A DNA stretch of 48,906 nucleotides from NCBI GenBank assembly GCA_021324185.1, contig JAJPJN010000143.1, forward strand, positions 1 to 48,906, written 5' to 3'. How positions within the stretch are numbered: the first letter of the stretch is position 1; the number at the start of each line of letters is the position of its first letter. The DNA comes from Terriglobia bacterium. Lineage in GTDB: Bacteria; Acidobacteriota; Terriglobia; Bryobacterales; Bryobacteraceae. A program made the translations under genes and the position numbers. Positions 1 through 48,906 of the stretch are shown piece by piece. Under the pieces are notes generated by a model that saw only the letters and a list, made by a program, of their open reading frames with translations, was not told the origin of the DNA and searched no databases.

Positions 1-255
1 GCTCAGGAACTCCTGGAGCGAAGGAAACAAAGGCAGTTAGCCGAAATTGGCTTTGAACGGAAAAAGCAGGCCGAAGCCGAAGCGCAACGCAAAAAAGAGA
101 AGCACGAACTGGCGCAAGACATCGCCAAACTCAAAAAACAGCTCCTCGAAATCCGTTTCGCCAAGGTCTCGGTAGCTCTATTGAGTAAAAACCACGCCCC
201 CAAAGCCTCCGACCCCTGCGATTTTGAAGTCACCCAGGCCGGTTCCTTAAGCTGA
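1..255 (+). CDS. C-terminal end of a charged coiled-coil protein (5' truncated)
   Basis: Frame 1 is open from the window edge to a TGA at 253-255, giving 84 residues of a protein whose start lies outside the window. The first 50 residues are very rich in Lys, Glu, Gln and Arg with heptad-like spacing (ELLERRKQRQLAEIGFERKK, then KKEKHELAQDIAKLKKQLLE), which predicts a long coiled coil. The last 30 residues are less charged and contain one Cys. No catalytic motif is visible and I do not recognise a family. The gene is convergent with the TonB-dependent receptor, and two hairpins lie between them. Confidence 0.55.
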   Translation, partial: AQELLERRKQRQLAEIGFERKKQAEAEAQRKKEKHELAQDIAKLKKQLLEIRFAKVSVALLSKNHAPKASDPCDFEVTQAGSLS

Positions 256-329
256 CCGCTGATCGCTTTTCGTGGAGCCAGGCTTCTTTGCTTCCTTGGC
301 TTCCTCGGCTTCTTGCCCTTTCAGGCTGC

Positions 330-373
330 CGCCGGCTTTCCAGCCGGCGCTGGGCAGGCGGTTTCGCCTGCCC
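330..373. terminator. Two adjacent hairpins between convergent genes
   Basis: Positions 330-337 and 342-349 form an 8-bp GC-rich stem with a 4-nt loop. Positions 352-360 and 365-373 form a perfect 9-bp stem (GGGCAGGCG/CGCCTGCCC) with the loop GTTT. Neither is followed by a strong T run, so these are not classic intrinsic terminators. Their place between two converging genes fits a shared transcription end or a palindromic repeat. Confidence 0.45.
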
Positions 374-399
374 GTCGTTTGTAGCGCCTAAGTACGCTC

Positions 400-3300
400 C
401 TACCAGTGCAGGCGCACAACCACCTGCAACGTGCGTGGATTGCTGCTGAAGGCGTAGGTCGGGTTGTTGAACACCGGGCTGCTCGCCGTCACATAACTCA
501 GAGTGCCTGAATTGTATGTGTTGACTGAAACCGCGTTGTCGATAGCGGCAGACGTGAATTGCGGATGATTAAGTACGTTTAGCGCCTGCCCTTCGAGATC
601 GAGCTGATATCGCTCGCTGAAGGTCAGGTGTTTAATCAGTGACACATCGACATTGTCAATCGGCCGCGTTGGCTGGGTGTTCCGTCCACCGGTTGCGAGC
701 GCGCCGTAACCAGCCCGAATGTATTGCGCATTCGGATTGCCGGCAACCCAAGCCACCACGTTTGCATCGTTCGCGAGGCTGCTGAGAGCAACCGTCTGCC
801 CCGTTGCGGTAAGACCATACACATTGCTTCCGGTCCCGGAAACTCCGGACGGGTTTACGATCGTCCTGTCGGGCGCCGAATCGCCGTTCAGATTGGAATC
901 AATGCCGCTTTGCACGGTGTAGTATTCAGGTGATTCGTACGTGTAAATGGGAGCGATCTCCCAGTTGCCCACGATGTTCTTGATGAACCAGTTTGTGTTG
1001 CCCTTAAAAAACGAAGTCTCGTAAACGACACCGAGCGTAAGCCGCTGCCGGTGGTCCAAAGCCGATGATGCCTTATCCGCGGCTAAGTTGGTGAAGTTCT
1101 GCGGACGGCGCGGAGTCAAATACGTGCTCGCCACTTCGGCCGTGCTGTTGTCAATATCATGGCTCCATGTGTACGCAAGTTGGAATTGCAAACCATTTGC
1201 GTACCGCCGTGTCAACTGTGATTGCAGCCCATTGTAATCGGAATACCCCGTTGGCTGATAGGAGGTGATGGTGTTAGTGAATCCGGCGTTCTGATATAGC
1301 GGCACAGTATTGCCAATTTTGCTGATTTGACCTACCGTGTACGGAAGAGAAGCCAGAGTCGCTAAAGATGGAGGCGTGAAGAACGTCGGGATGTTCACTG
1401 CCGCTGTAACCGGAGATACGCGATTCAGTTGAACCTGCTCGATCAGGTGAACCCCTTTGGTTCCGACATAGCGGACATCCAACGTGTAGTTCTGCGCAAA
1501 AACATGCTGGATATCCAAGCTGTAGTTGATCGAGTACGGCAGAATCTGATTGGGAATGTAGGAGGAGGTATTCGCGCGCGCTTGCGCGGCCGTGGGACTC
1601 GAGACTCCAGACGGAGCAGTGATCCCGCCGTTTGCCAAAAAATTGTTCGTGATCACAGTAGTCGGAAGCGTTGTGGTCGTGTAAAACTCCGGCGGTAGCG
1701 TATTCAAGCCGATGTTGTCAAAAATAACGTCGTAGGCCATTCCGAAGCCGGCGCGCACGACAGTATTTGCGCTGCCATTTGGCGTCCATGCGAAGCCAAC
1801 GCGCGGCCCAATACCATATGGCGATGCCTTCGGTGAATTGAACACAAGTACACCCGGCACGCTCGCGATCGAATTTAGACTCTGCGCCTGCATGCTCTCA
1901 GGCACCGTCGTGTATTCGTACCGCACGCCGAAATCCAACGTCAAGTTCGGGCGAACTCGCCAGGTGTCCTGCAGAAAACTGTAGCTCGCCAGTTGATTGC
2001 CGTAATAAGTCGATCCGCCGAAGCTGCGGGCGGCGAAATAATCCGGTGACAGGTCCTGCAAATAAAATGCGACGTTTGTCCATTCGTAATCGCCGCGCAC
2101 GCGCTGTACGAAAAACTGCGGCGAAATATAATCGCGAAACTCGGTTCCGAACTTAATCGTGTGGCTGCCCTTGACCCATGTCACGTTATCCACAATTTGG
2201 TACAGGTTATTGACACCGGACTGCGGGAAATTCGGGTTCGGGCCCACTTGCAAGTTCAGATTGTTGAATTGCAAGTTCGGGAATGCGCTCAATCCGGGGA
2301 ATGATTGATTGCCGACGGGATCGCTCGTATTCGAACGCTGATAAGCCAGGCGTAGTTCATTCGTGACGTGTGGATTGAAGGTGTGAAATTCAGAAAGTTC
2401 TCCCAGATGGTAGCGTGACGGAACAATCGTGTAGAACGCGGGCAGGTTCGCGCCGGTATTGATGGAATCGTAGCGGTCATAGATATAACGGCCCCGAAGC
2501 TGATCGGAATCGGACAAGTTGTAGTCCATGCTGAACACGCCATAGTATGCGTTCGTAAAGCTGGGTCCGGCGATCGGAATGATACCCGTAGGCACGCTAA
2601 CATTCCCTACCGTGATAACCGGCCCCGTGGCCGACACAGCAGGAGCCACAGCGTATGTCTGCAGAACTTTCAGATTAGTTTGGTTTATGCCAGGAGCCGA
2701 AGCCAACGCCGAATATCCGGCTGCTGTCGGCGCATAAATGGGCGAACCCGTAGTTGCGGCCAGCCCTGTCGGATTGTATTCGAAACTGGTGAAGAAGAAC
2801 AGCTTATTGCGCTTAATCGGTCCGCCGAAGTTTGCGCCTAAATGGCTGCGATCAAAGCGGGGATTTTTGTAGATCCCCTGGTTCTTATATGTTTGATCGA
2901 CCGCATTCATCGTGCGGTTCTCTAGGTATTCGTAAATCGTGCCGTGAAACTGGTTCGTCCCGCTCTTCACGATCGTATTGAACTGCCCGCCGGAAGAGTG
3001 GCCGTATTCTGCCTGAAACTGGTTCTGAATCAGAGTGAATTCACTCACCGATTCGTTCGGCAAATAGACAACCGGTCCTGTTACCGACTTGCTGTTGTTG
3101 TCAACTCCTTCAATCATGAAGTTGTTATTGCGTGGCCGCTGGCCGCCAACCGATGGTCCGGTGCCCACGCCAATGCCGCCGGCGCTAGCCACGCCCGCAT
3201 CCAGCAACGACAAATTGATAACTCCGACGCCAATCGTTGTATTGGGCAGATCAGCCGCTTCCTTCGTATTGAACGTGTTTTGGATCTGAGCCGTTGTGGT

Positions 3301-3702
3301 GTCGATCACCGCTGCCGCCTCCACAACGTTGACAGCGGTCGAAACGGTACCTATCTTCAGCGAAAGGTTCGCTGTCGCGGTCTGATTCAGTTGAACCGCC
3401 ACGCCCTTCAATTCGGAGGGCGCAAAGCCGGGCGCTGTCGCAGAAATATCATAGGTGCCGGGCAGCAGATTCGGAATTCGATACTCACCGCTGCCGTTGG
3501 CAGTGGTGGTTGACTTGACGCCGGTAGCCTCATTAGTAGCTGTTACTGCGGCGTTCGGGACAGCAGCGCCGGAGGCATCCACAATCGTGCCGACGACGTC
3601 GCCGCTCGTCTCTTGCGCAGAGAGCGGCCGGATAGAGATCTGTACTGTGCTGAAAAACGCAAAGCAGAGACAAACCTGAAAGAGTTTCCTCAAAAGCAAC
3701 AT
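400..3702 (-). CDS. TonB-dependent receptor, Oar-like, with carboxypeptidase-regulatory N-domain
   Basis: The protein has 1100 residues, normal for acidobacterial Oar-like outer-membrane receptors. Residues 1-29 are a signal peptide ending near LSA-QE. Residues about 32-115 form a CarboxypepD_reg-like beta-sandwich (GTIVDASGAAVPNAAVTAT). A plug domain follows (about 125-245, with the MIEGVDNN motif), then a long beta-barrel rich in aromatic and Asn residues that ends in VVVRLHW; the terminal aromatic residue is typical of outer-membrane barrels. The family imports large or scarce substrates, often glycans or siderophores, using TonB energy. The substrate cannot be read from the sequence, and no SusD-like partner, transporter or TonB gene lies nearby. 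The start is the ATG at 3702, which begins the signal peptide; no clear Shine-Dalgarno is seen. Confidence 0.9.
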   Translation of the reverse strand: MLLLRKLFQVCLCFAFFSTVQISIRPLSAQETSGDVVGTIVDASGAAVPNAAVTATNEATGVKSTTTANGSGEYRIPNLLPGTYDISATAPGFAPSELKGVAVQLNQTATANLSLKIGTVSTAVNVVEAAAVIDTTTAQIQNTFNTKEAADLPNTTIGVGVINLSLLDAGVASAGGIGVGTGPSVGGQRPRNNNFMIEGVDNNSKSVTGPVVYLPNESVSEFTLIQNQFQAEYGHSSGGQFNTIVKSGTNQFHGTIYEYLENRTMNAVDQTYKNQGIYKNPRFDRSHLGANFGGPIKRNKLFFFTSFEYNPTGLAATTGSPIYAPTAAGYSALASAPGINQTNLKVLQTYAVAPAVSATGPVITVGNVSVPTGIIPIAGPSFTNAYYGVFSMDYNLSDSDQLRGRYIYDRYDSINTGANLPAFYTIVPSRYHLGELSEFHTFNPHVTNELRLAYQRSNTSDPVGNQSFPGLSAFPNLQFNNLNLQVGPNPNFPQSGVNNLYQIVDNVTWVKGSHTIKFGTEFRDYISPQFFVQRVRGDYEWTNVAFYLQDLSPDYFAARSFGGSTYYGNQLASYSFLQDTWRVRPNLTLDFGVRYEYTTVPESMQAQSLNSIASVPGVLVFNSPKASPYGIGPRVGFAWTPNGSANTVVRAGFGMAYDVIFDNIGLNTLPPEFYTTTTLPTTVITNNFLANGGITAPSGVSSPTAAQARANTSSYIPNQILPYSINYSLDIQHVFAQNYTLDVRYVGTKGVHLIEQVQLNRVSPVTAAVNIPTFFTPPSLATLASLPYTVGQISKIGNTVPLYQNAGFTNTITSYQPTGYSDYNGLQSQLTRRYANGLQFQLAYTWSHDIDNSTAEVASTYLTPRRPQNFTNLAADKASSALDHRQRLTLGVVYETSFFKGNTNWFIKNIVGNWEIAPIYTYESPEYYTVQSGIDSNLNGDSAPDRTIVNPSGVSGTGSNVYGLTATGQTVALSSLANDANVVAWVAGNPNAQYIRAGYGALATGGRNTQPTRPIDNVDVSLIKHLTFSERYQLDLEGQALNVLNHPQFTSAAIDNAVSVNTYNSGTLSYVTASSPVFNNPTYAFSSNPRTLQVVVRLHW

Positions 3703-3876
3703 GCACGTGTTCTAGCACATAGGTGGCCAATAGCTGAGATCCACAACTAAACTGCCTTAACGCAATGGGTTATCCATCTTACTTCATGGAGTCGTTTATG
3801 TCTCGAGCGGCCAATCCTCCCAACATCCGGAGGGATTCAGCGGGAATATCCATTGGTTGGAAGGGCAGGCCTCGTA

Positions 3877-4599
3877 TTACGAAGCGCCGGCATTTGCCGG
3901 GGTCGAGACGTCTGAAGGTATCCGCTTCAACCGCACCGCGCACCAAACCGTGATCAGGAGGCCATAAAGCAATAAGCAAACGTTCATAACTCCCTGCGCT
4001 GTCGTATTCAAAAGCGAACCCAGAATGCTGCTGAAACAGCCTGCCAGTTCAGCCAGCAGCACAAGCTGAAAATAGGTCATCCAAACGAACGTGTTATGGG
4101 GCCGGACCATATGTTGTGTTTTCAAGACGCGCTGGAGAGACCACAGGAAGGCCAGGGTCGCAGCAGAATATCCCGCCCACAGGACAAAGGCCAGGGTGGT
4201 ACTGAAAAGATCCTTTTCCTGATCTCCACCCATCAAAAGGCTCACGACGAAGCCGAAAAATGCCGCGAAGAAAATGCTCGAGATCAGGCGCCCGGCCGCC
4301 ACCCGCCGCATTTGCGAAACCTGTTCCTTCATCTCCTCAAATACGTCCCACGCCACTAGCGGGTAGAGGAATGCATATAGAAAACGCGAGTACCGCGCCA
4401 GGCGCTGGCTTTCGTCTGAATTGAGCCCAAACCAAAGCTGCACGAAATCAAACAACACCGCCAGCGTGCAAGCCAGCGTGATGAAGAGGTAGAGACGCTG
4501 CAGGCGCAGTTGAAACACGCGCGCAAGCAGCAGGACGTCCGCTGCGGTGGCCGCGATGTCCGCCCAGAGTACTATTCGATCCAACATCGTCATCCCCAT
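3877..4599 (-). CDS. Polytopic membrane protein of unknown function
   Basis: The protein has 240 residues and about six or seven hydrophobic segments (roughly residues 8-25, 33-57, 73-85, 105-122, 133-152, 168-190 and 203-222). The loops are short, and a basic stretch follows the third segment (MRRVAAGR). No transporter, enzyme or sensor motif is visible. It is divergent from the Gly/Tyr-rich gene across 65 bp. An AGTAGG-like ribosome site precedes the first of three close ATG codons (M1, M3, M5), so the exact start could differ by a few residues. I do not recognise a named family. The 174 bp downstream, up to the receptor start, hold no supportable gene. Confidence 0.7.
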   Translation of the reverse strand: MGMTMLDRIVLWADIAATAADVLLLARVFQLRLQRLYLFITLACTLAVLFDFVQLWFGLNSDESQRLARYSRFLYAFLYPLVAWDVFEEMKEQVSQMRRVAAGRLISSIFFAAFFGFVVSLLMGGDQEKDLFSTTLAFVLWAGYSAATLAFLWSLQRVLKTQHMVRPHNTFVWMTYFQLVLLAELAGCFSSILGSLLNTTAQGVMNVCLLLYGLLITVWCAVRLKRIPSDVSTPANAGAS

Positions 4600-4664
4600 T
4601 TGAACCTACTGCCGTTTTGGGAGCGTCTACAGAGTAGAGGGCGAACCCTCCTGACGAGGCAGAG

Positions 4665-5120
4665 ATGTTCAGAAGACTCGGATTTTTATCTATTGCTCTC
4701 GCGGCTGTCTTGCTTTGTATGGCGCCGGCTCCCGCGAAAGCCGCCGGAGTGATCGGTTTCGGAGTCGCCGTGGGGCCTGGCTACGGCTATTATTATCCGC
4801 CCTATCCCTACGCGTACGGCTACGCTTGTGATCCGTATTGGAATCCGTATTGTTATGGCTACTACGGATATCCGTACGTCTATCCATACATCGGATACTG
4901 GGGAGGCTGGTGGGGCGGTTGGGGCCGCTACTATGGCTATCGCGGCTATTACCCATATAGAGGCTACTATCCGTATCGCAGATACCGCGGATATGTAGGA
5001 CGCGGATACGGTTACCCAGGACGCGGTTACGTTGGGCGCGGCTCCGTTGGTGGGACGCGTGGCTTCACAGGCGGAATGCGCGGCGGCGGATTTGGCGGGC
5101 ACGGCGGCGGCCGTCGATAA
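4665..5120 (+). CDS. Small secreted Gly/Tyr/Arg-rich low-complexity protein
   Basis: The protein has 151 residues. A clear signal peptide (MFRRLGFLSIALAAVLLCMA, cleavage near AKA-AG at about 26-28) is followed by about 90 residues dominated by Tyr, Gly and Pro in repeats such as YPPYPYAYGY, YYGYRGYYPYRGYYPYRRYR and GRGYGYPGRGYVGRG. A Gly-rich tail ends in GGGFGGHGGGRR. There are only two Cys after the signal peptide. The make-up suggests an exported or cell-surface structural protein, possibly disordered or aromatic-stacking; nothing enzymatic is visible. A GAGG site lies just before the ATG. The gene sits directly upstream of carA but is probably a separate unit. The function is unknown. Confidence 0.7.
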   Translation: MFRRLGFLSIALAAVLLCMAPAPAKAAGVIGFGVAVGPGYGYYYPPYPYAYGYACDPYWNPYCYGYYGYPYVYPYIGYWGGWWGGWGRYYGYRGYYPYRGYYPYRRYRGYVGRGYGYPGRGYVGRGSVGGTRGFTGGMRGGGFGGHGGGRR

Positions 5121-5215
5121 TATTTGCTTGCTCCAGGAGGCGACGCTACCGGGTACAATAAAGCGATCAGCCTCACTGATCAAACTGCGCGTTCGCCGCA
5201 GTATCCACTCACATT

Positions 5216-5220
5216 AGGAG
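5216..5220 (+). promoter_or_regulatory. Ribosome binding site of carA, supporting a TTG start
   Basis: AGGAG lies 9 nt before the TTG at 5230. The reading frame begins there with the conserved CarA N-terminus ([15 protein letters not shown]), and no in-frame ATG is available upstream. Confidence 0.7.
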
Positions 5221-5229
5221 TCCGGCCAG

Positions 5230-6363
5230 TTGGATAAAGCAGTTCTTGCCCTGGAGGATGGCAGCATCTTCGAGGGCGCCAGCTTTGGTGCGCCTGTCGA
5301 GCGCACCGGCGAAGTCGTTTTCAACACCGCGATTACCGGCTATCAGGAGATCTTTACTGACCCCTCTTATTGCGGGCAAATCGTCGTCCTCACCAATCCC
5401 CAAATCGGAAACTACGGCGCCAATCAAGCCGATTGCGAGGCAGCCTCGCCGTATATCGAGGGCTTGGTGGTGCGCGAGATCTCTCCGGTTGCCAGCAACT
5501 GGCGGGCGAGCGATACGGCCGAACATTTTCTCGCGCAGTACGGCATCCCCGTGATTGCCGATGTGGACACGCGCAAGCTGGTCCGTTTGCTGCGCAATCG
5601 TGGCGCTCTGCGGGGCATCATTGCGGTAGGCGAGAACGACCCCGATCTGCTCGTCCAGAAAGCCCGCAATTCGCCCAGCATGACCGGGCAGAACCTGGTT
5701 TCGCGTGTTTCTACCGCCGCGCCCTACGATTGGAGCGAGGGCATCGACGCAGTTTGTCCTTCAGATAAAGCTCCAGCGCGAGAAGAGCCGCGATTTCACG
5801 TTGTCGCTTACGATTACGGCATCAAGCGCAACATATTGCGCCATCTGGTGCAGATTGGATCGAGGCTGGCGGTGGTTCCGGCCGATACCAGCGCCGAAGA
5901 CGTGCTCTCGCTGCGGCCGGACGGTGTCTTCCTTTCAAACGGTCCTGGCGATCCTGAGCCGCTCGAGCGGCAATCGGCGGAAGTACGCAAGTTAATCGGC
6001 AAAGTTCCCATCTTCGGCATTTGCCTGGGCCATCAGATCCTTGGACTTGCGTTCGGCGGTAAGACGTACAAGTTGAAGTTCGGCCATCATGGCGCGAATC
6101 ATCCGGTGCTGAACCAGCGCACCGGGAAAGTGGAAATCACTTCGCAGAATCACGGCTTCTGCGTCGATCCGGACTCGCTCCGCCATAGCGATGTCGAAAT
6201 CACTCACATGAACCTGAACGACAACACCGTGGAGGGCATGCGGCACCGCAGCGAACCGGTGTTCTGCGTGCAATATCACCCCGAAGCTGCGCCCGGCCCA
6301 CACGATTCGCATTACCTCTTTCGCGATTTCGCCAGCTTAATGGAACAGAGCCGCGGCCGTTAG
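5230..6363 (+). CDS. carA: Carbamoyl-phosphate synthase small (glutaminase) subunit
   Basis: CarA hydrolyses glutamine and passes ammonia to CarB for making carbamoyl phosphate, the precursor of pyrimidines and arginine. The 377 residues match the usual length. The N-terminal CPSase small-chain domain (about 1-140, [20 protein letters not shown]) is followed by a class I glutamine amidotransferase domain (about 190-370). The nucleophile Cys265 is in [15 protein letters not shown], and the other triad residues are His350 and Glu352 in [12 protein letters not shown]. The start codon is TTG with AGGAG 9 nt upstream. carB follows after 71 bp in the same direction, the standard operon order. No attenuator or PyrR-type leader is evident. 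Confidence 0.97.
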
Positions 6364-6434
6364 CACCGGAATCAATTTCATGCCCCAACCAAGCGATAAC
6401 AGAACCCCAAGCGTACGCCAAGGCCCCAGCGTCA

Positions 6435-9400
6435 ATGCCTAAACGAACAGACCTGAAGAAGATCCTTATCATCGGCTCGGGGCCTATTGTGATCGGCCAG
6501 GCATGCGAGTTCGACTATTCAGGAGCACAGGCCTGCAAAGCCCTGCGCCAGGAAGGCTATGAGGTCGTCCTGATCAACTCGAATCCCGCCACAATCATGA
6601 CCGACCCCGAGCTTGCGGATCGAACGTACGTGGAGCCGCTCAGCGCTCCCTATGCTGCGGAAGTGATTCGCAAAGAGCGGCCTGACGCGGTGCTTTCTAC
6701 CGTGGGAGGGCAGACGGCACTGAATCTGGCGGTTGAGCTGGCTGAATCGGGTGTGCTCGACGAATACGGCGTGGAGCTGATCGGCGCAAAGATCGATGCC
6801 ATCAAGAAAGCCGAAGATCGATTGCTGTTTAAAGACGCGATGCGCAAAATCGGCCTGGATATGACGCAATCGCAACTGGTCAACAACGTCGATGACGGAT
6901 TGGAGTTTGCGGAACGCACGGGTTATCCCATCATTCTGCGGCCCAGTTTCACTCTGGGCGGAACCGGCGGCGGCATCGCTTACAACCGGGAAGAACTGGT
7001 CGAGATTCTGGAGCGCGGCATTGACCTTTCCCCTGTGCACGAAGTTCTGGTCGAAGAAAGCGTGCTCGGCTGGAAAGAATATGAACTCGAAGTGATGCGC
7101 GATCTTGCCGGAAACGGCATCATTATCTGTTCCATTGAGAACTTCGATCCCATGGGCGTGCACACCGGCGACTCCATAACTGTGGCTCCCGCTCAAACTT
7201 TGACCGATCGCGAATATCAGATGATGCGGGATGCCGCTCTGCGCTGCCTCAACGAGATAGGCGTCGATACCGGCGGCTCTAACGTGCAGTTCGCGATTAA
7301 TCCGGAAAACGGGCGCATGGTGATTGTGGAGATGAATCCTCGCGTGTCGCGCAGCTCGGCGCTGGCGTCCAAGGCCACGGGATTCCCGATCGCCAAAATT
7401 GCAGCCAAATTGGCCGTGGGTTACCGCCTCGATGAAATTCGCAACGACATCACGCGGGCGACGCCCGCCTGTTTCGAGCCGACGATCGACTACGTGGTAG
7501 TGAAAATCCCGCGCTGGCAGTTCGAGAAATTTCCCGGCGCCGAGCCGGTTCTGGGCACGCAGATGAAATCCGTCGGTGAAGTGATGGCGATTGGCCGCAC
7601 CTTTAAGCAGGCGCTCGGCAAAGGAATGCGCAGCCTGGAGACGGGCAAGTCTTCCGGGGCGAAATCGCTCGATCCGGAGCTGATCCCGAAACGCCTGATT
7701 ACGCCCAATCCGGAACGCCTCGCCTACATCCGCTTCGCCTTCGAGCGCGGCTATAGCATCGATCAGGTACACGAAATGACCAGTATTGATCGATGGTTCT
7801 TGCGCCAGATCTCCGAAGTGGTCGCCTTAGAACAGTCGCTGCGGAATCGCTCGCTCGATTCGATTACGGCAAAAGAATTTCGGAAGCTGAAACGCGATGG
7901 CTTGGGCGACAGGCAACTCGCCGAGATCATCGGAGTCCAGCCGATGGAGGTGCGCGCTGCGCGAAAACGGCTCGGCGTCCGCGCTGTATTCAATCGTGTG
8001 GACACCTGCGCGGCTGAGTTCGAAAGCTTCACGCCGTATCTGTATTCGAGTTACGAATCGGAAGACGAAGCGCAACCTAGCGATCGCCGCAAGGTGATGA
8101 TTCTGGGCAGCGGGCCGAATCGCATCGGGCAGGGAATTGAGTTCGATTATTGCTGTTGCCACGCTTCCTTCGCGCTGCAAGAGTTCGGCTACGAATCGAT
8201 CATGGTGAACTGTAATCCCGAGACCGTCTCAACGGATTACGACACCAGCGACCGGCTCTACTTCGAACCTCTAACGCAAGAGGAGGTGCTGAATATCTTC
8301 GATATCGAGCAGCCTGACGGTATCATCGTGCAGTTTGGCGGGCAGACGCCGTTGAATCTGGCTATGCCGCTAAAAGAACTGGGGCTGCCGATCATCGGCA
8401 CCGATCCCGCCAATATCGACTTAGCCGAAGACCGGAAGCTTTTCGGAAAGCTTTTGGCAGAGTTGGACATTCCCGCGCCCGCGCACGGTTCCGCAACCAA
8501 TGTGGAGGAAGCCTGCGCAACGGCGCGGGGGCTTGGCTTCCCCGTGTTAGTACGGCCAAGCTATGTCCTGGGAGGCCGGGCGATGGTCATTGCATACAAC
8601 GAGGACACGGTTCGCCGTTACATGCACGAGGCCACGAATTTGTCCGTCAAACGGCCGGTGCTGATCGATCGTTTTCTCGAGCACGCAACGGAAGTGGACG
8701 TCGATGCATTGTGCGACGGGCAGAACGTGCTCATCGCGGGCATCATGGAGCACATCGAAGAAGCGGGTGTGCATTCCGGCGACAGCTCTTGCGTACTGCC
8801 GCAGATTTCGCTTAAGCCTGAAGTCATCGGCACAATTGAAGAATGTACGGCGAAACTGGCACGCGCTCTGAACGTGATCGGGCTCATGAATGTTCAGTAC
8901 GCGATTCAGGACGGCCGCGTATATGTGCTCGAAGTGAACCCGAGAGCTTCACGCACTGTTCCCTTTGTAAGTAAAGCGACCGGTGTGCCCTTGCCGAAAG
9001 TCGCCGTCGGATTGATGCTGGGCAAGAAGCTGGATGAGTTCACGGATTTGACAGGCGGAATTGTGAATGGCACGTTGCCGGTCAGGCATTATTTCGTGAA
9101 GAGCCCGGTCTTCCCGTTTTCGAAATTCCCCGGTGTCGATCCTTCGCTTGGACCCGAGATGAGGTCGACGGGAGAAGTCATGGGGGTTGGCGCCAGTTTC
9201 GGGGAAGCGTTCGCAAAAGCACAGCTTGCGGCCGGGACCCCGCTCCCGCATGGCGGGGCGCTCTTCATCAGCGTGAATGACGGAGACAAGCCGGCGGCCG
9301 TAGAAGTGGCGGCTAAATTTCGCGAGTTTGGTTTCGAGTTGTTTGCCACACGCGGCACCGCGGCCGCTCTGAGGCAGGCCGGACTGCCGTGCAAGACCGT

Positions 9401-9698
9401 GTTCAAAGTGAACGAAGGCCGTCCGAATGCGGTGGATTGGCTGAAAGCCGGCAAGCTGAACCTGGTGATCTATACCACCACAGGCGGCCACTCATTCCCC
9501 GATGAGCAAGCGATCCGGCGCAACGCCGTGACTTACCGGACACCTTGCATCACCACCATCAGCGGGGCCAAAGCCGCCGCCGAAGCGGTCGCCTCGCGCA
9601 AACGCGACAGCATTTGCATCTGGAGCCTGCAGGAGTTGCACGCGGGCAAGGCGCCGGCCGCAGTACCGGAAGCTCTGGTTGCGTCGCTACGTTCCTAA
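6435..9698 (+). CDS. carB: Carbamoyl-phosphate synthase large subunit
   Basis: CarB uses two ATP to join bicarbonate, ammonia from CarA and phosphate into carbamoyl phosphate. The 1087 residues are full length for the bacterial single-chain form. Two homologous halves are visible: an N-terminal carboxyphosphate half beginning [20 protein letters not shown], with an ATP-grasp domain ([12 protein letters not shown]), and a second half beginning [20 protein letters not shown], with its own ATP-grasp domain ([11 protein letters not shown]). The oligomerisation domain lies between them. The last 140 or so residues form an MGS-like allosteric domain ([15 protein letters not shown]). The stop codon overlaps the end of the convergent minus-strand gene by 4 nt. 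Confidence 0.98.
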
Positions 9699-10387
9699 TG
9701 CCTGTGCCGCAAGGAAATCGGCCGGGTAAATGGCAGGAATTCCTGCATCAGGTTGTAAGCAAAATCGGCTCCTAAGCCGATGAATCCGCGCCGGATTCCG
9801 TCGCCAACAGATCCCGTGCTGGGCGGCTGCCAGACATTCGTGAATTGTGCGGCTCCAAATTCGCTGAAAACACGCGCATAGGCGAACTCGCTTGCCCCGG
9901 AATCTTTCTTGCAGACGATGACCTGCTTCAGCGCATTAAGGACACGATATTTCTTCGTGCGGTCTTCCGATGGGAAATAGCGTGGGTCCTCGTGAAACGC
10001 GGATTCCAGTACAAACGCAAACGATTGCCTCGACAAATTGCCCGCCAGCCCGGAGCCATATCGTTCCGCGAAACCGTGCACGCCTTGACCCCACTCGTGC
10101 GGACTGTTTTCAGCCTGGCCAATGGCGGCGCCGAATAGAGAACCCACCAGGCCACGCGCTCCAAAACTTTGCACGATGCGGTAATCGAATTTATCCCGCA
10201 CGGTAAAAGAAGGCGCAGAAATGGTCTTGCTGAGGTTCTCGATCCCGTTTGGCTTCTGGGCCTGCTCAGTCTGCGCGGCGGGCTCGGCCAATTGCCCAGG
10301 CTGTGGCGTCGAATTCGTCTGCGCCGCAACCGGCGCGACTACGAGGGCAAAGCCGCAGATCGCGACCGTGCAGAAAAGGTTTTGCAT
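9695..10387 (-). CDS. Secreted protein of unknown function
   Basis: The protein has 230 residues with a signal peptide ([20 protein letters not shown], cleavage near VAAQ-TN). A Gln/Pro/Ala-rich linker (about 23-48) leads to a compact domain (about 55-230) with conserved-looking motifs: [40 protein letters not shown], and [20 protein letters not shown]. Similar exported proteins occur in acidobacterial genomes without a known role. The EDPRYFPS segment is reminiscent of surface or membrane-anchored proteins but gives no function. The gene is convergent with carB (4-nt overlap at the 3' ends). The start is the ATG at 10387, chosen because it begins the signal peptide. Confidence 0.7.
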
Positions 10388-10424
10388 TCAGACTCAAAAT
10401 GTGGACGTCTGCCGAAGTGTCCGG

Positions 10425-10970
10425 TTACAATTCCGGGTCCTGAAACAAGCGTATGCCGGCGATTCCTTCCGCGCCTGCTTCCAAACAGTCGGCAGCGTTA
10501 TCCCAGTTCACGCCGCCAAGCGCATAGACAGGCTTCCCCAGATTGCATGCTCGCCGGAGCTGTTCTATTCCCAGCAGATTGCCCTTTCCCGGTGTGGCGA
10601 AGACCGGCCCAAAGGTCACAAAATCGGCTTTGGCGGCCGCGACCTCCTGAAGCGTATGGCACGATCGAACGACGATCAACCCGGGCAATGTGAGTGAGGG
10701 CGCGTCGCCCGGCAGATGTACGCCATCAGCGCCAGTGGCAACTGCCACATCCGCGCGCGAGTTGACCAGTATTTTCGTCCGCGGGTAGTTGTGCATCTCG
10801 CCACGCACTTCGAGTACAGCCAGAGTGAATTCGAACAACTCGCGCGCGGACAGGTCCTTTTCGCGAATCTGAATGTAATCCACACCGAGGTGAATCTGGT
10901 CGCGGATTACCTCGAGCAGAGGATGAAAACCGCCCACAGCCTTGCGATCCGTAATGTAGTACCGCTTCAT
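10425..10970 (-). CDS. thiE: Thiamine-phosphate synthase family protein (ThiE/TenI-like)
   Basis: ThiE joins the HMP-pyrophosphate and thiazole-phosphate moieties into thiamine phosphate. The frame runs further upstream, but that extension lies inside modC, so the ATG at 10970 (MKRYYITDRK, the family N-terminus) is preferred. This gives 181 residues, slightly short for ThiE (about 210). Family motifs are clear: DYIQIREKDL for pyrophosphate contacts, KILVNSRADVA, ADGVHLPGDA, FVTFGPVFATPGKG and YALGGV. TenI-type regulators or isomerases share this fold, so activity is inferred. The gene begins 4 nt after modC ends, making it the last gene of a modB-modC-thiE unit. No TPP riboswitch is expected or seen at an internal operon position. 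Confidence 0.8.
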   Translation of the reverse strand: MKRYYITDRKAVGGFHPLLEVIRDQIHLGVDYIQIREKDLSARELFEFTLAVLEVRGEMHNYPRTKILVNSRADVAVATGADGVHLPGDAPSLTLPGLIVVRSCHTLQEVAAAKADFVTFGPVFATPGKGNLLGIEQLRRACNLGKPVYALGGVNWDNAADCLEAGAEGIAGIRLFQDPEL

Positions 10971-10974
10971 GAAC

Positions 10975-12084
10975 TCAACCGATGAAGTGTATCGCCTGGG
11001 GATGGATCGTAACCCATAACCGCTCGTTTGTTCGCCATTCAAGCCATTCTGATTCACCCGCGATCGCAGAAACTCCCTGTTCAAAGGAAATACGGATGCC
11101 TGCCGGCACAGGAGTTGTCTTCAGAACACGCAGAGATAATCGGTTTACCTGCCCCGAACCTTTAGATGCCGCCACTTTCATCTCGTGTTCCCGGATACAG
11201 ACAGATCCACGATCGCCAATCAGATGCCCGGGAAGGTACGGCCCCTCGAGAACAGTATCGAGAACGGCCAAACGGCTCGTATTCCTTCCGGGATCGAGCG
11301 CCACAATTTCTGCCGTAAGAATATTCTCGAAACCCAACATGCGCGCGACCTCAATGCTGGCCGGTTTGGCGAACACTGCATCACGCGGCCCCGCTTGCAC
11401 AAAGCGCCCCCTTTCGATCAGATAAACGAAATCGGCCAGTTCAGAGCACTCATCGAGGTCATGGGTGACCAGCAGCGCCGGGATGTTCAGGCGCTGGCGC
11501 GTCTTATGTAGAACGTCGTAGAACGCGTTCCGCAGGCGGCTATCCAGCCCGCGCGTTGGCTCGTCGAGGAGCAGAAGCCGGGGCTCGCCGATGAGTACGC
11601 GCGCTAAGGCCGCACGCTGTTTCTGGCCTCCGGACAGTTGCGCGGGAGTTCTCTGGGCGAGATCGGTTAATTCAAACAGATCCAGTAACTCATTCACCCG
11701 GCGGTTGCGCTGCAAACCGCGGCTGTTAGCTCCGGCGGCTACCGAAGCGGCGAATCGCAGGTTCTCGCGCACGGTCATGTGAGGAAACAAAGCATGATCC
11801 TGAAACATATACCCGATGCGGCGCTGCTGCGGCGGAAGATGAACGCGTGCCGCGGCATCGAAGTAGATTTCGTCGCGTACCAGAATGCGGCCTTCGTCGG
11901 GACGCGAAAAGCCAGCCAGGCAATTCAACGTCAGCGTCTTCCCTGCGCCGCTGCTGCCGAACAAAACCGTGATGCCGGGACCGGCGCGCAGATGCACATT
12001 CAGGTCGAACGCCTCGGAATCGCGCGCCGGCGGAAGGCGCTTCAACAAGCGCGCATCGACAATTACATCCGTTGGAGCGGTCAT
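10975..12084 (-). CDS. modC: Molybdate ABC transporter ATP-binding protein
   Basis: This is the ATPase that powers molybdate (or tungstate) import through ModB. Starting at the ATG at 12084, which overlaps the modB stop as ATGA, it has 369 residues. Walker A is GSSGAGKT (about 43-50), the signature is LSGGQKQR (about 150), Walker B is LLLLDEPT, and the switch His is in VTHDLDE. The C-terminal 100 residues look like the TOBE/MopB-type molybdate-sensing domain (FENILTAEIVALD, then RLSLRVLKTTPVPAGIRISF). The frame is open to 12135, but those codons lie inside modB. Substrate specificity rests on the pairing with ModB and on domain order, so another oxyanion remains possible. Confidence 0.87.
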   Translation of the reverse strand: MTAPTDVIVDARLLKRLPPARDSEAFDLNVHLRAGPGITVLFGSSGAGKTLTLNCLAGFSRPDEGRILVRDEIYFDAAARVHLPPQQRRIGYMFQDHALFPHMTVRENLRFAASVAAGANSRGLQRNRRVNELLDLFELTDLAQRTPAQLSGGQKQRAALARVLIGEPRLLLLDEPTRGLDSRLRNAFYDVLHKTRQRLNIPALLVTHDLDECSELADFVYLIERGRFVQAGPRDAVFAKPASIEVARMLGFENILTAEIVALDPGRNTSRLAVLDTVLEGPYLPGHLIGDRGSVCIREHEMKVAASKGSGQVNRLSLRVLKTTPVPAGIRISFEQGVSAIAGESEWLEWRTNERLWVTIHPQAIHFIG

Positions 12085-12776
12085 CCCGCCGACGTACTCA
12101 ACCGCGGGCTTCGGGAGAAATAGGCTGCGGCCCACAATAACAACAGGGCGCCGACGGAAACTACGGAAACCAGTACACGCGCGGCGTGCCCGTTGCCCGA
12201 TTCTACTGCGTCGTAGATAGCGACTGAAAGAGTCTGCGTGCGCCCGGGAATGTTGCCCGCCACCATGATGGTGACTCCGAAATCGCCCAACGATCGCGCG
12301 AATGCCAGCGTGGCAAGCGAACTGAGCCCGCGCCGCGCCAGCGGTAGCGTCACGCGCCAGAAGGTGCGTAATTCAGACGCTCCCAGGCTCTGAGCCGCCC
12401 ACTCGAAACGATAGTCAACCGATTCCAAAACAGCACGGGCAGCCTTGATATAAATGGGGGCCGAGTGGATCACCGCCGCAACCACGGCGGCTTGCCAGGT
12501 GAAGACGAGCGGCGAGCCCGTCATCCACTCGTAAAAGCGGCCCAGCGGCGATGCCCGCCCGATCACGACGAGCAGATAGTAGCCCAGCACTGTCGGCGGC
12601 AGCACCAAAGGCAACGTGACGAGCGAATCAAAAAAATCTTTGCCGCGGAATTGTTTATGCGAAAGCAAGTACGCGCAGAGCGTCCCAAGCGTCACAACGA
12701 TGATGGTCGCGAGAGCGGCGACCCGCAAGCTTAACCACAGAGGAAACCAGTCAACGGAATTTGGCGAAGCGGGCAT
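12081..12776 (-). CDS. modB: Molybdate ABC transporter permease
   Basis: The inner-membrane permease of a molybdate importer, 231 residues and about five membrane segments. The core has the ModB/CysT-type sequence (SLVTLPLVLPPTVLGYYLLV). The cytoplasmic EAA loop that contacts ModC reads EWAAQSLGASELRTFWRVTL, and ARSLGDFGVTIMVAGNIPGR is a ModB hallmark. The gene is translationally coupled to modC by a 4-nt ATGA overlap. The periplasmic binding protein ModA is not next to it: the plus-strand neighbour is a dienelactone-hydrolase-like gene. A molybdopterin enzyme pair lies 2 kb away, a plausible user of the molybdate. Confidence 0.9.
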   Translation of the reverse strand: MPASPNSVDWFPLWLSLRVAALATIIVVTLGTLCAYLLSHKQFRGKDFFDSLVTLPLVLPPTVLGYYLLVVIGRASPLGRFYEWMTGSPLVFTWQAAVVAAVIHSAPIYIKAARAVLESVDYRFEWAAQSLGASELRTFWRVTLPLARRGLSSLATLAFARSLGDFGVTIMVAGNIPGRTQTLSVAIYDAVESGNGHAARVLVSVVSVGALLLLWAAAYFSRSPRLSTSAG

Positions 12777-12811
12777 CAGCGAACCACGATTATAGAATTG
12801 GTAGTCAACTT

Positions 12812-13675
12812 ATGTGCGATCAAGAATATTTTGAAAACGACCGGCTGGAGTACGAGCGGCTCGGCAAAGTGACAAGAAAGCAGTTCGGGATGATGTTGGG
12901 AGCGGGTATTGCAATGATGTTGCCGAATGTTGCAAATGCGGTAGACGTTACGGACGCCGACGTAAACGTGCCCACGCCGGACGGGACAGCCGATTGCTAC
13001 TTCGTACATGCCGCGAACGGAACGGCGCCCGGCGTCCTCATCTGGCCGGACATTTTCGGTCTTCGTCCGGCATTCCGGCAAATGGGCAAGCGGCTGGCTC
13101 AATCGGGTTACTCGGTGTTGGTAGTGAATCCGTTTTACCGGACGAAGAAAGCTCCGACTGCTGAAGCCGGCGCGGCTACGCCGATAGAGCAGGTTAGGCC
13201 GCTTGCGCAAACTCTCAACGAGCGCACCCACATGACGGATGCGAAGGCGTTCATCGGCTGGCTTGATCAACAACCATCCGTCGCGAAAGATCGCAAGATG
13301 GGTGTACAAGGTTATTGCATGGGCGGCCCGATTGCCTTTCGGACAGCGGCCGCGGTTCCGGATCGCATAGGCGCTGTGGCCTCGTTTCATGGCGCCCCAC
13401 TTGTTACGAATCAGCCGAACAGCCCGCATCTGGAGGCCGCGCAGAGTAAGGCGCAGTTCCTGATCGCAATTGCGGCCAACGATGATGCACGATCGCCAAA
13501 CGAAAAGAACGTTTTGAAAGAGACCTTCGCGAAGGCCAACTTACCGGCTGAGATTGAGGTGTATGCGGATGCGGCGCATGGCTGGTGTCCGCCGGACTCG
13601 CGCGTCTACAACGAGCAGCAGGCGGAGAGGGCATGGAGCCGCCTGCTTGCGCTTTATAGCAAGGCGCTTGCCTGA
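12812..13675 (+). CDS. Dienelactone hydrolase family protein, probably exported
   Basis: An alpha/beta hydrolase of the DLH family, 287 residues from the ATG at 12812; the longer frame from 12761 would overlap the divergent modB start. The nucleophile elbow is GYCMGG with Cys169, as in true dienelactone hydrolases, and the catalytic His is His256 in AHGW. The third acid is probably in the AANDDARSP loop. Residues about 25-45 (TRKQFGMMLGAGIAMMLPNV) resemble a twin-arginine signal with RK instead of RR, ending near ANA-VD. A TATAGAAT box at 12791 could be its -10 element. The substrate is unknown; relatives cleave cyclic esters, but many members have other roles. Confidence 0.85.
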   Translation: MCDQEYFENDRLEYERLGKVTRKQFGMMLGAGIAMMLPNVANAVDVTDADVNVPTPDGTADCYFVHAANGTAPGVLIWPDIFGLRPAFRQMGKRLAQSGYSVLVVNPFYRTKKAPTAEAGAATPIEQVRPLAQTLNERTHMTDAKAFIGWLDQQPSVAKDRKMGVQGYCMGGPIAFRTAAAVPDRIGAVASFHGAPLVTNQPNSPHLEAAQSKAQFLIAIAANDDARSPNEKNVLKETFAKANLPAEIEVYADAAHGWCPPDSRVYNEQQAERAWSRLLALYSKALA

Positions 13676-13678
13676 AAG

Positions 13679-14632
13679 TTAGCGCCAATCGTCGATTACA
13701 AAGACAGCCGGCCGGTTATAAGCATACGAATCAGGCCAGTGCATTGCTACGCCCAGCGTGTCGGTGCGAAAGCCGCGCCGGAGCAGTTGCCGGTACGCCT
13801 CCCTGCGGTTGAGGTTCATGCCGGCCTCTATCCGCCGCAAGCCGCGCGCGGCAGCGAGCGCGTAACATGCATCCAGAAGGCGGTCGAATAGGCCCTCGGC
13901 GCCCGCTCCCGGGCGGACGGCGGCAAATTTGATATAGCATGTGTCTTTCCCGGCTTCGGTTTCCTCGCCACAATGGCAGATGGCAAATCCATCCAGCGAA
14001 TCGCGATCCCACAGAACGACTGTGTCGCCCAGATTCTGACGCGCCACCGCTCGGATTTCCGAGGTCACATCAAGTCCTTCGTAGATGCCATCCGTGAGCC
14101 TGCGACAGCCATCGAGAATCTGCTCGCGGCTGGCAGCGTCGAGCACAGAGTATTTCGTCACCGGAAATTCGATCGGGGTGACAGCTTTTGACATGAGAGC
14201 AGTCAGAGAGCCCGGCCAGAATCCGAATTTCTGATAAAGGGCGATGTGTTTTGGGCTGTTGGAAAAGGTGTAGAGACCGGCTTCCCGCACACCCCACTTC
14301 GCAAAGATTTCCATCGTGCGTTCCAGCAGTTTTTGCGCAACCTTTCGGCCCCACAGATCAGGGCGTACCGTCAAGGGTCCGAAAAAGCCAAAGCTACCCC
14401 AGTTCGTCACCAGGCACGATCCTGCCGGCCTCCCGTCCACTTCGGCCATTAACGCTGCTTCGGGGTCGTTGCGCCATCTTGTGGAAATGAAATCCCGGTC
14501 AGCGCAAAACTTTGCGGGCTCCGGCAGACCAATGAATGTGCCGAAAGCGAGGCTGAATATCCTGCGGGCACCGGCCAGGTCGGTCTCCTGCATGGGGCGA
14601 ATTGCAATAACACCCGGGTCACTGCTCTGCAT
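13679..14632 (-). CDS. Tandem GNAT-type N-acetyltransferase
   Basis: The protein has 317 residues with two GNAT folds. The N-terminal domain (about 8-165) has the acetyl-CoA-binding motif A (TVRPDLWGRKVAQKLLERTM) followed by GLYTFSNSPKHIALYQKFGF, the usual beta4-alpha4 and C-terminal signature. The second domain (about 190-317) is more diverged (AVRPGAGAEGLFDRLLDACY, then RREAYRQLLRRGFRTD) and may bind substrate or be inactive. The acceptor is unknown. The start ATG at 14632 has GGAG 8 nt upstream. The gene is divergent from the iorA-like gene over 126 bp that probably hold both promoters, and convergent with the hydrolase gene, ending 3 bp from it. Confidence 0.82.
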   Translation of the reverse strand: MQSSDPGVIAIRPMQETDLAGARRIFSLAFGTFIGLPEPAKFCADRDFISTRWRNDPEAALMAEVDGRPAGSCLVTNWGSFGFFGPLTVRPDLWGRKVAQKLLERTMEIFAKWGVREAGLYTFSNSPKHIALYQKFGFWPGSLTALMSKAVTPIEFPVTKYSVLDAASREQILDGCRRLTDGIYEGLDVTSEIRAVARQNLGDTVVLWDRDSLDGFAICHCGEETEAGKDTCYIKFAAVRPGAGAEGLFDRLLDACYALAAARGLRRIEAGMNLNRREAYRQLLRRGFRTDTLGVAMHWPDSYAYNRPAVFVIDDWR

Positions 14633-14758
14633 GGCATAATCTCCGTTGGTTAATTTTAAGTTGGATGCCGGTGCGGTTCTCGAAGACCACTATCCAAGGC
14701 GCCCCGATTCCGGAGGCTATCCTTCAATTATCAACTCGATCCGCAAGGAGTACCGATT

Positions 14759-15256
14759 GTGAGCAAAATCGAATTGAAGGTAAATGGGCGTCTACACACG
14801 TTGGACGTGGAACCCGACACGCCGCTGCTGTATGTCCTCCGCAACGATCTCGACCTGCGTGGTCCCCGGTTCGGGTGCGGCCTGGGACAATGCGGCGCCT
14901 GCAAAGTAATCATCAACGGCGCAGCGGTGTTTTCCTGCATCACGCCTGTTTCCTCCGCCAAAGGTGAGGTCACGACGCTCGAGGGCCTTTCGCAAAACGG
15001 CAGGTTGGATCCCGTGCAGCAGGCCTGGATTGAGGAACAAGCGCCGCAGTGCGGATTCTGCCAGAACGGGCAGATCATAACTGCAAAAGTCCTACTGAAC
15101 AAAAATCCTCATCCGACGGATGCGCAGATCCGGGAAGCGATGAACGGCACCCTGTGCCGCTGCATGTCCTACTTCCGGGTACAAAGCGCTATCAAACGCG
15201 CCGTGAAGAACATGGCCGGCGGCGCGCCGAAGGATGCCAGGGAGGTAGTGGCATGA
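14759..15256 (+). CDS. 2Fe-2S subunit of a molybdopterin aldehyde/isoquinoline-type dehydrogenase
   Basis: Small electron-transfer subunit of a xanthine-oxidase-family enzyme, 165 residues, similar to IorA. The N-terminal plant-ferredoxin cluster uses Cys40, Cys45, Cys48 and Cys60 (FGCGLGQCGACK). The C-terminal helical 2Fe-2S domain uses Cys98, Cys101, Cys133 and Cys135 (QCGFCQNGQI, LCRCMSY). The start is GTG with AAGGAG 8 nt upstream. The stop overlaps the next gene's ATG by 4 nt (ATGA), so the two subunits are translationally coupled. No FAD-binding medium subunit is present, as in the two-subunit IorAB type, which usually passes electrons to a cytochrome. The substrate cannot be told from sequence. 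Confidence 0.92.
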   Translation: MSKIELKVNGRLHTLDVEPDTPLLYVLRNDLDLRGPRFGCGLGQCGACKVIINGAAVFSCITPVSSAKGEVTTLEGLSQNGRLDPVQQAWIEEQAPQCGFCQNGQIITAKVLLNKNPHPTDAQIREAMNGTLCRCMSYFRVQSAIKRAVKNMAGGAPKDAREVVA

Positions 15257-17796
15257 TCTCCTCGAACCGGCTTCCGAAACAGATTGAAGACATTCTGGTG
15301 ATGCATCGCCGCGGGTTTCTCAAGAGCGCGGGGCTGCTTGCGGTCAGCTTTGGCGTATTCGGATCGGGTGCCCTCGAGAGAGCAGAAGCACAGAGCAGCG
15401 CTGCGGCCGGGCCTCACGGTCCTTATCGCGATCCCGATTACCACCAGATCGATTCGTGGATCGTGATTCACGAAGACAACACGGCCACTTTTTACGTCGG
15501 CACAACCGACCCGGGTCAGGGTACCGGGACATGCTTCCGCCAGTTGATGTCCGACGAGCTGGATATCGCCTTCGATAAGACCACCTGCATTATGGGAAGC
15601 ACCGATATTACCGTCGACCAGGTGGGGTCGGGTGGTTCATCTGCATTGGAAAGAAACTCCTGGCCGATGCGCCGCGTCGCCGCGGAAGCGCGCCGTGTGT
15701 TGCTGGAAATGGGATCACAGCGCCTGGGCGTGCCCGCCGCTCAACTCACTGTGACCGATGCCGTCATTAGCGTAAAAGATGATCCGTCCAGGCGTGTCAC
15801 GTATGGCGAACTGATCGCGGGAAAGAAGTTCAATGTCTCGCTGACCGGAAACAATATTAACCGGATTACCGGCCAGGCGAAAACGAAATCGAACCCCGAG
15901 CTCAAATATGCCGGTCAGTCTCTGCAGCGTGACGACATTCCGCCTAAAGTAGATGGCTCTCTGAAATGGGCCGTCGACGTCAAGCTGCCGGGAATGGTTC
16001 ATGCGAGGAATGTAAAGCCTCCATTTGCGTGCGCGAAGCTGACCGGCATCGATGAATCATCTGTAAAGGGCTTGCCGGGCTTCATCAAGGTAGTGCATAA
16101 GGGCAACTACGTGGCTGTGGTCTGCGAGCGCGAAGAGCAGGCCATCCGCGCGGCGCGACAATTGAAGACGACCTGGACGAAGCCGGCCACCTCTCCATTC
16201 CCTTCATCGGAAGATCTTTTCAGCTACATGCGGGCTGCGGCGCCGGTGGAAATGCCCCCCTCTGCGGCGGAGTCCGAGCCTGCTCCTGGTTCCAGACCCG
16301 CTGTGGAGGGAGATGCCGGCCTGCGCAATCAGGGGTCCGCACGCGCTGCATCCGCAGATTCAGGAATACACGTTCCGCCATCCAGACCGCCTGCGGCGCG
16401 AAATCCCGACATGCGCGCTCCTGTATCCGGCCCTGTAGTCGTGGGAGATCCCGATGGAGCGTTTTCAGGCGCTGCAAAGATCATCGAGGCGGAATACGAA
16501 ATACCGTTTCAGGGCCACACCGCATTTGCGGGCGCCCATGCTTTAGCCGATCCCTCGAACGGCCAAATGACCGTTTACACGAACGACATGAAGTCCTACG
16601 GCATGCGGCGGGGCATCGCTGATTTCCTCGGCATGCCGCACGACAGCGTGCGTGTGATCTGGATGATGGGTCCGCAGGGTTTTGGCCGTTCGGCGGCGGA
16701 GGATGCCGCGTTTGAGGCGGCCTGGATCGCCCGCGAGATCAGCAGGCCGGTGCGGATGCAGTGGATGCGAGAGGAAGAGACCGCCTGGGACACCAAAGGT
16801 CCGGCGTTCCTGGTGAAGCTGCGCGGCGCGCTTGACGGCGCCGGAAACCTGATCGCCTACGATTTCCACGCGCGTTCGTGTGATCACAACCACGTCGGGT
16901 ATAACGAGCCGGATACCGTGCTGATTGCGCAGTTGATGGGATCAAGGCGGGCAACGCCTGCCGCCGGAAGTGCCGCCATGCCTTCCGACATGTACGCCAT
17001 TCCGAATCGCAAGATGGTCGGCGAAGTAGTGGGTCTTCCCATGCTATGGGAAACTCCGTTGCGCACCGGCAACCTACGCGATCCAAATGGGCCGCAACCC
17101 ACCTTCGCCGCCGAGTCGTTTATCGACGAAGCTGCCGCAGCGGCGAAAGCCGACCCGCTGGAATTCCGTTTGAAAATGCTAAAGGCCGATGCGCACGATG
17201 ACAGCGGGTTTCGGCGCGCACGTTCTATTGCAGTGCTCGAAGCTGCCGCCAAAGCCTATGGCTGGGAGTCCCGGCCATCCCCGAACCCGATCCGTAATGA
17301 GCGCATTCTGACAGGCCGGGGTATTGCGTACACGTTCCGGGGGAACACCGTTGTCGCTGAAATTGCGGAGGTCGAAATAGATCGTCAAACCGGGCATGTC
17401 TGGGCGAAGCGCCTCGTGTGCGCCCATGATTGCGGTTTTGTTGTCAATCCTGCGAGTCTGCGGCACACCATCGAATGCGGCATGCTGCACGGGCTAAGCC
17501 GTGCGATTTGCGAGGAAGTCCAATTCGATACCCGGAACGTGACGAGCCGCGACTGGTTTTCGTATCAGACGCTCCGGCATATCGACGTTCCCGAGCGCAT
17601 CGATATCGTGCTGGTGAACGGCGATCCGAATCCGGAACGCCCGGATCTTCCTCCGTACGGAGCCGGTGAGGCATCGCTAAAACCGATGCTCGCCGCCATA
17701 GGCAATGCAGTCTACGACGCAACCGGCATTCGCATTAGAAGGATTCCGTTCCGTAGGGAGCGGGTGCTTGCGGCGCTAAAAACCGCGAGTGTTTGA
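15253..17796 (+). CDS. Molybdopterin-binding large subunit, IorB-like, Tat-exported
   Basis: Catalytic subunit of the oxidoreductase pair, 847 residues from the ATG at 15253; codons before it lie inside the small-subunit gene. Residues 19-40 form a twin-arginine signal (RRGFLKSAGLLAVSFGVFGS), so the folded complex is probably exported. Two Ald_Xan_dh_C2-type lobes follow, with MGPQGFGRSAAEDAAFEAAW as the cofactor-binding loop and the conserved active-site Glu806 near the C-terminus (GAGEASLKPM). An unusual 65-residue Pro/Ala/Ser-rich stretch (about 333-397) interrupts the chain before VVVGDPDGAF. The homologous domain order otherwise matches isoquinoline 1-oxidoreductase beta subunits. The nearby modBC genes could supply the metal. 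Confidence 0.92.
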   Translation: MISSNRLPKQIEDILVMHRRGFLKSAGLLAVSFGVFGSGALERAEAQSSAAAGPHGPYRDPDYHQIDSWIVIHEDNTATFYVGTTDPGQGTGTCFRQLMSDELDIAFDKTTCIMGSTDITVDQVGSGGSSALERNSWPMRRVAAEARRVLLEMGSQRLGVPAAQLTVTDAVISVKDDPSRRVTYGELIAGKKFNVSLTGNNINRITGQAKTKSNPELKYAGQSLQRDDIPPKVDGSLKWAVDVKLPGMVHARNVKPPFACAKLTGIDESSVKGLPGFIKVVHKGNYVAVVCEREEQAIRAARQLKTTWTKPATSPFPSSEDLFSYMRAAAPVEMPPSAAESEPAPGSRPAVEGDAGLRNQGSARAASADSGIHVPPSRPPAARNPDMRAPVSGPVVVGDPDGAFSGAAKIIEAEYEIPFQGHTAFAGAHALADPSNGQMTVYTNDMKSYGMRRGIADFLGMPHDSVRVIWMMGPQGFGRSAAEDAAFEAAWIAREISRPVRMQWMREEETAWDTKGPAFLVKLRGALDGAGNLIAYDFHARSCDHNHVGYNEPDTVLIAQLMGSRRATPAAGSAAMPSDMYAIPNRKMVGEVVGLPMLWETPLRTGNLRDPNGPQPTFAAESFIDEAAAAAKADPLEFRLKMLKADAHDDSGFRRARSIAVLEAAAKAYGWESRPSPNPIRNERILTGRGIAYTFRGNTVVAEIAEVEIDRQTGHVWAKRLVCAHDCGFVVNPASLRHTIECGMLHGLSRAICEEVQFDTRNVTSRDWFSYQTLRHIDVPERIDIVLVNGDPNPERPDLPPYGAGEASLKPMLAAIGNAVYDATGIRIRRIPFRRERVLAALKTASV

Positions 17797-17976
17797 TTGA
17801 GAAGTATCAACTTGCCTTGGCGCGCCTCAGCAATTAACATTGATTTCAGGCGCACAGGGGCGTAACCAGTCCGCGGAAAGGGCCAAGCCCACCCTGAACT
17901 CGTTAGCAACGAAAATCTGACAAATCTTCTTTCTGCCTGACGTGCGGGCACAGGCGACGTTCTGAAAGGAGATTTC

Positions 17977-19632
17977 ATGTCACGCCAACTACCACCACGT
18001 CCGAGCATCGATCAACTCAGAAAACAAGCTAAATCGTTGTTGAAGCGCCAGCGCGCCGCAGACCCCGAAACTTTGACGCGCATCCGGAAAAGCCATCCGC
18101 GTTGGGAAAGGCTGTCGGAACAGCAGCTCGCTGGATTGCCATTTACGCTTGGGGACGCGCAGCTCGTGATCGCAAACGAATATGGACTCCCCTCCTGGTC
18201 CAAACTGCAATCGCATGTCAAGACGCTGGAGGCCGCGAGCGCGACCGCGGAGATTGTCGCGTCTTTGCGCGATGCCGCCGGAAAAGGTGATCTCGCCCGG
18301 CTGAACGCGCTGCTGTATGCGCATCCGGAGCTGATTAACGAGCGCGGCGGCGAGGGGGTGAGAACAGCGCTCCACCAAGCCGTCTTTGGCAACAGCGAAG
18401 CGGCTGTCAAGCTGCTGCTGGAGCGCGGAGCTAATCCTAATATTCGCTGCGAGGGCGACAATGCCTACCCGTTACATTTCGCTGTCGAAAAGAACCGCGT
18501 TCCCATCATCCGCCTTCTCGTCGAGCATGGCGCGGATACGGTAGGTGAGGGCGATTACCACGAGCTTGGGGTTATCGGCTGGGCCACTGCATGGGAGCAC
18601 TTTCAGCCCGACCCTGAGACGGTGGCTTATCTGCTTGCTCATGGCGCGCGCCACAATATCTTTTCAGCCGTTGCAATGGGAGATGTCGCGGCCATTCGCA
18701 GCCTCATAGCGCGCCGCCCCGAAGACTTGGAACGCCGGATGAACGGATCGAGAATGAGGCCCATGCCGCTGCATTTGGCCGTTATCCATCGCCAGCCAGC
18801 GGCGCTGCTCACGCTTCTCGATCTGGGTGCAAACATCGAGAGCCTTGACGAGGCCGGATTCACTCCCCTCGATCATGCCGCTGTTATCGGCGCATCTGGC
18901 ATGGTTTCTATTCTCATGGACGCCGGAGCCAAGCTGCGTCTTCCTGCCGCTGCCGCCCTCGCCCGCCATGCCGATGTAGCGCGCCTGCTACGCCGCGACC
19001 CCGGCGCTCTGAAGCCAGGGGGCCGCTGGAGCCGCCTGATCGTCCGCGCCGCCGAGTACGGTTCGGCCGGGATGATCGAAACCCTCCTCTCCAATGGCGC
19101 CTCCGTGAATATCCGCGATGATCCCAAAACATCCATCGACGCCACCGCCGGCTACACGCCATTGCACGCCGCGGCATGGCACGGCAATCTCAACGCAATT
19201 CGCGTGCTGTTGGATCACGGCGCCGATGTCCGTGCCCGCGAAGAGAAGTATCACGGCACCCCCGCCGGCTGGGCGGACTATGCGGGTCACAAAGAAGCTC
19301 GCGATCTCATCCTGGCTGGACCCATCGACATCATTGAGGCGATCCAATACGGGCTGATCGATCGCGTGGTCAAGGTCCTGGAAGAGGATCCAGCTTCTGT
19401 CAACCGGCCATTCCGGGACTATGGTTTATTTCCCTGGGATGCTGAGGAATGGTACACGCCGCTGGCCTATGCCGTTACGCGCGGGAATGCAGCGATCTCC
19501 CGCCTGTTGCTGGCGCGCGGGGCGGATGCCACGTTGCGGTCGCCTCAAGGCATGGCATTGAAAGATCTCGCGCAGAATGCTGGCCATGGAGAGCTTGCAT
19601 CGATTCTCGACAGCGCAGCGGCGGAGAGATGA
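17977..19632 (+). CDS. Ankyrin repeat protein with conserved acidobacterial N-domain
   Basis: The protein has 551 residues. The N-terminal 85 residues (RPSIDQLRKQAKSLLKRQRA, then LGDAQLVIANEYGLPSWSKL) form a helical module often found at the head of acidobacterial ankyrin proteins. Residues about 100-545 contain some 10-12 ankyrin repeats, several near-consensus (TALHQAVFGNSEAAVKLLLE, TPLHAAAWHGNLNAIRVLLD, TPLAYAVTRGNAAISRLLLA) and several degenerate in the middle. There is no signal peptide or membrane segment, so it is probably cytoplasmic and binds other proteins; no enzymatic domain is seen. AAAGGAG lies 5 nt before the ATG. The 180 bp upstream hold no gene and probably contain its promoter. 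Confidence 0.9.
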   Translation: MSRQLPPRPSIDQLRKQAKSLLKRQRAADPETLTRIRKSHPRWERLSEQQLAGLPFTLGDAQLVIANEYGLPSWSKLQSHVKTLEAASATAEIVASLRDAAGKGDLARLNALLYAHPELINERGGEGVRTALHQAVFGNSEAAVKLLLERGANPNIRCEGDNAYPLHFAVEKNRVPIIRLLVEHGADTVGEGDYHELGVIGWATAWEHFQPDPETVAYLLAHGARHNIFSAVAMGDVAAIRSLIARRPEDLERRMNGSRMRPMPLHLAVIHRQPAALLTLLDLGANIESLDEAGFTPLDHAAVIGASGMVSILMDAGAKLRLPAAAALARHADVARLLRRDPGALKPGGRWSRLIVRAAEYGSAGMIETLLSNGASVNIRDDPKTSIDATAGYTPLHAAAWHGNLNAIRVLLDHGADVRAREEKYHGTPAGWADYAGHKEARDLILAGPIDIIEAIQYGLIDRVVKVLEEDPASVNRPFRDYGLFPWDAEEWYTPLAYAVTRGNAAISRLLLARGADATLRSPQGMALKDLAQNAGHGELASILDSAAAER

Positions 19633-19633
19633 A

Positions 19634-19792
19634 GTGAACCCGGGTAATCAGCACAGATTGCCTGATATCTCAGATGCCCGAACGCGAGGGTTGGCCAACC
19701 ACACTGTTACGGTGAATGCCGACGCAGTCGATGTCATGATCCAGCGCGCGAGTACAGAGTTGGGGACCACCATTGATCAACAAGCTTGCTAG
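19634..19792 (+). CDS. Possible 52-residue small ORF downstream of the ankyrin gene
   Basis: A GTG one base after the ankyrin stop, with GGAGA 6 nt upstream, opens a 52-codon frame whose peptide contains VTVNADAVDVMIQRASTELG. It is not recognised, has no signal peptide or membrane segment, and could be a decayed gene end rather than a real product. Position and ribosome site are its only support. Confidence 0.2.
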   Translation: MNPGNQHRLPDISDARTRGLANHTVTVNADAVDVMIQRASTELGTTIDQQAC

Positions 19793-19954
19793 TGCGTGCG
19801 GCTCCGCTGATTACTCTGAGGCCCGGGTGTGCGGGGAAGAAGTTATGCGAGGCGTGATCCGTTGGCGCGGCGGCAGATAGAAAATTTTGAAAAATTGAAC
19901 CGGGCAAGGGAGCGGACCCAACAGCGCTTTGTAATGGGGAGATCGTTCTTCGAG
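19793..19954. other. Gene-poor stretch between the ankyrin gene and the toxin gene
   Basis: Together with the doubtful small ORF before it, this makes a 322-bp interval without a convincing gene. Short open frames on both strands are interrupted and lack ribosome sites. It holds an AT-rich patch around 19881-19895 (GAAAATTTTGAAAAATT) unlike its surroundings. I see no tRNA, terminator or insertion-sequence end. It may be decayed coding DNA next to the toxin-antitoxin pair. Confidence 0.4.
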
Positions 19955-20287
19955 TTAAGCGCGATCGCACCCGAGGGAGAACTGGAGCGCCGCACAAATT
20001 TGGTCCATGCGCGCCGAATTCAGCCGTGCTACTCGCCTTCCTAATCTTGCCTGCGAGACGGTGACAGCGTTGTGGAGATTGACTACGCAGACTGTCTTCA
20101 GTCCATCCTCCTCGCTGAGCAAGACCTCTGAGGGCACCCCGCGTATTGCCGATGTGATCGGGGCTATGGTCACGGTGCTCAGGTAATTGATCGCGCTATC
20201 ACGGGTGAGCACGACAAGGGGTCTACTTTTGTCAGGTGGTGCGAATTGATACAGACGAATATCGCCTCTGCTTATTCCGCTGGCCAC
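19955..20287 (-). CDS. MazF/PemK-type toxin, probable endoribonuclease
   Basis: The protein has 110 residues, the usual size for MazF toxins, which cleave mRNA at short motifs. Family features are visible in order: the opening GDIRLYQFAPPDKSRPLVVL with the beta1-beta2 loop, TVTIAPITSAIRGVPSEVLL with the T-S-x-I-R-G motif that carries catalytic residues, and KTVCVVNLHNAVTV, followed by the C-terminal helix. The start is a GTG at 20287 that overlaps the last 16 nt of the antitoxin gene, as expected for coupled translation. Activity is inferred from family membership; it is not shown that the cell contains a sensitive target. Confidence 0.87.
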   Translation of the reverse strand: MASGISRGDIRLYQFAPPDKSRPLVVLTRDSAINYLSTVTIAPITSAIRGVPSEVLLSEEDGLKTVCVVNLHNAVTVSQARLGRRVARLNSARMDQICAALQFSLGCDRA

Positions 20288-20502
20288 ATCGCCTCGCCTT
20301 CCCAGCGCGATGGCTCATCGGTTGGAGGGTGCTTCGAGTAGCCCTCGCGGTCGCGCTGCTCAAGTGCGCGGAGTTCCAGCCTACGAAGGTGCTCTCGGAG
20401 CGCATCGCGAATCAGCGCAGACCGATGCTGCTTCATCCGGCGGGCAGCGCGATCGACGGCACTTAGCAGCTTCCGGTCAAGGACCACCTGAATCGTCTCC
20501 AT
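20272..20502 (-). CDS. Ribbon-helix-helix antitoxin partner of the MazF-like toxin
   Basis: The protein has 76 residues from the ATG at 20502. The open frame begins at 20571, but the RHH fold starts at METIQVVLDRKLLSAVDRAA, so the later start is preferred. Residues 1-45 are a ribbon-helix-helix DNA-binding domain (beta strand TIQVVLD, then two helices ending SALIRDALREHLRR). The acidic/aromatic tail (EGYSKHPPTDEPSRWEGEAM) probably binds and blocks the toxin. It is upstream of and overlaps the toxin gene, the normal antitoxin-first order. Such antitoxins usually repress their own operon; no operator is obvious by eye. Confidence 0.85.
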   Translation of the reverse strand: METIQVVLDRKLLSAVDRAARRMKQHRSALIRDALREHLRRLELRALEQRDREGYSKHPPTDEPSRWEGEAMWPAE

Positions 20503-20579
20503 ACTGTCGATCTTATTCCACAGTAGCGCCGGCTGAAAAAACCGGCGGCGGACTAGAAAGGCCGGCTCCACGCGGGTGT

Positions 20580-21968
20580 TTAGTGGACGGCGGCGCCGGC
20601 GGTCACGTTTAGTTCCTTGACAATGCTGCCTACGAAGGCTTTGGCGTCGCCGAAGAGCATGAGGGTTTTGTCGAGGTAGTAGAGTTCGTTGTCAATGCCT
20701 GCAAAGCCGGGGCTCATGCTGCGTTTGATGACCATAACGGTGCGGGCTTCGCAGGCATTGAGAATGGGCATGCCGGCGATGGGACTGGTTTTGTCGTTAC
20801 GGGCGGCGGGATTGACGACGTCGTTGGCGCCAATCACCAAGGCGACGTCGGCGCGCGGGAATTCGGGGTTGATGTCGTCCATCTCAAAGAGGCGATCGTA
20901 AGGAACGTCGGCCTCGGCGAGCAGCACGTTCATGTGGCCGGGCATGCGGCCGGCGACCGGATGAATGGCAAACTTGACGTCGACGCCGCGCTTCATCAGC
21001 ACATCGTGCAGCTCGCGGAGTTTATGCTGGGCCTGCGCAACGGCCATGCCGTAGCCGGGAATCACGATGACGGTCCGAGCCGCATCGAGAATTTCTGCCG
21101 CTTCTTCCGGGGAAGCGGATCGAACGGGGCGCGCGACAGCTTTCTTGGCGCTAGTCTGGATGGCGCCGAAGGCGCCGAACAGAACATTGCTGAAGGAGCG
21201 ATTCATGGCGCGGCACATGATGACAGAAAGAATGAAGCCGGAAGAGCCGTCAAGCGCGCCGGCGACGATCAGGAGCTTGTTATCCAGCGCAAAACCCATG
21301 GCGCTGGCGGACAGACCGGCATAGGAGTTCAGCAGGGCGATGACGGTGGGCATGTCCGCGCCGCCGATGGGAATGATCAGCAGCACGCCAAAGATGAGCG
21401 CGAGGGCGGCAAAGATGGGATAGAGCGCCATCTGCTCCGGATGAAAAATCAGAATGACGCCGAGGACGATGGCGGCGCCGAAGATGCCGAGATTGACGAA
21501 ATTCTGGCCACGATAGGTCATGGGGCGCGTGGGCAGAATTTCCTGCAGCTTGCCGAAGGCCATCAGACTGGCGGTGAAGGTGAGAAAGCCGAGCAGTGTT
21601 TCGACGATGAGCGCCGTCATGACGAAGCCATGCGGCAGGGTGCGATAGTATTCGGCGGTTCCGATCAAGGCCGAGGCGAGCGCGCCGCATGCGTGCGAAA
21701 AAGCGGTTCGCTGGGGGACAGCCGTCATCGGCATGATGTAGGCGATGGGAACGCCGATGGCTGAGCCGATGAAGAAGGCAATGAGTATCCATTCGTAATT
21801 GACGACTTCGTGACGAAGCAGCGTGCCTACAACGGCGAGGAGCATGCCGAGCTCGCCGACAAGGACGCCGCGGCGGGCGGTGGCGGGCGAGTTCATCCAC
21901 TTGATAGCGAGAATGAAGCCGGCCGCAGCGAGGATGTAGAGAGCGGGGAAGATATTGTCGATGGTCAC
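20580..21968 (-). CDS. pntB: NAD(P) transhydrogenase subunit beta
   Basis: Membrane and NADP(H)-binding subunit of proton-translocating transhydrogenase, which uses the proton gradient to reduce NADP+ with NADH. The 462 residues match the family. About nine membrane segments fill residues 1-260. The C-terminal domain III (about 285-462) binds NADP(H): VIVIPGYGMAVAQAQHKLRE is the nucleotide-binding loop, and GRMPGHMNVLLAEADVPYD and DVALVIGANDVVNPAAR are hallmark motifs. The start is GTG, overlapping the pntAB stop as GTGA. It is the last gene of the operon. A weak stem at 20527-20547 downstream lacks a following T run. Confidence 0.96.
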   Translation of the reverse strand: MTIDNIFPALYILAAAGFILAIKWMNSPATARRGVLVGELGMLLAVVGTLLRHEVVNYEWILIAFFIGSAIGVPIAYIMPMTAVPQRTAFSHACGALASALIGTAEYYRTLPHGFVMTALIVETLLGFLTFTASLMAFGKLQEILPTRPMTYRGQNFVNLGIFGAAIVLGVILIFHPEQMALYPIFAALALIFGVLLIIPIGGADMPTVIALLNSYAGLSASAMGFALDNKLLIVAGALDGSSGFILSVIMCRAMNRSFSNVLFGAFGAIQTSAKKAVARPVRSASPEEAAEILDAARTVIVIPGYGMAVAQAQHKLRELHDVLMKRGVDVKFAIHPVAGRMPGHMNVLLAEADVPYDRLFEMDDINPEFPRADVALVIGANDVVNPAARNDKTSPIAGMPILNACEARTVMVIKRSMSPGFAGIDNELYYLDKTLMLFGDAKAFVGSIVKELNVTAGAAVH

Positions 21969-22264
21969 TTGCCGGGCTCCCGCTCCCGCTTTTTGAACAT
22001 CTTCAACATGCGGTCAGTAATGAGATAGCCGCTGACGACGTTGGTGACGGACGCCACAACGGCGATGAATCCGAGCGTGCGGGTCAGCGGAGTGGCCTCT
22101 TTTTCACCCGTAATAAGAATTGCGCCGACCACGGCAATGGCCGATATTGCGTTGGTGAGGGACATCAGCGGGGTATGCAGCAGAGGCGATACGCGGCGAA
22201 TGAGCTCGAATCCCAGGAAAGCGGCGAGCATGAAGATCCAGATGGCGATTTCGTACTTGTTCAT
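21965..22264 (-). CDS. pntAB: NAD(P) transhydrogenase membrane subunit alpha-2
   Basis: The protein has 99 residues and three to four membrane helices. This is the membrane part of the alpha subunit, which in many non-enterobacterial species is a separate polypeptide. MSLTNAISAIAVVGAILITG matches the conserved segment that ends in the proton-channel region, and GFIAVVASVTNVVSGYLITD follows. The frame continues upstream to 22543, but the ATG at 22264 overlaps the pntAA stop as ATGA and starts the membrane domain. It in turn overlaps pntB by 4 nt, so all three subunits are translationally coupled. Confidence 0.94.
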   Translation of the reverse strand: MNKYEIAIWIFMLAAFLGFELIRRVSPLLHTPLMSLTNAISAIAVVGAILITGEKEATPLTRTLGFIAVVASVTNVVSGYLITDRMLKMFKKREREPGK

Positions 22265-23445
22265 GTCCGGACGCTCCTCTCTTCGGATTGGGAGGGGGCG
22301 ATGAGTTCTCCGATTCGCTGGTTGAAGATCTGGCCGTTGTGAGAGACCAGAGTCTCGCGGATAATTTCGTCTTCCATGTTGATGTTGATTGCGCCTGCGT
22401 TCACCAGCAGCTTCAGGAAGGAGCTGATGTTTGCGGAGAGCATTTGGCTGGCGTGATAGGGGACCATAGACGGCAGATTGACGGGGCCGACGATGGTGAC
22501 GCCCTGATGAAGGAAGACTTCGCCGGGGCGGGTGAGTTCGCAATTGCCGCCGCGCTCGGCCGCGATGTCGACCAGGACGGAACCGGGAGGCATGGCCTCG
22601 AGCATTTCGCCGGTGATCAGGATGGGCGATTTGCGGCCGGGGACGGCAGCGGTGGTTATGACGACGTCCTGCTCGCGAAGAACCTCGGTGAGCAGCTCGC
22701 GCTGGCGCCGATAGAACGCTTCATCCATCGCTTTGGCGTAGCCGCCTTTATCTTCAGAAGATTTTGTTTCGATATCGAGCACGATAAATTTGGCGCCGAC
22801 GCTTTCGACCTGTTCTTTGACGACCGGGCGAACGTCATAGGCGCAGACCACGGCGCCGAGGCGGCGCGCGGTGGCGATGGCCTGGAGGCCGGCGACGCCT
22901 GCTCCTAGAACGAAGACTTTAGCAGGAGTCAATGTGCCGGCGGCGGTCATGAGCATGGGGAACATTTTCGGCAGATGCGTGGCGGCGATCAGAACGGCGC
23001 GGTAGCCGGAGATGGTGGCCATGGAGGAGAGCGCGTCCATGCTTTGCGCGCGCGTGATGCGGGGCATTAACTCGAGCGCGAAGAAGGAGACGCCGGTTTG
23101 GGCTAACTGGAGGTCCTGCTTGAGGGCGGTGAGCGGTTCACCGAAGCCTACGACGATCTGGCCGGGGCGGAGAAGCGGGAGATCGGCTTCACCCTGCTCG
23201 GGGTTGGCGCCGAGCGAGCGCACTTGCGCGATGATATCGGCTTCGGCAAACACATCGGCGCGGCTGCCGAAACGGGCGCCGCGGGATACATAGGTCTCAT
23301 CGGGGTAGCCGGCTTCGGTTCCGGCGCCTGTCTCAACGAGAATGTCGAGACCGATTTTGCGCAGCGCCTCACAGTGGCGCGGCGCCAGTGCAACGCGGCG
23401 TTCTCCGGGGAACGTCTCACGAGGAACTCCAACAATGGCAGGCAA
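22261..23445 (-). CDS. pntAA: NAD(P) transhydrogenase subunit alpha-1 (NAD-binding)
   Basis: The soluble NAD(H)-binding domain I of transhydrogenase, 394 residues, related to alanine dehydrogenase. N-terminal VPRETFPGERRVALAPRHCE and the Rossmann loop LGAGVAGLQAIATARRLGAV are diagnostic, as is the mobile-loop region ending KGGYAKAMDEAF. The start is TTG at 23445 with GGAGG 5 nt upstream; the conserved N-terminus begins exactly there. The operon is divergent from the GltD-like/2-oxoacid oxidoreductase operon across 160 bp. Confidence 0.96.
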   Translation of the reverse strand: MPAIVGVPRETFPGERRVALAPRHCEALRKIGLDILVETGAGTEAGYPDETYVSRGARFGSRADVFAEADIIAQVRSLGANPEQGEADLPLLRPGQIVVGFGEPLTALKQDLQLAQTGVSFFALELMPRITRAQSMDALSSMATISGYRAVLIAATHLPKMFPMLMTAAGTLTPAKVFVLGAGVAGLQAIATARRLGAVVCAYDVRPVVKEQVESVGAKFIVLDIETKSSEDKGGYAKAMDEAFYRRQRELLTEVLREQDVVITTAAVPGRKSPILITGEMLEAMPPGSVLVDIAAERGGNCELTRPGEVFLHQGVTIVGPVNLPSMVPYHASQMLSANISSFLKLLVNAGAININMEDEIIRETLVSHNGQIFNQRIGELIAPSQSEERSVRT

Positions 23446-23549
23446 CGAAGCCTCCGTTTCCGTTAACTAATTGATGATTATCTAAAGCGACGGGCGCGCG
23501 CAAGCGGAAGTTACGTCCGGATCCGCGCGATTCGAAAAAGCGAACCTCG

Positions 23550-23555
23550 TATAAT
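23550..23555 (+). promoter_or_regulatory. Candidate -10 element of the oxidoreductase operon
   Basis: A perfect TATAAT lies 56 nt before the TTG start at 23606, in the 160-bp region shared with the divergent pnt operon. No good -35 hexamer is found at 16-18 bp spacing, so this may need an activator. On the other strand, an AT-rich patch near 23465-23485 could serve the pnt operon. Confidence 0.45.
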
Positions 23556-23605
23556 ATTAGGCCAACAGAGACATTCGATCCCTGTACGGATCGGAGGCAG
23601 CAAGC

Positions 23606-25393
23606 TTGGACGCTACTGACATCAATAACCCGCAGTACTTCCACAAAGTGGTTGACTGTCAATGGGCGTGCCCAGCGCACACAAATGTTCCCGAATATAT
23701 CCGGCTGATTGCGCAGGGACGGTACACCGATGCGTATATGGTGAACCGGGAATCGAACGTTTTTCCAGCTATTTTGGGGAGAACGTGCGACCGGCCTTGC
23801 GAGCCTGCCTGCCGGCGGGGCCGGGTGGACACGCATCCGGTGGCGATCTGCCGGTTAAAGCGCGTGGCTGCGGATCTGAAGGGCGAGATCAAGCATCTGC
23901 TGCCGAAGATTCCGGCGCAAAAGAACGGGAAACGGATCGCCTGCATCGGCGCAGGACCAGCTTCGCTGACGGTTGCCAATGACCTGATGCCCATTGGCTA
24001 TGAGGTGACGATTTTCGAAAAGCTGGATAAGCCGGGCGGCTTGATGCGCTCGAATATTCCTGCGTTCCGGCTGCCGGAGCAGGTGCTTACCGAGGAAGTG
24101 AATCTGATTCTCGATATGGGGGTCGAGATTCGTTATAACTCGCCGGTGAAGAGCATGCGGGAGCTGCTCGCGAGCGGGTACGATGCTGTGTTTGTGGGGA
24201 GCGGGGCGCCGCGCGGCAAGGATCTGGAACTGCCGGGGCGGCACGAGACCGACCGCATTCATATCGGCATCGACTGGCTGGAATCGATTGCGTTTGGACA
24301 TATCCATTCGATCGGCGAGCGGGTTCTGATTATCGGTGTGGGCAATACGGCGATGGATTGCTGCCGGTCTTCCTGCCGGCTGGGTGGAAAAGAGATCAAG
24401 GTAATGGCGCGGCGGCCGCGTCCGTATTTCAAAGCATCGCCGTGGGAACTGGAAGATGCCGAGGAAGAGGGCGTGGAGATTGTGGTCAACCACGCGCCGA
24501 AGCAATTTGTGATTGAAAACGGGAAGCTGACCGGGATGATTTTCGAGCGGCTGGAGTGGGACGCGCAAGCGAAGAAGTCGCGCACTCTGGACGAGGTTTT
24601 CTATCCGGCAGACGATGTGATTCTGGCCATCGGGCAGGAGAATGCGTTTCCGTGGATTGAGCGCGATCTGAGGATCGAGTTCGATAAATGGGGCCTGCCG
24701 GTGGTGAATGAGACCACGTTTGAATCGACGCGTGCGGGTGTATTCTTTGGCGGCGATTCCGCTTTTGGACCGAAGAATATTATTTGGGCCGTGGAGCACG
24801 GGCATCAGGCTGCGATATCGATTCACAATTTCTGCCGCAGCATTCCGGTGACGGAAAGGCCGGCAGCGGGCATGAAACTGATGAGCCAGAAGATGGGAAT
24901 CAGCGAGTGGAGCTACCACAACGATTACAATCCCGTGCACCGGCAGAAGATGAAGCATGTGGATCTGGCAGAGCGGTTCCGCAAGCTGAATATTGAAGTA
25001 GAGCTCGGCTTTGATGCGGAACAAACGGCGCGGGAGGTAGAGCGCTGTCTGAACTGCGATATTCAAACCGTATTCAGCGCGCCGCGCTGTATTGAATGCG
25101 ATGCCTGCATCGACGTGTGCCCGGTGCAATGCCTGACCATTACCCGCAATGGAGAGGAACTGGATCTGCGTTCCAGGCTTTCGGCTCCGGCGCTGAACCT
25201 GGATCAGGCGCTTTATGTTTCACCGCCTCTGCCGCATACGCAACGCATCATGGTGAAGGACGAAGATATCTGCGTTCACTGCGGGTTATGCGCCGAGCGG
25301 TGTCCCACGGCAGCGTGGGACATGCAGAAGTTCGAGCTGGCGATCGCGTACGCAGACAGTACATCATGCATGAACAGCTACGTCCCGGCGTAA
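23606..25393 (+). CDS. GltD-like FAD/NAD(P)H and Fe-S oxidoreductase with C-terminal ferredoxin domain
   Basis: The protein has 595 residues. N-terminal Fer4_20 domain with Cys18, Cys22, Cys61, Cys65 and Cys69. FAD-binding Rossmann motif CIGAGPASLTVANDLM, and NAD(P)-binding motif IIGVGNTAMDCCRSSCRLGG, followed by ARRPRP, which favours NADPH. The C-terminal 100 residues carry two 4Fe-4S motifs (CIECDACIDVCPVQC and CVHCGLCAERCP). It resembles glutamate synthase small subunits and NfnB-type flavoproteins but lacks a glutamate synthase partner. It overlaps the 2-oxoacid oxidoreductase alpha gene, so it probably moves electrons between NAD(P)H and ferredoxin or that enzyme. The start is TTG with GGAGG 8 nt upstream. 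Confidence 0.9.
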   Translation: MDATDINNPQYFHKVVDCQWACPAHTNVPEYIRLIAQGRYTDAYMVNRESNVFPAILGRTCDRPCEPACRRGRVDTHPVAICRLKRVAADLKGEIKHLLPKIPAQKNGKRIACIGAGPASLTVANDLMPIGYEVTIFEKLDKPGGLMRSNIPAFRLPEQVLTEEVNLILDMGVEIRYNSPVKSMRELLASGYDAVFVGSGAPRGKDLELPGRHETDRIHIGIDWLESIAFGHIHSIGERVLIIGVGNTAMDCCRSSCRLGGKEIKVMARRPRPYFKASPWELEDAEEEGVEIVVNHAPKQFVIENGKLTGMIFERLEWDAQAKKSRTLDEVFYPADDVILAIGQENAFPWIERDLRIEFDKWGLPVVNETTFESTRAGVFFGGDSAFGPKNIIWAVEHGHQAAISIHNFCRSIPVTERPAAGMKLMSQKMGISEWSYHNDYNPVHRQKMKHVDLAERFRKLNIEVELGFDAEQTAREVERCLNCDIQTVFSAPRCIECDACIDVCPVQCLTITRNGEELDLRSRLSAPALNLDQALYVSPPLPHTQRIMVKDEDICVHCGLCAERCPTAAWDMQKFELAIAYADSTSCMNSYVPA

Positions 25394-27189
25394 ACGATTT
25401 CGCAATCAAGCTCGCCAACGTCAACGGAACGGGATCGGCCAGTGCGAACGGGCTGATCATGCAAGCCATTTTCCGGATGGGCATTCCGGTATCCGGAAAA
25501 AATCTGTTTCCTTCGAATATTCAGGGCCTGCCTACGTGGTACGAGATTCGGGTGAATCGCAGCGGCTACACGGCGCGGTCGCTTGATTACGACCTCATGG
25601 TGGCGATGAATGCGCAGACGTACCGGCAGGATATTCGCGAGGTGCGGCAGGGCGGGTACGTTCTTTATGATTCGAGCTGGCCGCTGGACCGGAATCTGTA
25701 TAGAGACGATGTGAACTTTCTGCCGATTCCGCTGGCGCAGATGATGAACGAAAAATTCGCGGACGCGCGGCAGCGGATTCTGCTGAAGAACATTGCGTAT
25801 GCGGGAGCGCTGGTGGCGCTGCTGGATATTGATCTGCCGATTGTGGAAGAGCTGCTGGCGGAGACGTTTGCGGGGAAGGCGGCGCTGCGCGAATCGAACC
25901 GCCAGGCGCTGCACATGGGCCGCGACTATGCACGGGAGCATTTTAGCTGCCCGCTGGATTTCCATCTTGCAAAGATGAACGCCAACGATGGAAAGATTTT
26001 GATCGATGGGAACACGGCGACGGCGCTGGGCTGTCTTTATGCGGGGGCGAGTTTCGCGGCGTGGTATCCGATTACGCCGGCGACGTCGGTGATGGATGCG
26101 TTCCGGGGCTTTTGCGAAAAATACAGAAAAGATCCGGAGACGGGGCGCAACAATTTTTTGATTCTGCAGGCGGAGGATGAATTGGCGGCGATCGGGATGG
26201 TGATCGGCGCCTGCTGGAACGGAGCGCGGGCATTTACATCGACGTCGGGGCCGGGCATTTCGCTGATGAACGAGTTGATCGGGCTGGCGTATTATTCGGA
26301 GATTCCGGCGGTGATCATTGACGTGCAGCGCGTGGGGCCGTCGACGGGCATGCCGACGCGGACACAGCAAGGCGATCTGCTGGAGTGCGCCTATGCGTCG
26401 CACGGGGACACGCGGCATATTCTGTTGTTCCCGGCGAATCCGGCGGAGTGTTTCGATTTCGCGGTGCAATCTTTCGATCTGGCGGAACGATTTCAGACGC
26501 CGGTGATGATGCTTTCGGATCTGGACATCGGGATGAACGACTGGGTTGTGCCACGGCTGAAATGGGACGATTCGTACCGGCCGGATCGCGGGCGCGTGCT
26601 ATCGGCGGAAGATCTGAAAGATATTCCGAAGTTTCACCGTTATTCGGATGAGGACCAGTATTATGTTCCGCCGCGGACGCTGCCGGGGGTGGACCCGAAA
26701 GGCGCATATGTGACGCGCGGGTCAGGGCACAATAAATTCGGCGGCTACACGGAGACGCCGTCGGAATATCAAGAAGTGGTGGACCGTCTGGCGCATAAGC
26801 AGAAAGCAGCGGCGGAGCTGGCGCCACGGCCGGAGATACAGAACGGCGCGGGGTCGAAGTACGGTGTGATTACTATCGGAAGCTGCGATATTGCGGTACG
26901 CGAAGCTGTGGAGCTGCTGGCAGGGCGCGATATTCCGCTTGATTATTTGCGCATTCGGGGCTTTCCGTTCCACAGAAGCGTAGAGGAATTTCTGTATGCG
27001 CACGAGGTTACGTTTATCGTGGAGCAGAACCGGGATGCGCAGCTTCGATCCTTGCTGACGCTCGAGACATGCGTGCCGAAAGAGCGGCTGCGGTCGGTTT
27101 TGGCGTACGGTGGTTTTCCGCTGAGCGCGCGCAATGTGGTTGAAGGAATTGTGAATCATCTGGAGGCGGGCCATGCCGTCCATCGCTAA
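25366..27189 (+). CDS. korA: 2-oxoacid:ferredoxin oxidoreductase, fused gamma-alpha subunit
   Basis: The protein has 607 residues from the ATG at 25366, which overlaps the end of the previous gene by 28 nt; the longer open frame from 25096 lies wholly inside that gene. Residues about 10-190 form the gamma domain (GTGSASANGLIMQAIFRMGI). From about 210 on is the pyrimidine-binding alpha domain with the YPITPATSVMD motif that contacts the 2-oxoacid, the glutamate-containing LQAEDELAAIGMVIGACWNG, and the C-terminal domain II. With KorB it cleaves a 2-oxoacid to acyl-CoA and CO2 while reducing ferredoxin. 2-oxoglutarate is the likely substrate of this subunit type, but pyruvate or branched 2-oxoacids are possible. 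Confidence 0.92.
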   Translation: MHEQLRPGVNDFAIKLANVNGTGSASANGLIMQAIFRMGIPVSGKNLFPSNIQGLPTWYEIRVNRSGYTARSLDYDLMVAMNAQTYRQDIREVRQGGYVLYDSSWPLDRNLYRDDVNFLPIPLAQMMNEKFADARQRILLKNIAYAGALVALLDIDLPIVEELLAETFAGKAALRESNRQALHMGRDYAREHFSCPLDFHLAKMNANDGKILIDGNTATALGCLYAGASFAAWYPITPATSVMDAFRGFCEKYRKDPETGRNNFLILQAEDELAAIGMVIGACWNGARAFTSTSGPGISLMNELIGLAYYSEIPAVIIDVQRVGPSTGMPTRTQQGDLLECAYASHGDTRHILLFPANPAECFDFAVQSFDLAERFQTPVMMLSDLDIGMNDWVVPRLKWDDSYRPDRGRVLSAEDLKDIPKFHRYSDEDQYYVPPRTLPGVDPKGAYVTRGSGHNKFGGYTETPSEYQEVVDRLAHKQKAAAELAPRPEIQNGAGSKYGVITIGSCDIAVREAVELLAGRDIPLDYLRIRGFPFHRSVEEFLYAHEVTFIVEQNRDAQLRSLLTLETCVPKERLRSVLAYGGFPLSARNVVEGIVNHLEAGHAVHR

Positions 27190-28228
27190 ACCGCTAGCGC
27201 GCCATCCAGCGCTAAAGCAGAACGAATTGGGACTGACGATCCGTGATTATGAAGGATCGATGTCGACGCTGTGCGCCGGATGCGGGCATGACTCGATTAC
27301 GGCGGCCATTGTGCGAGCGCTGTGGGAGATATCGATGCAGCCGCATATGCTGGCGAAGATGAGCGGCATCGGCTGCTCGTCGAAGACGCCGGCGTATTTC
27401 GTGAATGGCGCGCACGGATTCAATTCGGCGCACGGGCGCATGCCGGCGATTACAACGGGCGCGGCGGCGGCGAATCGCGAGCTGACGTACATCGGAGTAT
27501 CGGGGGATGGCGACTCGCTCTCGATCGGGATCGGGCACATGTGCCACGCGATCCGGCGCAATGTGCGGATGGTTTACATCATCGAGAATAATGGGGTTTA
27601 CGGGCTGACCAAGGGCCAGTTTTCCGCCTCAGCCGATGTTGGATCAAAGAGCAAGCGCGGGGAGCCTAACCAGTTTGCGCCGATTGATCCGGTGATGCTG
27701 GCGCTGAGCATTGGAGCTACTTTTGTGGCGCGCAGTTTTTCTGGCGATAAAGAACAGCTTGTGCCGATTTTGAAGGCGGCGTTCCGGCACCGCGGGATGG
27801 CGCTGATCGATGTGATCTCGCCGTGCGTGACATTCAACGACCATACGGGATCGACCAAGAGTTACCTGTATACGCGCAAGCATGCGGTGAGCGCAACGGA
27901 TGCGGATTTAGTTCCGCCGGCAAGCGAGATCGTCGCCAATATTTCGGCGCAGGATGTGACAGCCGTGACATTGCACGATGGAAGCATTTTGCGGTTCCGC
28001 TCCGTGCCGGAGGGCTATGATCCGACGGATCGCGTGAAGGTGACCAGTTACTTACAACAGCGGCAGCAGAAGGGCGAAATTATCACGGGACTGTTGTTTG
28101 TGAATGAGCATGTTCCCGACATGCACGAGATGAACAACACAAGCGATACGCCGCTGGCGCGAATGCCGTACGAGAAGCTGTGTCCGGGGTCGGCGGCGCT
28201 AGAGCAATTGCAGGAAGAGTTCCGGTAG
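27173..28228 (+). CDS. korB: 2-oxoacid:ferredoxin oxidoreductase subunit beta
   Basis: The TPP-binding subunit, 351 residues. The TPP motif runs from GDGDSLSIGIGHMCHAIRRN to IIENNGVYGLTKGQFS. Four conserved cysteines, Cys34, Cys37, Cys68 and Cys218 (LCAGCGHD, GCSSK, ISPCVTFNDH), are placed to bind one 4Fe-4S cluster. The gene overlaps korA by 17 nt and has GGAGG 6 nt before its ATG. Together, korA, korB and the GltD-like gene make an apparent three-gene operon. The enzyme is oxygen-sensitive in many organisms but occurs in aerobes too. Confidence 0.94.
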   Translation: MPSIAKPLARHPALKQNELGLTIRDYEGSMSTLCAGCGHDSITAAIVRALWEISMQPHMLAKMSGIGCSSKTPAYFVNGAHGFNSAHGRMPAITTGAAAANRELTYIGVSGDGDSLSIGIGHMCHAIRRNVRMVYIIENNGVYGLTKGQFSASADVGSKSKRGEPNQFAPIDPVMLALSIGATFVARSFSGDKEQLVPILKAAFRHRGMALIDVISPCVTFNDHTGSTKSYLYTRKHAVSATDADLVPPASEIVANISAQDVTAVTLHDGSILRFRSVPEGYDPTDRVKVTSYLQQRQQKGEIITGLLFVNEHVPDMHEMNNTSDTPLARMPYEKLCPGSAALEQLQEEFR

Positions 28229-28238
28229 GTTCGCGCAG

Positions 28239-29468
28239 ATGGATTCGAACAGCCGGCGTGATTTTCTGAAGCAAACGTCGCGAGCAGCGACAGCGATTGC
28301 GGCAACGTCGTACTCACGCGTGCTGGGCGCGAATGACCGGATTCAACTGGGCCTGATTGGGGCGGGTGATCGCGGCACGCACGTGATGAGTTTGTTTCAA
28401 CGGAATCCGTCGATTCAGGTGACGGCGGTCTGCGATGTTTACGGCAAGCGCTTGCAGGCGGCGCAGCAGAAAGCGCCGGGATCGGCCGGGTTTGCGGATC
28501 ATCGAGCGCTGCTCGCGCGCAAGGACGTGGACGCGGTGCTGATTGGGACGCCGGATCACTGGCATTGTGCGATTGCGATTGAGGCGCTCGAGGCGGGTAA
28601 GGATGTTTACGTTGAAAAACCGCTCACGCGTACTCCGGAGGAAGGGCCGCCGGTGGTGAAAGCGGCGCGCGAGAACAATCGCATCTGCCAGGTGGGCATG
28701 CAGCAGCGCTCCGGGAAACACTATCTGCAGGCGAAAGAGAAGTATTTCGATTCGGGCGCGATTGGCGACATAACGCTGGCTAGGACCTGGTGGTACGGCA
28801 ACAGTTGGCATCTGCGCAAAGCGCCTCCTGAGCTGCAGACGAAGCCTGCCGATCTGGACTGGGCGCGCTTTCTGGGGCCGGTGAAATGGCGCGATTATGA
28901 TCCGCAGCAATATTTCAACTGGCGCGCCTATCTGGATTATGGCGGCGGGCAAGTGACGGATCTGTTCACGCACTGGATCGATGTGGTGCACATGTTCCTG
29001 GGGAAGGATGTGCCGTTCTCCGCTTCTGCGGCCGGTGGCGTTTACCACTACAACGATGGACGGACAGCGCCGGATACGATCAATGTGCTGCTGCAGTATC
29101 CCGCGCCGAAACCCTTCACCGCGACATTTGAAGCGACGCTGGTTCCGGGAATCACCGGTGAGGCGATTGAGATGTGCGGCACGAACGGGCGGCTCTGGAT
29201 CGATCGCTCACGGTATGAATACTATCCGGTGCGCGCGAAAGAGCCTGCTGAAGTGGTGAAGGCTGAAGTAATCCCTGGAACGAATGAGTCGCTGACGCAG
29301 AGTCACGTGAATAATTTTGTGGAATGCGTCAAGAGCCGGAGGCTGCCGAACGGTGACGTGCTGATTGGCCACCGTTCGGCGCAAGCGTCGCATCTGGGTA
29401 ATATCTCTTATCTGCAGCGGCGGAGGATCGATTTCGATACGCAGAGAGAAGAGATCCTGCCGCTATAA
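28239..29468 (+). CDS. Gfo/Idh/MocA family oxidoreductase with Tat signal
   Basis: The protein has 409 residues. A twin-arginine signal (SRRDFLKQTSRAATAIAATS) opens the protein. The Rossmann domain follows (LGLIGAGDRGTHV, then AVCDVYGKRLQAA and DAVLIGTPDHWHCAIAIEAL), with the family EKP motif in DVYVEKPLTRT. The C-terminal alpha/beta domain has WRAYLDYGGGQVTDLFTHWI, typical of the exported group common in Acidobacteria and Planctomycetes. Such enzymes oxidise or reduce sugars or hydrolyse glycosides with a tightly bound NAD(P); the substrate is unknown. It starts 10 bp after korB but is functionally distinct, so operon membership is uncertain. Confidence 0.92.
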   Translation: MDSNSRRDFLKQTSRAATAIAATSYSRVLGANDRIQLGLIGAGDRGTHVMSLFQRNPSIQVTAVCDVYGKRLQAAQQKAPGSAGFADHRALLARKDVDAVLIGTPDHWHCAIAIEALEAGKDVYVEKPLTRTPEEGPPVVKAARENNRICQVGMQQRSGKHYLQAKEKYFDSGAIGDITLARTWWYGNSWHLRKAPPELQTKPADLDWARFLGPVKWRDYDPQQYFNWRAYLDYGGGQVTDLFTHWIDVVHMFLGKDVPFSASAAGGVYHYNDGRTAPDTINVLLQYPAPKPFTATFEATLVPGITGEAIEMCGTNGRLWIDRSRYEYYPVRAKEPAEVVKAEVIPGTNESLTQSHVNNFVECVKSRRLPNGDVLIGHRSAQASHLGNISYLQRRRIDFDTQREEILPL

Positions 29469-29480
29469 AGCCCAGTGCTA

Positions 29481-30560
29481 TCAGTGGTCGTGGTGGTCGC
29501 GGCGGTCTTCCCTGCGGTCTTCGCGACGATCTTCTCTGCGGTCCTCGCGACGGATCTCATGATGTTCTACGCGCGGGCCGGCGGGAACGCGGTAGGCGTA
29601 GCCGGGATGAACGTAGACCGCGCGATTGCCCCAGGTTCGAACCCACGGGCGGCCACCGACCAAAATGGTGTGTTCACGCCAGCCGAACCCAACGGTGCCC
29701 CAGCCGAACGGGACGAAGGCGCCTATGGTAATGGCGGGTCCGAAGCGGATGGCGCTGCCGACAAAAAAGCCGGGGCGCGGGCGCACGTAGACCACATACG
29801 GGTCGTAGTAGGGGACGTAATAGTAACCGGGCGTGGCCGGTATGATCTGTATCTCGCCGGGACCGGCAACGATCACCTGTTCATATTGATTGCTGCGCAA
29901 GTAGCCGTAGTCGTAAGCGCGCTGGCGCTCGCGCTGCACGGCGTCCATTACGTCGTTGCGTTGCGCTAGTACGGCATTACCAAGGGTCTGGGTCCAGCCC
30001 ATATCGGAAGCCATCATCTGGAGCACTTGCGGGAAGGGGATGAGCGCCAGGACGCTGGGGTCGAAGGGTAGCTGGTCGGCTTGAATCGCTTGCGCGAGCT
30101 GCTCGCCGTGCAGATAGGCGTGCTGATTGGCCCAGTTCGCCGCATCGGGAATCTGGTTGGAGAAGGTGGATGCGGTGAGGATTTGCGCGAGAAGGCCATC
30201 GGGGTAGAGCGCGATGCGGGCAACGAGCTGATCGAGCTGTTGGGGCGACATTAGTGGCGGGGGAGGATAGTTCTGCGCGGGGTACTGACCCGGTGGCGGG
30301 TACTGGCCCTGCGGTGGGTACTGGCCCTGCGGTGGGTACTGGCCCTGCGGGTACTGCTGGGGATACTGTTGCGTCTGCGGGTAGGGTTGCTGCGGGTACT
30401 GCTGCTGCGGGTATTGCTGTTGTGGATACTGTTGCTGGGGCGGCGGATATTGCTGCGGATACTGGTTGGGATCCTGCGCGAAGCCGGGGACTTCCGTTAG
30501 CGTAACGGCCAAAATGGCTCCCAGGCAAGTGGAAAGTAAGGTTGTGGTTCGCATCTTCAT
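29481..30560 (-). CDS. Exported DUF3300 protein with Gln/Pro/Tyr repeats
   Basis: The protein has 359 residues from the ATG at 30560; an in-frame ATG at 30554 is equally likely because AAAGG lies 9 nt before it. The frame is open to 30647, but the signal peptide starts here (KMRTTTLLSTCLGAILAVTL, cleavage near GFAQ-DP). Residues about 30-105 are repeated YPQQ and GQYPP units. The DUF3300 domain (LDQLVARIALYPDGLLAQIL, about 110-265) is of unknown function. The C-terminal portion is rich in Tyr/Pro/Gly and ends in RRED repeats and an HHDH tail that could bind metal or be surface-active. Confidence 0.88.
   Translation of the reverse strand: MKMRTTTLLSTCLGAILAVTLTEVPGFAQDPNQYPQQYPPPQQQYPQQQYPQQQYPQQPYPQTQQYPQQYPQGQYPPQGQYPPQGQYPPPGQYPAQNYPPPPLMSPQQLDQLVARIALYPDGLLAQILTASTFSNQIPDAANWANQHAYLHGEQLAQAIQADQLPFDPSVLALIPFPQVLQMMASDMGWTQTLGNAVLAQRNDVMDAVQRERQRAYDYGYLRSNQYEQVIVAGPGEIQIIPATPGYYYVPYYDPYVVYVRPRPGFFVGSAIRFGPAITIGAFVPFGWGTVGFGWREHTILVGGRPWVRTWGNRAVYVHPGYAYRVPAGPRVEHHEIRREDRREDRREDRREDRRDHHDH
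29499..29552 (-). repeat. 12-bp tandem repeat encoding RRED
   Basis: Four and a half copies of a 12-bp unit encode RRED repeats near the C-terminus of the DUF3300 protein. The copies differ at several third codon positions, so length change by slippage is possible but not certain. Confidence 0.75.
30254..30474 (-). repeat. Low-complexity YPQQ/GQYPP coding repeat
   Basis: A run of imperfect 12-21 bp units in the DUF3300 gene encodes YPQQ and GQYPP peptides. Three adjacent 21-bp copies around 30302-30357 are almost identical at the DNA level, the pattern expected of recent slippage. Confidence 0.75.
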
Positions 30561-30699
30561 GGACCTTTCCGGACGCTCTAAACGGCGGCCTAATTCTATG
30601 ACGCATTGTGCAGGTATTGCGATACGGCCTGCGGAGGCGGCGGGCATTAATGCCGTTTAAGCAACAAGGCCAGGCATCTAAGATGAAGGTTGCAACCGA

Positions 30700-33522
30700 A
30701 TGATTAAAACGACAACGGTGGTGGCCGTGTGCGCGCTGGGCGGCGCGATTTGGGCTGCGGCGGATTCAGGCAGAGCGGACTCGACCAATGACAAGCCGGT
30801 TCAATTGGCGCAGGTTAGCCCGGATGCCATGCACATTCATTTCGATGCCGGCGCGCCGGGGTTATCGCGCTGGCTGGCTGCGATTCGCACGCGAGCGAGC
30901 ATTCTGATGATCGTCGCGCATCCGGACGATGAAGATGGCGGTCTGCTGACATATCAGAGCAGAGACTTGGGAGCGCGCGCGGCGTTGATGACGTTGACGC
31001 GCGGCGAAGGCGGCCAAAACGCGATGTCGAATGATCTTTATGACGCCTTAGGACTGGTGAGGACGAACGAATTGCTGGCGTCGGATCAGTACTACGGGGT
31101 GGATCAGTATTGGGGCCGCGAGATTGATTACGGCTTTTCGAAGACGCGCGAAGAGGCGCTTGAAAAGTGGGGCTACGAACGGACGCTTTCCGATGTGGTG
31201 CGAGTGGTGCGGATGACCAGGCCGTTAGTGCTTACGTCCGTATTTGTAGGCGCGCCGACTGACGGGCACGGGAACCATCAAGTAGCGGGCCAGATGGCGC
31301 AAGAGGCATTTGTGGCGGCTTGCGACGCCGGTGCGTTCCCTGAACAGATTCAGGAAGGTCTGCGGCCGTGGTGCGCGGCAAAAGTGTACGAGCGAGTGCC
31401 GGTATTTACGCCGACGAAAGAACACACGATCTACGATTACGCCACCGATCAGTACGTTCCGATTCGGTTTTTCGACTACATCACGAAGAAGTGGTCGACG
31501 GAGAGGCCGGAGGCAAACATTAAAGTTGCCGAGGGCGCGATGAACGCTGCTTCCGGGTATACGTTTTTGCAGATTGGGCGCGAGGGGTGGGGATTGCAGA
31601 AGAGCCAGAACGGCGGGGGCACGATTCCGCAGCCGATACTGGCGGGCAGCGACTATCACCGGTACGGGGCAAGAGTTTCGGCGCCGGAACAGGAGACGTC
31701 GATGTATGAAGGCATGGACATCTCGCTGCAAGGGATCGCGAGCCTTGCGAAGGGCGATACCGGCTTTTTGAAAGAAGGATTGGAGCGGATTGCAAAGTGC
31801 GCGGATGAAGCGTACAAGGATTACCGCCCGGACAAACCGGGAGCAATTGCGCGAGCGCTGGCTGAGGGTCTGAACGCTACGCGGGAGCTGATACGGCAAG
31901 TGGATGCGAGCTCGCTGGCTGAGCCGGGCAAAAGCGATGTGGAGTTTGAGCTGCAGGCAAAGGTGAAACAGTTCGAAGCGGCGCTGACGTTAGCGCTTGG
32001 ATTGAGCTTCGATGCGGCGGTGGCGCCGGAAGAGGAGCCGAGCGGGCCGCTGGCGATATTTGCGCAGACACCGACAACGTTCACGATCGGGATTCCCGGG
32101 CAATCGTTTCCAGTTCGGGCGCGGTTATTGAATGACGGCGGAGCGGCTGTGGATGTAAGCGCGATGGAGATTACGGCGGCGGACGGAAGGGCGTGGAACA
32201 TCCAACCCGATAAAAGCGCGGCGGGAGCACTTCAGCCGGGCAGAGACGTACGAGTGAAGTTTGCGGTGCACGCTCCCGCGGATGCGGCATTGACGAAACC
32301 ATACTTCACGCGGGCCAACCTGGAGCAAGCCTATTACGACCTGATGGAACCGCAGTATCGCAATTTATCATTCGGCCCATATCCTCTCTATGCGACGGCA
32401 AGGGTACGGTTCGATGGTGCGGAGATTACGGTGCAAAAAGCCGTGCAGACGAATCATCGTGTAGAAGGGATCGGGATTTTGGAAGAGCCGCTGCTGATGG
32501 CGCCTGCCATTTCGGTTTCAATATCACCGGCGGCGGGGGCCGTGCCATTGACGGCACATTCGTTTACGCTTTCCTGCACGGTGCATACGAATGTGAAGGA
32601 AGCTGCGAGAGGTGTGCTGCGTTTGAAACTGCCGAAGGGCTGGGAATCGAAGCCGGCGCAGTACGATTTCGCATTTACTCGCGATGGCGAAAACGAGAGC
32701 GTCGATTTTGAGGTGACGCCGCGATCGATCAGCACGCAGGCGTATGAGATCAGCGCGGTGGCCGAATATAACGGCCACAGTTTTGAAGAAGGGTACCGGC
32801 TTACGGGCTATCCGAGTTTGCGGCCGTATCCGCTCTACCGCGCCGCTGTTTATAAGGCGGTGGGGGTGGATGTGAAGACAGCGCCGGATTTGCAGGCCGG
32901 CTATCTGCCTGGAACGGGAGATGATGTGCCGCGCGCGCTGGAAGAACTCGGGGTGCATGTGACGACGCTTTCGGCCAATGACATTGAAACGGGCGATCTG
33001 AGCCGGTTCGATGTGATTGTGCTGGGCACGCGCGCGTATGCGGTGCGGCCTGAGCTGGCATGGGCGAACAATCGCTTGCTGAACTATGTAAAAACCGGCG
33101 GGGTGCTGATTGTGCAATACAATCTGCAGAACTTCGACCGCAATTACGGCCCCTACCCGTTTACGCTGGGTGCGAATCCGCAGAAGGTGGTGGATGAGAA
33201 TTCACCGGTGAAGTTACTCGACCCGAACTCGCCGGTTTTTGAATGGCCCAACAAAATCACGCAAGCGGATTTTAGCGGCTGGGAAGAAGAGCGCGGGCAC
33301 GGATTTATGAGCAAATGGGACCCGCGTTATGAGCCGCTGTTGGAGACAGAGGATCCGGGGCAGGCTCCGCAGCGAGGCGGGCTGCTGCTGGCGCGATATG
33401 GCAAGGGTTTCTATCTATACGACGCGTTTGCGTTATACAGGCAGTTGCCGGCGGGCGTGCCGGGAGCGTACCGCATTCTGGCTAACTTAGTGAGTTTGGG
33501 AAAGAATCCAGAGTGGAAGTAA
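30700..33522 (+). CDS. PIG-L family deacetylase-like protein, very long
   Basis: The protein has 940 residues with an N-terminal signal-like segment (about 1-27). The PIG-L/LmbE domain (about 60-250) has the metal-binding AHPDDE motif (His74, Asp76, Asp77) and HGNH (His190, His193), matching zinc-dependent N-acetylglucosaminyl deacetylases. The middle (about 330-440) is helical; residues about 440-710 look like beta-sandwich (NEW3-like) repeats. The C-terminal 220 residues resemble a class I glutamine-amidotransferase/ThuA-like fold (DVIVLGTRAYAVRP, then GGVLIVQYN) without an obvious catalytic Cys. It probably acts outside the cytoplasm on an amino sugar or glycoconjugate; the substrate is unknown. 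Confidence 0.9.
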   Translation: MIKTTTVVAVCALGGAIWAAADSGRADSTNDKPVQLAQVSPDAMHIHFDAGAPGLSRWLAAIRTRASILMIVAHPDDEDGGLLTYQSRDLGARAALMTLTRGEGGQNAMSNDLYDALGLVRTNELLASDQYYGVDQYWGREIDYGFSKTREEALEKWGYERTLSDVVRVVRMTRPLVLTSVFVGAPTDGHGNHQVAGQMAQEAFVAACDAGAFPEQIQEGLRPWCAAKVYERVPVFTPTKEHTIYDYATDQYVPIRFFDYITKKWSTERPEANIKVAEGAMNAASGYTFLQIGREGWGLQKSQNGGGTIPQPILAGSDYHRYGARVSAPEQETSMYEGMDISLQGIASLAKGDTGFLKEGLERIAKCADEAYKDYRPDKPGAIARALAEGLNATRELIRQVDASSLAEPGKSDVEFELQAKVKQFEAALTLALGLSFDAAVAPEEEPSGPLAIFAQTPTTFTIGIPGQSFPVRARLLNDGGAAVDVSAMEITAADGRAWNIQPDKSAAGALQPGRDVRVKFAVHAPADAALTKPYFTRANLEQAYYDLMEPQYRNLSFGPYPLYATARVRFDGAEITVQKAVQTNHRVEGIGILEEPLLMAPAISVSISPAAGAVPLTAHSFTLSCTVHTNVKEAARGVLRLKLPKGWESKPAQYDFAFTRDGENESVDFEVTPRSISTQAYEISAVAEYNGHSFEEGYRLTGYPSLRPYPLYRAAVYKAVGVDVKTAPDLQAGYLPGTGDDVPRALEELGVHVTTLSANDIETGDLSRFDVIVLGTRAYAVRPELAWANNRLLNYVKTGGVLIVQYNLQNFDRNYGPYPFTLGANPQKVVDENSPVKLLDPNSPVFEWPNKITQADFSGWEEERGHGFMSKWDPRYEPLLETEDPGQAPQRGGLLLARYGKGFYLYDAFALYRQLPAGVPGAYRILANLVSLGKNPEWK

Positions 33523-33567
33523 CTGAAGCTTTGCTGCCGGGTGGATAATCTAGTCGGGTAGGCAATT

Positions 33568-34227
33568 ATGGGAATCAGATCACTTGTGTGCGCGGCTACT
33601 GTTATTGGGTTGGGCGCGATGCTGAGTTTTGGACGCAGTAAGACGGCTTTCCCTGATCCGGTGATAGATATTCCGGCATCGCAGGTTGCGGGACCGCAGA
33701 CCGCTGTATTGGCGGGCGGCTGCTTCTGGGGAATGGAAGCCGTTTTCGAGCATCTGAAGGGCGTGATCAACGTGGTCTCCGGGTTTGCAGGAGGCGACAA
33801 ATCCACTGCGCATTACGAGACGGTGAGCACGGGGCGAACCGGACATGCGGAGTCGGTGAAGATTACATTTGACCCCAAGCAGATTACCTATGGACAGATT
33901 TTGAAGGTTTACTTTTCGGTGGCGCACGACCCAACAGAATTAAACCATCAAGGCCCGGATTACGGGACGCAGTACCGGTCAGCGATCTTTTACGCCAACG
34001 ACGAACAGAAGAGAGTGGCGGAAGCGTACATCCAGCAGCTTGACGAAGCGAAGGTTTATTCGCACAAGATCGTTACGCAGGTGGCGCCGTTGACTGGTTT
34101 TTATCCGGCTGAAGCGTATCACCAGCATTACCTCGAAAACCACATGGACCAGCCGTACATCGTGTATAACGATTTGCCGAAGCTGGCGGCTCTGAAGAAG
34201 CAGTTTCCTGAGATGTGCAAGCGGTAG
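33568..34227 (+). CDS. msrA: Peptide-methionine (S)-S-oxide reductase, exported form
   Basis: MsrA reduces the S-diastereomer of methionine sulfoxide in proteins. The 219 residues include an N-terminal hydrophobic signal (about 1-21) not present in cytoplasmic MsrA, so this form probably protects envelope proteins. The catalytic motif is GGCFWGME with Cys52. Other MsrA signatures are GFAGG, GHAESVKITFDP, HDPTELNHQGPDYGTQYRSA and AEAYHQHYLENH. A further Cys near the C-terminus (EMCKR) could resolve the catalytic disulfide. It starts 45 bp after the PIG-L gene and may be co-transcribed with it. No MsrB lies nearby. Confidence 0.96.
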   Translation: MGIRSLVCAATVIGLGAMLSFGRSKTAFPDPVIDIPASQVAGPQTAVLAGGCFWGMEAVFEHLKGVINVVSGFAGGDKSTAHYETVSTGRTGHAESVKITFDPKQITYGQILKVYFSVAHDPTELNHQGPDYGTQYRSAIFYANDEQKRVAEAYIQQLDEAKVYSHKIVTQVAPLTGFYPAEAYHQHYLENHMDQPYIVYNDLPKLAALKKQFPEMCKR

Positions 34228-34233
34228 AGGAAG

Positions 34234-35820
34234 CTACCGCGAGGCGGTTTCGAGTTTCGCCGGCTTGGGCATGGGTAAGCGGGGCATCATCTCCGGGCGT
34301 GTGGCGGTGTTGTAGACAAACCAAGCCATGACGGCTGATGCCTGCATGACGTCGCCGGGCTGGACGCGATCATAGAAATCCATGTTGGAGTGATGGGTGC
34401 GCGTGCCGTATTCCATCGGATCCTGCAAGAAGCCGAAACCGGGCAGGCCGATCCAGGTGAAGGACGTATGATCGGTGCCGCCGGGCTGGCGCGTTGGCGG
34501 CGCGGTGGCGCCCACTACTGCAATGGCGCCGAGATCATGGAACGGTTTTAGCCATTCTTCGAAGATGGGGACAACCATATCGTTGCCGCCTGCGCTGATC
34601 CCGCGAAATTTGCCGGTGCCTGTGTCGTCGTTGTAATAAGCGGAGAGCTTGTTGTATTCGGGCCCCAGTTGCATTGTGTCGCGGCGCGCGAAATGCTCCT
34701 GGACGTAAGCAATGGAACCGAGCAGACCTTCTTCTTCACCGCCCCAGAGCGCGATGCGGACAGTACGCGCCATGGGCAGCTTGAGGGCTTCGAGAATGCG
34801 AACAGCTTCAATGGCCACCGAACAGCCGGTTGCGTTGTCGGTTGCGCCGGTAGCACCGTGCCAGGAATCGAGATGGCCGCCGAGCATCACGAGTTCGTCT
34901 TTCTTCGTAGTGCCGGGAATCTCGCCGACCACGTTAAACGAATCCGGCGAATCGTTCAGGAACTCGGTACGAATATCGAATTCCAATTTCACCGGGATAT
35001 TGTGCTGGACGAGGCGGGCGATGCGGTTGTAGTGCTCGGGCGTGACGGCAACGGTGGGGGGCGGCACGGGGTCTTTTGGATTGCGCGATCCGGCGCTGGT
35101 GGCGAAGACAGTACCGCCGTCGCCATTTGTTCCATATTGCAGTACGACAAGGACGCCTTCATCCTTGAAAAATTGATTCGTCTTCGCGCGTAATTTTGCG
35201 GCAGCTTCACGCTCAGCCGGAGTAGGGATGGCGAAGTTGCCGCCGCGGCCGCCGGGCCCTCTGAAGAAGCGCGCGGGATCAGAATTCTGGCGATCCAAAA
35301 GTTCCTGGTCGGTCAAACGGCGCGCGAGCGGCTGGGTGATCATCTCGATCTGCTTGGGCTCCATCGTCAGCACAATTTTGCCCTTGAGCTTGCCTTTGTA
35401 TTTGTCGAGATCGGCTTCGCTGTGAATGATCGCTAAGACCGGCTCGCCGGTGACGTTGCCGTTGGTGCCTGGCGTCCAGGCCAAAGGAAAACCGATCAGC
35501 GGCATGTACTGTGGTTCGAGAAGACTGGCGGAAAAGTGCGTTAGCCGCCAGCTTTGCCCAAAGGGTCCCCACTTTTCGAGCTTTACGTTCTGCAGGCCGT
35601 ATTCCTGGAGACGCTTCACGACGAACTCCGCCGCAGCGCGATGTCCGGGCGAATTGGTGAGCCGCGGGCCGTAGACGTCAGTCAGGTAGAACAGATGATC
35701 CATCACCTGCGAGTTCTGAAGTGCTTCGGTCCTGATGCGGTTGGCAACGCTGAGATCGACATCTTCCGCTGCTGTCGCGGTAAACGAGCAGAAAACGAGC
35801 AAGGCCGCAAATCGAGTCAT
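34234..35820 (-). CDS. Secreted M28-family zinc peptidase
   Basis: The protein has 528 residues from the ATG at 35820, with AGGAG 8 nt upstream and a signal peptide (MTRFAALLVFCSFTATAAED); the frame remains open into lutC but those codons are shadow. A PA-like insert (about 130-280) precedes the M28 catalytic core. Metal-binding and catalytic residues are visible in GGHLDSWHGATGATDNATG (His, Asp), LWGGEEEGLLGS (Glu-Glu), and GGTDHTSF (Asp, His). M28 enzymes are aminopeptidases or carboxypeptidases. It follows lutC by 38 bp on the same strand, but nothing links it to lactate. It is convergent with msrA. Confidence 0.92.
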   Translation of the reverse strand: MTRFAALLVFCSFTATAAEDVDLSVANRIRTEALQNSQVMDHLFYLTDVYGPRLTNSPGHRAAAEFVVKRLQEYGLQNVKLEKWGPFGQSWRLTHFSASLLEPQYMPLIGFPLAWTPGTNGNVTGEPVLAIIHSEADLDKYKGKLKGKIVLTMEPKQIEMITQPLARRLTDQELLDRQNSDPARFFRGPGGRGGNFAIPTPAEREAAAKLRAKTNQFFKDEGVLVVLQYGTNGDGGTVFATSAGSRNPKDPVPPPTVAVTPEHYNRIARLVQHNIPVKLEFDIRTEFLNDSPDSFNVVGEIPGTTKKDELVMLGGHLDSWHGATGATDNATGCSVAIEAVRILEALKLPMARTVRIALWGGEEEGLLGSIAYVQEHFARRDTMQLGPEYNKLSAYYNDDTGTGKFRGISAGGNDMVVPIFEEWLKPFHDLGAIAVVGATAPPTRQPGGTDHTSFTWIGLPGFGFLQDPMEYGTRTHHSNMDFYDRVQPGDVMQASAVMAWFVYNTATRPEMMPRLPMPKPAKLETASR

Positions 35821-35858
35821 ATACGAATCTCCTGATTCCCTTGAATGTACCGCAGGCC

Positions 35859-36491
35859 TTAGATCAGCAGAACGTCTAGCGTTCTGGGACCGTGTACGCC
35901 GCGGACGCGTGTCATTTCGATATCGACAGTGGCGGATGGACCCGAGCAGAAGGTGAGCGGATGATCTTTGACGGGCTCCAGGCACCGGATGGCTTCCGGC
36001 ACCAACTCGACGATGTCGTCTTTTCGCAGGATGCAGAGATGATAATCGGGAATCAGAGTCGCGGCGCGGCGGCCTTGCGTGGGCGAGCTTTCGAGCACGA
36101 TTGTTCCGGTTAAGGCGATGCCCAGCGTGCATCCGGTGACCACGCCATCGGCGGCATCGAGTGCCTGTTTGCTGAGATTTTCGTCGCGCATGAAGCGGAA
36201 TCCATCGGGGAGCCACTCGGCCGGCAAGCCGGGAGGAACGATCAAGGTGCGGCGGCCACGGTCAGAAAGAATTTTTGCGATGTCTGTTCTGACATCGCCT
36301 GTTGAATAGAACGGTGTGCCGTTGTAGTGGCGCAGCCGCTCGTCAAAAAGCTGTAGCCGCTCTGTGGGGTTCAGAGTTCCTTGGGCGCAGTAATTGCGGG
36401 GCAGAAGCGCCCATGCTTGCTGCCTATCAGACGGCCTGTTTTGATTCGCTGCGCGGATGCGGGCCAGTATGGCGGATCGGGAATTGCTCAT
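35859..36491 (-). CDS. lutC: Lactate utilisation protein C (LUD domain)
   Basis: The protein has 210 residues from the ATG at 36491, which overlaps the lutB stop as ATGA; the frame is open to 36524 inside lutB. It is a single LUD domain with IVPPGLPAEWLPDGF, GVVTGCTLGIALTGTIVLES and RAATLIPDYHLCILRKDDIV, all typical of LutC. The C-terminal GPSATVDIEMTRVRGVHGPR is the family end motif. With LutA and LutB it forms the complex that oxidises L-lactate to pyruvate in bacteria that lack LldD. Confidence 0.93.
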   Translation of the reverse strand: MSNSRSAILARIRAANQNRPSDRQQAWALLPRNYCAQGTLNPTERLQLFDERLRHYNGTPFYSTGDVRTDIAKILSDRGRRTLIVPPGLPAEWLPDGFRFMRDENLSKQALDAADGVVTGCTLGIALTGTIVLESSPTQGRRAATLIPDYHLCILRKDDIVELVPEAIRCLEPVKDHPLTFCSGPSATVDIEMTRVRGVHGPRTLDVLLI

Positions 36492-37948
36492 GGGGCGGAA
36501 TCCTTTTTGCGATGCGACCACCAATCACGGAACGACTTTTTGGGCAGCGGCATGAGATCACGCGAGTTCGTCCAGCCCGAGAGCATTCCGGGAAGGCGAT
36601 GGATGAAACCGTCGTGAACGAACACGTTTTGCGCAAATTTCGCGAAGGCCTCGGCCGTGGTCATCAGACCGGAACTCGAAAAGACGAGCGCCATCGCCTG
36701 CATCGCCATATTTTCGGGATCGAGTTTGCCGAGCAATGTGCTCTGCTGTTTGCGAACGATCTCACCGCGCAGAAAGATCAGGATTTCAGGAATGTTTATT
36801 TTGACGGGACAGACGTCGTAGCAAGCTCCGCAAAGAGAGGAGGCGTATGGGAGGGTTTGTGAGTGCTCAAGAGATTGCAACTGGGGCGTGATGATGGCGC
36901 CGATGGGGCCCTGATAGACAGATCCATAGGCAATGCCGCCGGTCTGGTGATACACAGGGCAGGCATTTAGACAAGCGCCGCAGCGGATGCAGGCGAGCGC
37001 CTCGCGGCCTTCGCCGTTCGCGAGCACGTCTGTGCGGCCGTTGTCGAGCAGGATGACATGAAACTCACTTGGGCCATCGGAGGGCGTGACGCCTGTCCAA
37101 ATGGAGTTGTAGGGATTCATGCGCTCGCCTGTGGCGGAGCGCGGCAGGGTCTGCAAGAAGACTTCGAGATCGCGGAAGGTGGGGACGATTTTCTCGATGC
37201 CGACCAGCGTAATCAGCACATCGGGCAGGGTCAGACACATGCGGCCGTTACCTTCGCTTTCGACCACGACAACAGCGCCGGTATCGGCCACGGCGAAATT
37301 TGCTCCGCTGATGCCGATGCCGACGGTGAGGAACTTATGGCGCAGATAGAGCCGCGCGGCCTCGGCGAGCTGCGCCGGATCGTCGGTTAAATTTTCGATA
37401 CCGAGTTGGGCGAGCGGCAGCTCTTTGCGAAAAATATCGCGGATCTGGGTGCGGTTGATGTGCAGGGCGGGGACAACGATGTGTGAAGGCTCTTCGTTTC
37501 CCAACTGCACGATGAGATCGGCCAGATCGGTTTCATGCGGCGTGATTTCCTGCTGTTCCAAATATGCGTTGAGGCGGATTTCGTTTGATGTCATCGTTTT
37601 GACCTTGATGACCTCCTTGCCTGCACGATCCGCAATAATTCGCCTGATGATCTCGTTTGCTTCGTCGGCATCGATAGCCCAATGCAGGTGCCCACCGGCG
37701 CGCGTCACGTTGGCTTCGAATTCCTCCAGATATTGATCTAAATATTGGAGCGTGTGGGTTTTGATGGAATGGCCGGCATTGCGAAGCTCTTCCCAATCGG
37801 GCAACTCGCCGGCCATATTGTTGCGTTTGGCTTGAATGATGTTCGTGGCGTTGCGAACGTTTTGCCGAAGCTGCTGGTTTTGCAGCGCGGTATGCGCCGC
37901 TGTGGAGAACGGCGGAGCGCTTTCCGCATTGCCGATGTGAATGCTCAT
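36488..37948 (-). CDS. lutB: Lactate utilisation iron-sulfur protein B
   Basis: The protein has 486 residues, the usual LutB length. An N-terminal LUD domain (about 50-300, with VKTMTSNEIRLNAYLEQQ and GISGANFAVADTGAVVVVES) is followed by two 4Fe-4S motifs (CIRCGACLNACPVY and CGACYDVCPVKINIPE) and a short C-terminal tail. It overlaps lutA and lutC by 4 nt on each side (ATGA), so the three subunits are coupled for assembly. LutB carries the electron-transfer centres of the lactate-oxidising complex. Confidence 0.95.
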   Translation of the reverse strand: MSIHIGNAESAPPFSTAAHTALQNQQLRQNVRNATNIIQAKRNNMAGELPDWEELRNAGHSIKTHTLQYLDQYLEEFEANVTRAGGHLHWAIDADEANEIIRRIIADRAGKEVIKVKTMTSNEIRLNAYLEQQEITPHETDLADLIVQLGNEEPSHIVVPALHINRTQIRDIFRKELPLAQLGIENLTDDPAQLAEAARLYLRHKFLTVGIGISGANFAVADTGAVVVVESEGNGRMCLTLPDVLITLVGIEKIVPTFRDLEVFLQTLPRSATGERMNPYNSIWTGVTPSDGPSEFHVILLDNGRTDVLANGEGREALACIRCGACLNACPVYHQTGGIAYGSVYQGPIGAIITPQLQSLEHSQTLPYASSLCGACYDVCPVKINIPEILIFLRGEIVRKQQSTLLGKLDPENMAMQAMALVFSSSGLMTTAEAFAKFAQNVFVHDGFIHRLPGMLSGWTNSRDLMPLPKKSFRDWWSHRKKDSAP

Positions 37949-38688
37949 GCGATGGCCGCTTCCCGCGTCGCTGCCAAAATTTGCGCAATGTGAATTGTCT
38001 TCATCGGCTGACGCGCGCGATGCAAAGCGCCATAGATATGCATGAGGCAGGAGTTATCACCGGCGGTGCAGATTTCGGCGCCGGTGTCGAGGACACAACG
38101 TACTTTGTCGGCCAACATGGCCGAGGATGTCTCGGCATTTTTCACGGCGAACGTTCCGCCGAAGCCGCAGCATTCTGACGAATTGGGCAGTTCGATGAGT
38201 TCGAGGCCTTCTACGCGCCGGAGTAACCGAAGCGGTGCATCACCCACGCGCAGCATTCGAAGCGAATGGCAGGAGGGATGATAAGTGACTCGATGTGGAT
38301 AGTAAGCTCCTACATCTTCGATGCCGAGCTTTTTCACCAATAGCTCTGTCAACTCGAATACGCGCGGCACAACTTCCTTTACTTTGGTAAGCAATGAAGC
38401 ATCTTCAGCTATGACGGCAGCTTTTTCAAAGTGATCGCGGATCATGGCGACGCAGGATGCCGAGGGAGAAACAATCAGATCGTCATCATAGAACACCTCA
38501 ACGAATTTGCGCACGAGTGGGATGGTTTCGCGCTGATAGCCGGTGTTATAGTGCATCTGACCGCAACAGGTCTGGCGGGGCCTGAAGATGATGGTATGGC
38601 CCAGGCGCTCGAGCAGGTTCACCACTGCAATACCGGTTGCGGGAAACAGCAGATCGTTATAGCAGGTGATGAAGAGCGAAATGCGCAT
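37945..38688 (-). CDS. lutA: Lactate utilisation protein A (CCG-domain subunit)
   Basis: The protein has 247 residues from the ATG at 38688; the longer frame to 38943 extends into the divergent GH130 gene, whereas the conserved N-terminus is MRISLFITCYNDLLFPATGI. It has two CCG-type cysteine-rich motifs (TCCGQMHYN and SECCGFGGTFAV), the domain also found in heterodisulfide reductase and glycolate oxidase subunits, which bind special iron-sulfur clusters. It heads the lutABC operon; the 49 bp to the divergent GH130-like gene must hold the promoters. No LutR-type regulator or lactate permease is in the window. Confidence 0.94.
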   Translation of the reverse strand: MRISLFITCYNDLLFPATGIAVVNLLERLGHTIIFRPRQTCCGQMHYNTGYQRETIPLVRKFVEVFYDDDLIVSPSASCVAMIRDHFEKAAVIAEDASLLTKVKEVVPRVFELTELLVKKLGIEDVGAYYPHRVTYHPSCHSLRMLRVGDAPLRLLRRVEGLELIELPNSSECCGFGGTFAVKNAETSSAMLADKVRCVLDTGAEICTAGDNSCLMHIYGALHRARQPMKTIHIAQILAATREAAIA

Positions 38689-38737
38689 AGACCAATTACA
38701 AGCATAAATGCGAGCTGACGTTATATGATGGCCGTCG

Positions 38738-39736
38738 ATGAAGCGGAAGCTGACGGTGCTTGTTTTGGGAGTGATGTGCGGATGTCTGGCGGCCGATGTG
38801 GCGGTTACCTGCACGCGGATCTCAGACAAACCGCTATTGTCTCCGGGCGCCGGTTGGACTTCGTTTGGGGTGTTCAATCCGGCAGCGATTCGGGTGGGGG
38901 GCAAGACCGTGCTTCTATTCCGGGCACAAGATGCGAAGCACACGTCCCGAATCGGCTACGCAGAAAGTTCCGACGGATTACATTTCAAGGTACGGCCCGA
39001 ACCCGTGCTGTCGCCTGAAACAGACTACGAGAAGGGCGGCGGGGTAGAAGATCCGCGTGTTGCCGAAATAGAGGGCACTTACTATTTGACTTACACCGGC
39101 TACGATCTGCATTCTGCCCAGCTATGCCTGGCAACATCAAACGATTTGATCCATTGGATACGAAAAGGGGTGATTCTGCCGGCTTATGAAGGCACATGGA
39201 ATGAGCAATGGACTAAGTCGGGAGCAATCGTCCCGCAAAAGATCAATGGGAAGTGGTGGATGTACTATCTTGGAACGAAAAAAGATTCGGATGGCAAGGC
39301 GCGAGATTACATGGGCCTTGCTCAATCGGACGATTTGCTGCATTGGAGCGACGCAACAGCAAAGCCAGTGCTGGATCGCCGGCCGGGAGCGTTCGATTCC
39401 CGCGTGATGGAGCCCGGACCGCCACCAGTGGTAACGCCGGCCGGAATTTTGCTGTTTTACAACGGTGCGAACGAACAGCTCGTGTACGGACCCGGCTGGG
39501 TTTTATTCGATAAGACGGATCCGCGACGCGTGATCGGGCGGGCCGACCGGCCTTTTGCCGTACCTGCATTGCCGTGGGAAAAGGCAGGAAATGTGCCGAA
39601 CGTGATGTTTCTCGAAGGTGCGATCGAGAACGCTTCCCCTGGCGCTGGGGTTTTCAGCTTCACTGGTTATTATGGTGGCGCCGACAAATATACAGGGGGC
39701 CTGCAGATTACGGTTCGCGAGTCTTCGCTACGATGA
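38738..39736 (+). CDS. GH130-like beta-propeller glycosidase/phosphorylase, secreted
   Basis: The protein has 332 residues with a lipoprotein-like or Sec signal (MKRKLTVLVLGVMCGCLAAD). It has the five-bladed propeller layout of family 130 enzymes: GVFNPA (44-49), GGGVEDPRVAEI with the conserved Asp105, DLIHWIRKG, KSGAIVPQKINGKWWMYYLG, and FLEGAIENA. Family members cleave or phosphorolyse beta-mannosides or related links. The exported form suggests action on outside glycans. Substrate and the hydrolase-or-phosphorylase question cannot be decided from sequence alone. Confidence 0.85.
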   Translation: MKRKLTVLVLGVMCGCLAADVAVTCTRISDKPLLSPGAGWTSFGVFNPAAIRVGGKTVLLFRAQDAKHTSRIGYAESSDGLHFKVRPEPVLSPETDYEKGGGVEDPRVAEIEGTYYLTYTGYDLHSAQLCLATSNDLIHWIRKGVILPAYEGTWNEQWTKSGAIVPQKINGKWWMYYLGTKKDSDGKARDYMGLAQSDDLLHWSDATAKPVLDRRPGAFDSRVMEPGPPPVVTPAGILLFYNGANEQLVYGPGWVLFDKTDPRRVIGRADRPFAVPALPWEKAGNVPNVMFLEGAIENASPGAGVFSFTGYYGGADKYTGGLQITVRESSLR

Positions 39737-39753
39737 AATCGTCCGGATAATCC

Positions 39754-40671
39754 ATGCAGAGATCCCAAATTGATAGCGTCACGCTGGTGCTTGCGGCCGC
39801 GGTAGCGGCGCTTGGCATCACGCAGCTTCTGGGCGAGTTTGCCTGGATGGGCAGCATTGCGGCTTTGATCATGCTGTTGGTGCTGTTTTCATTCGACCGC
39901 GAAGGCTACCGGACGCCGTTTCAGAGCCTAGCATTTTCAGCGGTGTGCGGTTTTTGCGCGGCAGTGGCCTCTGGAATCATTTACGAGCTGATGGCGAGGA
40001 AAGGCGAGATTCACTTAGGCGGCACCCGCTGGGCTACCGAGTATCTGCCGTTGACGTGTGCGTTTGCGACCGCGATTTTCTGGGCGATTGATCTGATGCG
40101 GATGAACGCGCGAAAGATCGCGCCAATTCATGTTCCGCGCGCATTGGGCGAAACGAGCATTTTGATGGCGCCTTCACAGCCTGCGCCGCCCGCGCCGACG
40201 CCGCCTATTGTTGTGAATCCGCCGCGTGCGACTTCGACAGTGGAGCCTGCCAAGGTTGAGCCTGCCAGGGTTGAGCCTGTTGCAGTCGAGACTCCACAGG
40301 AAGTCGTACGGCCATCGCAAGCTCAGGCGGCGGTGCGTGAAACGCCGACTGCTACCAGCTTTTTCGCCGCCGCTGCTGCGGCCGCGCCTGAGCCGCAAGC
40401 ACAGCCATTAAGCCCGGGACCAGCGCCCATCATCCCGCGCTCCGGCAAGGAAACCACGATTTACGTGTCGCTGCTGGGGGAAGGATTGAATGTGCTGCGT
40501 TCCGTTCGCGCCGAGCCGCTGGGGCGCGATTTTTATCGCATCATCGATGAGATGCCGGAAGGCGAGACGTGGCAATTTCAACCGGGCCAAGTGGTGCGCT
40601 GCAAAAAACAGAAGCTCTCTACCGGCAAAGCCATGGTGGCTTTTGAGGAAGCTCCCCGGGCCACGGCATAG
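39754..40671 (+). CDS. Membrane protein with Pro/Ala-rich linker and C-terminal cytoplasmic domain
   Basis: The protein has 305 residues. Four membrane segments lie at about 8-25, 32-47, 57-76 and 93-112. A Pro/Ala/Val/Glu-rich linker (about 140-225, with EPAKVEPARVEPVAVE repeats) leads to a small soluble domain (about 230-300: TTIYVSLLGEGLNVLRSVRA, then FQPGQVVRCKKQKL) that resembles a short beta-barrel. I do not recognise a named family. It follows the GH130-like gene by 17 bp and may share its transcript. Confidence 0.65.
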   Translation: MQRSQIDSVTLVLAAAVAALGITQLLGEFAWMGSIAALIMLLVLFSFDREGYRTPFQSLAFSAVCGFCAAVASGIIYELMARKGEIHLGGTRWATEYLPLTCAFATAIFWAIDLMRMNARKIAPIHVPRALGETSILMAPSQPAPPAPTPPIVVNPPRATSTVEPAKVEPARVEPVAVETPQEVVRPSQAQAAVRETPTATSFFAAAAAAAPEPQAQPLSPGPAPIIPRSGKETTIYVSLLGEGLNVLRSVRAEPLGRDFYRIIDEMPEGETWQFQPGQVVRCKKQKLSTGKAMVAFEEAPRATA

Positions 40672-40747
40672 GAGGTTGCCGGTTGTGCTTGACAGCACTT
40701 GTTAACACCAAGTCAGTGGCTGCCGTCTAATAGCCGGGTGATTCTGG

Positions 40748-40936
40748 ATGGGCTGGAAACTGGTAGCTCTGATCTTCTTTGTGCTCGGGATTGGATTGCT
40801 CATATGGTTTGCGTTTGACCGTTCCTGGCCCATTTATGCCGCGGCCTTTTGTTTCTTTATCGCAATTTTGACCTTTTTGGTTAGTATCTTTGCGAGGCAC
40901 GGAAGCACGGTTTGGCAGGGCAGAGGCAAAGGATAA
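40748..40936 (+). CDS. Small two-helix membrane protein
   Basis: The protein has 62 residues with two strongly hydrophobic helices (about 4-22 and 28-48) and a short basic tail (HGSTVWQGRGKG). The hydrophobic pattern and lack of overlap with other genes support it as real. The 76 bp upstream contain a TTGACA at 40689 with no good -10 partner. The function is unknown. Confidence 0.5.
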   Translation: MGWKLVALIFFVLGIGLLIWFAFDRSWPIYAAAFCFFIAILTFLVSIFARHGSTVWQGRGKG

Positions 40937-41011
40937 CGTAAAAACACCGGTTCCTGGTGGGGAAACGCTCGACCGTCTCGCTCGTCTTAAAGATAGGAAG
41001 GATATAAAGAA

Positions 41012-41575
41012 ATGCGTAGGTCGCTGTTTTTGCCGTTGCTGGCTGCCGGGCTATTCGCGGTTCCAGCAGTCTGGGCGCAGCAGAGCGGTCACAACGATGC
41101 GTTCGTGCGGGGAGCCCGAAGCGACAGCCGGTTAGCTCAAGAAGTCAGGCATCAGTTAGTGATGCTTCCTTATTACACGATCTTTGACGATCTGGCGTTT
41201 CGTATCGATGGAAGCACTGTTACGTTGATGGGCCAAGTAACAAACCCGGTACTTAAATCTGATGCCGGTAATGTGGTGAAAAACATTGAAGGCGTAACAC
41301 AAGTCAACAACGAGATACAGGTTCTACCGCTTTCGCCCATGGACAACCAGATACGCCGCGCCGAATTTCGCGCTATTTACGGCGATCCGCAAATTGGGGA
41401 CAGGTACGGACATCAGGCTTTGCCCAGCATTCATATCATCGTGAACAACGGACACGTCAAGCTGGAAGGCGTGGTGGATAGCCAGTCAGACAAAAATCTT
41501 ATCGGTATTCGCGCCAATTCTGTTCCGGGCGTCTTCAGCGTAGAGAACGACCTGCAGGTTGTGCCCGGCAGCTAG
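41012..41575 (+). CDS. Periplasmic protein with two BON domains
   Basis: The protein has 187 residues with a clear signal peptide (MRRSLFLPLLAAGLFAVPAV, cleavage near VWAQ-QS). Two BON domains follow (about 38-105 and 118-185), with TVTLMGQVTNPVLKSDAGNV, GVTQVNNEIQVLPLS and HVKLEGVVDSQSDKN. BON proteins such as OsmY bind lipids or stabilise the envelope under stress. The AGGAAGGAT site at about 40996-41004 lies 7 nt before the ATG. It is convergent with the REC-PAS kinase, overlapping by 4 nt. Confidence 0.88.
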   Translation: MRRSLFLPLLAAGLFAVPAVWAQQSGHNDAFVRGARSDSRLAQEVRHQLVMLPYYTIFDDLAFRIDGSTVTLMGQVTNPVLKSDAGNVVKNIEGVTQVNNEIQVLPLSPMDNQIRRAEFRAIYGDPQIGDRYGHQALPSIHIIVNNGHVKLEGVVDSQSDKNLIGIRANSVPGVFSVENDLQVVPGS

Positions 41576-43139
41576 TTCGTTGCCGGCGCGCGCTGGGGAA
41601 GAGAAAAGTGGAACGTCGAGCCGCTGCCGAGCTCAGATTCCACCCAGATGCGGCCTCCCAATCTCTCCACCGCGGCCTTGCAAATTGCGAGCCCGATACC
41701 CGTACCTGAATAATCCTGCCCGTGTAGCCGTTTAAACACATTGAAGATGTAATTGGCGTATTTGGGCTCGATGCCGATCCCGTTGTCCTGAACGGAGAAG
41801 ATCCAGGCACCGTCGTCCGCGCTGCGACTGCTGATGACGATTATGGGACTCTTGCCCTGGGCGCGATATTTGATGGCATTGCCGACTAAATTTTGAAATA
41901 CCTGGGTTAGGAGAATCTCAACGGATTCGATAGTCGGCAGGGGGCGGCAATCGATGGTGGCGTTCGATTCCGTGACTGCGCCCTGCAGGTTGGCGAGGAC
42001 ATTCCGGACAAGCTCGTTGCAATCGACTGCCGTCCATTGTTCATCGCCAGATTCGCTGATGTAAATGTATTCGCGAATGGCATCGAGCAGAGATTGCAAG
42101 CGGCGGCTGCTTTGCTCGACGCAGGCAAGCATGTTCTGCTCTTTGTCGTTCAGCTTGGAATTAGCGGACCGGGCAAGCCACTGCGAATAGGCCAAAACCA
42201 TTCGCGTAGGCTCCTGTAAGTCGTGACTTGCGGCCCAGGCAAATTGCCGGAGCGCGTCGTTTGAGCGCATCAGGTCGGCGGTCCGCTCACTGACACGTTT
42301 CTCCAGTTCGGCATTGATGCGCAAAATGCGCTGTTCCGTTTCGACCTGTTCGGTAGCGTCCCGGATTGCCGTCGTAATGCAGGTCGCCTCGGCTTCAAAT
42401 GGACTGCTTGTAATCTGGGCTGTGAAGGTGGAACCATCTTTCCTTACGGCGAGAACACGAGTTTCCGGAACGCACGACGGGCTTGCAGCAGCGTCCGCCA
42501 CCGGGGCCCAGTCAGGAATGATGATGGTGATACTGGCTCCAACTAACTGCTCGCGCTTGTACCCGAAAAGGCAATCTGCACGGCTATTTGCCAGATGAAT
42601 AATGCCCGTTTCGTCGGTAATCACCATGGCGTCGGGTGCGGCTTCGAGAACAGCGCGGAACTTCCGCTCGGTCCGTTCCAGTGCCTCCGTTTTGCGACGA
42701 AGCAACTGTTCTTTGCGCGAGAGTTCGACAAAAACAGCGACTTTGCTCTGCAAGACCTCGGGAACGATCGGTTTAAATAAGAAGTCGACGGCGCCCAGAT
42801 CATAGCCCCGAAACAGTTGCTCATCGCTTCGGTATCCGGTGAGGAAGAGGATCGGCGTGTGACTCGACCGTTTTCTGGCACGAATCATTTCGGCCGTTTC
42901 GAAACCGTCCATATCGGGCATCCGCACGTCGAGCAGCAAGGCGGCGAAATCGTGATCTAAACAGAGGCGCAACGCCTCCAAGCCGGACGAAGCAAGCATC
43001 AGCTCCTGGCCCAAAGGCTCCAGGATGGCGTGCAAAGCGAGCAGATTATCCCGGTCGTCGTCAACCAGGAGGATTTTTGTGCGTTCCTCGGTCACGTTCG
43101 ACGAAGAGTCCGAAAGACAATGCAGATCCGGCAGAGCGG

Positions 43140-43143
<4 letters not shown>
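41572..43143 (-). CDS. Hybrid sensor kinase: receiver, PAS, histidine kinase
   Basis: The protein has 523 residues from the ATG at 43143, which overlaps the previous gene's stop as ATGA; the longer frame to 43290 is inside that gene. An N-terminal receiver (about 22-140: [20 protein letters not shown], phosphoacceptor in [13 protein letters not shown], Lys in FLFKPIVPE) is followed by a short coiled coil, a PAS domain (about 155-265), a dimerisation/phosphoacceptor domain with the His in [12 protein letters not shown], and a HATPase domain ([30 protein letters not shown]). A kinase that begins with a receiver suggests it takes phosphate from, or is gated by, an upstream kinase. No membrane segment is seen. 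Confidence 0.93.

Positions 43144-48906
<5,763 letters not shown>

Follow-up and report, generated by a model that had tools for sequence, protein, structure and literature searches.

A korC-korA-korB locus that probably encodes a 2-oxoacid:NADP+ oxidoreductase, divergent from transhydrogenase genes in a Bryobacteraceae genome

The genes korC, korA and korB of the Terriglobia bacterium genome GCA_021324185.1, which lie in a window of 48,906 nucleotides (the whole stretch of DNA that was analysed, contig JAJPJN010000143.1), probably encode one 2-oxoacid:NADP+ oxidoreductase, the most likely reaction being 2-oxoglutarate + CoA + NADP+ -> succinyl-CoA + CO2 + NADPH. KorA and KorB would decarboxylate the 2-oxoacid on TPP, and the one [4Fe-4S] cluster of KorB would relay the electrons to the C-terminal cluster pair of KorC, which may do the work that elsewhere in the family falls to a separate ferredoxin (or ferredoxin domain). 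The N-terminal clusters of KorC would then pass them through FAD to NADP+. The locus is most likely a further and widely spread case of an enzyme type known from one aromatic-degrading bacterium.

Gene arrangement and subunits

Six genes form two divergent groups, pntAA-pntAB-pntB and korC-korA-korB, and all of them lie where the preliminary description had placed them (Table 1). Domain matches indicate that the gene set of a proton-translocating NAD(P) transhydrogenase is complete, with pntAB overlapping pntAA and pntB by 4 nt each. The overlap of korA and korB, also noted there, amounts to 17 nt, and korC further overlaps korA by 28 nt, given the ATG chosen for korA; the frame listed for korA starts too far upstream, at 25096, and the homologous protein only near 25366. 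The start codon of korC is TTG with GGAGG ahead of it at 23593-23597 (+). KorA has the gamma and alpha (TPP) domains and is the only one of its type in the genome at E<=1e-20, and KorB has a TPP domain and the four cluster cysteines.

Table 1. Features of the divergent pnt and kor genes, with positions in the window
Feature	Position	Strand	Evidence
pntB, NAD(P) transhydrogenase beta subunit	20580..21968	-	PF02233 at 1.1e-177; sole PF02233 match of the genome
pntAB, transhydrogenase alpha subunit, membrane part	21965..22264	-	PF12769 at 1e-32
pntAA, transhydrogenase alpha subunit, soluble part	22261..23445	-	AlaDh_PNT_N and AlaDh_PNT_C
Divergent control region, 160 bp	23446..23605	.	between the starts of pntAA and korC
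korC, GltD/Nfn-family FAD, NADP(H), Fe-S subunit with C-terminal two-cluster ferredoxin domain	23606..25393	+	domain and homology matches
KorC Fer4_20 domain, aa 17-92	23654..23881	+	C18, C22, C61, C65, C69, C82
KorC second Rossmann motif GVGNTA...MARR, aa 240-270	24323..24415	+	aligned with the RR of NADP(H)-bound NfnI
KorC C481/C484 pair and ferredoxin motifs C495-C505, C556-C566	25046..25315	+	
korA, 2-oxoacid oxidoreductase gamma-alpha fusion	25366..27189	+	TIGR03710 over cut-off; POR, POR_N; closest solved chain 6n2n_A
korB, TPP/[4Fe-4S] beta subunit	27173..28228	+	C34, C37, C68, C218

The reading of KorC as a flavin and Fe-S protein fused to a two-cluster ferredoxin domain was borne out by matches to Fer4_20, Pyr_redox_2 and a C-terminal ferredoxin domain. 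The six cysteines of the Fer4_20 domain are cysteine in all 80 homologues, and at the second Rossmann motif residue 269 is arginine in 80/80 while residue 270 is lysine in 59/80 and arginine in 21/80; in the branch that holds Aromatoleum and f21 residue 270 is serine, not a basic residue. The likely NADPH site proposed earlier agrees with this picture. The flavoprotein goes together with KorAB and in all likelihood gives the enzyme its link to NADP(H). The earlier label of a GltD-like protein holds for the domain family and not for the closest kin, since the best family score was to NCBIfam PRK12771 (391.8 bits, under the family cut-off of 516) and the best structural and sequence matches were the large subunits of NfnABC and StnABC rather than GltD proper. 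KorC shares with these subunits (9bov, 9n5u, 8oh5) and with Xfn and NfnI (5vj7, 5jca) the flavin, NADP(H) and N-terminal cluster domains, and from residues 11/17/18 to about 490/507 it aligns collinearly with 9n5u, 8oh5 and 9bov. The C481/C484 pair weakly matches a CxxC segment that is N-terminal in Xfn and NfnI, and so stands in permuted position. These proteins either bifurcate electrons or work as ferredoxin-NADP enzymes, and their partners are different ones; KorC, by contrast, has a two-cluster ferredoxin domain at its C terminus and is encoded beside KorAB. A role of KorC as GltD was rejected as no glutamate synthase large subunit (GltB) was found among the genes neighbouring korC, in keeping with the lack of a glutamate synthase partner noted before; a Glu_synthase match lies in a 1553-codon open frame on another contig of the same genome. 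AlphaFold gives KorC a model of middling quality (pLDDT 70.8), which was set aside as evidence of an electron path because its cluster regions fall below 50.

Conservation of the korC-korA-korB unit

Downstream genes were examined at 80 korC loci from named genomes. korA follows korC within 150 bp in 77 of these, which are all the loci where the contig goes on (three contigs end within 151 bp), and korB then follows korA in each of the 69 loci that continue (eight contigs end within 38 bp of korA or inside it). The three genes lie in this order on one strand across at least five phyla, namely Pseudomonadota, Actinomycetota, Gemmatimonadota, Myxococcota and Acidobacteriota. Maricaulis maris DSM 4734 has a homologous locus, L173. 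In the phylum sample 21 genomes matched at E<=1e-90, from which G022, G035 and G048 (38-39%, about 1e-91) were excluded, and order and strand are kept in all 18 korC-positive genomes that were left. The frequent separation of korC from korAB, which had been named beforehand as speaking against the unit, was thus seen in neither set. One reservation comes from genus g42, where other genes take up 2.5-11 kb between korC and korA in nine of ten genomes, so that tight co-transcription of the two is not universal.

The tree of KorA was built from 19 of the 80 named loci, 16 of the 18 phylum stretches, two plasmid loci, 20 KorA loci and the window, and the sequences with a korC neighbour (38 rows) and those without (20 rows) fall on the two sides of one branch with support of 100/100. 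A further alignment, A2, comprised 36 of the 80 loci and the window, L107 being left out because its frame has a stop. Judged from gene order and phylogeny, KorC-KorA-KorB is a real unit.

Substrate, acceptor and alternative readings

The closest solved KorA chain belongs to what we take to be the 2-oxoglutarate:ferredoxin oxidoreductase of Magnetococcus marinus (6n2n), an enzyme that uses free ferredoxin; it resembles the enzyme of the window in the gamma-alpha fusion of KorA and in KorB and differs in having Arg at the position of Lys49 of beta. The excerpt of PMC5020499 ties alpha Thr256, Arg344 and Thr349 and beta Lys49 and Leu123 to substrate binding, and all five are kept in the window. 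It also argues that loss of the acidic charge of alpha Asp468 (with Leu instead) favours 2-oxoglutarate; this position is Ser in 73 of 74 aligned sequences, the window having Ser where A. aromaticum has Thr. These residues would fit 2-oxoglutarate or a broad range, a fit that falls short of proof for 2-oxoglutarate.

Aromatoleum aromaticum EbN1 carries the same genes korC-korA-korB in the same order with 57.6/52.6/56.7% identity. The genes are annotated there as 'FAD-dependent oxidoreductase' and '2-oxoacid:ferredoxin oxidoreductase', an annotation by which metabolic models may send the electrons to ferredoxin and a reverse TCA cycle may be read from korAB. A 2-oxoglutarate:NADP+ oxidoreductase of Azoarcus (Aromatoleum) evansii is said to have been described by Ebenau-Jehle, Boll and Fuchs in 2003 and connected with the supply of electrons that reduce aromatic rings. 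In the available excerpts, PMC8163825 links the A. evansii enzyme to this electron supply and PMC10134865 places one of its subunits in the GltD group, so that the literature already has a 2-oxoglutarate:NADP+ oxidoreductase with a subunit of the GltD group. As far as these excerpts go, the likeness is that a 2-oxoacid enzyme which reduces NADP+ has a subunit of the GltD group there and a GltD-group gene accompanies korAB here, while the difference lies in the aromatic ring reduction that it serves there. In the window's genome no protein of PF06050 (HGD-D) was found, which we take to be the family of some benzoyl-CoA reductase subunits; electron supply to benzoyl-CoA reductase was therefore set aside, and a role other than that in Azoarcus is needed.

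2-Oxoglutarate dehydrogenase E1 is encoded in the window's genome by a 1312-codon open frame that also holds an E2 domain. In the relatives sample, which includes the window's own genome, E1 is present in 53 of 60 genomes and in 14 of the 15 korC-bearing ones among them, G262 being the one in which it was not found. This rules out KorABC as a stand-in for the dehydrogenase, and KorABC would be an addition that runs beside it and yields NADPH, not NADH. Genomes with both E1 and korC raise the question of why a second, NADPH-making route from 2-oxoglutarate is kept.

Within the same NADP+-linked complex there is some chance, if a minor one, that another 2-oxoacid such as pyruvate or a branched-chain acid is the main substrate and 2-oxoglutarate a side substrate. 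The presence of E1 would agree with this, whereas the nearest solved KorA is presumably that of a 2-oxoglutarate enzyme. In the excerpts consulted, beta Lys49 and Leu123 are also the residues of the broad-range Sulfolobus enzyme (PMC5020499), but Asp468 to Ser drops the negative charge, as the Leu argued there to help 2-oxoglutarate does, and the printed relative from A. evansii is named for 2-oxoglutarate. It appears unlikely that KorAB depends on ferredoxin in the ordinary way and that KorC acts by itself as a ferredoxin:NADP+ oxidoreductase, the two forming one pathway and not one complex. KorC does resemble the Xfn/NfnI chains and the inserts in the nine g42 genomes indicate that adjacency of korC and korA is not required, but KorC carries a two-cluster ferredoxin domain of its own, KorA splits by the presence of KorC and the gene order is kept in every assessable locus.

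The other two alternatives are far less probable than these. Bifurcation or confurcation by KorC in the manner of NfnABC/StnABC, coupling the oxidation of a 2-oxoacid to a second carrier besides NADP+, is suggested by its best matches and is very improbable, as the second flavoprotein subunit of such complexes was not found in the korCAB operon or the scanned neighbours. Carboxylation driven by NADPH, which the preliminary description had offered as one direction, is disfavoured on thermodynamic grounds: with potentials of -0.49 and -0.32 V the reaction would lie about 30 to 33 kJ/mol uphill (about +33 kJ/mol at standard conditions), a cost that one proton per hydride cannot cover. A 2-oxoglutarate synthase of this kind, with pnt raising the NADPH/NADP+ ratio, is hardly to be expected in a genome with E1, although pnt adjoins the locus in most genomes of the genus and the excerpts of PMC6315080 and PMC11636981 place pntAB in reverse-TCA clusters with another kind of 2-oxoglutarate oxidoreductase. 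Oxidation of the 2-oxoacid to give NADPH is the preferred direction.

Linkage to the transhydrogenase genes

Within the window's genus 13 genomes carry korC, and pnt adjoins it in 12 of them; the linkage recurs in 4 of the 52 loci (of 80) with long flanks, i.e. at least 5 kb upstream of korC; 50 of these 52 entered one further comparison, L177 and L179 being left out. Among 17 phylum relatives pnt is absent from the fetched stretch beside korC in 16 (1.7-13.6 kb upstream), and in the remaining one, L064, just 121 bp upstream of korC are present. It was not found beside korC in G275 and G276 of the same family, and G248, which belongs to the same genus as the window and is closest to it in KorC (87%), has no pntAA within 994 bp upstream of korC. 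These genomes rule out pnt as an obligate neighbour of korC, and the redox block that had been proposed stands for most of the genus and a few other genomes but not for the KorABC enzyme in general. Clusters of korABCD-pntAB are known from tubeworm symbionts with the reverse TCA cycle (excerpts of PMC6315080 and PMC11636981), which are alike in having transhydrogenase genes with a 2-oxoglutarate oxidoreductase and unlike in that, as far as the excerpts go, the enzyme is of the four-subunit ferredoxin type and occurs with Hdr-Flx and ATP-citrate lyase.

The control region common to korC and pnt in most genomes of the genus may make the NADPH produced (or needed) by KorABC exchangeable with NADH. 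That KorABC and Pnt form an energy-conserving loop free of ferredoxin and Rnf, in which Pnt runs backwards with hydride passing to NAD+ and a proton pumped out, is quite doubtful; the low potential of 2-oxoglutarate oxidation would let KorABC push NADPH/NADP+ very high. If such a loop were true, a cell that has 2-oxoglutarate dehydrogenase as well as KorABC could alternate between the plain NADH route and another that gives NADPH or conserves roughly one proton per turn, and the loop would have left its trace in korCAB becoming linked, several times independently, to pnt operons that are only distantly related. A generic sigma-70 scan gave no complete promoter in the 160-bp gap, and a promoter of that kind was not assigned; alignment of relatives alone brought out TATAAT at 23550-23555 (+), which is exact in 11 of the 13 aligned sequences, the window included.

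Gene arrangement and the KorC protein

All six genes of the divergent arrangement claimed in the preliminary description were confirmed as stated, the starts of pnt and korC facing one another across 160 bp. The korC gene begins at a TTG codon with GGAGG ahead of it, and in an alignment of 13 sequences (the window included) the TATAAT of this control region, 50 bp before korC, was kept without change in 11. The PemK protein encoded beyond pntB was not found in the fetched stretches of genus and family relatives, which reach only ~1 kb past pntB.

Location and layout of the features discussed (positions refer to the window unless a contig or locus is named)
Feature	Location	Strand	Remarks
Ankyrin-repeat protein	17977-19632	+	551 aa
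PemK/MazF-type toxin	19955-20571	-	directly downstream of pntB; ribbon-helix-helix partner upstream of the toxin
pntAA-pntAB-pntB	20580-23445	-	proton-translocating transhydrogenase; 4-nt overlaps between neighbours
korC	23606-25393	+	595 aa, GltD-like
KorC, N-terminal domain			Fer4_20
KorC, middle domain			two-Rossmann flavin/pyridine-nucleotide domain
KorC, C-terminal domain			two-cluster ferredoxin domain
korA	25366-27189	+	gamma-alpha fusion; overlaps korC by 28 nt
korB	27173-28228	+	overlaps korA by 17 nt
2-Oxoglutarate dehydrogenase E1, own genome	G000:C94:2513-5926		1312-codon frame also holding an E2 (2-oxoacid_dh) domain
Frame in pntAA's place upstream of korC, draft genome G248	L195:3551-4544		by eye like molybdenum hydroxylase large subunit

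A scan of named genomes gave at least 589 confirmed matches, and among the best 80 of these, which were retained, the N-terminal cysteines 18, 22, 61, 65, 69 and 82 of KorC as well as C481, C484, C495, C498, C501, C505, C509, C556 and C559 were Cys in all 80, and C562 and C566 in 79. The short segment with C481 and C484 gave an alignment of 8 bits, alone not significant, to the CxxC segment at the N-terminus of Xfn and NfnI; the rest of the Xfn/NfnI chain matched KorC 17-410. Large subunits of NfnABC and StnABC, by contrast, aligned in KorC's own order. KorC thus appears to be permuted in the NfnABC/StnABC manner, an arrangement already known from solved structures. The NfnABC and StnABC complexes were also the top Foldseek ranks for a KorC model of only middling confidence. 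In the second Rossmann motif an Arg pair aligned to that of NADP(H)-bound NfnI; among the best 80 of at least 589 homologues its first residue was always Arg and its second either R (21) or K (59). The second residue is Ser in the branch of Aromatoleum and the acidobacterial family f21 (KorC of L065-L068, L071, L076; L181) and basic elsewhere, a possible difference in cofactor preference at the putative NADP(H) site.

Conservation and spread of korCAB

After three genomes with 38-39% KorC matches were dropped, KorC of this clade was counted in 18 of 247 phylum genomes, and each of the 18 has korA and korB downstream in the same orientation, including G243, where korC is cut by contig ends and its tail still precedes korA. 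The expectation that korC and korAB stay together across Acidobacteriota was thus borne out in order and strand, apart from genus g42 of f21, where 2.5-11 kb of other genes separate korC from korA in 9 of 10 genomes. These inserts (L066-L068, L071-L076) hold varied genes and a DNA piece of ~310-350 bp common to all nine, which in four or more of the genomes falls inside a short reading frame of 118-126 aa; several g42 KorC and KorA also carry variable in-frame insertions.

Among the best 80 of at least 589 loci, korA follows korC with a gap of at most 148 bp in 77 (the remaining three contigs end within 151 bp), and korB comes next in 69 of the 77, the other eight contigs stopping inside korA or within 38 bp. 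The hosts are Pseudomonadota, Actinomycetota, Gemmatimonadota, Myxococcota, Binatota and Acidobacteriota, and plasmid 2 of A. aromaticum EbN1 carries the same three genes in identical order (57.6, 52.6 and 56.7% identity). In a tree of 58 KorA proteins, 38 with adjacent korC and 20 from Acidobacteriota without it, the two sets lay on opposite sides of one branch (support 100/100). As the korC-linked KorA of Acidobacteriota occupy three separate positions among other phyla, this phylogeny points to horizontal transfer. KorABC, an enzyme of a known kind, is widely spread and probably under-recognised.

Linkage with the transhydrogenase

korC was present in 13 of 17 genomes of the window's genus (its own included), the four without it being 55-89% complete, and all but one of the 13 (12 genomes) have pnt divergent to korC on the same contig. 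The exception, G248, nearest by KorC (87%), is a draft of 1040 contigs with no pntAA in the 994 bp upstream of korC, which may reflect either a true difference or an assembly join. In G187, G275 and G276 of the same family both korC and pnt are present, on different contigs. The claimed redox block with pnt stands for most genomes of the genus, and the link is treated as a local one. Among the best 80 of at least 589 loci, 52 have 5 kb or more of sequence upstream, and pnt was near korC in 4 of them. These are L102 (an Acidobacteriia bin, korC and pnt together), L118 (close, divergent), L123 (close, same direction) and L158 (3.5 kb away, divergent). If pnt were placed at random, about 0.18 would be expected for 50 of these loci, given their actual flanks and genome sizes (0.27 by a cruder figure). 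Since L118 and L123 are sisters by KorA phylogeny and L102 lies close to the window's group, the independent events number two or three, with a chance of ~0.015 (two) to 0.001 (three). Against the window, L118 is 51% identical in PntB and 72% in KorC, while L102 is 76 and 77% identical, suggesting a separate origin for the L118 linkage. PntB was found in 17 of 18 korC-positive (the miss being G243) versus 84 of 229 other phylum genomes (Fisher 1.2e-6, kinship ignored); among korC genomes reached via loci it was present in 48 of 50, a figure without background rate. In the accessible literature, our search on korC in this sense and on pnt with such enzymes in Acidobacteria gave no closer precedent than the Azoarcus evansii enzyme discussed below. 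For tubeworm symbionts, two papers (PMC6315080, PMC11636981) describe pntAB clustered with a four-subunit ferredoxin-type enzyme.

Electron transfer and metabolic role

KorA scores over the TIGR03710 cut-off and KorB holds the four catalytic-cluster cysteines. With substrate-binding positions taken from the accessible part of a Sulfolobus tokodaii study (PMC5020499), alpha Thr256 (76/76), Arg344 (75/75) and Thr349 (75/75) and beta Lys49 (69/69) and Leu123 (68/68) were kept in every locus holding the stretch among the best 80 of at least 589, and the alpha Asp468 position was Ser in 73 of 74 such loci, Ala in the other one, and Thr in A. aromaticum. These residues are compatible with 2-oxoglutarate or a broad range, though not proof.

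The best reading is direct transfer, in which electrons from the KorB cluster would pass to the KorC ferredoxin domain, on to its N-terminal clusters and through FAD to NADP+. Most of the earlier proposal that the GltD-like protein links NADPH and the 2-oxoacid enzyme stands, and the mechanism has published precedent, as one clade of the GltD group, in the consulted portion of a study on isoprene reduction (PMC10134865, citing Ebenau-Jehle et al. 2003), unites NsoC homologues with a subunit of the Azoarcus evansii 2-oxoglutarate:NADP+ oxidoreductase. The proposed NADPH-driven carboxylation was not supported. If the redox potentials are taken as about -0.49 V (2-oxoglutarate) and -0.32 V (NADPH), oxidation with NADP+ releases about 33 kJ/mol; the reverse is beyond the reach of one proton per hydride via Pnt. 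For pnt beside korC, one option is NADPH supply from both enzymes; more boldly, Pnt in reverse would be an energy-saving exit for the NADPH of KorABC.

The window's own genome has a single KorA of this kind (E<=1e-20) and a 2-oxoglutarate dehydrogenase E1 that shares its frame with an E2 domain, as in the fused mycobacterial enzymes, so KorABC comes on top of the oxidative cycle. The A. evansii enzyme reportedly feeds aromatic ring reduction; no PF06050 protein was found in the own genome, so this role has no detected counterpart there. Another E2 gene, adjoining an apparent lipB (read by eye), and a Glu_synthase gene are also present in this genome.
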